From the NCBI GenBank assembly GCA_025930755.1, contig JAICOJ010000011.1, forward strand, positions 1 through 58,401: 58,401 nt of DNA. The letters run 5' to 3'. A program made the translations under genes and the position numbers. Position 1 is the stretch's first letter, and each line of letters opens with the position of its first letter. This DNA comes from Gemmatimonadaceae bacterium. GTDB taxonomy: Bacteria > Gemmatimonadota > Gemmatimonadetes > Gemmatimonadales > Gemmatimonadaceae. Below the pieces are notes generated by a model. The model did not search any database. It saw nothing but the letters and a program-made list of their open reading frames with translations, and was not told the DNA's origin. Below, in pieces: positions 1 to 58,401 of the stretch.

Positions 1-69
1 CTGGCGACTGGGGCCGGGGGTCCGGTTTGTAATGGGCCCGCCGCGCTCCGCGCGCGGGCCCCAAAACAG

Positions 70-98
70 ATGCGCGGGCCTGTTTCGCGGCCGCGCAT
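70..98 (-). terminator. Hairpin downstream of the PTS EIIA gene, probable terminator
   Basis: Positions 70-77 and 91-98 form a perfect 8-bp GC-rich stem with a 13-nt loop. Read on the minus strand, the direction of the EIIA gene, the stem is followed by CTGTTTTGG, a short T-run. A second 8-bp hairpin (34-41 with 54-61) lies further downstream. The structure is visible in the sequence; terminator function is inferred. Positions 1-69 hold no gene I can support. Confidence 0.5.
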
Positions 99-110
99 TA
101 CCAACCCTTA

Positions 111-138
111 ACCCTCACTCCTGACTCCTGACCCCTCT
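111..138. repeat. Heptanucleotide tandem repeat at the 3' end of the EIIA gene
   Basis: Four 7-bp units, ACCCTCA CTCCTGA CTCCTGA CCCCTCT, run into the stop codon of the minus-strand EIIA gene at 137-139. The 13-mer CTCCTGACTCCTG at 118-130 recurs exactly at 26648-26660 next to the lexA stop codon. Confidence 0.7.
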
Positions 139-589
139 ACACGCCCTTCTCCTGCAACAACGCCATGAACTCCCCCGCCGTCGTGATCGACATGAGCCGC
201 TGGGGCACGTCGGTCTCCTTCGAGAACTGAGCGATCTTGCCGAGGACTGGCAAATACTGGTTGGAGACCTCGAGCGGCGGCGCCACGATCAGAAAGAAGA
301 AATTCACCGGCTTCTCGTCGATCGCCTTGAAGTCGATCCCCTGCCGCTTGCGCCCGAACGCCACGCGGAGCTTGCTCACCACGAGCGAGCGGCAGTGCGG
401 GATGGCGATCCCGCGGCCGATGCCGGTGGACCCGAGGTTCTCGCGCCGCTTCAGCATCTTGAACAGCATCCCCTCCGATTTCTCGTCGAGCTTGAGCAGG
501 CCGATGAGCTCCTTCAGGATGTCGTCCTTCGTGCTCCCGTCGAGCTCGAGCTTGATCGCATCGTCGGAGAAGAATTCACGCAGTTCCAT
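137..589 (-). CDS. PTS EIIA domain protein, fructose/nitrogen (PtsN) type
   Basis: A stand-alone 150-residue phosphotransferase EIIA domain of the fructose-mannitol/nitrogen-PTS superfamily, the usual length for a single domain. The phospho-accepting histidine is His65 in the segment GIGRGIAIPHC. Proteins of this kind take a phosphate from HPr and either pass it to EIIB or, in the nitrogen PTS, act by binding targets. No EI, HPr, EIIB or EIIC gene is present in the window, so a regulatory role is more likely than sugar uptake. The gene stands alone and is divergent from dusB, with a good promoter at 638-666. A second EIIA gene lies at 43514-43972. Confidence 0.88.
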   Translation of the reverse strand: MELREFFSDDAIKLELDGSTKDDILKELIGLLKLDEKSEGMLFKMLKRRENLGSTGIGRGIAIPHCRSLVVSKLRVAFGRKRQGIDFKAIDEKPVNFFFLIVAPPLEVSNQYLPVLGKIAQFSKETDVPQRLMSITTAGEFMALLQEKGV

Positions 590-637
590 GAAAGGGCGCG
601 CCAGGCGCTGAAGGGGAATGAGCGAGCGGTGCCGCGC

Positions 638-666
638 AACATACCGGAGTCTGTAAGCGCTGTCAA
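638..666 (-). promoter_or_regulatory. Sigma70-like promoter for the EIIA gene
   Basis: On the minus strand TTGACA (666-661) is separated by exactly 17 nt from TATGTT (643-638). The -10 box lies about 49 nt upstream of the EIIA start codon. The consensus match and spacing are seen directly; activity is inferred. Confidence 0.65.
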
Positions 667-712
667 ATCATGTCGTTGCATGCACTTCGACGCAGCGTTA
701 GCTTGCATCGAC

Positions 713-1753
713 ATGCCGTTTCCGTTCCCACTCCCATACCGGGTTCCGCTCTACCTCGCGCCCATGGCGGGCGTGTCCGAGTCGCCGTTCCGTCGACTGT
801 GCCGCCGCTTTGGTGCCGACGTGGTCGTGACGGAGTTTCTCTCTGCCGAGGGGATTCGCCGGGAGAACGAAGCCACGATCGCGAAGCTCCGCTTCGGGAG
901 CGACGAGCGACCCATTGGCGTGCAGATCTTCGGCTCCGATCCCGGCGCGATGGGAGACGCGGCTGCGCTCGTCACCGACGTGTTCGCGCCGGAGTTCATC
1001 GACATCAACTTTGGATGTCCGGTGAAGAAGGTCGTGAGGCGCAACGGCGGCTCGGGCTGCCTCAAGGACCTGTCGCTCGTCGAGCGGGTCATTCGCGCCG
1101 TGTCGGACGCGACGCATCTCCCGGTGACGGTCAAGATTCGCAGCGGCTGGAGCGAGGAAATGCGAGATCCGGTCGCGATCGCGCTTCGCTGCCAGGACGC
1201 CGGCGCCCGCGTGCTCGCGCTGCATCCACGCACGCGGACGCAGATGTACACCGGCGCCGCGAGCTGGGATGAGATTGCCGCCGTCGTGGACGCCCTCGAC
1301 ATCCCGGTCCTCGGCAACGGCGACATCAAGACCGCCGAGGATGCGCTCCGCATGCGTGAGCACACGGGGTGCGCCGGCGTCATGATCGCCCGCGGATCGT
1401 TCGGCCAGCCCTGGGTATTCACCCAGGCGCGCGCGCTGCTGGAGGGCCAACCCATGCCCCCTGCGCCGCCCGTCGCGGAGCGCTTCGCCATCGCGGTCGA
1501 GCATGCACGGATGGCGGAAGCATACGAGCAGGATCCACGAGGCGCGGCGATCGAGTTCCGCAAGCACCTGGGCTGGTACGTGAAGGGCGTGCCCCATTCG
1601 GCCGACCTCAGGCGCCAGTTACACGCGGTCGACTCCCTCGGTCAGGTCGAGGGAATCTTTGCGTCGTATCTCGACCAAATGCGCCGCGGGGACCTCGCCG
1701 GAGTCGACGCGGCGGAGGGCATGACCGGCGAGCGGGTGCCCGCGCTGACGTGA
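713..1753 (+). CDS. dusB: tRNA-dihydrouridine synthase (DusB-like)
   Basis: A flavoenzyme that reduces uridine to dihydrouridine in tRNA, of 346 residues (DusB is usually about 320-340). The N-terminal TIM-barrel opens with the LAPMAGVSESPFRRL motif. The catalytic cysteine that protonates C5 of uridine is Cys102 in INFGCPVKKV. FMN/phosphate-binding motifs follow (VKIRSGW, GNGDI, ARGSFGQPW). I chose the ATG at 713 because the family starts just before the first barrel strand; an in-frame ATG at 680 is the alternative, and neither has a clear ribosome site. The stop overlaps the larB start by 4 nt. The upstream gap (590-712) carries the divergent EIIA promoter. Confidence 0.93.
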   Translation: MPFPFPLPYRVPLYLAPMAGVSESPFRRLCRRFGADVVVTEFLSAEGIRRENEATIAKLRFGSDERPIGVQIFGSDPGAMGDAAALVTDVFAPEFIDINFGCPVKKVVRRNGGSGCLKDLSLVERVIRAVSDATHLPVTVKIRSGWSEEMRDPVAIALRCQDAGARVLALHPRTRTQMYTGAASWDEIAAVVDALDIPVLGNGDIKTAEDALRMREHTGCAGVMIARGSFGQPWVFTQARALLEGQPMPPAPPVAERFAIAVEHARMAEAYEQDPRGAAIEFRKHLGWYVKGVPHSADLRRQLHAVDSLGQVEGIFASYLDQMRRGDLAGVDAAEGMTGERVPALT

Positions 1754-2499
1754 ATCGTGAGCGCGCGCTCGACCTGCTGCGTCGCGTTGCGGCAGGCGAA
1801 CTGGCGGCTGACGCGGCTGCCGACGCTCTCGCCGTTTCTCCCCTGGAGGACCTCGGCTTCGCGACCATCGATCACCACCGGGCCGTGCGCCTCGGGTTCC
1901 CGGAGGTAATCCTCGCCGCTGGCAAGACCACCGAGCAGGTCGTCGAGATCGCCGATCGCATCGCGGCGCGACGCGACGGCTTCCTCGTGACGCGCGCCGA
2001 CGCGAACGTGAGGCGCGCTCTCGCGGAACGGATTCCTACAGTCGAGCTAAACGATTTAGGAAGAACAGTTTACCTTCAGCCTGATAAAGAAGTTCCTCAA
2101 GGGACGGGAACGGTGCTCGTCGTCACCGCCGGCACCAGCGATCTTCCGGTCGCCGAGGAGGCGGCCGTTACACTGCGTGCGCTGGGGAATTGTGTGGAGC
2201 GCCTAACGGATGTCGGCGTTGCCGGAATTCACCGATTGCTGTCGCGCAGCGATGTCCTCACGCGCGCGGCCGTGGTGATCGTCGTGGCGGGGATGGAGGG
2301 CGCACTCCCCTCGGTCGTCGGTGGGATCGTTCGTGTCCCCGTGATCGCCGTGCCCACGAGCGTCGGGTACGGCGCAAGCTTCGGCGGGATTGCCGCGCTG
2401 CTCGGGATGTTGAACAGTTGCGCTGCCGGAGTGACTGTCGTCAACATCGACAACGGGTTCGGCGCCGCCTATGCCGCTTCGCGCATCACTCATTCGTAG
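1750..2499 (+). CDS. larB: Nickel-pincer cofactor biosynthesis protein LarB
   Basis: 249 residues. The C-terminal half is an AIR-carboxylase (PurE)-like fold with the segments VTAGTSDLPVAEEA, VPTSVGYGASFGG and NIDNGFGAA, the LarB pattern. LarB carboxylates and hydrolyses nicotinate adenine dinucleotide to pyridinium-3,5-biscarboxylate mononucleotide, the first step to the nickel-pincer nucleotide of lactate racemase-type enzymes. The start is the GTG at 1750, overlapping the dusB stop (GTGA). Its 3' end overlaps the next gene by 29 nt. Neither larC nor larE nor a larA-type racemase is in the window. The purine enzyme PurE is an alternative, but the N-terminal extension (about 80 residues) and LGFPEVI region favour LarB. 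Confidence 0.88.
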   Translation: MNRERALDLLRRVAAGELAADAAADALAVSPLEDLGFATIDHHRAVRLGFPEVILAAGKTTEQVVEIADRIAARRDGFLVTRADANVRRALAERIPTVELNDLGRTVYLQPDKEVPQGTGTVLVVTAGTSDLPVAEEAAVTLRALGNCVERLTDVGVAGIHRLLSRSDVLTRAAVVIVVAGMEGALPSVVGGIVRVPVIAVPTSVGYGASFGGIAALLGMLNSCAAGVTVVNIDNGFGAAYAASRITHS

Positions 2500-4558
2500 C
2501 ATCGCACACCATCGCTGGACCTCCGTCGCGGCGGTCGCGCTCTGGGTCGCGACCGCCGCGATGTTCGTTCATCCCGCCGCACGGGCGGAGCTGGCCGCGG
2601 GGGCGCGCTTTGGGTGGCCCGCTCTCGCCGCCCTGCTGGTCGCCCTGACGATCGCCGGCGGAGCCGCAGCCGGCGCCATTCCGGCGGCGATGCGCGGCCG
2701 ACTTATCCACATTGTCACGCTTCTCTCAGCCCCTGCATTTCTCGTGGTGATGGGGAGCGGAGGCGTTCATTCCCCCGCGCTGGCGATCGTGGGGCTGCTC
2801 CTCATGAGCGTGACGGCGACGTTAGGGTATCGCGTCGGCGCTACGGCTGCGGTGCTCTCCGTCGCCGCAACAGCGCTCGCCGACCTGGCGCTGGGCCGCG
2901 CTCCCGAGGCGGTCCCGATCCTCACCGCCGCCGCTTTGTTGACGGCGATCGCGGTCGGCCCTCTCTGGTACGCGCGCAAGATCGCGCGCGACGTCGAGGT
3001 CGACCGCCAGCGAATGCGGCGCGTGCAGGGATTCCTTCACCGCCGCCCAACGCCGCGTGGCTCGACGGCGGTCGCGAGCGACCTTCGACGTGATGCGGTT
3101 TCGGAGCGCGACGCAGCCATCGGCATGGTCCATCTGCACATTGCCAGCCGATATCTGCGTGATGTCCGAGACAGTCTCTGCGCGGATGAAGTCATCTACT
3201 GGCGCCTCTCCGAAGAGAACGAGCGCATGGAGCCGGCCGCGTGGTCCACCGTTTCGCCTGACGAGCCGGCGCTCTTTCCCGAGCGTGAGGGCGTCCCGCT
3301 CGTTCAATGGGCCGGGTCTCAGCGAATGGCGTTGGCAGCGCAGCTCGAGCATGGCGGGATCGTGGTCGCCGCCCCCGTGGAGGAGGGAGACCGGCTCTTC
3401 GGCGCGTTGAGCGTGACTGTAACGGCCGGCGCGGCGCTACCGGACGAGGAGCTGAAGAACTGGGTCCGCCGTCACGGCACTCATCTGGGAACTCTCCTCG
3501 GCCTCCTCGAGGTCCGTCACGCCACTGCCCGTCGCGCCGCCGACGTTCGCGCGATCATCGATGCCGCCGAGCGTATTCAGGGAAGCGTCATGATGGACAC
3601 ACTGGCGCGGTCGGTGTGTGAGACGTCGCTACAGGTCACGAGTGCATCCCGATCGGCGTTCGTTGCCTGGGATTCCGCCGCTGGTACCGGGGTGGTTCGG
3701 AGCGCGTCGGCGAGCTTTGGGCTCAAGGAAGGGTACCCGCTTGGGAACGATTCGCTCGTCGCGCGGGCGTGCCGCAACGATCAGCTGTTCGTGTTCGAGG
3801 ATGCTCAGCGTGCCGCGCTACGGACAGCCGTGTTCTCCGATACCGAGCCCCGGCGTCGAATCGGATCGCTCGCGGTCATCCCGTTGCGACGGGATCACTC
3901 GGTGCTTGGAGCGATCGTCATCGAGGGGGATTCGCCGCGGCAGGTCGTCGATCGCGAGGTCGATACGGTTCGACTCCTCGCGCGCGTCGCGTCGCTTTCC
4001 CTTCGTACCGCGGAGGAGTTTTCCCGTCAGCACGATCTGGCGCGGAAGGACGCGCTCACCGGGCTGGCGAACCGCCGGACCTTCGACGAGCGCCTGTCGA
4101 CCCTTCTCGCCGAGAGCGATCGATTCCAGCGGCCAGTGTCGCTGCTCCTCGCCGACCTCGATCACTTCAAGCGCGTGAACGACGAGCACGGCCACGATGC
4201 GGGGGACGCCGTGCTTCGCCACGCCGCTCGGGTGCTGGGCGGCGCCCTCCGGGCCGACATCGACCTGTGCGCGCGGTACGGGGGCGAGGAGATGGCAATC
4301 CTGCTGCCGCAGACGGATCTCACCGGGGCACGGGAGGTCGCGGAGCGACTCCGCACGCTGCTGAGCTCACAGCCGGTCCGACTTGGCGCGCGAGAAATCG
4401 ACGTCACCGCATCGTTCGGTGTGGCGACGTATCCGGCGAGCACGGGTAGCAGGGACACGCTTTTCCCCGCTGCGGACCGGGCGTTGTACGAGGCCAAGCG
4501 TGGTGGAAGAAACTGCGTGAAGATAGCCGAAGTAACAGGCGCCAACACAACACTTTAG
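2471..4558 (+). CDS. Membrane diguanylate cyclase with GAF and GGDEF domains
   Basis: 695 residues. Residues about 12-170 hold several hydrophobic stretches (an integral-membrane sensor region), followed by two GAF-like stretches (roughly 205-355 and 365-515). The C-terminal GGDEF domain begins near DALTGLANRRTF. The signature is GGEEM at 604-608, with LLLADLDHFKRVND supplying the metal and substrate residues, so activity in making cyclic di-GMP from two GTP is plausible. The four residues at the inhibitory I-site position read ADID, not RxxD, so product inhibition may be lost. The ATG at 2471 lies inside larB. Nothing in the window tells what signal is sensed. Confidence 0.9.
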   Translation: MPLRASLIRSIAHHRWTSVAAVALWVATAAMFVHPAARAELAAGARFGWPALAALLVALTIAGGAAAGAIPAAMRGRLIHIVTLLSAPAFLVVMGSGGVHSPALAIVGLLLMSVTATLGYRVGATAAVLSVAATALADLALGRAPEAVPILTAAALLTAIAVGPLWYARKIARDVEVDRQRMRRVQGFLHRRPTPRGSTAVASDLRRDAVSERDAAIGMVHLHIASRYLRDVRDSLCADEVIYWRLSEENERMEPAAWSTVSPDEPALFPEREGVPLVQWAGSQRMALAAQLEHGGIVVAAPVEEGDRLFGALSVTVTAGAALPDEELKNWVRRHGTHLGTLLGLLEVRHATARRAADVRAIIDAAERIQGSVMMDTLARSVCETSLQVTSASRSAFVAWDSAAGTGVVRSASASFGLKEGYPLGNDSLVARACRNDQLFVFEDAQRAALRTAVFSDTEPRRRIGSLAVIPLRRDHSVLGAIVIEGDSPRQVVDREVDTVRLLARVASLSLRTAEEFSRQHDLARKDALTGLANRRTFDERLSTLLAESDRFQRPVSLLLADLDHFKRVNDEHGHDAGDAVLRHAARVLGGALRADIDLCARYGGEEMAILLPQTDLTGAREVAERLRTLLSSQPVRLGAREIDVTASFGVATYPASTGSRDTLFPAADRALYEAKRGGRNCVKIAEVTGANTTL

Positions 4559-4595
4559 GAGTTCTAACCGGCTTGCCACCAGAGCCAGTTGGTCG

Positions 4596-4624
4596 TTGAC
4601 TCCGGACGGCCGACTCGCTAGAAT
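4596..4624 (+). promoter_or_regulatory. Promoter of ssrA
   Basis: TTGACT (4596-4601), a 17-nt spacer, and TAGAAT (4619-4624), ending 9 nt before the mature tmRNA 5' end. This is the best promoter match in the window, as expected for an abundant stable RNA. Confidence 0.75.
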
Positions 4625-4633
4625 TGTTGCTAC

Positions 4634-4985
4634 GGGGGCGACTGGCTTCGACGGGGTCGGTGAAGCCGTGGCCGCGTGCCCAGGTCCTCGAGCCCTGGTT
4701 AATCCCTCGGGATGATTCACAACTGCCAACTCTAACATGGCTCTGGCTGCGTAACTTTTAGTTATGCACCTGCCCGGTAAGAAGCTCGCCTAAGGCGTCT
4801 TTCGGGTATCGCAAATTTGGGCTGGCTTGGCGTCGCGTCTCCAGGCGTTGAGCGAGATCAAGAGAGACTCATCCGAAAGTGGGCCGTCTGCCGGCCAGCG
4901 TTCGGAGACATTCAATGGCAGACTACGCACGTAGACGCTGTGGTGGATCCATTCTCGGACCGGGGTTCAATTCCCCGCGCCTCCA
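4634..4985 (+). ncRNA. ssrA: Transfer-messenger RNA (tmRNA)
   Basis: A single-piece tmRNA of 352 nt. The 5' end GGGGGCGACTGGCTTCGACG is the conserved tmRNA start. Its first seven bases pair with CGCCTCC at 4978-4984 to form the alanine-type acceptor stem, with A4985 as discriminator. The T-arm GGTTCAATTCCCC precedes it. The CCA tail is not encoded: ATTA follows, so CCA must be added. The tag frame begins at GCC 4725. tmRNA with SmpB and EF-Tu rescues stalled ribosomes and marks the product for proteolysis; smpB is not in the window. Hydrophobic ORFs that overlap this region are not genes. Confidence 0.95.
4725..4754 (+). other. tmRNA proteolysis-tag reading frame
   Basis: Reading back in frame from TAA at 4752-4754 gives GCC AAC TCT AAC ATG GCT CTG GCT GCG TAA, i.e. 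ANSNMALAA, with an upstream in-frame TGA. The ALAA end is the usual degron for ClpXP-type proteases. GCC as resume codon is inferred by analogy with Ala resume codons. The tag is short, one residue less than the E. coli ANDENYALAA. Confidence 0.75.
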
Positions 4986-4995
4986 TTAAGACAAG

Positions 4996-5032
4996 CGACG
5001 CCGGGTCTAACGACTCGGCGTCGTTTTTTTTT
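4996..5032 (+). terminator. Rho-independent terminator of ssrA
   Basis: CGACGCCG (4996-5003) and CGGCGTCG (5016-5023) form a perfect 8-bp stem, followed directly by nine T residues at 5024-5032. It lies 10 nt past the tmRNA 3' end. Confidence 0.9.
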
Positions 5033-5154
5033 GTTTGGAATCCTCTTCGCCCGAGCCGATCCCGGTGCTGCGTCGGTTCGCACACTTCCTGCACCCCCGA
5101 CCGGCGCGGTATACCCATTCCCGTTGGCCGGCCGACACCCTGACGGAGACATCC

Positions 5155-5742
5155 ATGGACCCGAGGGACCTGGCGCTGACGGCGGCGCGCGCGGTTGCGG
5201 TCTACGCCGTGATGCTCGCCGTCATTCGCCTCTCCGGAAAACGCACGATCGGAAGCTTCAGCGCCTTCGACTTCCTCGTCGCCCTCATGCTGGGCGAGGT
5301 CGTGGACGAGATCATCTACGGCAGCGTCTCCATGGCGCACGGCTTCGTCGCGATAGGCGTCGTCGCTCTGATGCACTACGGAAATTCCTGGTTGACCTAC
5401 TGGGACCACGGCTTCGGTCACCTCCTCGAGGGATCACCGACGGTCGTGCTCGAAAAAGGCCAGCTCCATTACCCGGGGATGCGCGCGGAGCGTATGAACG
5501 AAAAGGACGTGCTCTCGGAGCTGCGACTGCACGGGGTGGACGACCTTCGCGAGGTCAAGGTCGCCGTCATCGAATACAACGGTCACTTGAGCGTGATTCG
5601 ACAGGACTGGGCGGAGCCGGTCCAGAAGGCGGACGTCGGTCTGGCCATGGAGGAGCAGAAGCGTGCGGACACCGGCGGTGATGAGGAGCCGATGCCGGAG
5701 CATCGCACCGACAGCCCGGACCTGCTCGACCGGGCGGAGTGA
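5155..5742 (+). CDS. DUF421 (YetF/YcaP-type) membrane protein, first copy
   Basis: 195 residues. Two or three membrane segments lie in the first 90 residues. A soluble domain follows with the family motifs VIRLSGKRTIGSFSAFDFLV, LEGSPTVVLEKG and MNEKDVLSELR. YetF/YcaP proteins are membrane-anchored with an unknown biochemical role. I chose the ATG at 5155 because GGAG sits a few bases upstream and the reading frame upstream is not family-like. A weak promoter (TTCCTG, 18 nt, TATACC at about 5110) may lie in the gap from 5033. The acidic tail after residue 160 is poorly conserved. The gene is followed after 1 nt by a second DUF421 copy. Confidence 0.85.
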   Translation: MDPRDLALTAARAVAVYAVMLAVIRLSGKRTIGSFSAFDFLVALMLGEVVDEIIYGSVSMAHGFVAIGVVALMHYGNSWLTYWDHGFGHLLEGSPTVVLEKGQLHYPGMRAERMNEKDVLSELRLHGVDDLREVKVAVIEYNGHLSVIRQDWAEPVQKADVGLAMEEQKRADTGGDEEPMPEHRTDSPDLLDRAE

Positions 5743-5743
5743 C

Positions 5744-6259
5744 ATGTCGGTACTCGCGATCGCCGTCCGTGCCGTGGTTGCCTATCTCTTTCTGCTGGCG
5801 CTCCTGCGCGTGTCGGGCAAGCGCCTCGTCTCAGAGGCAACCGGCATGCAGTTCGTTCTCGCCATTATGATGGGCGATCTCGTCGATGATGCGATCCTCG
5901 CGACGGTTCCGTTCGCGCAGCTCATCGTCGCGGCGGGCACGCTCGGGACCCTCCAGATCCTCATCGCGCTCGCGGCCATGCTCGATCTGAGACTCTGGAA
6001 TCTCCTGGAAGGGGAGCCCCCCGTTGTGCTCCAGAACGGGATCCCCCGGCGTGATGCCATGCGGCGCGAGCGAATGAATCGAAAGGAGATTGCCTCGCTG
6101 TTGCGGCTCGCGGGGATTTCCGCCGCGCGATGGGCCGAGATCAAGCGGGCGCGTGTCGAAGAGGAGGGCGTTCTCGCGGTCATCTTCCATGACTGGGCGA
6201 AACCTGCCCAGCGGAACGACGCCGAGTGGGTGAGGACGCGAATGCAGAGGCGGGGATGA
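5744..6259 (+). CDS. DUF421 (YetF/YcaP-type) membrane protein, second copy
   Basis: 171 residues, paralogous to the preceding gene: the same order of motifs (LRVSGKRLVSEATGMQFVL, LEGEPPVVLQNG, MNRKEIASLLRLAG) and three hydrophobic N-terminal segments. The two diverged copies lie 1 nt apart, so they are probably co-translated and may form a heteromer. Function is unknown for the family. The ATG at 5744 directly follows the upstream TGA. The stop overlaps the next start by 4 nt (ATGA at 6256). Confidence 0.83.
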   Translation: MSVLAIAVRAVVAYLFLLALLRVSGKRLVSEATGMQFVLAIMMGDLVDDAILATVPFAQLIVAAGTLGTLQILIALAAMLDLRLWNLLEGEPPVVLQNGIPRRDAMRRERMNRKEIASLLRLAGISAARWAEIKRARVEEEGVLAVIFHDWAKPAQRNDAEWVRTRMQRRG

Positions 6260-6705
6260 AGGATCTCGCGTCGGCGGTCGGGTTGGTCGCGCTTTCGCTC
6301 GGTCTCGTAGCCGGGGCAGTTCGGGGCCTCGGTGACGACGAAATCCTTGTCGTGCCGCCGGAGAATGTGGTGCAGGAGTTCATTCGGGCGCTTGCGCTAG
6401 GGCAGACGGGGGCGGCCCGCGACAAGCTGAGCCGCGATGCCGAGCGCGCGACGTCGAGCGCGGAGATGCGACGGCTATCCGCGGACTTTCGAGCGCGCAT
6501 TGGCCGGCTGGACGAGGTCGAGGGCAGCGTCGCCAGGCGCGGGCGCGACACGACGGTCGTGCGTGCACGGATCACCGGCGAGCGCTCGAACGCGGAGCCG
6601 TTGGTCTCTCTGGTTCGAGAGTCGGGGGAGTGGGGCGTCGTGCGCGCCGCGGACGTGCTCGCCATCGACGCGCCACCGCGCGCGAGCCGCGAGGTGCAGC
6701 GATGA
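6256..6705 (+). CDS. Hypothetical membrane-anchored protein, possible NTF2/DUF4878-like fold
   Basis: 149 residues. A single hydrophobic segment at about 5-25 looks like a signal anchor. The rest is charged. A helix-rich stretch with the pattern VVQEFIRALALGQTGAARDKL is followed by predicted strands (VVRARITG, PLVSLVRESGEWGVV), an order seen in small lumazine-binding/NTF2-like secreted domains such as DUF4878. That fold assignment is inference. The ATG at 6256 has a purine-rich stretch (AGAGGCGGGG) just upstream and overlaps the DUF421 stop; an earlier start at 6226 is less likely. The stop overlaps the isochorismatase start by 4 nt. Confidence 0.6.
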   Translation: MKDLASAVGLVALSLGLVAGAVRGLGDDEILVVPPENVVQEFIRALALGQTGAARDKLSRDAERATSSAEMRRLSADFRARIGRLDEVEGSVARRGRDTTVVRARITGERSNAEPLVSLVRESGEWGVVRAADVLAIDAPPRASREVQR

Positions 6706-7355
6706 CGAACGCCGCACGAAACCCCGATCTGCACGGCAACGCTCCGGACAAGTCGCCGGTGGCGCTCATCCTCATCGACGTCATCAACGCGCTCGACTTC
6801 GACCACGGGGAACAGCTGCTGGAGCACGCCCTGCCGATGGCTCGAAACATCGCCGAGCTCAAGCGGCGGGCCAAGCAGCTGGGGATCCCCGCGGTCTACG
6901 CGAACGACAACTTCGGACGATGGCAGTCCGATCTGAACCAGGTGCTCGACCACGTGCTCCACGACGGAGTGCCCGGGCAGCCCCTCGCGGAAATTCTCCA
7001 TCCGCAAAAGGACGACTACTTCGTCCTCAAGCCGAAGCACTCCGGATTCTTCTCGACACAGCTCGATATCCTGCTCGACTACCTCGGCGCACGCACGCTC
7101 ATCATCACGGGAGTGCAGGCGAACATCTGCGTGCTGTTCACCGCCAACGATGCGTACATGCGGGACTACACGCTCGTCGTGCCATCGGACTGTGTCGCAT
7201 CGACGGATCCGGCCGAGGCCGAGCATGCGCTCAGGGAGATGCAGGTCGTCCTGAAGGCGCGGGTGGCGCCGTCGCATGAGCTCGACCTCGAAGCGCTGGT
7301 GGCGGACGCGACAGAAGCGGTCGGCACGCCTCGCGAAGGCGCCGGGTACGACTGA
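6702..7355 (+). CDS. Isochorismatase-family cysteine hydrolase
   Basis: 217 residues, the usual length for the family. The catalytic triad is visible: Asp26 in ALILIDVINA, a lysine at 110 or 112 in FVLKPKHSGF, and the nucleophile Cys143 in TGVQANICV with the cis-peptide-type preceding segment. The family includes nicotinamidases and ureido/carbamoyl hydrolases; the zinc-binding DxH pattern of nicotinamidases is not obvious, so the substrate is unknown. It starts with an ATG overlapping the upstream stop and ends the four-gene overlapping run that began with DUF421. Confidence 0.85.
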   Translation: MTNAARNPDLHGNAPDKSPVALILIDVINALDFDHGEQLLEHALPMARNIAELKRRAKQLGIPAVYANDNFGRWQSDLNQVLDHVLHDGVPGQPLAEILHPQKDDYFVLKPKHSGFFSTQLDILLDYLGARTLIITGVQANICVLFTANDAYMRDYTLVVPSDCVASTDPAEAEHALREMQVVLKARVAPSHELDLEALVADATEAVGTPREGAGYD

Positions 7356-7360
7356 GCCTT

Positions 7361-7390
7361 CCGTTGAGGCTTCGAGCGCCTCGCTAACGG
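7361..7390. other. Imperfect hairpin after the isochorismatase gene
   Basis: CCGTTGAGGC (7361-7370) pairs with GCCTC (7378-7382) and AACGG (7386-7390) with a 3-nt bulge. No T-run follows. It may slow or end transcription between two gene pairs, but this is weak evidence. Confidence 0.3.
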
Positions 7391-7439
7391 CGCAACCCTT
7401 GCTTTGAATCGCGTGGAACCTCTTTCCAAGGCGGCGCTG

Positions 7440-8360
7440 ATGGCGCAGGACGGAGGGAGCGCCACGCGCGTCCCGCGGATGGACAACCTCACCAAGGAAG
7501 AGAAGAAGTCCGTCACGCACGGAGACTTCTGGGTTCCGGAAGCGGAGCGTGAAGTCTACAAGCGAGCGCTCCGCGCGCTCAACGAGGGCGGCGTTCCGTA
7601 CGTCGTCGCCGGTGCCTACGCGATCTATGAGCACACCGGCATCTACCGCGATACGAAGGACCTCGACGTCTTCGTGCAGCCGGAGCACACCGTCGAGGCT
7701 GCGCGCGTGCTTCGGGATGCCGGCTTCACCACGCGCCTCGAGCAACCACACTGGCTCGCAAAAGCGTTCGTTGGCGATCCGTTCATCGACCTGATCTTCG
7801 GCATGGGCAACGGTCTCGCGCTGATCGATGAGGGCTGGTATCGCAACAGCCGTCCGGCCATCCTCGCCGCGACGCCCGTGCGCGTGGCTCCGGCAGAAGA
7901 GCTCCTGTGGCACCGGCTCTTCATCCACGAGCGGCACCGGCAGGACATGGGCGACATCGTCCATCTGATCGCCTGTGTTGGCCACGCGATGAACTGGGGG
8001 CGATTACTCGAGCGCGTCGCCGAGCACTGGCCTCTGCTGCTCGCGCAGCTTCAGATCTTCCTGTACGTGTACCCGGAGGTCGACGGTGCCATCCCTCGCT
8101 GGGTGCACGAGGAGCTGCTGGGTCGAGCTTCACAGGAAGCCGCCCGTCCGCGAACGGGGGAGCGCGTGACGCGCGGCACACTGATCTCCCGATTCAGCTT
8201 CAACATCGACGTCAATGAATGGGAATTTCGCGACGAGCGTGAAGAGAGCGTGCGTCGTCGCGAGCTTCATCCAGCCGTGCGTGCGATCGCCGCCAGTGAT
8301 GTGTGGATGGAGCGCTCACCGATTGTGGACGAGTACGATGCCCGTGTCAGCCATCTCTGA
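7440..8360 (+). CDS. Nucleotidyltransferase-like protein of unknown function
   Basis: 306 residues. The segment VVAGAYAIYEHTGIYRDTKDLDVFV resembles the active-site region of minimal nucleotidyltransferases (a G-G/S helix turn followed by DxD). The turn here is GA, the acidic pair is DLD, and a later EELLWHRLFIHERHRQD helix matches the DUF6036/AbiEii-like group. I know no substrate, and the modified turn means activity is uncertain. The ATG at 7440 has AAGG upstream; a TTG at 7404 and an ATG at 7479 are alternatives. The 3' end overlaps the metallophosphoesterase gene by 23 nt, so the two are probably made together. Confidence 0.65.
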   Translation: MAQDGGSATRVPRMDNLTKEEKKSVTHGDFWVPEAEREVYKRALRALNEGGVPYVVAGAYAIYEHTGIYRDTKDLDVFVQPEHTVEAARVLRDAGFTTRLEQPHWLAKAFVGDPFIDLIFGMGNGLALIDEGWYRNSRPAILAATPVRVAPAEELLWHRLFIHERHRQDMGDIVHLIACVGHAMNWGRLLERVAEHWPLLLAQLQIFLYVYPEVDGAIPRWVHEELLGRASQEAARPRTGERVTRGTLISRFSFNIDVNEWEFRDEREESVRRRELHPAVRAIAASDVWMERSPIVDEYDARVSHL

Positions 8361-9150
8361 AATCCCGCAGCGTCGCACGTCGGATCGCGTCGCGCGCGTC
8401 GCGGCCGTCGGCGACATTCACTGCGGGGAGGAAGATCGAGGCGCCTTCCGCGATCAGCTCACGCGAGTGAACGACGATGCCGATGTCCTCGTTCTGTGTG
8501 GAGACCTCACGCGACGAGGGCTGCCTGCGGAATTCAGGACCGTCGTTGGCGAGCTCGCCGATGTGAAAACGCCGATCGCCGTCGTCCTCGGCAATCACGA
8601 CCACGAGTCGGGTCAGGCGAGCGAGGGGGAAGCCATTCTGCGTGACCGGGGAATCCATGTGCTCTCCGGCGATCCGTTTCACCTCAGCGAGCAGGTCGGG
8701 CTCGTGGGGACGAAGGGCTTCATGGGTGGGTTCGGGCGTGCCGCGTTGACGTCATTCGGCGAGGCGGAGACCAAAGCCTTCGTCAACGCCACGCTGGAGG
8801 AAGTGCAGCGTCTCGAGATGGGGCTCCGGCGCCTCGCGACACCCGTGCGCATCGCGGTTCTGCATTATGCGCCCATCGCCGGAACGGTCGCCGGCGAGCC
8901 CGAAGTGATCTATCCCTTCCTGGGCTGCGACCGGCTGGCGGAGCCGCTCGATCGCTATGATGCGACCGTGGTCTTTCACGGCCACGCACACACCGGCGCC
9001 TTCGAGGGTCGGACCGCCGGCGGGGTGCCCGTCTACAACGTTTCGTTACCGGTGCTTCGGAAGATCGGGTTACCGACGCTGTACTATGTGCACGAGGTAG
9101 AGTTGCAAAGCGCTGGACGAGCGCTGGGAAAAGCGCTGGAAAGGCGCTAG
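8338..9150 (+). CDS. Metallophosphoesterase (calcineurin-like)
   Basis: 270 residues. All five metallophosphoesterase motifs are in order: GDIHCG near 25, GDLTRRG near 56, GNHDHE near 86, HYAPIAG near 180, and HGHAHTG near 218. These residues hold a two-metal centre that hydrolyses a phosphomonoester or diester. The substrate is unknown; the overlap with the nucleotidyltransferase-like gene hints at a nucleotide or RNA end. The C-terminus SAGRALGKALERR is encoded by repeated AGCGCTGG units. The ATG at 8338 lies inside the preceding gene. It converges on ppdK. Confidence 0.87.
   Translation: MPVSAISEIPQRRTSDRVARVAAVGDIHCGEEDRGAFRDQLTRVNDDADVLVLCGDLTRRGLPAEFRTVVGELADVKTPIAVVLGNHDHESGQASEGEAILRDRGIHVLSGDPFHLSEQVGLVGTKGFMGGFGRAALTSFGEAETKAFVNATLEEVQRLEMGLRRLATPVRIAVLHYAPIAGTVAGEPEVIYPFLGCDRLAEPLDRYDATVVFHGHAHTGAFEGRTAGGVPVYNVSLPVLRKIGLPTLYYVHEVELQSAGRALGKALERR
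9109..9150. repeat. Direct repeat AGCGCTGG at the end of the metallophosphoesterase gene
   Basis: AGCGCTGG occurs at 9109, 9120 and 9132, with a variant GGCGCTAG at 9143 containing the stop codon; the spacing is 11-12 nt. The copy at 9132-9140 can pair with TTCCAGCGC at 9182-9190 across the convergent gap. The function is unknown; it could be a transcript-end structure. Confidence 0.6.
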
Positions 9151-9206
9151 AAACGCACAGCCGACTCGGTTTGCAGCGCTGTTCCAGCGCCTATCGCGGC
9201 GCGTGC

Positions 9207-11882
9207 TCAGCTACTGGCCAGCGCCGCCTGTCCCGCCGCGAGCCTTGCGATCGGGACCCGAAACGGTGAGCACGACACGTAATTCATACCGGCCGCGTGG
9301 CAGAAGCGGATCGAGCGGGGCTCGCCACCGTGCTCGCCGCAGATTCCCACCTTGAGGTTCGCGCGTGCGCGGCGACCATCGTCGACGGCGATCCGAATCA
9401 ACCGTCCCACGCCCCGCTCATCCAGCACCTGGAAGGGATCGTCGGCGAGGATCCCTCGCTCGATATAAGTCGGGAGAAACCGCCCGGCATCGTCGCGGCT
9501 CAGACCCATGGTCGTCTGGGTGAGGTCGTTGGTGCCAAAGGAGAAGAACTCCGCTCCCTCAGGCCCCCCCGCGATCTCATCGGCGGTCAGCGCCGCGCGA
9601 GGAAGCTCGATCATCGTGCCGACGAGGTATGGAATCTCGGCGCCGATTCCTCCGAACATCCCGCGCGCAACCTCGTCGATGATGGCGCGCTGATGCAGGA
9701 ACTCCTTCGAGGTGGCTACGAGCGGAATCATGATCTCGGGGAATACCTCGATGCCGCGCTTCGCCGTCCGTACCGCGGCCTCGAAAATGGCCCGCGCCTG
9801 CATCTCGGTGATCTCCGGATAACTTACGCCCAGCCGACATCCCCGATGACCGAGCATCGGGTTCGACTCGCGCAACGACTCGACGATGCGGGTGAGCTCC
9901 ATGCGCGTGATGCCGAGCATGCGCGCCAGGCGCTTGGACTCCTCGCCCCCGTGCGGAAGAAACTCATGCAGCGGCGGATCGAGCAGTCGGATGGTGACGG
10001 GAAGCCCCGCCATGGCCTCGAAGATCCCTTCGAAATCGGCGCGCTGCATCGGAAGCAGCTTGGCCAACGCTCGCCGTCGACCGCCTTCATCGCGCGCGAC
10101 GATCATCTCGCGCATCGAGTGAATGCGATCGCCCTCGAAGAACATGTGCTCGGTACGGCACAGGCCAATGCCCTCGGCGCCGAATCCGCGGGCAGTCCGC
10201 GCATCCTGGGGCGTATCGGCGTTGGCGCGCACGCGGAGCGTTCGCGCCTCGTCCGCCCAGCCGAGCAGACGAGCGAAGGGCGCGTAGGTCGGCGAGTCCT
10301 GCGCCGCCATCGCACCTGACATGACGCGCACGACTTCGCTCGGGATGGTCGGCAGGTCGCCCTGAAACACGCGTCCACTTCCACCGTCCAGTGTGATCCA
10401 GTCTCCCTCGTTCACGGTCGTCCCGTCCACGGCAAAGCACCGCTGCTCGAGGTCGACGTGGACGTCCTTGGCGCCGACGATCGCGCACTTGCCCATGCCA
10501 CGCGCCACCACCGCCGCGTGGCTGGTCATCCCGCCGCGCGTGGTGAGAATGGCGCGCGCGGCGACCATCCCGTGAAAATCCTCCGGCGTCGTTTCGTCCC
10601 GGACGAGGATGACACGCTCGCCCCTCGCGGCGCGCTGCTCGGCCACGTCCGGGTCGAACACCGCGCGTCCGCTCGCGGCTCCCGGACTCGCCGGGAGCCC
10701 GGTGCAGAGCGGCTCTGCGCGCGCGCCGGGATCGATGGTCGGATGCAGGAGTTGATCGAGCTGCTGGGGAGCGACGCGCAGCACTGCTTCGCGGCTGTCG
10801 ATCAACCCCTCGCTCACCATGTCGTTCGCGATACGCACCGCCGCGGCGGCGGTACGCTTGCCCGTGCGGGTCTGGAGGAGGTAGAGCTTCCCGCGCTCCA
10901 CGGTGAACTCGATGTCCTGCATCTCGCGGAAGTGCTTCTCGAGGCGATCCTGCGTGGCCAGGAGCTCTCGATAGGCATCGGGCAGCCGCTGCGCCATGTC
11001 CTCGATGTCGAGCGGCGTGCGAATGCCCGCGACGACATCCTCGCCCTGAGCGTTGACGAGGAACTCGCCGTAGAACTTCCGCTCACCCGTCGACGGATTG
11101 CGCGTGAACGCGACGCCGGTGCCCGAATCGTCGCCCATGTTGCCGAACACCATGGCGACGATGTTCACCGCCGTCCCGAGCGTCTCGGGAATATTGTTCA
11201 CGCGCCGATAATCGACCGCCTTCTTGAGCGTCCATGATTTCCACACCGCTTCGATGGCGCCCCACAGCTGCTGCACCGGGTCCATCGGAAAGCCTTCCCC
11301 GGTTCGCGTTCGGACGAGCGCCTTGTACTCCTCGACGAGGTTGCGGAGCACCCCCTCGCTGAGCTCGGCGTCGGTCTTTACACCTTCGAGCAGTCGTTTC
11401 CCGCGAAGCAGGCTCTCGAAGTCCTGGCTCGAGACGCCGAGGACCACATCGCCGTACATCTGCAGGAATCGGCGATACGAGTCGTAGGCGAAGCGGGCGT
11501 TGCCGCTCTGCTGCGCCAGCCCCTGCACGGTGAGATCGTTCAGCCCCAGATTCAGGATCGTCTCCATCATTCCGGGCATCGACACCGGCGATCCCGACCG
11601 CACGGACACGAGAAGGGGATTGCCCGGATCGCCGAGTCGCTTTCCCGCGCACTGCTCGAGCTGCGCGAGGTTCTTCGCGACCTCGTCGCGGAGCGACGGC
11701 GGATACGTCCCGGCGCCCAGATAGGCGATGCACGCCTCGCAGGCGATCGTGAATCCCGGCGGCACCGGAACGCCGAGGTTGGTCATCTCGGCGAGGTTCG
11801 CGCCTTTCCCACCCAGCACACGCTTCATTTCGCGTGTGCCATCGGCCTTCCCATCTCCGAAGAAGTAGACGAGGCGCGTCAC
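9207..11882 (-). CDS. ppdK: Pyruvate, phosphate dikinase
   Basis: 891 residues, the typical size. The enzyme interconverts pyruvate + ATP + Pi and PEP + AMP + PPi. Domains in order: N-terminal ATP-grasp (FFGDGKADG to about 350), the swivelling phosphohistidine domain with His455 in GGMTSHAAVVARG (the same number as the catalytic His of the Clostridium symbiosum enzyme), and the C-terminal PEP/pyruvate barrel with Cys848 in GICGEHGGEP. The start is GTG 11882 with GAGGAGA 5-11 nt upstream; longer versions overlap purF and are not family-like. It is the last gene of the purine run, 10 nt after purF. It makes PEP from pyruvate for gluconeogenesis, or works in pyrophosphate-linked glycolysis. Confidence 0.95.
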   Translation of the reverse strand: MTRLVYFFGDGKADGTREMKRVLGGKGANLAEMTNLGVPVPPGFTIACEACIAYLGAGTYPPSLRDEVAKNLAQLEQCAGKRLGDPGNPLLVSVRSGSPVSMPGMMETILNLGLNDLTVQGLAQQSGNARFAYDSYRRFLQMYGDVVLGVSSQDFESLLRGKRLLEGVKTDAELSEGVLRNLVEEYKALVRTRTGEGFPMDPVQQLWGAIEAVWKSWTLKKAVDYRRVNNIPETLGTAVNIVAMVFGNMGDDSGTGVAFTRNPSTGERKFYGEFLVNAQGEDVVAGIRTPLDIEDMAQRLPDAYRELLATQDRLEKHFREMQDIEFTVERGKLYLLQTRTGKRTAAAAVRIANDMVSEGLIDSREAVLRVAPQQLDQLLHPTIDPGARAEPLCTGLPASPGAASGRAVFDPDVAEQRAARGERVILVRDETTPEDFHGMVAARAILTTRGGMTSHAAVVARGMGKCAIVGAKDVHVDLEQRCFAVDGTTVNEGDWITLDGGSGRVFQGDLPTIPSEVVRVMSGAMAAQDSPTYAPFARLLGWADEARTLRVRANADTPQDARTARGFGAEGIGLCRTEHMFFEGDRIHSMREMIVARDEGGRRRALAKLLPMQRADFEGIFEAMAGLPVTIRLLDPPLHEFLPHGGEESKRLARMLGITRMELTRIVESLRESNPMLGHRGCRLGVSYPEITEMQARAIFEAAVRTAKRGIEVFPEIMIPLVATSKEFLHQRAIIDEVARGMFGGIGAEIPYLVGTMIELPRAALTADEIAGGPEGAEFFSFGTNDLTQTTMGLSRDDAGRFLPTYIERGILADDPFQVLDERGVGRLIRIAVDDGRRARANLKVGICGEHGGEPRSIRFCHAAGMNYVSCSPFRVPIARLAAGQAALASS

Positions 11883-11892
11883 GGTGGTCTCC

Positions 11893-13275
11893 TCAGCAAC
11901 CGCAGCCGAATCGAAGCTTGTTCGGGTCCGCCGGGGGCGGAGTGGGATAGTCGCCGGAGAAGCATGCGTGACAGAATCCGTCCGGTCCACCCGGGACCGC
12001 GCCCAACATCCCGTCGAGGGAGAGGTAACCGAGCGAGTCGACGCCAATGTGCCGGGCGATATCCTCGACACCGAGATTGGCGGCGATCAGCTCCTCACGC
12101 GAGGGTGTGTCGATGCCATAGTAGCACGGTCCGGTGATGGGGTGCGAGCTGACCCGCATGTGAACTTCACGCGCGCCCGCTGCCCTCACCAGTGCCACCA
12201 ACCCGCGGGTGGTCGTGCCGCGAACGATCGAGTCATCGACCATGACCACGCGCTTGCCGTTGAGCACCTCGCGGACGGCGTTGTATTTCACCTTCACCTT
12301 GGCGTCGCGACCTGCCTGCGATGGCTGAATGAAGGTGCGCCCGACGTAGTGATTCCGAATCAACGCCAGCTCGAACGGAAGCCCGGATTCCTCGGCGTAG
12401 CCCACCGCCGCGGAGTTCGCGGAGTCGGGAACGGCGAACACGAGATCGGCGTTCGGCGCGGGCTGCTCGCGCGCAAGCTGGCGCCCGAGCTCGCGGCGCG
12501 CCCGGTCGACCGATCCGCCCCAGATGCGGCTGTCGGGCCGCGCGAAGTACACGTATTCGAACACGCAGCGCCGGGGGTCGTGCGCCTCGAACGGGAAGGT
12601 CGATCGAATTCCGTCGCGATCGATCGTGATGATCTCCCCGCGCTCGACGTCACGCTCGAAGGTCGCGCCGACGAGGTCCAGCGCGCACGTTTCCGAGGCT
12701 ACGACCCACCCATCTGCGAGGCGTCCGATCACGAGTGGGCGCCAGCCGCGCGGATCGCGTGCCGCCATCAGCGTGTCGCCGATGATGACGAGAAGAGAAA
12801 ACGCCCCTTCCACACCCTGAAGCGCATCCGCGAGCCGTTCCTCGGGCTTCTCGCGCCGGGACTTCGCAATGCGATGGACGAGGACCTCGGAATCCATCGT
12901 GGAGGAGAAGATCGACCCGACATCCTCGAGCTCGCGCCGGAGCTCGGTCGCGTTCACCAGATTGCCGTTATGCGCGAGCGCGATGTGACCGTCACGAAAG
13001 CGCGCGAGAACGGGCTGCGCGTTCTCGATCGTCGATGTCCCGGCAGTGCTGTAGCGCGTATGGCCAATGCCGACGTCGCCGGGAAGCTCGCTCAGGGACC
13101 GGCCATCGATGCCCTCCGACACGAGGCCCATCGCACGCAGCGCACGCGCGGTCCCGTGCTCATCGACGGTGACCACGCCCGACGACTCCTGTCCGCGATG
13201 CTGCAGCGAGTAGAGGCCAAGATGAACGCAGTTCGTGGCCTCAGGAACACCGTGGACGCCGAATATCCCGCACAT
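11893..13275 (-). CDS. purF: Amidophosphoribosyltransferase
   Basis: 460 residues. This is the first committed step of purine synthesis, converting PRPP and glutamine to 5-phosphoribosylamine. The N-terminal nucleophile is Cys2 of MCGIFGVHG, exposed with no propeptide beyond Met1. Glutaminase motifs (HRGQESSG, GHTRYST, HNGNLVN) and the C-terminal PRPP loop VVMVDDSIVRGTTT are intact. Cysteines at CVFEYVYF, GPCYYG and FCHACFSGDY suit the 4Fe-4S cluster of Bacillus-type enzymes, though the mature Cys2 type is unusually short at the start. It lies between purL (34-nt gap) and ppdK (10-nt gap). Confidence 0.96.
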   Translation of the reverse strand: MCGIFGVHGVPEATNCVHLGLYSLQHRGQESSGVVTVDEHGTARALRAMGLVSEGIDGRSLSELPGDVGIGHTRYSTAGTSTIENAQPVLARFRDGHIALAHNGNLVNATELRRELEDVGSIFSSTMDSEVLVHRIAKSRREKPEERLADALQGVEGAFSLLVIIGDTLMAARDPRGWRPLVIGRLADGWVVASETCALDLVGATFERDVERGEIITIDRDGIRSTFPFEAHDPRRCVFEYVYFARPDSRIWGGSVDRARRELGRQLAREQPAPNADLVFAVPDSANSAAVGYAEESGLPFELALIRNHYVGRTFIQPSQAGRDAKVKVKYNAVREVLNGKRVVMVDDSIVRGTTTRGLVALVRAAGAREVHMRVSSHPITGPCYYGIDTPSREELIAANLGVEDIARHIGVDSLGYLSLDGMLGAVPGGPDGFCHACFSGDYPTPPPADPNKLRFGCGC

Positions 13276-13309
13276 GGTCCCTCGTTTTGTCTGCCGTTCA
13301 TGAGAAGCG

Positions 13310-15613
13310 TCATACGGTCGCGATCGATGGGTGCTGCTCCGCCACCGCCGTCTGCGCCGGACCCCGTCGCATCCGTGCCGCGATCGCGTCGTAGTACGAG
13401 CTCGCCAGCCGCGCCAGCGGAGCGTCGATCGTGCGATCCCGAGTTGCGATGCGCAGACTCGGATCCCGCGTCACGCGACCGATCTCGAACGCGGGCACCC
13501 CGTGCCGCTCGGCGACTGCCATGACGCGCGCGGGGTCGGGGCTGCTGACGACGACGCGACTCTGTGCCTCTCCGAAGAGCAGTGCGCGTGCCGGCAACTC
13601 GCTCCACGCCGCAAGATCGATGGTCGCGCCCCGCATGGCTTCGCGGTCAGCGATGGTGCACTCCGCGAGCGCGACGGCCAGCCCACCCTCGGAGCAGTCG
13701 TGTGCCGAGCGGACCACCCCTGCCTGGATCGCTTCGAGCAGGGCCGCTATCAGCGCGCGCTCACGCTCGAGATCCATCCGCGGCGGTGCACCGGCGACGA
13801 CCCCGTGAATGCGCGACAGGTATTCGGTGCCGCCCAGCTCATCGGTCGGCTCGCCGAGTAGAACGACTGTGTCGCCCGGCTGCCGGAAGGGAACGCGTGT
13901 GATGTGATCCAGCGACTCGATGAGCCCCACCATGCCGATCACGGGCGTGGGATACACCGCTCCCGCGGGACTCTCGTTGTAGAGCGAGACATTTCCACCG
14001 GTCACCGGTGTGTCGAGAGCGCGACACGCCTCGCCCATTCCCGCGATTGCCTCGCGTAGCTGGAAGTACACTTCGGGCCGCCTCGGATTCCCGAAGTTGA
14101 GGCAGTTCGTAATGGCGAGCGGCCGGGCACCGGTGCAGGCGACGTTGCGCGCCGCTTCAGCGACGGCGATACGGCCGCCCACGCGCGGGTCGAGATACAC
14201 GTAGCGACCGTTGCAGTCCGTCTTGAGTGTGAGCGCGCGATCGGTGCCGCGGAGCCGGATCACCGCGGCGTCGCCGCCGGGCCCGACCACCGTTCCGGTG
14301 CGCACCGTGGAATCGTACTGGGCGAAAATCCACTCCTTGCTCGCAATCGTCGGCGACGAAAGCAGCCGTTCGAGCGTCCACGTCGCGTTTCGTTCCTCAG
14401 CCAGCTCGGCGGTGGCATGCACGTCACGCTCGCGCAGCGCCCGAATCGCCTCGCTCTCGCGCGCTTCGGGCTCGTACACCGGACAGTCGGTCACCAGTCG
14501 CGTCCCCGGAAACTCGGCGACGACGCGTGGTCCTTCGGTCACGCGATACACCGGCTCCTCGATCACCTCGCCGATAACCGCCGCCTCGAGATCCCACTTG
14601 CGAAGGACGTCGACGACGGCGCGCTCGTGGCCGCGTCGTGCGACGACGAGCATCCGCTCCTGCGACTCGCTCAGCAGAATCTCGTACGGAGTCATTCCCG
14701 CTTCGCGAACGGGGACCTTGGTGACGTCGATCGTGACGCCGACATCGCCGCGCGCGGCCATCTCGGCGCTCGACGACGTCAGGCCCGCCGCGCCCATGTC
14801 CTGGATGGCGACGATGTGCCCGCTGCGAATGAGCTCGAGTGATGCTTCGAGGAGGAGCTTCTCGGTGAACGGGTCGCCGACCTGAACGCGGGGGCGCTTC
14901 GCGTCACTCGACTCCGTCAAATCCTCGGACGCGAACGATGCGCCGTGAATTCCATCCCGGCCGGTGCGGGCGCCAACGGCGATGATCGGATTGCCCACCC
15001 CCTCGGCGACGGCGCGAATGAGCTCATCCTCGCGCATGAGACCCACGCACATCGCGTTGACGAGCGGGTTGCCTTCATACGCCTCGTCGAACACGACCTC
15101 GCCGGCAACGGTCGGGATTCCGACGCAGTTGCCGTAGTCGCCGATGCCCTTCACGACTCCCGCGAGGAGGTATCGCACGCGGGGCACATCGAGGGACCCG
15201 AACCGCAGTGAATTCAACAACGCGATCGGCCGCGCGCCCATGGTGAAGACGTCGCGCAGGATCCCGCCGACGCCAGTGGCGGCGCCCTGGTAGGGCTCGA
15301 CGGCCGAGGGGTGGTTGTGTGATTCGATCTTGAACGCGACCGCGAGCCCATCGCCCACGGCGATGACGCCGGCGTTCTCCCCCGGACCCTGAAGCACCCA
15401 CGGGGCTTTCGTGGGGAGCGTTCTCAGCAGGGGACGCGAGTGCTTGTATGAGCAGTGCTCGCTCCACAGCGCGCTCACAATGCCCAGCTCCGTGAACGTC
15501 GGCTCGCGCCCCAGCATCGCGCGCAGCCGCTCGAACTCCTCCGGCGTCAGTCCGTGTTCCGCGACCAGCGCCGGCGTGATTTTCGGATCGCCGGGACGGG
15601 GTCCCACGGGCAC
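13310..15613 (-). CDS. purL: Phosphoribosylformylglycinamidine synthase, small-type PurL
   Basis: 767 residues, matching the small PurL found with separate PurQ and PurS; the large form has about 1,300. It converts FGAR and ammonia to FGAM using ATP. The N-terminal ATP/substrate region [17 protein letters not shown] and the two repeated AIRS-like halves are present ([28 protein letters not shown]). It starts with GTG at 15613, sharing one base with the zinc-ribbon stop (TAGTG). Its partners PurQ and PurS are on the same transcript but separated by two unrelated genes. Confidence 0.96.
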
Positions 15614-15921
15614 TAGGGCTTGTGGCCGAAGAGCGATCCCACGAAGCGACCGATGGCGTTCCGGTCGACGTACTTGAGCATGTCCACCTCACCGGCGTCG
15701 AACCACATCCCCTTGCACTCGGGGCAGGTGTCGACCTTCACGTGGTGGAACTCCTTCTCCTCCAGATCAGCGCCGCACTTCGGGCACTTCATGTAGTGCG
15801 CCGCCCGCTCGCTCTTGCTTCGCATCTGATCGAGGCGCGCGCGCTGCTCCTTGATCAGCTCCGCATCGAGCTTGGCGAAATACTCGTCTTCATTACGACT
15901 GGGTTTTTCGTCAATCGGCAT
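15613..15921 (-). CDS. TFIIB-type zinc-ribbon protein
   Basis: 102 residues. A charged N-terminal helix of about 45 residues precedes a zinc ribbon with two CxxC knuckles (CPKCGADL and CPECKGMW) and the family ending [12 protein letters not shown]. Such small proteins (zf-TFIIB family) have no settled role. The 1-base overlap with purL suggests translational coupling. It lies 15 nt after a BamE-like gene. No signal peptide, so it is cytoplasmic. Confidence 0.83.
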
Positions 15922-15936
15922 GCGTCAGTCCTTTTT

Positions 15937-16371
15937 TCAGGGGCTTCGTGTGGTATCGGGTGGCGGCGGGCTCGCGGGCACGGGCGCCCCCTGGGCAGCC
16001 GCTGGCTGCGACGGATTCGACACCGGCATGGCGAGCCGTTCGCCGCCCGCGGCCGAGTTTGCGGGCATTACGCCCTCGGGCGAGCTGCTGCGTCCGGTGT
16101 ATTCGCGCGCCGTCGACCGGAATATGGCATCGACTACGGCATTGTTCTGCAGAATGACCAGATCGCTCATTCCCACGGAGTACTCGCGGCCGTTCTGGTA
16201 GAACAGATACGTGTAGGCACCCGTGGTACGCTCGGCCGCGGGGGCTCCGAGACGCTCGATGACCTGGCTCTTCGTCATGCCAGGATCGATGGATTGTGCG
16301 GAGGCACCCTGCACGCCGGCGGCGGCGATGGCAATCAGCAGGGCAGTGGAGAGGACGATCACGCGACGCAT
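15937..16371 (-). CDS. Secreted BamE/SmpA-like protein
   Basis: 144 residues. There is an N-terminal signal peptide (MRRVIVLSTALLIAIAAAG, cleavage likely in GASAQ). The fold motif that follows, DPGMTKSQVIERLGAPA with YLFYQNGREYSV, matches the SmpA/OmlA (BamE) pattern in which Gly-Met-Thr and LG-x-P mark the repeated helix-strand unit. It has no lipobox cysteine, so it is not the usual BamE lipoprotein. The tail from about residue 95 is Pro/Ala/Ser-rich. Its role is inferred to be periplasmic. It sits inside the purine run between purQ and the zinc ribbon, 14-15 nt from each. Confidence 0.68.
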   Translation of the reverse strand: MRRVIVLSTALLIAIAAAGVQGASAQSIDPGMTKSQVIERLGAPAAERTTGAYTYLFYQNGREYSVGMSDLVILQNNAVVDAIFRSTAREYTGRSSSPEGVMPANSAAGGERLAMPVSNPSQPAAAQGAPVPASPPPPDTTRSP

Positions 16372-16385
16372 TGCGGACCTCGTTG

Positions 16386-17078
16386 TCAGGCGGCGACTCG
16401 TTCGAGCACCGAGTGGAATATACCCAATCCGTCCACCGACCCGAGCAGCGGCTCGACTGCCCGCTCCGGGTGCGGCATCATCCCGAGGACGTTCCCCTCC
16501 GCGCTCACGATCCCCGCAATCGCGTGGAGTGAGCCGTTGGGATTGGCCTCGGTGGTGGGCTCGCCATGCACATCCACGTAGCGGAACACGACACGACCTT
16601 CCTGCTCCATCCGGTCGAGCGTCGTGCGATCGGCGACGAATCGTCCTTCGCCGTGCGCGATGGGCATCCGTAACACCTGCCCGGGCTCGTACCGATGCGT
16701 GAACAATGTGTCGGTGTTCTCCACACGCAGACGCACCGGTTTCGACACGAACTTCAGCCCGCTGTTGCGCATCAACGCACCCGGGAGGAGGTGCGCCTCA
16801 CAGAGGATCTGAAAGCCGTTGCAGATGCCGATCACCGGTCCTCCCCGTCGCGCGTGGGATGCGACCTCGTGCATGATGGGACTGAAGCGCGCGATCGCAC
16901 CGGCACGCAGGTAGTCCCCATAGCTGAACCCACCCGGAAGGATGACGACGTCCACCCCCTCCAGGTCCCGCGCCTTGTGCCACAGGTAGGCCGCCCGTTC
17001 CCCTAGCTGGTCGATGACAGCGTGATATGCGTCATAGTCGCAGTTCGACCCGGGGAAGGTGACGATGCCGAACTTCAT
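16386..17078 (-). CDS. purQ: Phosphoribosylformylglycinamidine synthase glutaminase subunit
   Basis: 230 residues, a class I glutamine amidotransferase. The nucleophile cysteine is in [11 protein letters not shown] and the His-Glu pair is in MMPHPERAV. Opens with [16 protein letters not shown], the typical PurQ start, which fixes the ATG at 17078; a longer in-frame reading upstream is not PurQ. It supplies ammonia to PurL. It overlaps purS by 4 nt (ATGA), supporting equal production of the two. Confidence 0.96.
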
Positions 17079-17350
17079 GTGGCGTGTGCCCCCTCGATGA
17101 CGTGAACGCCCTCGATCTCGAAGTCCTCCGTTACGGGATTCGCCAGCAACCGCTCGCACATCTGCCTGACGGCGGCGTCCGCATCCATGGCGTCCGTCGC
17201 CTCCATCTCGAGCACGATGAACCGCCCGATCCGCGCATCGCGCACTCCGGAGAACCCGAGCGCGTGAAGGGCGTCGCTCACGGCTTTCCCCTGCGGATCG
17301 AGCAACCCCCGGCGGGGGACGATGTGTATCGCCACGCGAAAGAGACTCAT
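17075..17350 (-). CDS. purS: Phosphoribosylformylglycinamidine synthase subunit PurS
   Basis: 91 residues, the usual length. Motifs [17 protein letters not shown] and [12 protein letters not shown] match PurS, the small structural subunit that bridges PurL and PurQ. Overlaps pssA (upstream) and purQ (downstream) by 4 nt each. Its presence with small PurL confirms the three-part enzyme. Confidence 0.94.
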
Positions 17351-18255
17351 TCGCTCTCGGTGATCGAACGGTTGACCGGAGGCGTCTGACCGCCACGGCC
17401 CCGCCGCCGACGCTTCCGGCGTCCCGGAGACTCGCCGACGATGACGGGGCGCATCACGTGATCAGGATCATCGTCGTCGCCCTCCTCGAACAAAGGATCG
17501 CCGGTGGGGACCCGGTCCATCAAGCCCACGAACACGGTCTTGAGAAGTCCCCACACAACGTACGCCATCATGGCGGGGAAGAAAAACTCGCGTGGCGCGA
17601 AAGCCAATCCCGCGAGCGTGACCAACACGAGTGCCACGCCAATGAAGCCCTTCCACGAGCGGCTGATGTTGGGAACGGCCGGATACAACACGTGGCTCAC
17701 CATGAGCCAGCTCAACACCAGCATCACTACCTTCATCACGGTCTCCCATGGGAGATCGCCGATCACCGTCTGGCTGTACAGCGGCGTTTGACTGAACCAG
17801 TAGTACACGGCGAGCGTCATCCCCGCGGCGGGACTGGGGAGCCCATGAAAATGGGTCTTGGCGCGACCACCCTGCTCGACGTTGAACCGGGCGAGACGCA
17901 TCACCACGCACGCGATGAAGATGAAGCAGAGCAGCCAGGCCCAGCCTTCGCGATTCAGGACGGCGAAGTACATGATGAGCGCCGGCGCCACGCCGAAGCT
18001 CACCGCGTCCACCAGGGAATCGAGCTCGGTGCCGAAGCGACTTCCCGTCTTGGTCGCCCGCGCGACGCGCCCGTCGAGCGCGTCCATCACGCCCCCAAGC
18101 ACGACAAACAGGCCCGCCTGGCTGTAGTTGCCTCGTGAGGCAGCCACGATTGCCCATACGCCGAAAAAGAGGTTTCCGAGCGTGAAGCCGTTCGGGAGCA
18201 GCACGACGGCCCGCCGCATGTTCGGCCGGGGGAGTGACGGGAGCGTCGGCATCAC
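17347..18255 (-). CDS. pssA: CDP-diacylglycerol--serine O-phosphatidyltransferase
   Basis: 302 residues, an integral-membrane CDP-alcohol phosphatidyltransferase that makes phosphatidylserine from CDP-diacylglycerol and serine. The signature D(x2)DG(x2)AR(x8)G(x3)D(x3)D is at [20 protein letters not shown] and the following LDSLVD. Six to eight hydrophobic segments follow. The last 45 residues are very acidic then very basic ([19 protein letters not shown]), a cytoplasmic tail. It is 4-nt overlapped with psd upstream, so substrate and product steps are coupled. A phosphatidylglycerol synthase is the alternative, but the psd neighbour argues for PssA. Confidence 0.93.
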
Positions 18256-18902
18256 TCGGCGAACTCCGAGAGCACCGTCACGCCAGCGATGGGGAAGTCA
18301 CCCAGTCGCACGCGCACTCTGGAGGTCGGCGGGACGAAGACGTCGACGCGTGAGCCGAAGCGGATGATGCCCATGCGGACCCCTTGTTCGGCCTCGTCGC
18401 CCACGGCGGCGTAATTCACGATGCGGCGCGCGATGAGTCCCGCGATCTGTCGAACGAGTACCCGCCCATGCGCACTCTCGATCCCGACGGACATCTGCTC
18501 GTTCTCGAGGCTTGCCTTGTCGCTCGCCGCATTCAGAAACTTGCCGGCGTTGTAGTGCACGTAGGAGACCTTGCCACTCACCGGGTACCGGTTCACGTGC
18601 ACGTTGAAGACGTTCATGAAGATCGAGATGCGCAGCGCACGCCCGTGCACGAAGGCCGGCTCGTCGACCTCGGTAATCTGCACGATCTTGCCGTCGGCCG
18701 GGGACACCACGTACTGCTCGCCGCGCTGGCCCGTTCGCTCGGGATCGCGAAAGAAGTAGACGACCCAAATGGCGAGGATGAAGAGGATTCCCGCGCCGAT
18801 CCACAGGGGAATGGTCGCGTATCTCCACGCCAGGGCCACCGCGCCTAACGCGGCCGCGATCCCGATCGCGATGAAGAGCAGGCCTTCGCGTGCGACGCTC
18901 AC
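18252..18902 (-). CDS. psd: Phosphatidylserine decarboxylase, short type
   Basis: 216 residues. Two membrane-like segments fill the first 50 residues. The pyruvoyl precursor site is [11 protein letters not shown], with self-cleavage expected between Gly183 and Ser184. Other family motifs are [24 protein letters not shown] and PVSGKV. It converts phosphatidylserine to phosphatidylethanolamine. The start GTG at 18902 overlaps the purC stop by 4 nt; an in-frame extension upstream lies inside purC. This is the short family rather than the 300-residue E. coli form. Confidence 0.94.
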
Positions 18903-19825
18903 GGGGACGCCGGCAGGTCGAGCGCACGCCCGGTGAGTCGTACGAACGCATCGAGGTAGCGGTCGCTCGTGGCGCGAACGACCTCCGGGGGCAGGGGAGG
19001 AGGCGGATCCTCCCCATCCCACCGACCCGCCTTCTTCTCCCCGTCGAGGTAATCGCGGAGCGGCTGCTTGTCGAAGCTGGGCTGCGCTCGCCCCGGCTGA
19101 TAGCCGTCGGCGGGCCAGAAGCGCGAGCTGTCCGGAGTGAGCACCTCGTCGATCAGGAGGATACTCCCTGATCCGTCACGCCCGAACTCGAACTTGGTAT
19201 CCGCGATGAGAATCCCGCGACGCTCGGCGACTTCCCGGCCGCGGCCGTAGACGGCTCGCGTCAGCCGTTCGAGCTCGCGCGCGACATCGCTGCCGACGAT
19301 CTCTGCCATCCGCGTCACGGTGATGTTCTCGTCGTGTCCCGTGACGGCCTTCGTCGCCGGACTGAAGATCGGCGGCTCCAGCCGATCGCTCTCGCGCAGG
19401 CCGGTGGGCAATGCCTCACCGGCGAGTGTCCCGCGTGCCGAGTACTCCTTCCATGCCGAGCCGGTGATGTATCCGCGAATCACGCACTCGATGGGGAACA
19501 CCTCGGCGCGACGGCAGAGCATCGCCCGACCAGCGATGTCTCCACGATGGCCATCGAGGGCGGGGACCATCGCGATGATCGCGTCGGCGTCGGCGCTGAT
19601 CATGTGGTGGTCGACCAGATCCGACAGCTGCCCGAACCACCACGCGCTGATCTGCGTGAGGACGGCACCCTTGTGAGGGATCGGCTCGCGCATGACGACA
19701 TCGAACGCGCTGACGCGGTCGGTCGCTACGAGGAGCAAGCGCTCGTCGTCGACTTCGTATATGTCGCGGACCTTGCCGCGCCCGATGCGGCGCAGCGGAA
19801 GTTGCGTTCCGGCGATGGCTGTCAT
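18899..19825 (-). CDS. purC: Phosphoribosylaminoimidazole-succinocarboxamide synthase
   Basis: 308 residues, longer than the 235-residue Bacillus/E. coli type and close to the fungal Ade1-like form in length and in segments such as [32 protein letters not shown], and IADTKFEFG. It joins aspartate to CAIR with ATP, giving SAICAR. Overlaps purB by 4 nt upstream and psd by 4 nt downstream, so purB, purC and psd are read as one unit. The comparison with Ade1 is from memory of its sequence. Confidence 0.96.
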
Positions 19826-21258
19826 ACGCGCAGCAGCTCCGTGTCGACTTCGATGATGGGCACCCCGGCCAGCAGGGGCTCGATTACATGATTGAGAAAA
19901 TCGTCGACCTGCTCGGGCGCGCGCCCCACGAACTCACGCGCGTCCACGATGTCACGCATCTCGGTGACCGAAACTCCAAAGCTCCGGTCCGCCCCGAGGC
20001 GCTCCAGCAGGTCGTTCTCCGCGGCGCCCTCCTTCATCGCCTGCGCAGCGGCCAGGCTGTGCTTCCGGATGATCTCGTGGGCGGCCTGGCGATCCCCGCC
20101 GCCACGCACCGCACGCACCAGGAGCTTTTCCGTTGCCATGAACGGAAGCTCCTCCGCGAGGCGCTTGCGGATGCGGGCGGTGCGCACTTCGAGGCCACCG
20201 GCAACGTTCGCCATGAGAACCAGAATCGCGTCGGTGGCGAGAAACGACTCGGGAAGGACGAGGCGCCTGTTCGAGCTGTCATCGAGGGTCCGCTCGAAGT
20301 ACTGCACACTATGGGTGTGATTCGCGTTCTCCTCCATGGTGATCACGAACCGCGCCAGCCCCGAGATCCGCTCCGACCGCATCGGGTTCCGCTTGTACGC
20401 CATCGCCGAGGATCCCACCTGCTCGGCCTCGAACGGCTCCTCGATCTCTCCGAACGATTGGAGCATTCGCACGTCGGAGGCGAACTTCGCCGCGCTCGCC
20501 GCAATCCCCGCGACGACGCCGAGAATCTGCGCGTCGATCTTGCGGGTGTACGTCTGACCGGTGACCGGCAGCGCGCGCTCGAATCCCATTGCCGCGACGA
20601 CGAGCTCCTCGAGCCGGCGGACGCGCGCATGATCGCCGTCGAACAGCTCGAGAAAGCTCGCCTGCGTTCCCGTGGTTCCCTTCACGCCGCGCAACGGGAG
20701 CGACTGCACACGGTACTCGATATCGGCGAGGTCGAGCACCAGATCCTGCATCCAGAGGGACGCCCGTTTGCCGACGGTCGTGAGCTGTGCCGGCTGCAGA
20801 TGCGTGTAGGCCAATGTCGGCTCGTCGCGCCAGGCGCGCGCGAACGTCGCGAGTGCTCGGATGACGTCGACGATCTTGGCGCGGAGGAGCTCCAGCCCGC
20901 GGCGCAGGATGATCAGATCGGCGTTGTCGGTGACGAAAGCGCTCGTCGCCCCGAGGTGAATGAACGGACGTGCGGCCGGCGCGGCGTCGGCGAAGGCGTG
21001 TACGTGCGCCATCACATCGTGGCGGAAGCGCCGCTCATACGCGGCGACCTTGTCGAAGTCGATGTCATCGACGTGCGCGCGCATCTGGGCGATCGCATCG
21101 TCCGGAATGGGAACGCCGAGCTCGCGCTGCTTCTCCGCCAGCGTGACCCAGAGCCGGCGCCACAGCCCATAGCGGATTTGCGGCGACCACAGCTCCAGCA
21201 TCGCCGCTGACGCGTATCGCTCGCCGAGGGGCGATACGTATCGGCTGTGGGGGCTCAT
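19822..21258 (-). CDS. purB: Adenylosuccinate lyase, eukaryotic-type
   Basis: 478 residues. Fumarase/aspartase superfamily signature [12 protein letters not shown] is present, along with [12 protein letters not shown] and [18 protein letters not shown]. The segments [29 protein letters not shown] and [14 protein letters not shown] follow the animal ADSL sequence closely, unlike the 431-456-residue Bacillus or E. coli forms. It catalyses two steps, SAICAR to AICAR and adenylosuccinate to AMP. It overlaps the HtrA-like protease gene upstream by 4 nt. Confidence 0.96.
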
Positions 21259-22649
21259 CGGATGATGAAGTCGGTGAAATAGGGCCGCCCGCCGCGCTCG
21301 TAGAACATCCGGATGAGCCCCCTGCCGGCGTAGGCGTCGATCGCGCGTGCCGCCTCGTCCGCGCTTTCGATGGGGGTCCGATTGATCTGCACGATCACAT
21401 CGCCCGCCTGAATGCCGAGGTCCGCCGCCACGCGATCGCTCACGCGGTAGATGAGCGCGCCCCGCTGGCTCCGGATGCTTCGCTCGGCGCGAATCTGCGG
21501 CGTGAGGGTGATCAGCTCCAGCTCGCGGAGCACCGCGACCTTGGGGGCGCTCGCCTCGGGTTGGTCCGCGACGACCAGCTCGACCGGAAACTCGCGTCCA
21601 CCGCGCCTGACGACGACGGGAACACGCTCTCCCACGCGTAGCTCGAGGAGCTCGGCATCCCAGTCGTATGCGTTCTGGATCGCGCGCTCACGGGAACGGA
21701 GCAGGATGTCGCCGGCCCGGAGCCCCGCCTGCGCCGCGGGTGAGCCTGGCACCACCGAGCTCACTTCCGCCCCGATAGTTCGAGCACGACCCGGAGGCGG
21801 TTCCTCGACCTTCAAACCGACCCACGGTCGCCGAATGGTACCGTGCGCGAGCAGATCCTCCGTGACGCGTTTGACTCGATTGATCGGAATCGCGAAGCCG
21901 AGACCGACCGATCCCCCACTCGGCGAATAGATCGACGAATTGACGCCGATCACTTCACCCACCGCGTTCACGAGCGGTCCACCAGAGTTCCCGGGATTGA
22001 TCGACGCATCCGTCTGAATCATGTCGACGTAGATGCCCGGACCTTCAGCGCGGACCGCGAGATTGCGGCCGGTAGCGCTGATGACGCCCGCGGTGACGCT
22101 GGGTTCGCTGTTCCCGAGCACGAACCCGAACGGATTGCCGATCGCAATCGCCCATTCGCCGACAACGAGATCGCTGGAATTACCGAGCTTCACGACGGGA
22201 AGATTGCGCCCCTCGATCTTCAGAACCGCGAGATCGTTGAGGGTGTCGGCACCGAGCAGCCGGGCGGGGAAGGTCGTCCCGTCGGGGAGCGCGACCGAGA
22301 TCCGCGTGGCGCCCACGACGACGTGGGCATTGGTGATGACGACGCCGTCCGCGCGAGTGATGAAGCCGGACCCGAGCCCGGGGAGCACGCGCGTGCCACT
22401 GCGGTTCCCGAAAAACGCATCGAAGGGATCGACGCGTCCGCGCTCCACCGTTTCCGTCTGCACGGTCACGACGGCCGGCGCTACCTGAGCGACCGCCTCG
22501 GTGATCGCGGTGCGACGCGATTCGGCGATCGGCGCGCGGGCCTGCGCCGCTCGGGCCTCACGAACCAGGGTGCTGCTGGGTTCCTCCTCGCGTGCGCGAC
22601 AGCCCTGGAGCACGAGTGCGGCGACGACGAGCGGCACGCTCAGCCGCAC
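21255..22649 (-). CDS. HtrA/DegP-type serine protease, predicted lipoprotein
   Basis: 464 residues. The N-terminus has a lipobox (LVLQGC, Cys17), suggesting a membrane-anchored periplasmic protein. The trypsin-like domain carries the triad His109 (ITNAHVV), Asp139 (TLNDLAVL) and Ser222 (NPGNSGGPL). Two PDZ-like domains follow (about 265-350 and 365-460). Such proteases degrade misfolded envelope proteins. The start GTG at 22649 lies 1 nt after the transaldolase-like stop; the ribosome site is weak. DegP usually has a cleaved signal, so the lipobox is a variation. It is co-transcribed with the purine genes. Confidence 0.92.
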   Translation of the reverse strand: MRLSVPLVVAALVLQGCRAREEEPSSTLVREARAAQARAPIAESRRTAITEAVAQVAPAVVTVQTETVERGRVDPFDAFFGNRSGTRVLPGLGSGFITRADGVVITNAHVVVGATRISVALPDGTTFPARLLGADTLNDLAVLKIEGRNLPVVKLGNSSDLVVGEWAIAIGNPFGFVLGNSEPSVTAGVISATGRNLAVRAEGPGIYVDMIQTDASINPGNSGGPLVNAVGEVIGVNSSIYSPSGGSVGLGFAIPINRVKRVTEDLLAHGTIRRPWVGLKVEEPPPGRARTIGAEVSSVVPGSPAAQAGLRAGDILLRSRERAIQNAYDWDAELLELRVGERVPVVVRRGGREFPVELVVADQPEASAPKVAVLRELELITLTPQIRAERSIRSQRGALIYRVSDRVAADLGIQAGDVIVQINRTPIESADEAARAIDAYAGRGLIRMFYERGGRPYFTDFIIR

Positions 22650-22650
22650 C

Positions 22651-23319
22651 TCACACCCCCGCGCGGCTTCGAGCAATCCGCTTGCTCCAGTCGTGCAGGA
22701 ATTGATCGACGCCACGATCGGTGAGCGGGTGGATGAGCATGTTGCGGAGCACCGCGGGCGGGACCGCGGCCGCGTCGGCGCCGGCGCGCGCACACCCGAT
22801 GAAATGCAACGGAGTGCGAACGGACGCGGCGAGCAGCTCGCACTCGAGCCCGTAGTGCATGAAGATCTCGCGCGTCTGCGCGACGACCGACACGCCATCC
22901 TGCCCGATGTCCTCGAGACGGCCGACGAAAGGACTGACGTATCGCGCGCCGGACTTCGCGGCAAGAAGCGCCTGCGCGGGTGTGAAGACGAGCGTCGTGC
23001 AGACGCGGATGCCCTCCGAGGTGAGCCGGCGCGTGGCGACGATGCCATCCTCGAGCATCGGCACCATCACGATGATGCTGTCGGCGACCTTCGCGAGGTC
23101 GCGACCCTCGCGGTACATCCCCTCGGCGTCGACGGCGACTACTTCGGCGCCGACGGGCCCGCTCACCGACCGCGCAATTTCGGTCAAGTGATCTCGTGGG
23201 TCGGTCTCCGAGTCTTCCTGTGCGAGCAGCGACGGATTCGTCGTCACTCCATCGATGAGTCCCGCGCCGGCGGCCCAGACGATCTCCGGCAGCGAAGCGG
23301 TGTCGAGGAAGATCTTCAT
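22651..23319 (-). CDS. Transaldolase-like protein (FSA/TalC family) lacking the Schiff-base lysine
   Basis: 222 residues, the size of fructose-6-phosphate aldolase/TalC. Family residues at the E. coli FSA numbers are mostly kept: Asp6 (FLDTAS), Asn28 (VTTNPS), Arg134 (FVGRLED), Ser166 (LLAASVRT). Residue 85, the lysine that forms the Schiff base (VVKVP in FSA), is Met85 here, in IIVMVPM; the codon is ATG, one base from AAG. Residue 131 is Phe where FSA has Tyr. Aldolase chemistry by the known mechanism is therefore not expected, unless this is a sequencing error. It overlaps truA by 4 nt. Confidence 0.85.
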   Translation of the reverse strand: MKIFLDTASLPEIVWAAGAGLIDGVTTNPSLLAQEDSETDPRDHLTEIARSVSGPVGAEVVAVDAEGMYREGRDLAKVADSIIVMVPMLEDGIVATRRLTSEGIRVCTTLVFTPAQALLAAKSGARYVSPFVGRLEDIGQDGVSVVAQTREIFMHYGLECELLAASVRTPLHFIGCARAGADAAAVPPAVLRNMLIHPLTDRGVDQFLHDWSKRIARSRAGV

Positions 23320-24077
23320 TCGGCCGTCAGGTAGAGGTCTCGAGGATAGTGCACGGCGTCGAGAAAGAGCGCATTCGCTGGCGCGGGTGCCGACGTCTCC
23401 TGGTTGTCCGCCGCGGCCAGCAGCACCGACATCGTGTCAGCCGGCCGATGGCCCGCGGCGACCTCGATCATGGTGCCCACGAGAAATCGGACCATGTGAT
23501 GCAGGAAGCGATTGGCCTCGATTTCGAACACGAGGCCGCCCGGGCGGTCGCGCCATTCCGCATGATGAATCGTGCATCGGTGCTCGTCAGTCGCTGGAGC
23601 CGTGCCGCGAACCGCGAACGCGAGAAAGCGATGCTCGCCGAGGATCGCGGCCGCCCCCGCATCGAGGCGCGCGCGATCGAGCGCGTGGTGCACGGGCCAC
23701 TCCCATCGGCGGCGAAAGGGCGAGTACGCGAGCTCATCGGTACCCACGTAATAGCTGTAACGTCGCGCCGTCGCATCGTAGCGAGCATGAAACTCCGATC
23801 GCATGTCGTGCGCCGCTGCCACCCACACATCGCGGGGCAGTACCGCGTTCAGCGCGCGCCGCAGTGGTACTCCCTCCCACTTGGTCGGCACGCGGACGCC
23901 GACCGCCTGCCCTCGCGCATGCACGCCGGCATCCGTGCGCCCAGCCCCCAGCGCCGCCACCGGCGAACCGCACAACTGCGCCAGCGCCTCCTCGAGGACG
24001 CCTTGCACCGTGCGCTGCGCCGGTTGCCGTTGCCAGCCGGCGAATTCGGCGCCGTCATAATGCAGCACGAGCTGCAT
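23316..24077 (-). CDS. truA: tRNA pseudouridine synthase A
   Basis: 253 residues from the ATG at 24077; a GTG at 24095 would add six. It makes pseudouridine at positions 38-40 of the tRNA anticodon arm. The catalytic aspartate is in GAGRTDAGVHARG. The N-terminal LVLHYDGAEFAGWQRQ and the C-terminal FLHHMVRFLVGTMIEV motifs are canonical. It is the first gene of the minus-strand run ending at ppdK, divergent from the GAF gene. Confidence 0.95.
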   Translation of the reverse strand: MQLVLHYDGAEFAGWQRQPAQRTVQGVLEEALAQLCGSPVAALGAGRTDAGVHARGQAVGVRVPTKWEGVPLRRALNAVLPRDVWVAAAHDMRSEFHARYDATARRYSYYVGTDELAYSPFRRRWEWPVHHALDRARLDAGAAAILGEHRFLAFAVRGTAPATDEHRCTIHHAEWRDRPGGLVFEIEANRFLHHMVRFLVGTMIEVAAGHRPADTMSVLLAAADNQETSAPAPANALFLDAVHYPRDLYLTAE

Positions 24078-24135
24078 GGTGCGCGCACGCGTCACGAGGG
24101 AAAGTTACGACGTGCGACCATGTGCCGCAACCAAA

Positions 24136-24184
24136 TGGACAATCGTCCAACCGATTGACAGTCCTGTACGTACGCCGGTACATT
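24136..24184 (+). promoter_or_regulatory. Promoter and inverted repeat upstream of the GAF gene
   Basis: TTGACA (24155-24160), 18-nt spacer, TACATT (24179-24184), 44 nt before the ATG at 24229. An inverted repeat TGGAC-AATC-GTCCA (24136-24149) lies just upstream of the -35 box, and a second one (TGTAC, 8 nt, GTACA) is inside the spacer. Either could bind a regulator. The boxes are seen directly; function is inferred. The 24078-24228 gap holds no gene. Confidence 0.5.
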
Positions 24185-24228
24185 GGCACTCCCGCGCAGC
24201 CGTCTACGCGCCGTTTCCCGCCCCGAAA

Positions 24229-25545
24229 ATGCCGCCCCGCACGCTCGCTTCGCTCGCGCATGCTCTCGGCGCCTCCGCGGACCTCGACACCGCGTTCGTG
24301 GCGCTGGCGGAGGCCCTCGCGGAGGTGGATCGCTTCACGTCGCTGGCGCTGTATCGGTACGACGCGCGGCGGGAAATGCTGCGCGAGCGGACCACCATGA
24401 ACGAGCGCGGCGAGGTCGAACGCGCGCGCGCCGATACGAAGCTCGACCACATTCCGGCGAAGGTTCGCGCCATCGTGAGCGGCGGGGGCCAGTTCGTCGA
24501 CCTCGGCGAGCGGTCCGAAGAGCTGGCGCGCCTCCTCGGCATGCGACCCACGAGCGATGATGGCCTGCTTTCACTGCGGGGCGTCCCGCTCGACGGCCAT
24601 CTCGAGGCCGTGATCGCCCTTTACGAGCCGAGACGCATCTTCGGAACGCGCGTGGTCGAGCGCTTTGGACCGTACGTCGCGCTGTTCGAGCTCGCGTTCG
24701 CGCGCTTCTCCGAGCGTGAAGCCCGGCAGGAAGCCGTGCGCACCCTCGAGGACGTCACGCAACGTGTCCACGGCGAGTACGTGAAGCGGCTCTCCGAGCT
24801 CGACCAGGAGCTCGCCCAGGTGCGCGGCGCCGCGGCGCGGGGCGAGGGCGGCGTTGCCGCCGATCGTCTCGTCGCCCTGGAAGCCGAGGCGGCGCGTGCC
24901 AAGGAGGAGGCGCGGCGGGCCACGCGGCGCGCGCAGGCCGTCGAGCAGCAGGTTGGCGCGGCGGTCGGCCAGCTCGAGCAGGCGCACATCGAGCTGCATC
25001 GCCGCGCCGAAGCCGTTCGCGAGAAGACACGCACGCTCTACCTCATCGAGCGCGTGCTCGGTCTCGACGCCAGTACCACCGATCCACGCCAGCTCGTCGA
25101 CGAGCTCCTGTCACTCGTGGGCGACGACATGCAGGCGCAGCGCGTGTCGCTCATGCTGCGCGCCCCCGACGGCGACCATCTCTTTCTCGCCGCCTCACGA
25201 GGGCTGCAGCCGGGGATTCTCGACGGCCGCCGCATTCCCATCGGACAGGGGGTCGCGGGGCGGGTCGCCGCGTCTCGTGAGCCGATTCTCGTCCAGGACG
25301 TCACCGATGCGACGAAGCACCCGCTGCTTCGCGATCAATATTTCACCACCGGGTCGTTCATCAGCTTTCCGCTCGTCTACCGCGATGAGCTCGTGGGTGT
25401 CGTGAACCTCACGAATCGCGCGCGCCAGGGACTGTTTCTCGAAGAGGATGTCGAGCGCGTGCGGCTTCTCGCGCTGGTGATTGCCCTCGTGGCCACGAAC
25501 GCCGCGCTCCCCGAGCGCCTCCTGGAGACCATTGGCACCCATTGA
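24229..25545 (+). CDS. Dual-GAF-domain protein with central coiled coil
   Basis: 438 residues. The N-terminal half (about 10-165) looks like a GAF domain, e.g. SLALYRYDARREML and FGPYVALFELAFARF. A charged coiled coil (about 170-270, rich in Glu/Arg/Ala) joins it to a clearer C-terminal GAF domain (about 285-430) with PIGQGVAGRVAASREPILV and SFISFPLVYRDELVGVVNL. There is no GGDEF, kinase or HTH domain, so it probably signals through a partner. The frame upstream of 24229 is not domain-like, and the promoter supports this ATG. It overlaps trpD by 14 nt. Confidence 0.83.
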   Translation: MPPRTLASLAHALGASADLDTAFVALAEALAEVDRFTSLALYRYDARREMLRERTTMNERGEVERARADTKLDHIPAKVRAIVSGGGQFVDLGERSEELARLLGMRPTSDDGLLSLRGVPLDGHLEAVIALYEPRRIFGTRVVERFGPYVALFELAFARFSEREARQEAVRTLEDVTQRVHGEYVKRLSELDQELAQVRGAAARGEGGVAADRLVALEAEAARAKEEARRATRRAQAVEQQVGAAVGQLEQAHIELHRRAEAVREKTRTLYLIERVLGLDASTTDPRQLVDELLSLVGDDMQAQRVSLMLRAPDGDHLFLAASRGLQPGILDGRRIPIGQGVAGRVAASREPILVQDVTDATKHPLLRDQYFTTGSFISFPLVYRDELVGVVNLTNRARQGLFLEEDVERVRLLALVIALVATNAALPERLLETIGTH

Positions 25546-26566
25546 GCCGCTCGCGCGCGCGATCCGTCAGCTCGCCGGTGGCCACTCGTTAAGCGCCGAG
25601 GATACGGCGGAGGCGTTCGGAGCGATCATGCGCGGTGAGGCGAGTCCGGCGCAGGTCGCCGCCATTCTCGTTGCCTTGCGCGTGAAGGGAGAAACGATCC
25701 ACGAAGTCGCGGGCGGCGCACGCGCGTTGCGCGATGCCATGGTGCGCCTTCCCAGCGACGGCCCCGAGATGCTCGTCGACACCTGCGGCACGGGCGGCGG
25801 CGCCGTGACCACGTTCAACATATCGACGGCCGCCGCACTGGTCGCGGCTGGCGCGGGCGTGCGGATCGCGAAGCATGGCAACCGGTCGTTTACATCGCAG
25901 TGCGGGAGCGCCGACGTCCTCGAGGCACTGGGCGTCCGTATCGATTGTACGGTCGACGAGATGGTTGCGACGCTGCGTCAGGCGGGAATCGTCTTCATGT
26001 TCGCGCCCCTCATGCATCCCGCCATGCGGCACGTAGGACCGGTGCGGCGGGAGCTCGCGATTCACACGGTCATGAACGTTCTCGGTCCGCTGGCCAATCC
26101 GGCGGGGGCAGGACGCCAGGTCGTGGGCGTCGCCGACGAGCATCGTTTGCCGCTGCTGGCTGGTGCGTTAGCCGAGTTGGGGAGCCGGCGGGCGATGGTC
26201 GTGCACGGCGAGCCGGGGATGGACGAGGTGTCGCCGCTCGGTACGACCCGCGTGCTCGAAGTGCGCAACGGGCAGGTTCGGGAGTGGACGATCGATCCTG
26301 CACCGTTCGGCCTCTCGGCGCGCGACGCGCGCGAGCTCGGTGGCGATGAGCCGAAGGTCAACGCAAGCATCATCGAGGGCATTCTCGCCGGAGGAATCAC
26401 CGGCGGGGCTCGGGCGGCAGTTGTGCTGAATGCCGCGGCGGCGATACACGTGAGCGGCGACCACGACGACTTCGCTCGCTCCGTCGATCGAGCCGAAGAC
26501 TCCTTGAGCAGCGGCGCAGGGCTTCAGGCGCTCGAGCGACTCCGGGCGGCGAGCCCGAAGAAATGA
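25532..26566 (+). CDS. trpD: Anthranilate phosphoribosyltransferase
   Basis: 344 residues. Transfers phosphoribose from PRPP to anthranilate. The PRPP-binding glycine motif is DTCGTGGGAVTTFNIST; the substrate pocket segments IAKHGNRSFTSQCGSAD and HPAMRHVGPVRRELA are standard. The start TTG at 25532 has GGAG 4 nt upstream and overlaps the GAF gene stop. It is cut off from the other trp genes by lexA on the opposite strand; trpE and trpG are not in the window. Confidence 0.95.
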   Translation: MAPIEPLARAIRQLAGGHSLSAEDTAEAFGAIMRGEASPAQVAAILVALRVKGETIHEVAGGARALRDAMVRLPSDGPEMLVDTCGTGGGAVTTFNISTAAALVAAGAGVRIAKHGNRSFTSQCGSADVLEALGVRIDCTVDEMVATLRQAGIVFMFAPLMHPAMRHVGPVRRELAIHTVMNVLGPLANPAGAGRQVVGVADEHRLPLLAGALAELGSRRAMVVHGEPGMDEVSPLGTTRVLEVRNGQVREWTIDPAPFGLSARDARELGGDEPKVNASIIEGILAGGITGGARAAVVLNAAAAIHVSGDHDDFARSVDRAEDSLSSGAGLQALERLRAASPKK

Positions 26567-26603
26567 GGCTCGGTGGTCTTGTTCACTGCCCGGCAAAAGA
26601 AAT

Positions 26604-26631
26604 AGGGGCGAGGAATAGAATCCTCGCCCCT
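26604..26631. terminator. Bidirectional terminator between trpD and lexA
   Basis: AGGGGCGAGGA (26604-26614) and TCCTCGCCCCT (26621-26631) form a perfect 11-bp stem with a 6-nt loop, placed between the convergent stops. On the minus strand the stem is followed by ATTTCTTTT, a fair T-run for lexA. The plus-strand side has no T-run. Confidence 0.75.
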
Positions 26632-26633
26632 CA

Positions 26634-26661
26634 TCCCTGACTCCCAGCTCCTGACTCCTGC
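26634..26661. repeat. Heptanucleotide repeat at the lexA 3' end
   Basis: Four units TCCCTGA CTCCCAG CTCCTGA CTCCTGC end 3 nt before the lexA stop codon. It contains the 13-mer CTCCTGACTCCTG found also at 118-130. Confidence 0.7.
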
Positions 26662-26664
26662 TTC

Positions 26665-27273
26665 TTAGTACTTCCGCATCACTCCAACGACGATTCCCTG
26701 AATCGTCACCTCGTTCTCGTGCACGTAGATCGGTGACATCGTCTCGTTGGCCGGCTGAAGCCGGATGCGACCATCGCGCTCGCGATAGAACTTCTTCACC
26801 GTGGCCGCGGCGTTGTTGACGAGCGCGATCACCATCTCGCCATTGTCGGCGCGATTGCGGCTCGCCACGACGACGAAGTCTCCGTCGCGAATCTGCTCGT
26901 CGATCATGGAGTTTCCGCGAACGCGGAGACAGTAATGATTCTCGCTACGCCGAACGAAATCCTCGGGGACCGAGATGCTCTCGTTCGTTGCGACTGCCTC
27001 GATGGGCATACCGGCCGCGACGCTTCCCAGCAGGGGAAGCTCGACCGCGCGCGGATTCACCTCCGACGGGAGAATCTCGATCGCGCGACTCTCGTTGTAC
27101 GCGCGCTTGATGTATCCCTTGCGCTCGAGGTTGGTGAGGTGCTCATGCACCGTCGCCAGCGAGTTATAGTTGAATTGCCGCGCGATCTCCTCGAAGCTCG
27201 GCGCGTAGCCGTTCTGCTCCGAGTAGCTGGTGAGAAAATCGAGAATCTCGCGCTGACGCTTGGTAAGCGGCAT
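26665..27273 (-). CDS. lexA: LexA repressor
   Basis: 202 residues, full length. An N-terminal winged helix (TKRQREILDFLTSY, with recognition helix near SLATVHEHLTNLERKG) is followed by the S24 peptidase domain. The self-cleavage bond is Ala87-Gly88 in SVAAGMP. The catalytic pair is Ser122 (GNSMIDEQI) and Lys160 (AATVKKFY). It represses SOS genes until RecA filaments promote self-cleavage. The start ATG at 27273 matches the family; longer upstream readings run across trpC. A direct-repeat array lies 47 nt upstream, see 27320-27362. Confidence 0.97.
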   Translation of the reverse strand: MPLTKRQREILDFLTSYSEQNGYAPSFEEIARQFNYNSLATVHEHLTNLERKGYIKRAYNESRAIEILPSEVNPRAVELPLLGSVAAGMPIEAVATNESISVPEDFVRRSENHYCLRVRGNSMIDEQIRDGDFVVVASRNRADNGEMVIALVNNAAATVKKFYRERDGRIRLQPANETMSPIYVHENEVTIQGIVVGVMRKY

Positions 27274-27319
27274 GGCGTGCCCCTGGTTCACGAGAGTAGC
27301 GGGCATCCGGCCAGACTGA

Positions 27320-27362
27320 CCGAAAAGAGCCCGAATAGACATTAGCCGAACAGTCGCCGAAG
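27320..27362 (-). promoter_or_regulatory. Candidate LexA operator array upstream of lexA
   Basis: On the plus strand CCGAA occurs at 27320, 27331, 27346 and 27357 (spacing 11, 15, 11), i.e. TTCGG four times on the lexA strand. Read as tetramers on the lexA strand this gives CTTC-N7-GTTC (27362-27348) and ATTC-N7-TTTC (27336-27322), similar to the direct repeat GTTC-N7-GTTC bound by alphaproteobacterial LexA. TTGCAC, 17 nt, TAATGT covers the first pair as a weak promoter. That LexA binds here is inference. Confidence 0.45.
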
Positions 27363-27400
27363 TGCAAGCATTTCCTGCCAAATGGACTCCGCCGACCGGT

Positions 27401-28180
27401 GTGCTCGGCCGGATCATACACGAGACGAGCAGACGGGTCGCGACGGCACGCGCCCGCCGGCCGGATCTCGAAAAAAGGGCTCGAACGGCCGATCGGCCGC
27501 CCGACTTCGTCGCCGCATTACGCGGAGAACGGGTGAAGGTGATCGCGGAGGTGAAACGCCGATCACCATCGCGTGGGGAGATCAATGCGGAGCTCGATCC
27601 GGCGACACGCGCGCGCGAATACGAGCGGGGTGGGGCAGCCGCGATCTCCGTGCTCACCGAGCCATCCCACTTCGCGGGAAGTGAGGAAGACTTGGTGCAC
27701 GTGCGCGCCGCCGTCGAAGTCCCGCTCCTCCGAAAGGACTTCATCATCGACGAGATGCAGATCATCGAGGCGCGAGCGTGGGGCGCGTCCGCGGTGCTCC
27801 TGATCGCGCGCGCGCTCCCCGAGGCGGACCTCCTCGCGCTCGCACAGGCTGCCCGCGACTGGGAGGTCGAGCCGCTCATCGAGGTGCGCTCCCGGGAGGA
27901 GCTCGACGCGGCACTCCGGGCGCAGCCCCGCGTCGTCGGCGTCAATTCGCGGAACCTCGAGACACTCGAGGTCGATGCGCGGGCGGTCGATCGTCTGCTG
28001 CCGCACGTGCCGCACGGAATCGTCGCGATCGCGGAGAGCGGAATGCAGTCGGTCGCGGACGTCGAACGTGCTGCGCAGGCCGGGGCCGATGCCGTTCTCA
28101 TCGGCTCCTCGCTCTCATCGTCGGGCAACGCGGAATCGGCGGTCCGTACGCTCATCGGCGTTCGGCGCCGGGGCCGATGA
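27401..28180 (+). CDS. trpC: Indole-3-glycerol phosphate synthase
   Basis: 259 residues. Closes carboxyphenylaminodeoxyribulose phosphate to indole-glycerol phosphate. Catalytic lysines and glutamates are in KVIAEVKRRSPSRGEIN, LLRKDFIID and LIEVRSREEL; the phosphate-binding ends IAESGM and LIGSSL are present. The start is a choice: GTG 27401 begins next to the conserved LGRII helix, while GTG 27362 would add 13 atypical residues and overlap the candidate lexA operator. Neither has a clear ribosome site. It overlaps trpF by 4 nt. Confidence 0.93.
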   Translation: MLGRIIHETSRRVATARARRPDLEKRARTADRPPDFVAALRGERVKVIAEVKRRSPSRGEINAELDPATRAREYERGGAAAISVLTEPSHFAGSEEDLVHVRAAVEVPLLRKDFIIDEMQIIEARAWGASAVLLIARALPEADLLALAQAARDWEVEPLIEVRSREELDAALRAQPRVVGVNSRNLETLEVDARAVDRLLPHVPHGIVAIAESGMQSVADVERAAQAGADAVLIGSSLSSSGNAESAVRTLIGVRRRGR

Positions 28181-28818
28181 CCGAAATCAAGTTCTGCGGC
28201 CTCACGCGGCTCGCTGACGTCGAGCTTGCCGCGGAACTGGGTGCATCCTACGTGGGAGCGGTATTCGCCGAGAGTCCGCGGCGAGTCACGGCGGAACACG
28301 CGCGGCGGGTCTTCGAAGGTGCTCGTCGCGCTGGCCGCGTTGGCGTGTTCGGCGACCAGGCGGTGACCGACATCGCGCGCACGGCGGGGGCGGCGCATCT
28401 CGATGTAGTCCAGCTCCACGGCGCCCCGACCCCGCAAAAGGTCTCGGCGGTGAAGGCGGCCACGGGACTTGAGACGTGGGTTGCGATCCGGATACCTAAC
28501 ATGCTACCGGAAAGCGATTTGAACTCTCTTATCTCAAGTGCCGACGCAGTGCTTTTCGACACCCGTGTCGATGGCGTTCTCGGAGGCACCGGCCGCGTGT
28601 TCGATTGGGGGCTGCTCACCGATCTGCTCGATCGACATCGGCGCGATGGAATGCGCGTCGTGCTCGCCGGTGGCCTCACTCCGGCGCTCGTGCCGGGCGC
28701 GATCGCGGCGGTGCGACCAGCCATCGTCGACGTCTCGTCAGGCGTCGAGGCGGGCCCGGGCGTGAAGGACCACGATCTCATGCGAGCCTTCGTGGCGGCG
28801 GTCGGGAGCGCGTCGTGA
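28177..28818 (+). CDS. trpF: Phosphoribosylanthranilate isomerase
   Basis: 213 residues, separate rather than fused to TrpC. The catalytic cysteine is Cys7 of [11 protein letters not shown] and the general acid aspartate is in [10 protein letters not shown]. The Amadori rearrangement makes CdRP for TrpC. The ATG overlaps the trpC stop (ATGA) and the gene runs into trpB with GTGA. Confidence 0.94.
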
Positions 28819-30005
28819 CGGCGCGCACAGGAGCACCCGACCGGTTCGGCGCGTTCGGCGGACGCTACGTTCCCGAGACGCTCATCCCCGCGCTCGATGA
28901 GCTCGAGCGGGCCTACGAATCCGCGCGAGGTGACCCCGCGTTTCGGACCGAATTGGAGAGTTTGCTTAATAAGTATGTGGGTCGTCCTTCTCCGTTGAGC
29001 AGCGCCCCTCGCTTCTCGGAGCGGGTCGGTGCCGTCGTCTGGCTCAAGCGGGAAGACCTGAATCACACTGGCGCGCACAAGATCAACAATGTCCTTGGAC
29101 AGGCATTGTTGGCGCGGCGAATGGGGAAGCGCCGAATCATCGCGGAGACCGGCGCGGGGCAGCATGGGGTGGCAACGGCGACCGTGTGCGCGCGATTCGG
29201 GATGCAGTGCGTGGTGTACATGGGCGAGGAAGACATGCGGCGGCAGGCGCTCAACGTCTACCGCATGCGTCTCATGGGAGCGCAGGTGATTCCCGTCACC
29301 TCGGGGACGCGAACGCTGAAGGATGCTACGAGTGAAGCCATTCGCGATTGGGTCGCCTCAGTCAACGACAGTCACTACATCATCGGATCGGTGGTGGGGC
29401 CGGCGCCCTATCCCCGGCTCGTGCGGGATTTTCAGGCCGTGATCGGACACGAGGCGCGCGAGCAGATGTTGAGTGAAACCGGACGGCTTCCCTCGACGAT
29501 CGTCGCCTGCGTGGGCGGCGGATCCAACGCGATGGGGATCTTCCACGCGTTCGTTCCCGATGCCGAGGTCGAGCTCGTGGGCGTGGAAGCGGCCGGCGAA
29601 GGACTCGAGACGGAGCACCACGCCGCATCGCTGTCGCGCGGCCGGCCCGGCGTTCTGCATGGATCGCTGAGCTATCTTCTCCAGGACTCGCACGGCCAGG
29701 TCCATCCCGCGCACTCGATTTCGGCGGGGCTCGATTATCCGGGCGTCGGTCCCGAGCACGCGCACCTCAAGGACACGGGGCGCGCTCGCTACGTCGCCAT
29801 CTCGGATCGCGATGCCGTGGCCGGGTTCGAGCTGCTGGCTCGCCTCGAGGGAATCATTCCCGCCCTCGAGACCGCACATGCCGTGGCGTGGATCGATTCC
29901 CAGCGCGGGCGCTGGAAGGCTGAGGCCCAGGTGCTGCTCTGCGTCAGCGGCCGCGGCGACAAGGATGTAGCGCACGTGAGCGCTGCCAGCGGAGCGGACG
30001 TGTGA
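28815..30005 (+). CDS. trpB: Tryptophan synthase beta chain
   Basis: 396 residues, TrpB1 type. PLP binds Lys89 in [13 protein letters not shown]; the ammonia-like phosphate loop GGGSNAMG and catalytic Glu in AETGAGQHG are present. It condenses indole with serine. It starts with GTG at 28815 in the trpF stop. The alpha chain gene trpA, normally next, is 3.2 kb further on, after two signalling genes, while a signalling gene overlaps the trpB stop by 4 nt. Confidence 0.97.
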
Positions 30006-31696
30006 GCACGCAGTCGCAGCCGGTCCCCGCGACCCACGAGCTCGCCGAGCCTCCATTTTCGCCGGCGCTCGTCGAGGAGATGCTCAAGGTCCTCGTCAAA
30101 GGGATTCGCGCGCACCAGCTGTACCTGCCGAACAATCCCGTCTACCAGCGCGCCCTCGAGAACCTCAAGCGTGCGTTTCTTCCGGTGTGGTCGCACGCGG
30201 ACGAGATCGTCCTCTCCATCACCGAGGCCGACTTCCGGTGGGAGGGGCGGTCGGTGATGCACGAGGGCAACAAATCGGAAAGCCTGCCGTGGGTGTTCTT
30301 CAAGGACGGAATTCGCGAGATACGTCTTATGAAGGGCTTCGAGGAGCAGGAGGTCGTTGGGCTTCTCGACATTCTCAAGCGCGTGAAAAAGGCGTCGCCG
30401 GAAGAGGATGATCTCCTGACCCTGATCTGGGAAAAGGATTTCACACTCCTCCGCTACCGCTTCATCGATCTCACGCTCGAGAACAACAACCCCATCGAGG
30501 CGAGCGTGCCCGCGGAGCGGCCGGAGCCGTTGCCCCCGCCGCAGCAGATGGAGGCGGAGCCGGAAGCGCGCCCAGGGATCGTGCGCCTCGAGGACCTCGA
30601 CGCCACCGTCCACTTCCTCGACGAAAACGAGATCGACTACCTCCGGACGGAGGTGCACAAGGAATACGCGAGCGACGTCCGTCGGAACGTGCTCGCCATT
30701 CTTCTCGACATCTTCGAGCTCCAGGCGAGCAAACCGGTTCGCGACGAGATCTCGGACATCCTCGAAAACTTCCTGATGCACCTGCTGTCGGCCGGACATT
30801 TCTCGACCGTTGCGTACGTGCTTCGCGAATCGCAGGAGCTGGCGGCGCGTGGGCGCGAGCTCGATGGCGTGCACAAGACAAAGCTCGTCGGCCTTCCCGA
30901 TCGACTGAGCGCCGCCGGCCCCTTGTCGAACCTGCTTCAGGCGATGGACGAATCGGCGACGGTGCCTAACCAGAACGAGCTCAACGAGCTCTTCGAGCAG
31001 CTGCGTCCCACGTCGCTCGGCACGCTGTTTACGTGGCTGGGCCGCCTGCAGCACGCCGAGGTGAAGGCCGCGATCGAGATCGCGGCGGCGCGGCTCGCGG
31101 CCGCCAATACGGCGGAACTGGTCAAGCTCATCGGCTCGGCGGACGTCGAGATCGCGCTGGAGTCTGCGCGTCGTGCGGGCGGACTCAAGACCGGCGCGGC
31201 GGTCGCGCCGCTTGGCAAGCTGCTCACGCACGAAGCCGCCAAGTTGCGGCTCACCGCGGTGCAGGCGCTGGCCGAGATCAATTCGGCGGGCGCGCTCCAG
31301 CAGCTCGAGCGCGCCGTCGATGACCACGACCGCGACGTACGCGTCGCGGCGGTGCGCGTGCTCGGTGCTCGCGGTCAGCGGGGTGCGTTGCCGAAGGTGG
31401 AGGCGGCCGTGAAGGGTCGGTCGCTGCGCGACGCCGATCTCACCGAGAAGATGGCCTTTTTCGAGGCGTACGGGTCGCTCGCCGCGCAGGCCGGCGTCGC
31501 CTTTCTCGATGGGCTGCTCAACGGCAAGGGATTCCTCGGCAAGCGCGAGGACTCCGAGCTTCGTGCATGCGCCGCCATGGCCCTCGGAAAGATCGGGTCG
31601 CGCGACGCGGCCGATGCCCTTCAGCGCGCGCAGGGAGACAAGGACGTCCTGGTGCGGAACGCGGTGAACCGCGCGGTTCGCGGAGGTGCGGCGTGA
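30002..31696 (+). CDS. HEAT-repeat protein with an N-terminal domain like that of the neighbouring HD-GYP protein
   Basis: 564 residues, no membrane segment or signal. The N-terminal domain (about 24-128) has [16 protein letters not shown] at 40-55, [12 protein letters not shown] near 99 and EVVGLLDIL near 117-125. An acidic/Pro linker (165-195) follows, then a helical region and alpha-helical HEAT repeats from about 355 ([49 protein letters not shown]). HEAT arrays bind proteins. Function is unknown; by context it may be a scaffold for the HD-GYP or chemoreceptor-like protein. The GTG start lies in the trpB stop and the stop overlaps the next start, so it is made with TrpB. Confidence 0.8.
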
Positions 31697-33180
31697 GCCG
31701 CGTGATGCGAAGGACTCCGTCCAGCGTTCCGTCGGCGCAGGCCTCGGCGGACTACGAGCGCGGCGGCGACTCCTACATTCGCCGGCGTGGGCGGGACTTC
31801 ATCATCTCGCTGTACAGCGCCTCGCGTGCGCTCAAGCTCTACCCGCTCGAGAACGCGGCCGTGCAGAACGCGCTGCAGGAGCTGACCAACCTCGCGGGTG
31901 ACCTGCTCAAGCACGAGCGCGAGCTCGAGCTGCGCGTCTCGGGGGAGTTCATCTTCATTAACGCGACGCGGCTTCGGTTGGATCTCGACAACTACGCGAG
32001 CTTCAGCCGCATCCTCATGATGTTCCGCGATGCCGGCGTCGGCGTCTGCCGAGTGGAGGAGGGTGCAGGACCGCGGGAGTGGACGTCGCTTCTGACGATT
32101 CTGCCCAGCGCGACGACCGTCGAGGTGCCGGCACGGTTTGCCCACGTGACCGGGCGTCTGGAGGCGGCGGGGATTCGCTCGTTCGCGTTGTCCGGCCCCA
32201 CCGACACGGACGATGACGACTTCCGCGAAAAGGCGAAGGAAGCGGCGAAGCGTACCTATGCCCAGTCCGTCACCGTGACGAAGGAAGTCATCAATTCGGT
32301 GCGCATGGGGCGCAGTCCCAACATCAAGAAGATCAAGCGCGCCGTGCAGTCCATCGTCGACCAGATCCTCAACGAGGAAAGCTCGCTCCTCGGTCTGACG
32401 ACGCTGCGCGACTACGACGAGTACACGTTCACGCACAGCGTCAACGTCTGCATCTTCTCGGTGGCCCTCGGGCGGAAGATCGGGCTCACGAAGCTTCAGC
32501 TGTACGATCTCGGCGTCGCGGCCCTGTTGCACGACATCGGAAAGTCGCGCGTCCCCCTCGAGATCCTCAACAAGCCCGACGGCTTGAACGACGAGGAGTG
32601 GCGCATGATGTCGGCGCACCCGTGGCTCGGCGTGCTCGCGCTCTTTCAGATGCGCGGGCAAGCGGAGCTTCCGTACCGGGCCATGGTCGTGGCGCATGAG
32701 CACCACATGAAGACCGATCTCACCGGGTATCCGAAGCACCTCCGCGAGCGGCAGATGTCGATCTACAGCAAGATCGTCGCGGTCGCCGACGGCTTCGACG
32801 CGGCGACGTCGCGTCGCGTCTACCAGACGGAGCCGCTGACGCCGGTCGCCGTCCTCGCCGAGATGCGGAACAATCCGCGCCGCGGGATGGACCCGGTGAT
32901 CGTGAAAGCGTTCGTCAGCCTCGTCGGTCACTACCCGGTCGGCACGCTCGTCGTGCTCGACACCTTCGAGCTCGCCGTCGTGCACGCAGTCAATCCGGTC
33001 CCGGAAGCGATTTCGCGCCCGATCGTGCGCGTCATCAGCGACGAGCGTGGAAACCTGCTTCACCCCGGCACGCTCGTGGACCTGCATCAGCAGGATGGCA
33101 CTGGCCGCTTCCTCCGCACCATCATCAAGCTCGCCGATCCAGACCGCTATGGCATCCGCGTCAGCGACTACTTCGCCTGA
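31693..33180 (+). CDS. HD-GYP-type phosphohydrolase, altered motif
   Basis: 495 residues. The N-terminal domain (about 33-140: LYPLENAAVQNALQEL at 49-64, MFRDAGVGVCR at 110-120, LLTIL 133-137) resembles that of the HEAT neighbour. The HD-GYP domain follows: HSVNVCIFS, the metal pair His280-Asp281 in LLHDIGK, and a GYP region HHMKTDLTGYP at 337-347. The family norm is HHExxDGxGYP, so the Glu and the first Gly are replaced. This domain normally hydrolyses cyclic di-GMP; whether this one does is uncertain. About 60 residues after the HD-GYP region belong to an extra C-terminal part. It starts with GTG overlapping the HEAT gene stop and ends 1 nt before trpA. Confidence 0.87.
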   Translation: MSRVMRRTPSSVPSAQASADYERGGDSYIRRRGRDFIISLYSASRALKLYPLENAAVQNALQELTNLAGDLLKHERELELRVSGEFIFINATRLRLDLDNYASFSRILMMFRDAGVGVCRVEEGAGPREWTSLLTILPSATTVEVPARFAHVTGRLEAAGIRSFALSGPTDTDDDDFREKAKEAAKRTYAQSVTVTKEVINSVRMGRSPNIKKIKRAVQSIVDQILNEESSLLGLTTLRDYDEYTFTHSVNVCIFSVALGRKIGLTKLQLYDLGVAALLHDIGKSRVPLEILNKPDGLNDEEWRMMSAHPWLGVLALFQMRGQAELPYRAMVVAHEHHMKTDLTGYPKHLRERQMSIYSKIVAVADGFDAATSRRVYQTEPLTPVAVLAEMRNNPRRGMDPVIVKAFVSLVGHYPVGTLVVLDTFELAVVHAVNPVPEAISRPIVRVISDERGNLLHPGTLVDLHQQDGTGRFLRTIIKLADPDRYGIRVSDYFA

Positions 33181-33181
33181 C

Positions 33182-33952
33182 GTGCTCGACCGCCGCTTCG
33201 CCGACCTGCACGCCGCGGGTCGGCGCGCGCTCGTGGTCTACGTCACGGCGGGTCATCCGACCCTCGACCGGTCCCTCGAGCTGTTGCGCGGGCTGGATGA
33301 TGCGGGTGCCGACGTCATCGAGGTCGGCGTCCCATTCTCCGATCCAATGGCCGACGGCGCCGTCATTCAGGCCAGCTCGCAGCGGGCCCTCGAGCAGGGT
33401 ATGACGCTCGACCGCACGCTCGATCTCGTCGCGCGCGCCCGAGTGCGCGCGCCGGTGGTGCTGTTCAGCTATCTCAATCCGCTGCTGTCGAGCCGCCACA
33501 CCTTGCTCGATCGCGCCGCGGAATCCGGCGTGCACGGCGTGCTGGTGACCGATCTGCCAGTGGGAGCCGATCCCGAGCTCGAAGCCTGGCTTGGGGGCGG
33601 CCCGCTGGCGTTCGTGCGGCTCGTCGCGCCGACGACGCCGCGCGAACGGATGGCAGAAATCGCCAGGCATGGTCGCGGGTTCGTCTATCTCATCAGCCGC
33701 CTCGGCGTCACCGGTGAGCGTGCCGACGTGGCCGCCGATCTTCCCGCCACGGTGTCGGCGCTGCGGGACGCGACCTCGCTTCCCATTTGTGTCGGATTCG
33801 GCATTTCGCGCCCCGATCAGGCGGCGGCCGTGGGCCGCCTGGCGGATGGCGTCGTCGTCGGGAGCGCCGTCGTGCGCGCCGCCGATCGCGACATCGATGC
33901 TGCTCTCTCTCTGGTGCGCGCGATGCGCACTTCCCTGGACCAACTGCCGTGA
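33182..33952 (+). CDS. trpA: Tryptophan synthase alpha chain
   Basis: 256 residues. The catalytic Glu47 and Asp58 are in [17 protein letters not shown]. Other motifs: [28 protein letters not shown] and VGFGISRP. It cleaves indole-glycerol phosphate to indole for TrpB. The start GTG 33182 directly follows the HD-GYP stop; an ATG at 33149 inside that gene would add 11 residues that look like no family sequence. Neither has a good ribosome site. The stop overlaps the next start by 4 nt. Confidence 0.94.
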
Positions 33953-36030
33953 GCCGCGTTCTCAACGTCTACGCCTGGTCGCTCCGGATCGTCGGGCTGG
34001 CGATCTCGTTCCTCTCGCTCGTCTACGACGCGCGGTGGGCGACGCACCTGGGCGGCATCGGCATGGCGATCATCGTCATCGTCGCGCTGCGCTACCACCA
34101 GATCTCGCTGACGAAGTATTCGTCGCTGCATCAGCTCGGAGTCGTGGCGATCAGCGGCGCGCTCCTCATGGGCGCTCCAGCGACCGCCATTGTGCTCATC
34201 GTCGGGGTGTTCTTCACGGACTGGCTCCTGCTCGTCAAGCCGGCGACGGTGGCGTGGATCAACGCGGGGCGCGAAGCCCTCGCGCTCATCGCGGCGTACG
34301 GCTTCTACGCGGCGATGATCGAAAGCGCCGGGCTCACCAGCAGCCGACTGCTCTCGATCGATGCGCTGCCGGCGACGGTGGTGTTCGTGTTCGCGTACTT
34401 CTTCTTCAGCCGCGCGCTCCAGTACTTCACGCTGTTGTACCGCGACAAGCTGCTGCCCGAGGAGAAGTCGCTGATCATGCGCTACGAGGTGATCGCATTC
34501 ATCGTTACGGTGGGTGCGGCCTCGATCATCGTCCTCACCGCGACGAGCGTCGGATTCGCCGGTTCGGCGGTCGTGGCGGTCGTGCTCGCGATGACCGGGC
34601 TGCTCCTGAAGCGAATTCTTCAGGACGCGATCGCCGCCGAAGAGCTCAACCAGGTTCGGGCGATGGAGCAGGTGGTGACGTCGGATGCCTCGCTTGCCGA
34701 ATCGTTCGGACGGATCGAGCGTCTCGCGCATCGGCTCGTCGACTGGCAGGAGTTCCGCATCTCCCGCCTTCAGCCGACCGGTCTGAAGCTCGTGTACCGA
34801 AGTGGCGAGGGGTTGCTCGCTGTACCGCGCGACCCCGCCGGCGACAACGCCAAACTGCGCCGGCTCGCCCTGGAGAGCGGGCAGCCGGTGGTGGTGACGA
34901 ACGCGCTCAAGGATGCGCGCATCGAGAATCCGACGCCCAAGTCACGCAGCATCGTCGTGATTCCACTGCGATTCGGAGATCGCAACGTCGGGTTGCTCGA
35001 GATGGAGCACCACAAGGAGGCATCCTACAGCGCGAAGGAAATCGCGCTCATCGAGCGCTTCGGGAGCCAGCTCGCGACCACCCTGCACATCGATGACCTG
35101 CGGCAACCGCTCATCGAGGCGATGACGCGCGTCTCGAGCCAGCTGGGCACGCTCAACGAGTCCGCGCGCGCGCTCCGTGCGGGTGGCGAGGCCGTCGCCC
35201 GGACGATCTCGGATATCACGCGCGGCATTCTCGAACAGAGCGATCAGGTGGACCGCAGCATCAACGCGACCGAGGCGCTGCACACGGCGACGGAAAACGT
35301 CGTCCGCGACGGCCGGGATGCGGCCGGCGCGAGCCGGGAGGCGACGTCGATCGCCAGCGAGCACCGCGACACGATTGCGACGGCCATCGACCGGCTCGTT
35401 GGCGCCAAGCGGTTCGTCGGCGAGAGCGGGGAGCAGATCGACGTGCTCGCCAAGACGACGCGTCGAATCACGGAGTTCATCGGCGTCATCCGCGAGCTCG
35501 CCGACCAGACGAATCTGCTCGCGCTCAATGCCGCGATCGAAGCGGCCCGCGCGGGCGAGCAGGGGAAGGGGTTCGCCGTCGTCGCTGATGAAGTGCGCAA
35601 GCTCGCCGAGCAGAGCGCGCGCGCGTCAGACGAAGCGGGGGACATCGTCGTCGGGTTCGAGGAGCAGATGCGCCGCGTCGCACAGCAGATGGATCGCGGC
35701 TCGACGATGATGAGCGACGTCGAAGGCCTTTCGGAGGCCGCGCTGCAGGCACTCGACCGCATCGTCCAGGCGACGGCGACGACGTTCGGCCGGGCGCAGG
35801 CGATCGAGAATACGTCACGCGACCAGGAAGCCGAGTTCGGACGGCTCCGCGAGCGAGTGGTGCGCATCGCCGAGATCTCCCGGAAGACGCGTCAGGGTGC
35901 CGAGAACGTGACCGAGACGGCCAAGGACCAGGCGCGCGCGCTTCGCGAGCTGGAGGGGGCCACCGACGAGCTGCGCAGCGTGGCCGCTTATCTGGATGAG
36001 CTGACGAGGCGCATTACGAGCGTGGGCTAG
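33949..36030 (+). CDS. Chemoreceptor-like protein: multi-TM, GAF and MCP signalling domains
   Basis: 693 residues. Residues 1-215 hold about six or seven hydrophobic segments (e.g. [32 protein letters not shown]), unlike the two-TM layout of common receptors. A GAF-like domain follows (about 245-380; [19 protein letters not shown]). A long coiled coil carries the methyl-accepting hairpin, with the CheA/CheW-contact tip [19 protein letters not shown] and [18 protein letters not shown] near 515-565. I see no HAMP domain, and the C-terminus ITSVG lacks a CheR/CheB pentapeptide. No che gene is in the window. It may sense a small molecule inside the cell or membrane. The GTG start overlaps trpA. 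Confidence 0.88.
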
Positions 36031-36042
36031 GACGAACAGGGG

Positions 36043-36113
36043 CCGAGGAACGAGGAAGCGGCGGGGAGGCTCCTGCGTGCAGGAGTCGACTCAGCCATTG
36101 CCTCGTTCCTCGG
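36043..36113. terminator. Nested inverted repeat between the chemoreceptor-like gene and the NFACT gene
   Basis: CCGAGGAACGAGG (36043-36055) is exactly complementary to CCTCGTTCCTCGG (36101-36113), 13 bp. Inside it CTCCTGC (36070-36076) pairs with GCAGGAG (36079-36085). No T-run is present on either side. It lies between the convergent stops and its right arm is also coding sequence. It may end transcription in both directions. Confidence 0.55.
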
Positions 36114-37530
36114 TCCTCGTTCCTCGTAGCTTCCGCTCGAGCTCGGGACTCGGCCTCGCCATGACCGTCTGTGCCCGCTCCACGAGTGCGCGGCCGGGCG
36201 GGCCGCCACGCGCGCGACGTACGTGGCGCCGGCGCGTCCAGTCGACCGGAACCACCACACTGCCGCGCGCACGACTGTACCACGCGGCGAGGGCCGCGGC
36301 CTCGTGGAGGTCGCGCGCTGGCGGTGCTCCCTCCTGCGACCACCGCATGACGACGTGGGCCCCGGTCACGTCCCGCGCATGCAGCCACACATCGTCCGGC
36401 TTCGCGATGTCGTACGTCAGCTCGTCATTGGCACGAGCGCCTCGTCCGACGAGCACTTCGATTCCGCCTGACGTCCGATACGATTTGTAGGGCAGTCGCG
36501 TGGGCGCCGCCGGCGATCGCGTCCGGGTCGCGCGCGGTCGCGTCGCATCGGCCGGCGCTTCCGGCTCGTCCTCGAGCGCCGCGATGCGCGCCGGCAGCCG
36601 TTCGAGCGCGCGCTCCATCGCCCGCACTTCCTTGTAGAGGCGCTCGGCCAGCACAATCGGTGTCTCTCGCGGATCGTCGGACCGGGGCACCGGCGTCTCC
36701 ATTCCGTCCGCAAGCACGATCGTGGCGGGTACCTCCGCCTCCGCGCCGAGCGCCATGAGGGCATCCGCGACCTCGCGCAACCGCGGCGCCTCACGAGCGC
36801 GTTCGAGCTCCCGGCGCATTCTCGCGATCGCGCGGGACATCCGCGCTGCTGGTTCCCTCGCCTCCACGGGTTCCCCAGCGGGCGGTGATATCAGCGATGC
36901 GACGGGCTCCCCGTCGCACAGCGGCAGCGGGAAGACGACCTCTCCGCAGCGAACAGGGGCCGCCGTGGGCAGCGAGACGATGAGTCGGTAGCGATCGAGC
37001 GCGCGCTCCGGATCTGCCAGCAGCGCGGCGCACACTGCCGGGCTCATCCATCGACCGCGCAGGAGTGCGCCCTCGTCGCGCGTGGCCACCGCCGCGCGAA
37101 TCGCTTCGTCGTCGAGCACGCGGCGCGGCTCCGCGGCCGCCGGCAGCGGCGTTCCGATCGTGGCCAGCGCGTGGCGCGTGTCCCGGATGCGCGCGCCGCG
37201 AGCGTTCGGCACGAAGCTGATCTCGATATCGCCCTGCTTCGAAGCGGAACCGCGAAACTTTCCCGGGCGGTCGCACCGAATGGTGAGGCGACGGTCGTCG
37301 ACGGGCGCCGCGACGTCCACGATCGACCAGCGCCTGAGCAGCTCCCCCGCGGGTTGGCCCTTGTCCTCCCGAATGGTGAGCGCGCGCAGGTCGAACGAGA
37401 CCGCGGGGGTTCCCTCGCACCACAGGGTGAGGACACGCGACAGATGATCCGCGCGACACGCGACGATGCGCCGCCCGCGCCACCGCTCGCCGAGCTCGCG
37501 CGCAACGTAGTGCATGGTGAGACTATCCAT
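36091..37530 (-). CDS. NFACT family protein (RqcH/fibronectin-binding A-like)
   Basis: 479 residues; typical RqcH has about 570. The N-terminal NFACT-N domain starts MDSLTMHYVARELGERW and has the Asp-Arg pair (79-80, in DDRRLTIRC) needed for tRNA use in RqcH. The C-terminal NFACT-R domain, near YKSYRTSGGIEVLVGRGARA and DVWLHARDVTGAHVVMRW, is intact. The middle coiled coil appears reduced and replaced by an Ala/Arg/Pro-rich linker. RqcH-type proteins add alanine tails to stalled chains on 50S subunits; a shorter coiled coil might change subunit contact. The last residues (LRGTRTEERGNG) are encoded by the heptanucleotide repeat at 36101-36128. The start ATG at 37530 is preferred to 37515. Confidence 0.83.
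   Translation of the reverse strand: MDSLTMHYVARELGERWRGRRIVACRADHLSRVLTLWCEGTPAVSFDLRALTIREDKGQPAGELLRRWSIVDVAAPVDDRRLTIRCDRPGKFRGSASKQGDIEISFVPNARGARIRDTRHALATIGTPLPAAAEPRRVLDDEAIRAAVATRDEGALLRGRWMSPAVCAALLADPERALDRYRLIVSLPTAAPVRCGEVVFPLPLCDGEPVASLISPPAGEPVEAREPAARMSRAIARMRRELERAREAPRLREVADALMALGAEAEVPATIVLADGMETPVPRSDDPRETPIVLAERLYKEVRAMERALERLPARIAALEDEPEAPADATRPRATRTRSPAAPTRLPYKSYRTSGGIEVLVGRGARANDELTYDIAKPDDVWLHARDVTGAHVVMRWSQEGAPPARDLHEAAALAAWYSRARGSVVVPVDWTRRRHVRRARGGPPGRALVERAQTVMARPSPELERKLRGTRTEERGNG
36101..36128. repeat. Heptanucleotide tandem repeat in the NFACT 3' end
   Basis: Four 7-bp units, CCTCGTT CCTCGGT CCTCGTT CCTCGTA. Its length and place at a minus-strand 3' end match those at 111-138 and 26634-26661, but the unit differs. 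Here it is inside the coding sequence, just before the stop. Confidence 0.8.
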
Positions 37531-37542
37531 TGCCGCGCGCGT

Positions 37543-37571
37543 TTGACACGCGCCGACGATGCCCGTAGCTT
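37543..37571 (+). promoter_or_regulatory. Promoter for folK-panB-panC
   Basis: TTGACA (37543-37548), 17 nt, TAGCTT (37566-37571), 77 nt before the folK ATG. The -35 box is perfect and the -10 box shares the TAG start seen in the ssrA promoter. The start of the divergent NFACT gene is 13 nt away. Confidence 0.5.
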
Positions 37572-37647
37572 CACGCCGTGTCAACGCCAGCTCCTCGCTC
37601 GTCGTCGCTCGGCGAGCGGCGATCTCCGGCACGCGCGTGAGCTCCTC

Positions 37648-38058
37648 ATGCGCGACATCGCCTACATCGCGCTTGGCTCGAATCTCGGCGACCGCAGCGC
37701 GCATCTCGCCCACGCGCGGGCCGCGTTGGCTGCGCTCCCCGACTCGCGGCTCATCGCGGTGAGCTCCATCGAGGAGACCGACCCGCTCGGCGGCGTGGCG
37801 CAGCATTCCTATCTGAATCAGATGGCGGCACTCGAGACGGCGCTCGATCCGCGCGCGCTGCTCGCGGCGCTCCAGCGCATCGAGCGCGAGGCAGGACGCG
37901 TCCGCGACGAGCGGTGGGGGGCCCGAACGCTCGACCTCGACATTGTGAAGTTCGGCGACCAGGAGGTGCGCGATCCGCATCTCATCATTCCGCATCCCGG
38001 CCTGGAGACGCGCGACTTCTGGCGGCGCGAGCTCGCCGAGCTCGGAGAGATCATGTGA
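37648..38058 (+). CDS. folK: 2-amino-4-hydroxy-6-hydroxymethyldihydropteridine diphosphokinase
   Basis: 136 residues. Transfers pyrophosphate from ATP to the pterin in folate synthesis. Motifs YIALGSNLGDR at the start, then ERWGARTLDLDIVKFG with the Mg-binding aspartates, and LIIPHPGLETRDF near the end, match HPPK. It is about 25 residues shorter than E. coli FolK. It shares 4 nt with panB; folP and folB are not in the window. Confidence 0.94.
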   Translation: MRDIAYIALGSNLGDRSAHLAHARAALAALPDSRLIAVSSIEETDPLGGVAQHSYLNQMAALETALDPRALLAALQRIEREAGRVRDERWGARTLDLDIVKFGDQEVRDPHLIIPHPGLETRDFWRRELAELGEIM

Positions 38059-38876
38059 GCAACGGCGCCGACAAGCGAAAGGTCCTGACGATCCGCGACA
38101 TCATCGAGCGAAAACGAACGGCTCGAAAGATCGTCATGGTGACCGCGTACGATGCGCTGTTTGGTCGTCTCGTCGACGAGGCCGACGTCGACATCGTGCT
38201 GGTCGGCGATTCGCTCGGCCACGTGGTGCAGGGCCGTGATTCCACCCTCCCGGTGACGCTCGGCGACATGATTTACCACGGCCGGGCAGTGCGGAGAGGG
38301 GTGACCAACGCACTCCTCGTCATCGACATGCCCTTCCTTACGTATCAGGTGAGCGAAGAGCAGGCACTCCTCAATGCTGGTCGGGTGATGCAGGAAACCG
38401 GAGCGCAGGCGGTAAAGCTCGAAGGTGGCGATGAGCGCATCGCACGCGCCATTGGGACGCTCACGGGGATCGGCGTACCCGTCATGGCACACCTCGGCTT
38501 CACCCCACAATCGGTTCACGCGCTGGGCGGTCCACGGGTGCAGGGACGGGGTGACGACGCGGCGGAGCGCTTACTCGCCGACGCGCGCCGCGTGGAGGAG
38601 GCCGGCGCTTTCGCGCTCGTTCTCGAGCTCATGCCCGCGGCGGTCGCGCGTCGAGTGACTGAGAGCCTCACGATTCCAACGATTGGCATCGGCGCTGGCG
38701 TAGGCTGCGACGGACAGGTCCTCGTGCTGCCCGACCTGTTGGGGCTCAACGACCGCTTTCGTCCGAGGTTTCTCAAGCCGTATGCAAACCTGGCCGAGGA
38801 CGTTCGCAAGGCGGTCGGGGCATTCCGCGACGAAGTACGCGCGGGCACGTATCCGGATGATCAGCACAGCTTCTGA
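38055..38876 (+). CDS. panB: 3-methyl-2-oxobutanoate hydroxymethyltransferase
   Basis: 273 residues. Adds a hydroxymethyl group from methylene-THF to alpha-ketoisovalerate, making ketopantoate. Motifs VTAYDALFGRLVDEADVD, LVGDSLGHVVQG, VMAHLGFTPQS and VGCDGQVLVLPDLLGL are typical. GTG start in the folK stop. It needs a folate cofactor, which fits its place beside folK. Confidence 0.96.
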   Translation: MSNGADKRKVLTIRDIIERKRTARKIVMVTAYDALFGRLVDEADVDIVLVGDSLGHVVQGRDSTLPVTLGDMIYHGRAVRRGVTNALLVIDMPFLTYQVSEEQALLNAGRVMQETGAQAVKLEGGDERIARAIGTLTGIGVPVMAHLGFTPQSVHALGGPRVQGRGDDAAERLLADARRVEEAGAFALVLELMPAAVARRVTESLTIPTIGIGAGVGCDGQVLVLPDLLGLNDRFRPRFLKPYANLAEDVRKAVGAFRDEVRAGTYPDDQHSF

Positions 38877-38877
38877 C

Positions 38878-39726
38878 ATGCGGCGCCTGACACGCGTCGC
38901 CGAGGTGCGGGATTTGGTGGCCGCCGAGCGCGCCGCTGGCAAACGCGTTGGGTTCGTTCCAACGATGGGGTTTCTCCACGAGGGGCACCTGAGACTGGTC
39001 GATGAAGCACGCCGGCGCGCCGACGTGGTGGTGATGAGCATCTTCGTGAATCCCCTGCAATTCGGACCAACCGAGGACCTGAGCCGCTATCCCCGCGACC
39101 TGGAAGGGGACGCGGGAAAAGCCGAAGCGCGTGGCGTGGACGCGCTCTTTGTTCCTGAGGCTCACGCGATCTACCCGGAGCCGCCGCGCGTCGTCGTCAG
39201 CCCGCGCGCGCTCGCGGGCCGCTGGGAGGGGGCCGCACGGCCTGGCCACTTCGAGGGCGTCCTCACCGTGGTCGCGAAGCTGTTCAACATCGTGCAGCCT
39301 CACGTCGCGGTGTTCGGCCAGAAGGACATCCAGCAGGCGACCCTCGTGCGTGCCATGGTGCGGGACCTCGACATGCCCGTCGAGATCGTGGTGTCCCCGA
39401 CCGTTCGCGAGGCCGATGGATTGGCGATGTCGAGTCGCAACAGCTATCTCGATCCACACGAGCGCGAGCGTGCGCTGGCGCTCTCGGGCGCGCTCCGCGC
39501 GGCCGAGACCGCCCACCGCTCTGGCGTGCGCAGCGCGACACAGCTCGAGGAGATCGCGCGCGGACATCTCGCATCGGCGGGGATCGAGGACGTGGACTAC
39601 GTCGCCATCGCCGACCCGAATACGCTCGAGCCGCTCGTGCATGCAGAAGCGGGCGCGATCGTGGCTCTGGCGGCCCGAATCGGCCGCACCCGCCTCATCG
39701 ACAACGTGATCCTGGGATCTCCGTGA
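38878..39726 (+). CDS. panC: Pantothenate synthetase
   Basis: 282 residues. Joins pantoate and beta-alanine with ATP. The nucleotide-binding motif is PTMGFLHEGHLRLV; other motifs are FVNPLQFGPTED, FGQKDIQQ and the KMSKS-like MSSRNSYL. The ATG at 38878 lies 1 nt after panB; an ATG at 38857 is an alternative. A GTG overlap at the end leads to the next gene. panD and panE are not in the window. Confidence 0.96.
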   Translation: MRRLTRVAEVRDLVAAERAAGKRVGFVPTMGFLHEGHLRLVDEARRRADVVVMSIFVNPLQFGPTEDLSRYPRDLEGDAGKAEARGVDALFVPEAHAIYPEPPRVVVSPRALAGRWEGAARPGHFEGVLTVVAKLFNIVQPHVAVFGQKDIQQATLVRAMVRDLDMPVEIVVSPTVREADGLAMSSRNSYLDPHERERALALSGALRAAETAHRSGVRSATQLEEIARGHLASAGIEDVDYVAIADPNTLEPLVHAEAGAIVALAARIGRTRLIDNVILGSP

Positions 39727-40556
39727 GCTGGAGCGCGGTGGTCGCGGCGCTGGAGGACGGCGTGACCTTTCGGTCGCGCGTCAGCGTGTATCTGCATCCG
39801 CTGGCCGGCCGGCCGATTCTCTGGCACGTGCTCCACTCGTTGTCGCGGGTCACGCCACCGCCCGACGACATTCGCATTCTTCACTCATCGAGCACCGCCG
39901 TTGCGCTGCCCTCCGGGCTCTCCGTCCCGCTGGACCTGCAGCCGGTGGACTCGGGATCCGAGCTCGTGTCGTTGCGGGCCGCCGTCACGCCACCGGGGCT
40001 TCGCGCGCTGCTCGATGGCGCGGCCGCGCTCGTGACACCGTCGACCATCGCGCGGGCACTGCGTGCGGCCGAGAGCGGGGTCGCTGCGCTGCTGGATCGA
40101 CACGACGAGCTGACCCCGCTGCTGGTCGGCGGCGAAGGGCCCGCGCTCGCCTCCGCCGACGACCCTCGCAGGCCGATCGGGGCACATCGTGTGGCGCCGA
40201 CATCCGAGGACGAGCTCATCCGCATCACCGACCGTCACGCGCTCTCGGACGCGTCGGTCGCCATCCGCGATCGCCTCATTCGAGAGCACGAGGCCAATGG
40301 CGTGAGCTTCGTGCTGCCTGCCACGACCTGGATCGACGCGGACGTCAGGATAGGCGCAGACACGGTCATCTATCCAGGAACCGTGATCGAGGGTGCGACG
40401 GACATCGGCGCGGAGTGCGTCATTGGTCCCTACTCGCGCATCGTCGAGTCGCGAATCGGTCGTGGCGTAGAGCTCAAGGGGTGGAACTACGTCGCCCGCA
40501 CCAGCGTCCGGAATCACGCCGTGCTCGAGCCCTATGTTCGCCGCGGATTCGATTGA
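39723..40556 (+). CDS. GlmU-like protein with degenerate N-terminal domain and short beta-helix
   Basis: 277 residues. The N-terminal two-thirds resembles a degenerate nucleotidyltransferase: it has LHPLAGRPILWHVLHSL, like GlmU, but lacks the opening LAAGxGTRM loop needed to bind UTP. The last about 75 residues make a short left-handed beta-helix (TWIDADVRIGADTVIYPGTV, ECVIGPYSRIVESRIGRG) like the start of the GlmU acetyltransferase domain, then stop. Neither GlmU activity is expected from this gene alone. It could be a binding or regulatory relic. It overlaps panC by 4 nt and the HD gene by 23 nt. Confidence 0.72.
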   Translation: MSWSAVVAALEDGVTFRSRVSVYLHPLAGRPILWHVLHSLSRVTPPPDDIRILHSSSTAVALPSGLSVPLDLQPVDSGSELVSLRAAVTPPGLRALLDGAAALVTPSTIARALRAAESGVAALLDRHDELTPLLVGGEGPALASADDPRRPIGAHRVAPTSEDELIRITDRHALSDASVAIRDRLIREHEANGVSFVLPATTWIDADVRIGADTVIYPGTVIEGATDIGAECVIGPYSRIVESRIGRGVELKGWNYVARTSVRNHAVLEPYVRRGFD

Positions 40557-41079
40557 GCTCCCGGCGTGGGCCCGCGTCAACGACAAGCGCCGTGCCCACA
40601 TCGCTCGCGTGACCGCACTGCTCGATCGCTGGGCGGGAGAGCTGCGTGTCCCGCCTGACGAGGCGCGCGCCTGGCACGATGCTGGTTTGTGGCACGACGC
40701 GCTGCGCGACGCCCCCGAGGCCGAGCTCCGGGCGCTCGTGCCCGATCCATCGCTGCCGACCCAGATTCTGCATGGACCGGCCGCCGCGCAGCGGCTCGTC
40801 CGCGACGGCGAAACGCGCATCGAGGTTCTCGAGGCCATTCGGTGGCACACGGTGGGGAACGGTGCGTGGGCCCGAACAGGTCGCGCGCTGTACATGGCCG
40901 ACTTTCTGGAGCCGGGGCGATCGTTCGCGCGCGCGGACCGAGCGTTTCTGGCGTCGCATCTCGTACACGACTTCGACGGCGTCTTTCGCCAGGTCGTGCG
41001 ACAGCGACTGGAGTGGTCGTTGCGGGAAGGGAATCAGCTGTATCCCGAGACGGTCTCGCTGTGGAACGACGTCGCCTGA
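40534..41079 (+). CDS. HD-domain hydrolase similar to YqeK
   Basis: 181 residues. HD-domain elements in order: RRAHIARVTALLDRWAGEL, HDAGLWHDALRDA (metal-binding His-Asp), LHGPAAAQRLV, and IRWHTVGNGAWAR then YMADFLEPGRSFARADR. These match YqeK, which hydrolyses diadenosine tetraphosphate symmetrically. In many bacteria yqeK is followed by lytR-type and rsfS genes; here a LytR_C gene follows, but nadD and rsfS are absent. The start ATG lies inside the previous gene. Confidence 0.83.
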   Translation: MFAADSIELPAWARVNDKRRAHIARVTALLDRWAGELRVPPDEARAWHDAGLWHDALRDAPEAELRALVPDPSLPTQILHGPAAAQRLVRDGETRIEVLEAIRWHTVGNGAWARTGRALYMADFLEPGRSFARADRAFLASHLVHDFDGVFRQVVRQRLEWSLREGNQLYPETVSLWNDVA

Positions 41080-41501
41080 TACGCCGTGCGGCAGTGGTGG
41101 TCGCACTGGGGTTGGTCGTGGCGGGAATCGTCCTCGCCGTACGCAGCCCCTCGACTCGCGCGCCGCAGGCGGTTCGTCAGCGCGTCGATGCCGAGGCGCC
41201 GCCAGGCGTGCGCATCCGCGTCGAAGTGCTCAACGCCACGCGGGTGCGTGGCCTGGCGCGTCGCGCCACGATGCATCTCCGCGACCGCGGATTCGACGTC
41301 GTCACCGTGGGCACGTCTCGAGAGACGCGGGACACCACGGTCGTGCTCGACCGCTCGGGGCACGCCGACTGGGCCGCGCTCGTCGCGCGCGCGTTAGGCG
41401 GCGCCCGCGTGGAGCAGGCGCCGGACAGCTCACGCTACCTGGATGTGACCGTCCTGGTCGGGGCGACGTGGCGGCCGCCGGCCGAGCCGTTCTACCCGTA
41501 G
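41061..41501 (+). CDS. LytR C-terminal domain protein, membrane-anchored
   Basis: 146 residues. One membrane segment (about 5-27: AAVVVALGLVVAGIVLAV) anchors a LytR_C domain (about 50-140) with IRVEVLNATRVRGLARRA, DVVTVGTS and VTVLVGATW. The LytR-CpsA-Psr catalytic domain is absent. Its role at the cell wall is inferred. The start GTG is inside the HD gene. Its 3' end overlaps rlmN on the other strand by 72 nt. Confidence 0.78.
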   Translation: MERRRLIRRAAVVVALGLVVAGIVLAVRSPSTRAPQAVRQRVDAEAPPGVRIRVEVLNATRVRGLARRATMHLRDRGFDVVTVGTSRETRDTTVVLDRSGHADWAALVARALGGARVEQAPDSSRYLDVTVLVGATWRPPAEPFYP

Positions 41502-42512
41502 CTGGCCGCACGCCGCGGCGATGTCGACACCGCGGCTCTTGCGAATCGCCACTTCCACACCGGCGCGGCGCAGCTCTCGCGCGAACGCCACCGTGCGCTC
41601 CGGCGTCGACGGCTTGAATTCCAGCGCGCCTCCCGGATGCAGCGGGATGAGGTTGACGAACGCCCCACAATCTTTCGCGAGCCGGCCGAGCTGGAGCGCA
41701 TGCTCCACGGCGTCGTTGACCCCGCCCAATAGCACGTACTCGAAGGTCACGCGGCGGTCGAACGCGCGCGCGGCCTCGATTACTTCCGCCAGCGGGTATT
41801 TCACGTTGATCGGCATGAGCTCCCGGCGCAGGGCGTCCGACGGAGCATGAATCGAGATGGCGAGCCGGAACTGCTCGGGCCGCGCCGCGAGGGCCTCGAT
41901 ACCGGGAAGGACGCCGACCGTCGAGACGGTGATGTGCCGCGCGCCGATCCCCATGCCGTTCGACGCGTTGAGAATGGTGAGCACCGGGTCGACCGCCTTC
42001 CAGTTCATCATCGGTTCGCCCATACCCATGAACACAATGTTGGTGATCGCGATCGGCGGATCGAGCAGCCGCATCTCGCGCACCTGCCCGGCGATCTCCC
42101 ACACAGCGAGGTTCCGGGCGAATCCCATGCGCCCGGTCGCGCAGAAGGCGCACTGGAGCGCGCAGCCCGCCTGCGACGAGATACACAGCGTCGTCCGACT
42201 CCCCTCCGGAATCGCCACGCTTTCGATCGCTTCGCCGTCGGGAAGGCGAAAGAGGAACTTCTCGGTCCCGTCGGCCGACCGTTGCCGCGCCACCGCCTCG
42301 AGCCGCGGCAGCGAGAAATGGTCCGCGAGGAGCTCGCGAAAGGCGCGCGGGAGCTCCGACATCCTCTCGAAGGTCGGTGCGGGATTGGTCCAAAGCCGGC
42401 GCGCGACCTGCGCGCCGCGATACGCCGCCTCTCCGTGAGCGACCGCGAACTCGCGCAGCCGTCGCTCAGCCTCGTCAGGCACGAGATCGAGCAGATTGAC
42501 CTTCTCGGTCAC
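41430..42512 (-). CDS. rlmN: 23S rRNA (adenine-2503-C2)/tRNA-A37 methyltransferase
   Basis: 360 residues, a radical-SAM enzyme that methylates A2503 by way of a cysteine. The cluster cysteines are Cys117, Cys121 and Cys124 in SSQAGCALQCAFCATG, and the methyl-carrying Cys lies near 333 in DIAAACGQLR. Motifs ITNIVFMGMGEPMMNW and ISIHAPSDALRRELMP are family-like. The start GTG overlaps the outer-membrane gene stop by 4 nt; a longer reading upstream is not RlmN. The last about 20 residues (ERLGRRPPRRPDQDGHIQVA) are atypical and come from the overlap with the LytR_C gene. Confidence 0.95.
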   Translation of the reverse strand: MTEKVNLLDLVPDEAERRLREFAVAHGEAAYRGAQVARRLWTNPAPTFERMSELPRAFRELLADHFSLPRLEAVARQRSADGTEKFLFRLPDGEAIESVAIPEGSRTTLCISSQAGCALQCAFCATGRMGFARNLAVWEIAGQVREMRLLDPPIAITNIVFMGMGEPMMNWKAVDPVLTILNASNGMGIGARHITVSTVGVLPGIEALAARPEQFRLAISIHAPSDALRRELMPINVKYPLAEVIEAARAFDRRVTFEYVLLGGVNDAVEHALQLGRLAKDCGAFVNLIPLHPGGALEFKPSTPERTVAFARELRRAGVEVAIRKSRGVDIAAACGQLRVERLGRRPPRRPDQDGHIQVA

Positions 42513-43405
42513 GGATAGGTCGCGTTGATCGTGAATTGATAAACGCCGCCAAGTCCGTCCGCGCCCTCTTCGCGCGCGACGGCGACGACGTACTTGTCGT
42601 AGTGAAACCCCACCCCCAGCCGTGCGCGCCAGGGTCCGTTTTCCCACCGGACGGTGCGAGCGAGTCCGAGTCGTACCGCGAGCGGGCCGTGCCGCCCCGA
42701 GGCGTAGATGAACTCCAGCCGCTCATCGGGCTCGGTGAAATCCGCAGAGACCCCCGCGCGCGCCTGGCGCACGCTCGACGTCCCCCACACGCGCAAGTCG
42801 CCGGCCACATGGAGCGTCGTGCGCTCATCTCCCGTCTGCGCCGGTCGCCAGAGAAACGATGCGACCCCCACTCGCGCATCCCGCCACAGGCTGTCCACGA
42901 GCACGCCACCATCCACGGCCACCGCGGTCCGGCGCGCCCCGCCCATCGAGCCGGTCCGCGCGCGAAGCGACAGCCCCACCGAGACGTTCCGCGTGTTTCG
43001 CCGCGCGGCCGACATGGAGAGCATGGCCGTGCTGTAGCTGACGTCGCCGTCGGAGGCGTCGGGACTCGTCGTCGTGGACGCGATGTCATCGACACCCCAG
43101 CGGGCGGCTGACAGCCCGACCACGATGCGCTCCGACAGGGAGTGCGCGGCCGTGAGTAGCTGCGCGCTAACCCCTTGGGTCTCGGGGGTCTGAAGGGCAG
43201 CCGCTCCCACTCGGAGCTTCGCGCCGTTGAGCGTGACGAGCGTGGCCGGGTTGCCCAGCCCGTCCGCGAGGTCGGTCGGGAGCGCCGCCGGGCGGTCGAG
43301 AGCCGCGAGCGGGAACTGGAGCAGATCCCGTCCGGGCACGCGCTGCGCGGCCGCGACCGGAGGGGCGAGCGCCGCGATCGCGAGCGCGAAAACCAAGTGG
43401 CGCAT
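42509..43405 (-). CDS. Outer-membrane beta-barrel protein (PorV/PorQ-like)
   Basis: 298 residues. A signal peptide (MRHLVFALAIAALAPPVAA, cleavage likely after AAA) precedes alternating-pattern strands typical of a beta-barrel (e.g. LHVAGDLRVWGTSS, LAVRLGLARTVRW, RARLGVGFHYDKYVV) with a C-terminal strand ending in YQFTINATYP. The early segment LADGLGNPATLVTLNGAKL resembles FadL/PorQ-type entry motifs. The role is unknown. It implies an outer membrane. It starts at ATG 43405 and overlaps rlmN by 4 nt. Confidence 0.72.
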   Translation of the reverse strand: MRHLVFALAIAALAPPVAAAQRVPGRDLLQFPLAALDRPAALPTDLADGLGNPATLVTLNGAKLRVGAAALQTPETQGVSAQLLTAAHSLSERIVVGLSAARWGVDDIASTTTSPDASDGDVSYSTAMLSMSAARRNTRNVSVGLSLRARTGSMGGARRTAVAVDGGVLVDSLWRDARVGVASFLWRPAQTGDERTTLHVAGDLRVWGTSSVRQARAGVSADFTEPDERLEFIYASGRHGPLAVRLGLARTVRWENGPWRARLGVGFHYDKYVVAVAREEGADGLGGVYQFTINATYP

Positions 43406-43473
43406 GCACTTCGACAATACCCGCGCGCCCCCCCAACGTCAAGAAAACGCTTCCCGCCCGCCTGTGCGGGATG

Positions 43474-43479
43474 TAGATT
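43474..43479 (+). promoter_or_regulatory. Possible -10 box upstream of the second EIIA gene
   Basis: TAGATT lies 34 nt before the EIIA start; the -35 position reads TTCCCG, a poor match. A 5-bp hairpin (CCCGC-CTGT-GCGGG) is just upstream (43457-43470). Weak evidence; the -10 agrees with the TAGxxT form seen before ssrA and folK. Confidence 0.3.
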
Positions 43480-43513
43480 CACTTTCTTTCAGTCCAGGGT
43501 TCGTGGAGCGTCC

Positions 43514-43972
43514 GTGCTGCTGACTGAGCTGCTCACCGTGGACCGTGTCCGGGTCCCGCTCGGCAGCCGAACGAAGAGCGACGTGCTGCGCGAGCTGGTC
43601 GAGCTCGCGGCGACACGTCGTAACGCTGACTCGGTGGAATCGATGCTCGCAGCAGTGCGCGAGCGGGAGCAGGTGCTGAGCACGGGCATCGGCGGAGGCG
43701 TGGCGATACCACATGGCAAGACGCCGCAGGTCGAGCAGCTCATGCTCGCCGCTGGTGTCGCGCGGGACGCCATCGACTTCGACGCCCTCGACGGCCAGCC
43801 CGTTCACCTTTTTTTCCTATTGGTCGGTCCTGAAAGCGCATCCGGCGCTCACGTCAAAGCCCTGAGCCGTATCTCGCGCCTGCTTCGCCGGGATCGGCTG
43901 CGTACCGACCTGTTGGCCGCCCCCACGGCCGAGGCCTTCCTCGACGTCATCCGGCGGTCGGAGGCCGCGTGA
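43514..43972 (+). CDS. PTS EIIA domain protein, fructose/nitrogen type, second copy
   Basis: 152 residues, one EIIA domain with the acceptor histidine His67 in GIGGGVAIPHGK. It is related to the gene at 137-589 but clearly diverged. A GGAG site 6 nt upstream supports the GTG start at 43514. It heads a run of overlapping genes (VanZ, aspS, phoH and so on), which suggests that its EIIA may regulate this region or that it is simply the first gene. No EIIB, EIIC, HPr or EI is here. Confidence 0.87.
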   Translation: MLLTELLTVDRVRVPLGSRTKSDVLRELVELAATRRNADSVESMLAAVREREQVLSTGIGGGVAIPHGKTPQVEQLMLAAGVARDAIDFDALDGQPVHLFFLLVGPESASGAHVKALSRISRLLRRDRLRTDLLAAPTAEAFLDVIRRSEAA

Positions 43973-44322
43973 GCGCGCGACGATGGCTGCCGCCCGCGCT
44001 GTGGGCGGCCCTTATCCTCGTGTTGACGTCCATTCCCTCGCCGCCCGGCCCGCCAGGTGGCATCCCGCATTTGGACAAGGTCGTGCACTTCGTGCTCTAC
44101 GCAGGACTGGGTTGGCTCGTCACCCGTGCGCTTCGCGCGCGGACGACGCGAGCGCTCGTCATGGTCGCGGTGTCGATCGCCCTTTTCGCGGCATTCGACG
44201 AGTGGCACCAACGGTACTTCACGCGCGATCCCGAGATCCCCGACTGGATCGCCGACGTGCTCGGAGCCTCGGCGGGGGTGCTGGTCGCCTTACGAGCGCG
44301 ACGCGTCGAGGCGGCGCCGTGA
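43969..44322 (+). CDS. VanZ-like family membrane protein
   Basis: 117 residues with four hydrophobic segments. The VanZ-family pattern HLDKVVHFVLYAGLGWL followed by FAAFDEWHQRYFTRDPEIPDWIADVLGA is clear. The family includes a teicoplanin-resistance protein of unknown action, but most members, like this one, are of unknown role. GTG start in the EIIA stop, and the stop contains the aspS start. Confidence 0.82.
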   Translation: MSARRWLPPALWAALILVLTSIPSPPGPPGGIPHLDKVVHFVLYAGLGWLVTRALRARTTRALVMVAVSIALFAAFDEWHQRYFTRDPEIPDWIADVLGASAGVLVALRARRVEAAP

Positions 44323-46109
44323 GGGCGGACCATCCGTATGCCGTTCGGCATCGCACGCATCTCGCCGGATCCCTCAGGGCCGAACATGCCGGCACGCGGG
44401 TGCGCCTGGGCGGGTGGGTGCACCGACGACGCGCGCTCGGGGGCATCGTCTTCGTTGACCTGCGCGACCGGGCCGGCCTCGTGCAGGTCTCCTTCGACCC
44501 TCGCTCGGCCCCGCAGCAGATGATCGACGCGGCCGCTGCGCTCGGCGCCGAGACGGTGGTGCTCATCGAGGGGGAGGTCGTAGCGCGTCCCGAAAACATG
44601 CGGAACCCCGAGCTGCCCACGGGCGATGTCGAGGTGCGCGCGGCGTCGCTGCGTGTCGTCGGGCCCGCCGTGACACCATCCATCCCGGTCGCGCGGGGGA
44701 AGGGCGAGGTGCTCCCGGCGGAGGAGCTGCGCCTGCGACACCGCCACCTCGATCTCCGTCGTCCGGAGCTGCAGCGCAACATTATCCTGCGTCATCGCCT
44801 CATGCAGGCGACCCGTCGCTATTTCGACGCACTCGGGTTCCTCGAAGTGGAGACGCCGATTCTCACGAAGCCGACACCCGAGGGCGCTCGTGATTATCTC
44901 GTGCCGAGTCGCGTGCATCCGGGTGAGTTCTACGCGCTGCCGCAATCCCCGCAGCTGTACAAGCAGCTGCTCATGATCTCGGGATTCGACCGGTACTTTC
45001 AGATCGCGCGTTGTTTTCGCGATGAGGATCTTCGCGCCGATCGACAGCCCGAGTTCACGCAGATCGACGTGGAAGCAGCCTTCGTGGGGGCGGAGGATGT
45101 GATGAACGCCGCCGAGGGGCTCGTGCAAGCGCTGTGGCGGGAGGGTGGCCAGGAGGTCGATCTCCCGTTTCCTCGGATGAAGTATGCGGACGCCATGGAG
45201 CGGTTCGGCTCCGATAAGCCCGACTTGCGCTTCGGCCTCGCGATCGAGGATTTCACCGAAGCCTTTCGCGGTTCGGAATTCAGCATCACGCGCGACGCCA
45301 TCGCCAAGGGTGGCCGGGTCCGCGGGATACGTATTCCGGGCGGAGCGACTCTGTCTCGCAAGCAGGTGGATGAGATCGAAGCCGCCGCGAAGACACTCGG
45401 CGCGGCAGGATTGCTTCGACTCAAGGGTCAGGGGGGATCGCTCGAGGGCGGCCCGGCAAAGTTCCTGTCCCAGGACGCTGTCACGCGTCTCGCGGTGAGC
45501 GATGGTGATCTTCTGCTGGCCGTTGCCGGGCCCGATCACATCTCGAGCCCGTCGCTCGATCGTGTGCGGCATGAGGTCGCCGCGCGTATGCAGCTGGTGC
45601 CGCCCGACACGAACGCATTCTTGTGGGTCGTGGACTTCCCCTTGTTCGTGCGCGATCCGAAGAGCGGAGAGCTGCAGTCGGTGAACCATCCGTTCACGGC
45701 ACCGCACCCCGATGACGAGCACCTGCTGGAGAAGCATCCCGAGCGCGTGCGCTCGCTCGCGTACGACGTGATTCTCAATGGCACCGAGCTCGGCGGAGGC
45801 AGCATTCGCATTGGCGATCCTCGCGTGCAGAGCCGAGTGTTCGAGCTCCTGGGCCTCGACGAAAGGACCGCGGAGGCGCGATTCGGCTTTTTGCTCGAGG
45901 CGTTGCGGGCGGGGGCTCCTCCGCACGGAGGGATCGCGTTCGGCTTCGATCGCATCACGATGCTGCTCGCCGGAGCGGAGTCGTTACGTGACGTGATCGC
46001 GTTTCCGAAAACGACGAAGGCCGCTGCACTGTTCGAGGGCGCTCCCGTGGCGGTGCGGGCCGAAGACCTGCGGGAGCTGCACATCACCCTGGACGGAGGG
46101 GCGGTTTGA
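44319..46109 (+). CDS. aspS: Aspartyl-tRNA synthetase
   Basis: 596 residues, bacterial type. An N-terminal OB-fold ([20 protein letters not shown]) binds the anticodon. The class II catalytic domain has motif 2 at [18 protein letters not shown] and motif 3 at [12 protein letters not shown]. The bacterial GAD insertion occupies about 290-420. The C-terminal segment [17 protein letters not shown] follows the bacterial form. The GTG at 44319 overlaps VanZ; the extended in-frame reading upstream lies inside the EIIA/VanZ genes and is not family-like. Ends with a TTGA overlap into phoH. Confidence 0.97.
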
Positions 46110-47077
46110 GCGACGACACGGTCACGCACCGGCTGTCCACCGAGGGCGTGGATCTGCTCACGCTCGCCGGCGTCAATGACGCCAATCTGATCGAGCTGTC
46201 GCGCCTCACGGGGGCGAAGATCTCGCTGCGGGGCGATACGCTCACCATGAACGGCCCGGTGGAGCTCGTCGAGCGTGCCGCCTCGCTGGCGCAACGGATG
46301 ATCGATCAGGCGAAGCAGCAGATGACGCTCAACGCCGATGACGTGCTCCGCATGAGCGAGGATGGCGGCGCCGGCGTCGCCCGCGATGATGGGGTTGGCG
46401 CCCCTGGGGAAATGCGGATCGTCCTGCCGGGTGTGCGGCGCATCGTCCAGCCCAAAACGCCGGGCCAGGCGCGGTACCTCCAGCTGATCAACGACCACGA
46501 TATCGTGATCGGCATCGGGCCCGCGGGAACGGGAAAAACCTATCTCGCCGTCGCCATGGCGGTCGACGCGCTCACGCGCAAGCGCGTGCGGCGCATTGTG
46601 CTCGCTCGTCCGGCGGTCGAGGCCGGGGAGAGTCTCGGGTTTTTGCCGGGGGACATGCAGGCGAAAGTGGACCCGTACCTGCGTCCTTTGTATGACGCGC
46701 TCGATGACATGATGCCGCCGGAGCGGGTGCAACGCTCCCTGGAGACGCGTGTGATCGAGATCGCACCCCTCGCCTACATGCGGGGGCGTACGCTTTCCGA
46801 TGCGTTTGTGATCCTCGACGAGGCGCAAAACGCCACGTCTGCACAGATGAAGATGTTCCTCACGCGCCTCGGGGTGAACTCCAAGGCGGTGATCACGGGC
46901 GACAAGACGCAGATCGACCTGCCATCACGCGAGCAGTCGGGGCTGCTGCAGGTGGAGCGCATTCTTCACGGCATCGAGGGGATAGGGTTCCACTACTTCA
47001 ACGAATCCGACGTCATTCGCCATCGCCTGGTCCGGGAAATCATCAAGGCATACGCGAAAGATTCGGGAACGGAGTGA
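46106..47077 (+). CDS. phoH: PhoH family ATPase
   Basis: 323 residues. A KH-like N-terminal domain ([17 protein letters not shown]) precedes the P-loop ATPase: Walker A GPAGTGKT (138-145), Walker B VILDEAQN, and the downstream [12 protein letters not shown] motif. It starts with a TTG; a strong site GGAGG 6 nt upstream supports it. The phoH, HD, ybeY order is common in bacteria, and the genes work around RNA handling and ribosome quality. Overlaps its neighbours by 4 nt. Confidence 0.95.
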
Positions 47078-49290
47078 GCGTGGCATTACGCGATCAGTGG
47101 CGACGGATGACATCGCACGAGGTTCCTGCGCGGCGCGGGGATCGGGCGCTGTACCACGCCGCCAGGGTCGCGCTGATCATCGCCCTGGCCATGACGACGT
47201 ACGCGCTCTTTCCGTCATCGCCCGCGGTGGAGTCCCCGTTGTTCGAGGTGGGGGCCGTGGCGACTGACAACGTCATCGCCCCCTTCGCGTTTCGTGTTCG
47301 AAAGTCGGCGCCCGATCTTCAGAAGGAGCGCGACGAGCTTGCGGCGACGGGCAAGCCGATCTTCGTCTACTCGGCGGCGGCCCTCGATTCCTCGGTCCGG
47401 TCGGCGGAGGCGATTTTCCGCGACATCTCGCGAGCCGTCGATGACGGTGACCCCCGCGCTGCGGCCGCGCGCGTTCGGCAAGCGGCCGCCCGGCATGGGA
47501 TCACGCTCACGGAAGCGGAGGCCGAGTATCTCACCTTCCGCGGCCGGCGCCTCGCCATGCGGGATGCGCTCGAGCGCGTGCTCCGCCGATGGCTCGCGCA
47601 GGGAATCGCGTCGAGCGGGGCGACCGACGACGTTCGTGGCGAAGCGATCGTGCGCCGCAACGACGAGGAGCGCAACGTCCTCGCCGACAGCATTTCGACC
47701 TTCGCCAACCTGATCGCGCGAGCGCGCCAGTACCATCCGGACGCGAGCTCCTCGATCGGCGACGGCCTGTACTACAAGCTCCTCAGCAGCGTCTTCCGTC
47801 CGACCATCGTGCTCGATCGCGCCTCGACCGATCGTCGGCGCCAGGAGTTGCGCGCGTCGGTGAGCGAGTGGCGGTACGAGGTTCGTGAAGGGGAGAAGAT
47901 CGTCGGCGAGCACGAGGTCGTCGGGCGGGAAGAGCACGACAAGCTGCGCGCGCTCCAGGCGGAGATGGAGCGTCGCACGGGCGGTGAGCGCGCGGTCGGC
48001 CGCGTGCTCGGCTCCGTACTCTATAACGCACTGGTCCTCACGATCTTCGGCATAACGATCGTCCTCTTCCGACCACAGCTCTATCGTTCGTACCGTGCAC
48101 TCACCCTGCTCACGCTGCTTTTTGCCGTGGTTCTCATGGCCGCTTCGGTATTCGGCCACCTGCGGCCGCCGCGGCCCGAGCTCGTGCCGATCGCTCTCGC
48201 GGCGGTAATGCTCACGATTCTCTTCGACGCGCGCATCAGTCTCATTGCGGCGATGATCCTCGCCGTTCTCGTTGGCGGCCAGGGCGTCTTCCGCGGGACG
48301 AATGCGCTGTTCCTCGGCCTCGTGGGAGGCGCGGCCGCGGCGATCAGCGTTCAGGTGCTGCGGCGTCGCGAGCAGATCGTGTACGCCGTGCTCACGATCT
48401 TCGGCGCGTTCGTGCTCGCCGACCTGGCGTTAGGCCTCATCCTCGACTGGCCACCGCGGGACATCCTCGTCAGCATCATGTGGGGCGGGGCCAATGCGCT
48501 GGGCTCCGTCGCCCTCGCCATGTTCCTGCTGCCCGTCGCGGAGCGCCTCACCGGTATCACGACCGATCTGACGCTCCTCGAATACTCGAACTTCAATCAC
48601 CAGCTGCTTCGTCGCTTGATGATGGAAGCGCCGGGCACCTTCGACCACACGATGCGCATGGCGAATCTGGTCGAGGCGGCCTGCAACGCCATCGGGGCCA
48701 ATGGCCTCCTGGGGCGCGTCGGCACGTACTTCCACGACATTGGCAAGCTCGGCCGTCCACAGTTCTTCGTCGAGAACCAGCCCAAGGGACGCAATCCCCA
48801 CGACAAGCTCAAGCCCGGCGCGAGTGCCCAGATCATCCGCGCGCACATTCGCGAAGGCCTCGAGCTGGCGGCCGAGCACCGAATTCCGCGCGCGATCTCT
48901 TCGTTCATTCCCGAGCATCACGGGACGCTCTCGATCTCGTATTTCCTCGAGAAGGCCCGGGAGCGTGATTCCGCGCCGAACACGATGGAATTCACGTATC
49001 CCGGCCCCATCCCCCAGAGCGCCGAGACGGCGGTCTGCATGCTCGCCGATGGCGTGGAAGCTTCTGCGCGCGTCCTTTCCGACCCCACCCCCGAGAAGAT
49101 CCGGGAAGTGATCGATCACATCGTGCGCATGCGTGTGGATCAGGGGCAGATGCGTGACGCTCCGCTGACGCAGCGACAGATCGAAATGGTGAAGGAAGCC
49201 TTTGCCCGCGTGCTGACGGGGAAGTATCACTCCAGAATCGATTACCCCGTGAGCAGCGGTGGCGTGACGTCCGAGTTCGCTTCGGCATGA
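47074..49290 (+). CDS. 7TM-HD family protein (PgpH-like), predicted cyclic-di-AMP phosphodiesterase
   Basis: 738 residues. Layout: N-terminal membrane segment (about 28-47), a large extracytoplasmic 7TMR-HDED domain to about 300, seven membrane segments (about 310-500), then an HD domain with His554-Asp555 in [13 protein letters not shown] and [17 protein letters not shown]. The C-terminal part (about 640-720) fits PgpH. PgpH hydrolyses cyclic di-AMP to pApA. It follows phoH and precedes ybeY, the usual context. Assignment to the family is safe; the substrate is inferred. Confidence 0.93.
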
Positions 49291-49736
49291 GCATCGCGGT
49301 CCACGTGTCGTCCAATGGTGTGAGACTCCCGATTGCCCGGGCGCGCGTGACCGACATCGCGCGGCGGGTCCTTGCGTCGGAGGGTGTGCGCGAGGCGGTC
49401 GTGTCCATCACCTTCCTCGGTACGCGCGCCATGGCCGCGCTCAATCGCAGGCATCTGGGCCACCGGGGCGCCACTGACGTGATCTCGTTCGGCTTCAGCG
49501 AGTCGAGGCGGCGCGGGCCGGTGATCGCCGACATTTATATCGCTCCCCAGGTCGCTCGGGCGAACGCGCGTCGCCACGGGGCGGGTGTACGCGAGGAGCT
49601 GGCACGGCTGGTGGTCCACGGGCTGCTGCATGTACTCGGCTACGATCACGCCGACGACGACTCGCGGGTGAGGTCGCCGATGTGGCGGCGTCAGGAACGC
49701 CTTCTGGCGCGTGTGTTTCACGAGGCGCCCGCGTGA
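49287..49736 (+). CDS. ybeY: Endoribonuclease YbeY
   Basis: 149 residues. The metal-binding motif HGLLHVLGYDH holds His111, His115 and His121, zinc ligands of the UPF0054 family. Preceded by GATDVISFGF. It works in 16S rRNA 3' processing and 70S quality control. ATG overlaps the PgpH-like stop and GTGA the next gene. The C-terminal helix MWRRQERLL is typical. Confidence 0.95.
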   Translation: MSIAVHVSSNGVRLPIARARVTDIARRVLASEGVREAVVSITFLGTRAMAALNRRHLGHRGATDVISFGFSESRRRGPVIADIYIAPQVARANARRHGAGVREELARLVVHGLLHVLGYDHADDDSRVRSPMWRRQERLLARVFHEAPA

Positions 49737-50971
49737 GACCCGGCGCCCTCACCATCGCCATCGTCGCTGCGCTCTTCGGCATGCTGTGGGCCGCCGCGGA
49801 TGGCGCTCTGCTCGCGCTCGAGCCGCCGCGGGAGCGAGGCGAAGGTCCCACGGTTGCCGGGATGGGAGCGCGGAGCCGGGCCCACCGGTCGCTCTCCTTC
49901 GCGCGCATAGCGGCGCAGCTGACCGCCGCGATCGCGGTGACGTACGCGCTCGAGATTCATCGCGCCCTGTTCCCGGTCGCACTCGTGAGCGGCTTGCTCA
50001 TCGGTTTCGCGACGATGATGCTGCTCGAGACAGCCCCGCGTGCCGTGGGAGAGGCCGCCGGCGCGCGCATGCTCGCCGCGCTGCGTCCGATGGTACGCCT
50101 GGCCGAGTTGATCTTCGCCCCGATCGTGATGCTCGGCATGCGGGCCGAGGCGCGCCTTCAGCGCGCCTTTCCCCCGGAAGAGGTGGACGAAGGCGGCGAC
50201 TCGCCGGAGCAGCTGGGCGAGCGGGAGCGGGATCGCGACACACCGCTGCCGCGCGATGAGCCCGGCATCCTCCGCGGCGTCTTTTCCCTCGGGGACACCG
50301 AAGTGCAGGAAGTCATGGTGCCGCGCGTCGACATCATGGCCGTGGAGCGCGGGGCGCCATGGTCGGAGGTCATGGATCGCGTCCTCAGCTCCGAGCATGC
50401 GCGCCTGCCGGTCTACGACGAGACCATCGATCACATCGTCGGTATCCTGTACGCGAAGGACCTGCTTCCGATCGTGCTGACGAAGCGGGCGCCTGACGAG
50501 GGCTGGCCCGCGCTCATCCGGCCGGCGACGTTCGTACCGGCCTCGAAGATCATCGACCAACAGCTCCGCGACTTTCGCGCGACGGGAACCCACATCGCCA
50601 TCGTCGTCGATGAGTACGGCGGCACGGCGGGGCTCGTCACGATCGAGGACATCCTCGAGCAGATCGTGGGAGACATTCGCGATGAGTACGATGTCGAGGA
50701 GGCACCGATCGAGGAGCAGGAAGGCCGCCGCTTCTGGGTATCGGGTCGCGTGTCACTCGACGATCTCTCGGCCGCCCTCGGGCATCGGTTCGAGCGGGAG
50801 GATGTCGCGACCGTCGGGGGACTCATCTTCCAGGCGCTCGGGCGGGTTCCGCGAGCGGGCGAGGAGCTGACCCTCGACGGCTTCCGTATCGTGGTCGAGC
50901 GCGTGACGCGCCGACGCATCGAGCGCGTGTACTTCGAGCGCCTCGAGGCGCTGGCGGGGCGCGAAGGATGA
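49733..50971 (+). CDS. CorC/HlyC-type CBS-domain transporter-associated protein, first copy
   Basis: 412 residues. The N-terminal part (1-145) has several hydrophobic segments (CNNM/DUF21-like). Two CBS motifs follow, opening with EVMVPRVDIMAV and with LLPIVL and the core VDEYGGTAGLVTIEDILEQI, the CorC/HlyC signature. A C-terminal transporter-associated domain (RFWVSGRVSLDDLSAALG, TVGGLIFQALGRVP) completes the layout. Such proteins are linked to Mg/Co efflux. It overlaps ybeY and the next CBS gene by 4 nt. Confidence 0.9.
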   Translation: MRPGALTIAIVAALFGMLWAAADGALLALEPPRERGEGPTVAGMGARSRAHRSLSFARIAAQLTAAIAVTYALEIHRALFPVALVSGLLIGFATMMLLETAPRAVGEAAGARMLAALRPMVRLAELIFAPIVMLGMRAEARLQRAFPPEEVDEGGDSPEQLGERERDRDTPLPRDEPGILRGVFSLGDTEVQEVMVPRVDIMAVERGAPWSEVMDRVLSSEHARLPVYDETIDHIVGILYAKDLLPIVLTKRAPDEGWPALIRPATFVPASKIIDQQLRDFRATGTHIAIVVDEYGGTAGLVTIEDILEQIVGDIRDEYDVEEAPIEEQEGRRFWVSGRVSLDDLSAALGHRFEREDVATVGGLIFQALGRVPRAGEELTLDGFRIVVERVTRRRIERVYFERLEALAGREG

Positions 50972-52212
50972 TCGCCGAGCTCGCCCTGTTCGTTGCGCTG
51001 CTCGCGGTCGCGACGATTACCGCCGGCTCCACCTCGCTCCGGTCGGTCGGCCGCATTTGGCTGCGTCGGTGGATCGATCAGCGCCTCGCCGGCGCCGTCG
51101 GCGACGAGGAAGCGCTCGATCGTCAGCAGCGGCTGCTCGAAGCGGGGACGGCGGCGACGGCCTGGATCGTCGCGCTGGCCGGCGTGGCGCTCGCGCTGTC
51201 GAGTGAGGCTCGGCCCGGACGGCTCGCGGTGGAGGCGATCGTGTTCGTCCTGGCGCTGCTGCTCGTCGGGCAGCTCATCCCGCGCGCCATCGCGAGGCGC
51301 CGGGCCTCACGCATGTTGCCGGTCCTCATGCCGGTATTGCGCAGCGTCTCCGGCGTCCTCTGGCCATTTGTGCGCGCGGCGCACGCGCTGGCGCGACCAT
51401 TCGCGCGCCAGGCGGGGGGAGAGGTGGCCGAGGAGTCGCGAGAGGAGGAGATCGGGGATCTGCTGCGCGAAGGCGAGCTCGAGGGGATCGGCGAGCACAC
51501 CGAGACCGAGATCATCGCCGGCGTGGTGCGATTCGGGGAGAAGCCCGTCGCCGATGTGATGACCCCGCGCACCGCGATCTTCGCCGTCGACGAGGGCACG
51601 CACCCGCGCGAGATGGCCCGGCTCATCGCGCAGGCCGGGTACAGTCGCGTGCCGGTTTACCGGGGCGCGATCGACGAGATCGTCGGCATGGTGCACGTCT
51701 TCGACGTGCTGAAGACGCGCGGCGAGGGAGCACCCGAGTTGCGGCCCGTCATGCACGCTCCGTCGACCAAGCGATGCAACGAGCTGCTCTTCGAGATGCT
51801 GCGCGAGCGGCAACACCTCGGCATCGTCCTCGACGAGTATGGTGGAACTGCCGGGTTGGTCACGCTCGAGGATTTGCTCGAGGAGCTGGTCGGCGACATT
51901 CGGGACGAGCACGACGAGCCCGTCCCCGCGAGCTCGGGGCAGCCGGAGCGCGCGACGATCGCTGAGGCGAGTACGCAGATCGGGGACGTGTTGTCGCGAC
52001 TCGGGCTTCCGGTGCCTGACGCCCTCGCATCGGATCGGCCACTTGCCGGCGTTCTCGCGCGAGCGCTGGGCCGGGTGCCCACGGTCGGCGAGCGCTTTCA
52101 TTTGGCGGGGCTCGAGATCACCATCATCGATGCCGAGCCGGCGCGGGTGAACCGCGTGCTGGTCACGCCGGCGGGGGCGAGCGCGCCGGTCGCGCTCGAG
52201 CTGCCGCGCTGA
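50968..52212 (+). CDS. CorC/HlyC-type CBS-domain transporter-associated protein, second copy
   Basis: 414 residues, paralogous to the previous gene: membrane segments to about 135, CBS pair with VADVMTPRTAIFAV and VLDEYGGTAGLVTLEDLLEE, then a shortened C-terminal domain (PLAGVLARALGRVPTVGERF). The tail LVTPAGASAPVALELPR is unusual. The tandem diverged pair suggests a heteromeric membrane complex. Starts with ATG in the previous stop and ends 1 nt before the kinase gene. Confidence 0.9.
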   Translation: MIAELALFVALLAVATITAGSTSLRSVGRIWLRRWIDQRLAGAVGDEEALDRQQRLLEAGTAATAWIVALAGVALALSSEARPGRLAVEAIVFVLALLLVGQLIPRAIARRRASRMLPVLMPVLRSVSGVLWPFVRAAHALARPFARQAGGEVAEESREEEIGDLLREGELEGIGEHTETEIIAGVVRFGEKPVADVMTPRTAIFAVDEGTHPREMARLIAQAGYSRVPVYRGAIDEIVGMVHVFDVLKTRGEGAPELRPVMHAPSTKRCNELLFEMLRERQHLGIVLDEYGGTAGLVTLEDLLEELVGDIRDEHDEPVPASSGQPERATIAEASTQIGDVLSRLGLPVPDALASDRPLAGVLARALGRVPTVGERFHLAGLEITIIDAEPARVNRVLVTPAGASAPVALELPR

Positions 52213-52213
52213 C

Positions 52214-53845
52214 GTGCGTGCGTTCGTCGTCTTCACGCGGCTCTTCCCGTTTGTCATCGCGTTTCTTCGCGATCGCAAGCGATTTCTGCTGATCGGCCGG
52301 CCACGTCGCGTCGCGCCGGAGGTGCACCGCAAGCGTGCGCGACGCCTGACGATCGCGCTCGCCGAGCTCGGCCCGACGTTCATCAAGCTGGCTCAGGTGT
52401 TCGCATCGCGTGCCGACATTCTCCCGGAGCCCTACCTGTCCGAGGTCGGCGCGCTGACCGACCGAGTGCCGCCGATTTCGCTCGCGGAAGTCGAGGGCGT
52501 CATCGAGCGTGAATACGGCCGACCCGCCCAGGACATGTTCGCGGCGCTCGAGCCCGAGCCGTTGGCGGCGGCGTCCCTGGGGCAGGTGCATCGCGCTCGG
52601 CTCGACGACCGGGAGGTCGTCGTGAAGGTGCTGCGGCCGGGAGTCGAGGAGCTCGTCGCCACTGACCTCGACGCAGCGTTCCGCGTCCTCTTCTTCGTCA
52701 ACGTCCTCTTCCCGAACCACCACGTCCGAGCCATTACGACGATCGTTCGCGAATTCGCGAAGCGCATCGAGGAAGAGATGGACTTCCGCGAGGAAGCACG
52801 GAACGCGGGCATGATCCGCGCGAACTTCGCGGCCGATACGCGGGTGCGCGTGCCCGAGATCATCGAGCCTTATACGCGGCGTCGCGTGCTCGTGCTCGAG
52901 TTCATGGAAGGCACGAAGATCGATCGACTGCAGGAGCGAATCGTCGCCGGCGATGTGTCGCTCAATGCGCTCATCGAGACGATCATCGAGGTGTACGTGC
53001 AGATGATGCTGGTCGACGGCGTCTTTCACGCCGACCCGCATCCGGGGAACCTGCTCGTCGATCCGGAAGGCCGTCTCGTGCTGCTCGACTTCGGCATGGT
53101 CATCCGCGTCGAGCAGGAAACGCGCGCGCGCCTCGTGGCGACGGTGATGGCGGCCGTCCGGCAGGACGTGGACGGCGTGATCGCGGGCTTCTACGAGCTC
53201 GGGCTCCTGGATCCGGAGGTCGATCGCGGGACGGTGCGCGATGCCGCGCGGGCGATCATGAAGGTCGCATTCACGCCCGACGCGAAGCCGCGGCAGATTC
53301 AGCGCATCGTCAACGAAGTCCTCGACACGTTCTACCGCTGGCCGATCATGTTGCCGAGCGAGCTCGTGTACTTCGGGCGTGCGGCCGCCCTCGTCGAAGG
53401 CATTGGGTTCCGATACGACCCGGAGTTCAACGGCGTCCAGTTCGCCACGCCGATCGTGCGCAAGCTGCGGCCGGTGCTGATGCGCACCATGTTCGGCGCG
53501 GATGGGCGCGAAGCGGTGCAGAACTGGGTGAACGAGCTGGCGGGCGCCGCGCGCGAGATGCGCGACGTGTTGCGGCGGGCGGGTCGCGATGAGCTCCGTG
53601 TTCGTGCGCACCCACGCGACGTGATCGAGATGCAGCAGTTCGTCATGCGACAGACGCGGCGCGTATTATTGGCTGCCTTCGCGTGCGTCGTGGCGCTCGT
53701 TGGGGCGATCACCTACATCGTGCACCGCAACCTCTTCATCCTCGGCGGGTCGCTGGCAGCGTCCCTGTTTTTCTTTCTCGTGATCTTCTTCCTGCCGCCG
53801 CATTTGTTGTCCAACCCGTTTCGGGGGATCCGCCGGTGGCGGTAA
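52214..53845 (+). CDS. ABC1/UbiB family protein kinase-like
   Basis: 543 residues. Characteristic N-terminal ELGPTFIKLAQVFASR (the KxGQ-type motif in altered form), then ASLGQVHRARL, VVVKVLRPG (lysine of the kinase fold), FHADPHPGNLLV and LLDFGM. Two hydrophobic segments close the protein (about 480-530). The family supports ubiquinone/isoprenoid-quinone synthesis or lipid handling as an ATPase, with atypical kinase features. It starts 1 nt after the CBS gene (GTG 52214) and overlaps meaB by 10 nt. No other quinone gene is in the window. Confidence 0.9.
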   Translation: MRAFVVFTRLFPFVIAFLRDRKRFLLIGRPRRVAPEVHRKRARRLTIALAELGPTFIKLAQVFASRADILPEPYLSEVGALTDRVPPISLAEVEGVIEREYGRPAQDMFAALEPEPLAAASLGQVHRARLDDREVVVKVLRPGVEELVATDLDAAFRVLFFVNVLFPNHHVRAITTIVREFAKRIEEEMDFREEARNAGMIRANFAADTRVRVPEIIEPYTRRRVLVLEFMEGTKIDRLQERIVAGDVSLNALIETIIEVYVQMMLVDGVFHADPHPGNLLVDPEGRLVLLDFGMVIRVEQETRARLVATVMAAVRQDVDGVIAGFYELGLLDPEVDRGTVRDAARAIMKVAFTPDAKPRQIQRIVNEVLDTFYRWPIMLPSELVYFGRAAALVEGIGFRYDPEFNGVQFATPIVRKLRPVLMRTMFGADGREAVQNWVNELAGAAREMRDVLRRAGRDELRVRAHPRDVIEMQQFVMRQTRRVLLAAFACVVALVGAITYIVHRNLFILGGSLAASLFFFLVIFFLPPHLLSNPFRGIRRWR

Positions 53846-54906
53846 GCGAGCCCGTGCGCGCCCTGCTCACGTCGTTCGACGCCCGGCAACCGGCGGCGCT
53901 CGCGCGAGCGGTCAGTATTGTCGAGAACCATCGTCCGGGATTCGACGAGCTGCTCGCTGCTCTCCATCCCCGGCTCGGGCGATCCCGGCGCATCGGCCTC
54001 ACCGGGCCGCCGGGGGCGGGGAAGAGCACCCTGTCGACGGGGCTGACCGCTGCCTATCGAGCCGCGGGCCTGACGGTCGGCGTTGTCGCCGTCGATCCGA
54101 CCTCGCCCTTCACGGGCGGAGCCCTGCTCGGCGATCGCATCCGAATGGAGAGCGTTGCCCTCGATCCCGGCGTGTTCATCCGCTCGATGGCCACCCGCGG
54201 GTCGCTCGGCGGTCTGGCAGCCACCACGCGCGAGGTCGCCGATGTGCTCGATGGCTTCGGCTTCGACCGCATCATCATCGAGACGGTGGGGGTGGGACAG
54301 AGCGAGCTCGATATCGCCCGTATGGCCGATACCAGCGTCGTGGCGCTCGTCCCCGAATCCGGCGACTCGATTCAGACGCTCAAGGCGGGCTTGATGGAGA
54401 TCGCGGACATCTTCGTGATCAACAAGGCCGATCGTCCGGGGGCGGATCGCCTGAAGCACGAGGTCGAGCTCATGCTCGGCTTGCGCATGGGACATGCATT
54501 CCGGAGCATCCCGGCGCACCACGGTGTCGAGCTGCGAACCACCAATCCAGCCCGCATGGCGCGTAAGGCAGCGGAGACCGAGGCGGACCACTGGACGCCG
54601 CCGGTGCTGCCCACCGTCGGGGTGAAGGGTGAGGGGATTCACGATCTCATCGGGGCGATCGACCGGCACTTTGCTTATCTTGAACGCACTGGCGAGTTGC
54701 GCGCACGGCGTCGCCAACGTCTTCGGGAGAGAGTGGTCGAGGTCGTGGAGGACCGCGTGCGTGCTCGGCTTTGGCGCGATGACATGACCAATGCCTGGAT
54801 CGAGGAGCGGCTGCCCGAGCTGGAGAGTGGTGCGCTCACCCCATTCGCCGCGGCGGATGCGCTGTTGGAGCGAAGTGGCGACCTGTTGACGCGAGGACGG
54901 ACATGA
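53836..54906 (+). CDS. meaB: MeaB/ArgK G-protein chaperone of an acyl-CoA mutase
   Basis: 356 residues. The P-loop GTPase motif GPPGAGKST is at 57-65, with later motifs [30 protein letters not shown] and INKADRPG. MeaB loads and protects adenosylcobalamin in methylmalonyl-CoA-type mutases. It directly precedes the mutase large subunit with a 4-nt overlap. The GTG at 53836 has GGGGGA upstream. The C-terminal dimer part is complete. Confidence 0.95.
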
Positions 54907-56597
54907 CGAGCCTGCGTGATCTTTCGGAGACCGTGCGCGAGCAGCGCGAGGAGATCGAGCAGCTGCGGAAGCAGGTCCAGGCGTGGCGCGAGCGATTCGC
55001 GCGCGGCGACACGCGCGACATCGGGTTCATGAACTCGACGCACGAAGTGGCCCCGCTCTACACCGCGCTCGATACGCTGGCGCAGGATCCCACCACCGTT
55101 GGCGTTCCCGGCGAGTTCCCCTTCACTCGCGGCATCCACCCGACCGGCTATCGCGGAAAGCTGTGGACGATGCGGCAGTTTGCGGGCTTCGGTACGGCGA
55201 AGGAAACCAACGCCCGGTACAAGTTCCTGCTCGAGCACGGACAGACCGGCCTCTCGGTCGCATTCGACTTTCCGACGCTGATGGGATACGACTCCGACCA
55301 TCCCCGGTCGGAGGGCGAAGTCGGCAAGTGCGGTGTCGCGATCTCGAGTCTCGCCGACATGGAGACTCTCTTCGACGGGATTCCCCTCGATAAGGTCTCG
55401 ACGTCCATGACGATCAACGGGCCGGCGATCATTCTGTGGGCGTTCTACATCGCCGCCGCCGAGAAGCAGGGCGTCGCATCGACCGCGCTTCGTGGGACGA
55501 TTCAGAACGACATCCTGAAGGAATACATGGCGCAGCATGCGTGGTGCTTCCCGATCGAGCCCGCGCTGCGCCTGATCGTCGACTGCTTCGAGTGGGGCGC
55601 CGAGCATGCGCCACTCTGGAATACGATCTCGATCTCCGGGTATCACATCCGCGAAGCTGGCTCGACCGCGGTGCAGGAGCTCGCGTTCACGCTCGCCGAT
55701 GGATTCACCTACGTCGAGCGCGGCATGGCTCGGGGGCTCGACGTCGACGAATTCGCGCCTCGCCTCTCGTTCTTCTGGGACATCCATAACGATTTCTTCG
55801 AGGAGATCGCCAAGCTTCGGGCGGCGCGGCGCATCTGGGCGCGTCACATGAAGGATCGCTATGGGGCGAAAAGCCCGCGGTCGTGGATCATGCGATTCCA
55901 CTCGCAGACGGCGGGCGTCACGCTCACCGCGCAGCAGCCGATGAACAACGTCGTACGTGTGGCGTATCAGGCGCTGGCGGCTGTGCTCGGCGGCACGCAG
56001 TCGCTCCACACCAACTCCATGGATGAGACGCTCGCGCTGCCGACGGAAAGTGCCGTGCAGGTCGCGCTCCGCACCCAGCAGGTGCTCGCCTACGAGACCG
56101 GAATTCCCAACGTGCTCGATCCACTCGGCGGCTCGTACTACATCGAATCCCTCACCGATCAGATGGAACGGGAGGCCGAGGGGCTGTTCGAGGAGATCGA
56201 GCGGGCGGGGGGAGTCGTTCGTGCGCTCGAAACCGGATGGCTGCAGCGACGCATCGCCGAGTCGGCCGCGCGCCAGCAGTGGGAGATCGAGCAGCGCCGC
56301 CGGATCATCGTCGGCGTCAACGAGTTCGTGACCGAGGAATCGGAGCTGACGATCCCGCTGCTGCGCGTCGGCGAAGAGGCCGATCGTGAGCAGCGCGCGC
56401 GCATGCAGCGGATGCGCGCGGCCCGCGACGGCGACCTCGTGGCCCGCCGGCTCGACGCGTTGCGAACCGCCGCCCGTGGAACCGAGAACCTCATGCCCTA
56501 CATCCTCGACTGTGCGCGCTCCTATTGCACCCTCTTCGAGATTCGACGGGCGATGGAAGACGTTTTTGGCGCGTACCGGGAACCGGTGTTCTTCTGA
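54903..56597 (+). CDS. Adenosylcobalamin-dependent acyl-CoA mutase, large subunit
   Basis: 564 residues, the barrel subunit of a two-subunit mutase (small subunit at 57476). Segments [48 protein letters not shown] (general-acid His) and [18 protein letters not shown] fit the family. The residue aligned with Tyr89 of Propionibacterium methylmalonyl-CoA mutase is His79, and the one aligned with Arg207 is Gln211 ([12 protein letters not shown]). Isobutyryl-CoA mutases have Phe and Gln there. The substrate may not be methylmalonyl-CoA. It is coupled to meaB, with a carboxylase gene further on. Confidence 0.9.
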
Positions 56598-57403
56598 TTC
56601 GGAAACGGCAAAGACGTCAAGCGACAGAATTCAGAGCTCAGAAGTCGGAGAAGAACCGGCTTGCGTGGTGGGCGACGTACTTCGACCAGCAGTATCTCCT
56701 CGAGTACGAGCCGCTCTTCTCGCTCGAGAAAGACCGCCGTGAGATCGCGCGGCTCATTGACGTCATGGGATTGCCGGTCGGCGCCCGGATTCTCGATGTG
56801 CCCTGTGGCCAGGGGCGGCATGCGCATCTCCTTGCCGAAGCCGGCTATGATGTCCACGGTGTAGACCTGTCGCGCGACCTGCTCGCGCTGGCGATCGAAC
56901 GAGGGACTGGCCCCGGTCTCGAGTACACGCACGGCGACATGCGCCACCTCTCGGCCGCGTGGACCGGTCGCTTCGACGCCGTGATCAACCTCTTCACCTC
57001 ATTTGGTTTCTTTCTCGACCCGGCCGATGACGCGCGCGTCATCGGCGAATTTGCGCGCGTCCTGAGGCCCGGCGGGTGCTTGATCTGGCATGGCGGCAGT
57101 CGCGACGGGATCATGGCGAAATTCCTCGAGCGCGACTGGTGGACCACGCGCAACGGCACCGTGATCGGTCACGAGCGAGCCTTCGATCCGCTCTCCGGGG
57201 TCATGACCGTGCGCTCGACCTGGCGCGGTCCCAAAAGCGCCGGCGAGCGCGAGCACCGCATTCGCCTCTATACGGCGACGCGCCTGGCCGAGCTCTGTCG
57301 AGACGCAGGGCTGATCGTCGCCGAAGCGTATGACGGCTGGCGCAATCGCCCGCTATCCCGCCGCTCCTCGGAAATGCTCCTCGTCGCGCACAAGGAAGGC
57401 TGA
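56525..57403 (+). CDS. Class I SAM-dependent methyltransferase
   Basis: 292 residues if translation begins at TTG 56525. The SAM motif is [19 protein letters not shown], followed by VHGVDLS, the acidic GDMRHL and [10 protein letters not shown]. Domain homology begins at [10 protein letters not shown], and between 56525 and there I find no ATG, GTG or TTG in frame, only CTG or ATT. Either the TTG start (overlapping the mutase by 73 nt) or a rare start codon is used. The substrate is unknown. It separates the two mutase subunit genes. Confidence 0.78.
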
Positions 57404-57475
57404 CTCGTCCCTCGCGGTTGCCGCCCTCCAGAGGCTGCCGCTAACTTCTTGGCGGCTGGTGTCCATCTCTCGCGC

Positions 57476-57931
57476 ATGTCCTCGAACTCCCGACGTCACC
57501 TCATGCATCGACCGATTCGCGTGCTCATCGCCAAGCCTGGCCTGGACGGTCACGATCGGGGGGCGAAGGTCGTCGCCGCGGCGCTGCGAGACGCGGGCAT
57601 GGAGGTCATTTACACCGGCCTGCATCAAACACCGGAGATGATCGCGACCGCGGCGGTCCAGGAAGATGTCGACGTCGTCGGCCTCTCGATCCTGAGCGGC
57701 GCGCACATGACGCTCTTCCCCCGAGTGCGCGAGCTCCTCGAGGAAATGGGGCGTGACGACGTGCTGCTCACCGGTGGTGGCATCATCCCACGCGAGGACA
57801 TCGAGGAGCTCCAGCGAAAGGGAGTGGGCAAGCTCTTCGGCCCGGGGACTCCGACTACCGACCTGATCGACTACATCAAGGAGTGGTTCGCGTCGAAGGA
57901 AGGAGCCTCCTCCGGTCCCGCGCGCGCGTGA
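57476..57931 (+). CDS. Cobalamin-binding small subunit of acyl-CoA mutase
   Basis: 151 residues. The B12-binding motif DxHxxG is at 24-29 (GLDGHDRG), with His26 as the lower axial ligand, followed by [13 protein letters not shown] and [16 protein letters not shown], matching the C-terminal domain of methylmalonyl-CoA mutase. It completes the large subunit at 54903. Start ATG 57476; ATG 57503 is an alternative. It overlaps the next gene by 4 nt (GTGA). Confidence 0.93.
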
Positions 57932-58401
57932 CGTCGCGGCTTCGTGCGCTGAGCGAGGAGACGCGCGAGCTGGAGGCGCGGCTGCGGCTCGGCGGTGGGT
58001 TGGACAAGATCGAGCGACAGCATTCGCAGGGGAAGCTCACCGCGCGCGAGCGGATCACCGCTCTGTGCGATCCCGGAGCGCACTCGATAGAGATCGGGCT
58101 GCTCGTGGCGTACGACCAGTACGACGGACAGGCCCCCGGCGCCGGCGTCGTCATCATGCTGGGCATCGTCAGCGGCCGTGAAGTCGTCGTCGTCGCCAAC
58201 GACGCGACCGTCAAGGCGGGATCGTGGTGGCCGGAAACGATCCGCAAGATCCTGCGCGCGCAAGAGATCGCGATGCGGTGCCGCATTCCGATCATTTACC
58301 TCGTCGATTCCGCTGGCGTGAACCTGCCCTATCAGGGCGGGGTGTTCCCCGGGCAGTATGGCGCCAGTCGGATCTTCTACTACAACTCGATCATGCGGCG
58401 C
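57928..58401 (+). CDS. Acyl-CoA carboxylase, carboxyltransferase (beta) subunit, partial
   Basis: 158 codons are present and the gene runs off the window. The start GTG overlaps the small-subunit stop. Segments [35 protein letters not shown] and [20 protein letters not shown] match the N-terminal carboxyltransferase half of propionyl-CoA or methylcrotonyl-CoA carboxylase. Beside a mutase this fits propionyl-CoA to methylmalonyl-CoA, but the [12 protein letters not shown] form also occurs in methylcrotonyl-CoA types. I cannot tell which from this part. Confidence 0.9.

What the first reader, a model, noticed from the sequence alone, without database searches (positions are those of the whole stretch)
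111..138. Heptanucleotide tandem repeats at 3' ends of three minus-strand genes
Four-unit 7-bp repeats occur at 111-138 (EIIA), 26634-26661 (lexA) and 36101-36128 (NFACT). Two share the 13-mer CTCCTGACTCCTG and the third has CCTCGTT-type units. Two end at or within 3 nt of a stop codon; the third lies inside the last codons. This looks like a dispersed repeat family or a 3'-end signal.
Basis: seen in the sequence. Interest (0 to 1): 0.5.

Follow-up and report, generated by a model that had tools for sequence, protein, structure and literature searches.

The report
Repeat-armed elements at gene ends
Short 7-letter repeats at the ends of bacterial genes look like the arms of small hairpin-forming elements that, in their complete form, carry a gene of the little-understood S23 four-helix-bundle family, linking two unexplained features of bacterial genomes.

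Summary
In its genome (G000, 4.27 Mb, Gemmatimonadaceae) the two 14-mers occur 187 and 217 times; their reversed controls 0 times. Arrays usually form inverted pairs around a GC-rich hairpin core and start at stop codons. Several unit families coexist, and a congeneric genome often has a different unit at the same junction.

New link: all 10 PF05635 genes (23S-rRNA intervening-sequence protein, "S23", four-helix bundle) in G000 sit in such arms (8 both arms; 2 at contig ends, one arm visible). Across the order, 85 of 94 S23 genes lie inside an inverted repeat versus 1 of 250 control genes; 48 of 99 have matching tandem arms versus 5 of 648. Cyanobacterial plasmids and other phyla agree. Unit length tracks the S23 tree. 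ORF-less copies share ends with S23-coding ones.

Best reading: the heptamers are arms of intergenic relatives of 23S-rRNA intervening sequences, mostly ORF-less derivatives. Mobility, the protein's role and any terminator function are inferred.

The parts
103..138 (-). right arm (unit CTGACTC / AGGAGTC, family F1) abutting the stop codon of the EIIA gene (137-589 -); two GC-rich hairpins precede it at 34-62 and 71-97; no left arm seen
   Evidence: minus strand 1-139 folds at -67.4 kcal/mol, z -2.3
26604..26631 (.). hairpin core AGGGGCGAGGA..TCCTCGCCCCT downstream of lexA
   Evidence: z -2.9
26634..26661 (-). degenerate right arm (F1 units) 3 nt from the lexA stop codon; no left arm
36042..36057 (+). 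left arm of the NFACT-end element (GAGGAACGAGGAA, family F2)
36058..36100 (.). hairpin core between the F2 arms, with inner stem GGCTCCTGC..GCAGGAGTC
   Evidence: 36035-36135: -61 kcal/mol, z -5.6
36101..36128 (-). right arm (CCTCGTT)4, family F2; it runs into the 3' end of the NFACT reading frame (stop at 36091)
9107..9193 (.). probable fourth element of the same build with 11-nt units (AAAGCGCTGGA) and an inverted partner (CAGCGCTGTTCCAGCGCC), at a convergent junction
   Evidence: z -2.7

Best explanation
The heptamer arrays are the arms of small inverted-repeat elements related to the 23S-rRNA intervening sequences (IVS). A complete element is: purine-rich tandem array (unit 7 nt, sometimes 8 or 9) - one gene for an S23/IVP four-helix-bundle protein - the same array inverted. 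Most copies in this genome, including the window's three, have lost or never had the gene and hold a GC-rich hairpin core instead; they are the ORF-less (MITE-like) members. They occupy spaces between genes, mostly beginning at stop codons, where the RNA of either strand can fold into a long stem; this would spare the neighbouring genes and could serve as a two-way terminator or RNase III site. Arm number changes by slippage. Shown: the inverted arms, the position at stop codons, the S23 association with controls, shared ends of S23-coding and ORF-less copies (F1 and F4), unit length tracking the S23 tree. Inferred: that the elements move, that the S23 protein recognises its own arms and acts in trans on ORF-less copies, slippage, and the effect on transcripts.
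For: G000: 10 of 10 PF05635 genes have arrays beside them (8 both arms, 2 cut by contig ends with one arm), of units F1, F2, F3, F4 and 9-mers. Order-wide: of 99 distinct S23 loci 73 have an array within 350 bp, 48 have matching inverted arms; non-S23 genes 3/351, 2/153, 0/144 (Fisher 7e-42). Any inverted repeat across the gene: 85 of 94 S23 loci with enough flank, 1 of 250 control genes. Plasmids: 8 of 14 fetched loci matched, 11 of 14 any array. Genomes of other phyla chosen for the F1 27-mer: 18 of 20 have PF05635, 0 of 14 controls; of 30 S23 loci there 30 have an array, 18 matched, against 12 of 522 control genes. Shared ends: ACGGCA-type terminal sequence in 8 of 8 aligned F4 ends (one S23 element, three ORF-less); F1 S23 elements share about 45 nt with the 14 core-B ends aligned, of 21 found. 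Unit vs protein: 47 locus pairs with identical unit average 58% S23 identity, 4324 others 35%, 0 of 300 permutations; unit length needs 14 changes on the tree, shuffled mean 22.7, 0 of 500; order-only set, not chosen for repeats, 9 vs 17.5. Coxiella IVS: S23 ORF in a 28-bp inverted stem with tandem heptamers GACAGAT (PMC4990558). Folding: z -5.6 to -17.8 for five two-armed elements.
Against: No target-site duplication, clean empty site or excision was shown; in 11 aligned junctions of G001 the site mostly holds another palindrome, and one F3 element is simply absent there (gain or loss unknown). 51 of 99 S23 loci have no matching tandem arms by the scan and 26 no array at all, though 39 of the 48 testable loci without matched arms still have a plain inverted repeat. 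Family F5 (GGATTGC) has no S23 partner among the loci seen. The F1-armed S23 proteins of G000 are only 34-40% identical to the F1-armed clade of other phyla, and label F1 needs 6 changes on the tree, so the unit is not strictly tied to the protein. F3 cores look like ordinary terminators. Only 2 of 113 F1 loci elsewhere have an S23 ORF beside the array. Core A has no S23-coding counterpart seen. No RVT_1 gene in G000, so no copying enzyme is known.
Confidence: 0.8

Rival explanations
1. Plain simple-sequence repeats: heptamers expand by slippage and become inverted by template switching at palindromes; S23 genes merely tolerate the same intergenic niches.
For: Heptameric SSRs are over-represented in many bacteria (PMC4692102); F1 arrays elsewhere are mostly without S23 ORF (2 of 113 beside one).
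Against: In relatives whose samples hold almost no heptamers S23 genes still carry arms; the arms fit within a locus (41 of 99 at <=1 mismatch) far better than across loci (38 of 1060 pairs); 1 of 250 control genes has an inverted repeat across it; ends outside the arrays are shared.
Confidence: 0.12
2. They are only bidirectional transcription terminators that were selected at convergent genes.
For: Convergent junctions over-used; F3 and F4 cores are GC stems with T runs (L035:18740, z -17.8; L032:3860, z -9.2).
Against: Cores A and B have no T run; 23 of 46 sampled elements are between tandem genes and 5 between divergent ones; it does not explain the S23 gene inside the arms. A terminator role can coexist with the best explanation.
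Confidence: 0.25
3. REP/BIME elements moved by a RAYT transposase.
For: Dispersed, palindromic, at gene ends; core A is a mosaic of exchangeable hairpins.
Against: One Y1_Tnp gene in 4.27 Mb, with no period-7 array or F1 unit in the 3.3-kb locus around it; GTAG/CGTC tags were not looked for.
Confidence: 0.04
4. Chance repeats in a GC-rich genome.
For: Window alone: 3 arrays against 2.66 expected.
Against: 187 and 217 copies against 0 in controls; 75 arrays against 1-3 in shuffles.
Confidence: 0.01

Closest known systems
23S rRNA intervening sequences (IVS) with S23 ORF, e.g. Coxiella burnetii (Warrier et al. 2016, PMC4990558; abstract, sections 16 and 19 and passages read)
   Same: S23 four-helix-bundle gene inside a long inverted-repeat stem; tandem heptamers next to the gene with copy number differing between strains; called selfish; origin and function called unclear
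   Different: Here between or at the ends of protein genes, not in 23S rRNA; tandem arms on both sides; hundreds of ORF-less copies; many unit families
GGGAATC heptamer repeats of Xanthomonas and GGGGA(C/T)T of Nostoc (Rehm et al. 2015, PMC4692102; abstract, section 10 and passages read)
   Same: Heptamers near stop codons, 70 and 75 inverted pairs in two Xanthomonas genomes, mostly intergenic
   Different: Explained there as quadruplex-forming SSRs, not linked to S23 (terms S23, four helix, intervening sequence: 0 hits); one unit type per genome studied, several here. One S23 gene in a relative (L359) has a GGGAATC arm, and X. campestris has a solved S23 protein (2gsc, XCC0516)
TAACTGA repeats of Beggiatoaceae and cyanobacteria (MacGregor 2015, PMC4679880; passages read; author name recalled)
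   Same: Intergenic tandem heptamers shared by distant phyla
   Different: Direct repeats mostly upstream of start codons, one inverted case; S23 not mentioned
REP/BIME and MITEs (recalled; PMC3733652 seen in a listing only)
   Same: Short palindromic repeats between genes; ORF-less copies sharing ends with a coding element
   Different: No RAYT found with them; IS transposases not searched for

Membership tests
IVS (23S rRNA intervening sequence) elements | S23/IVP (PF05635, TIGR02436) reading frame | tested here: met
   complete forms only: 10 genes in G000, TIGR02436 E 1e-32; absent from the ORF-less copies, the window's three included
IVS (23S rRNA intervening sequence) elements | long terminal inverted repeat | tested here: met
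   85 of 94 S23 loci
IVS (23S rRNA intervening sequence) elements | location inside 23S rRNA | tested here: not met
   the sampled elements lie between or at the ends of protein genes; hence 'relative of', not 'is', an IVS
IVS (23S rRNA intervening sequence) elements | excision from RNA by RNase III | not testable with these tools
   needs RNA
Heptameric SSRs (Rehm type) | tandem 7-nt units, near stop codons, inverted pairs | tested here: met
Heptameric SSRs (Rehm type) | G-quadruplex-forming G runs | not tested
   by sequence, units F2 (AACGAGG), F3 (AACTGCG) and F4 (AATTCAG) hold no run of three G; no quadruplex prediction was run
REP/BIME with RAYT | RAYT (Y1_Tnp) gene flanked by the repeats | tested here: not met
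   the single Y1_Tnp locus has no such array
MITE | ORF-less copies share terminal sequence with a coding partner | tested here: met
   F4 and F1/core B
MITE | target-site duplication / empty site | tested here: inconclusive
   11 junctions aligned with G001: one absence, no duplication seen

The most novel reading that the evidence does not exclude
A widespread class of mobile element whose only protein is an S23 four-helix bundle that recognises its own tandem-repeat arms. It has spread between phyla, spawns ORF-less copies at gene 3' ends, and is the source of many of the unexplained heptamer repeats of bacteria (cyanobacterial STRRs, Xanthomonas GGGAATC) as well as of the 23S rRNA intervening sequences.
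Probability: 0.4. Interest if true: 0.92.

Novelty: new variant of a known kind. Interest (0 to 1): 0.8.

Why it matters
Two old puzzles may be one. The function and origin of IVS elements are called unclear in the 2016 paper, and heptameric repeats were described as little studied in 2015. If S23 genes are the coding members of repeat-armed elements, both become testable: bind S23 to its arms, watch for new copies, delete an element and map 3' ends. It also warns annotators that arrays can rewrite the last codons of genes and break assemblies. Neither of the two heptamer papers mentions S23, and ten library searches listed no paper whose title or abstract joins heptamer arms at gene ends to S23 genes; the Coxiella paper notes heptamers beside S23 in the rRNA element only, as far as the parts I read show. 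The library lacks most subscription journals.

Tried and rejected
RAYT/REP: one Y1_Tnp gene, no arrays beside it. Reverse transcriptase: no RVT_1 in G000. Hammerhead ribozyme (core A holds CTGATGAG): looked at by eye, the order of motifs does not fit; Rfam was not run. Phase variation: not pursued, arrays lie at 3' ends. Same heptamer inverted in other phyla: of 113 F1 loci held, 80 were scanned and 8 have the same unit inverted within 400 bp; several others have another pyrimidine-rich heptamer instead. A first attempt to pull S23 proteins by position picked wrong frames and was discarded; one search replaced it.

Thresholds and selection: array score thresholds of 8, 9 and 10 were used in different calls. 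The five big G000 contigs sampled were chosen because they held F1 hits, so densities from them may run high. Of the S23 places found I scanned 99 loci in all (39 given by searches, 60 asked for by place), not every one. S23 loci L388-L417 come from genomes chosen for the F1 27-mer. 14 of 27 plasmid records were fetched; 8 of 14 is the strict count (further ones look armed by eye only). In one search, 124 of the 129 S23 loci entered (the others too short or with a stop) and only those with units counted. A Fisher test used counts off by one; one search repeats it with the right ones. Palindromic flanks in L052 and L059 at contig ends are probably assembly fold-backs. G001:C92 is 100% identical to G000:C136:1-14322 and may be a misbinned contig; it was not used in the junction comparisons.

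Full report
WHAT IS IN THE WINDOW. The genes were checked: PTS EIIA_2 (PF00359), LexA (PF01726, PF00717) and an NFACT-R domain protein (PF05670). The lexA array has one degenerate unit. From the window alone the count is no more than chance (3 against 2.66 in shuffles). The NFACT site is complete: left arm 36042-36057, core, right arm 36101-36128, folding at -61 kcal/mol, z -5.6. The EIIA and lexA sites show a right arm beside GC hairpins and no left arm. A fourth site, 9107-9193, has 11-nt units at a convergent junction.

THE GENOME. The window is G000:C180 of a 4.27-Mb assembly in 275 contigs. One relative of the same family, G017, has an S23 gene within 3 bases of the place found in the Gemmatirosa kalamazoonensis replicon NZ_CP007129, so the family is taken to be Gemmatimonadaceae. 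CTCCTGACTCCTGA occurs 187 times and CCTCGTTCCTCGTT 217 times, reversed controls 0. In a 428-kb sample (window plus stretches of five large contigs chosen because they held hits) exact arrays of period 7 number 74 against 37 of period 6 and 3 of period 8, led by units ACTCCTG (F1) 26, AACGAGG (F2) 16, AACTGCG (F3) 10, ACCCCTG 6, AATTCAG (F4) 3 (periods 4 and 5 gave 122 and 47 mostly short GC-rich runs at that length limit). With a stricter, tolerant scan there are 75 arrays of period 7 against 1-3 in shuffles.

ANATOMY. Arrays come as inverted pairs around a core. F1 has two cores: A, two GC hairpins joined by CTCATC(A/T)GATGAG and bracketed by GGAAAGG/CCTTTCC, with hairpins exchanged between copies; and B, a long imperfect stem. 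F3 and F4 cores are GC stems followed by T runs. Core A also occurs in G001 with 9-nt arms (L083, L133), so core and arms can be combined differently. Of 46 elements in the sample 27 have same-unit inverted arms; 16 are at convergent, 23 at tandem, 5 at divergent junctions, 2 at edges; the convergent share is above that of junctions (53 of 362), p 1e-4. Edges facing stop codons: 38 of 57 within 15 bp, median 4; facing starts: 10 of 33, median 34; p 0.001. In eight edges the offset is -2, that is, two bases of the stop codon are the start of the array, as in TAGGAGTC. Gene calls are from my own simple caller, so junction types carry some error.

TURNOVER. G001, the only other genome of the genus found, has 47 F1 14-mers; 3 of the other 39 relatives have 1 or 2, the rest none. 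Syntenic stretches are about 77-86% identical. At 11 aligned junctions G001 mostly has another palindrome: at four of them arms of GGATTGC (F5) stand where G000 has F2 or F3, and in one case the element is absent (L038:7340). Four G000 loci with F1 align along their length with G001 loci that carry F1. So places persist while units change.

THE S23 LINK. The F1 element at L038:13181-13704 holds a 128-aa frame between its arms: TIGR02436 four helix bundle, E 1e-32, with a weak match to the retroelement protein Avd. A search for PF05635 gave 10 genes in G000, and each has an array beside it: F1 twice, F2 twice (both cut by contig ends, one arm each), F3 twice, F4 once, 9-mers three times. Of 60 genomes of the order 49 have PF05635. 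I scanned 99 distinct loci: 73 have an array within 350 bp, 49 on both sides, 48 with matching inverted units (41 at <=1 mismatch); ordinary genes give 3 of 351 in G000, 2 of 153 in G001 and 0 of 144 in eight other genomes; arms match across loci in 38 of 1060 pairs. By inverted repeat alone, 85 of 94 S23 loci qualify and 1 of 250 control genes. Units differ between elements; period 7 leads (89 arrays), then 8 (28) and 9 (13). The left arm is purine-rich in 83% of 99 arms, the right in 21% of 92.

OTHER PHYLA. Of 20 such genomes 18 have PF05635, of 14 control genomes none; these controls are well-known organisms, so this is suggestive only. Of 30 S23 loci from them all 30 have an array, 24 both sides, 18 matching; control genes on the F1-selected contigs 12 of 522. 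On plasmids, not chosen for repeats, 8 of 14 loci match strictly, among them Trichormus variabilis with TCAGAAT and Aulosira laxa with TCAGGAG arms, the F4 and F1 words. Some sit between operon genes such as cas10 and cmr3 or cas6 and cas4.

ARMS AND PROTEIN TRAVEL TOGETHER, IN PART. Locus pairs with an identical unit have S23 proteins 58% alike on average (47 pairs) against 35% (4324 pairs), 0 of 300 permutations. On a tree of 137 proteins (111 columns, many forks unresolved) a 12-row clade (SH-aLRT 97) holds 8 of the 10 F1 rows and close variants, from cyanobacteria, a Geobacteraceae MAG, Desulfotruncus, a planctomycete and a lentisphaere. Unit length changes 14 times against 22.7 in shuffles (0 of 500), 9 against 17.5 within the order set not chosen for repeats. 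But F1 needs 6 changes, and the F1 proteins of G000 are only 34-40% like that clade: the same word also arose, or was taken up, elsewhere.

CODING AND ORF-LESS COPIES SHARE ENDS. In F4 all 8 aligned ends (S23 element L278 and three ORF-less copies) begin with ACGGCA..GA.G, outside the heptamers; in F1 the four ends of L275 and L276 match the 14 core-B ends aligned (of 21 found) for about 45 nt including the run TCAGGGGG beyond the array. This is what a coding element and its deletion derivatives would show.

HOW IT LIKELY WORKS. Inference: the element is tolerated because its RNA is a stem between genes; the purine-rich 5' arm could also act as ribosome-binding site for S23 (AGGAG before the start in L383); S23 binds the arms and helps copying with host enzymes. 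G000 has no RVT_1 gene and one Y1_Tnp gene without arrays, so the copying enzyme is unknown. The Coxiella IVS, with S23 frame, 28-bp inverted stem, RNase III cutting and GACAGAT heptamers of variable number, is the nearest described thing; its authors list a mobile-element origin as one old hypothesis.

LIMITS. No experiment, no insertion caught, no duplication of target. Genome G001 is 81% complete. The literature search was limited to one open library.

Noticed in passing
window 36091-36130: The F2 array is translated as the last codons of the NFACT-domain gene; repeat arms can rewrite protein C-termini.
   Followed up: partly
window 9107-9193: 11-nt tandem units (AAAGCGCTGGA) with inverted partner at a convergent junction: same build, other unit length.
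   Followed up: partly
L051, L052, L055, L059 (contig ends of G000): Many G000 contigs end inside or near these elements, and L052 and L059 have fold-back flanks: the repeats probably break the assembly.
   Followed up: no
L135 (G001:C92:17862-32183): 100% identical to G000:C136:1-14322 while other syntenic stretches are about 77-86% identical: probably a misbinned contig, ending in the repeat.
   Followed up: no
L082:19560 (G001): An F1 array lies inside what looks like a long reading frame rather than between genes.
   Followed up: no
L378, L385, L386: S23 genes sit between CRISPR-associated genes (cas6-cas4, cas10-cmr3) on cyanobacterial plasmids.
   Followed up: no
L189, L206, L223, L241: In other phyla an F1 array is often followed by a different pyrimidine-rich heptamer array (CCCTATT, CCCAATA, GTCAACT, GACTAAT), so left and right arms need not match.
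   Followed up: no
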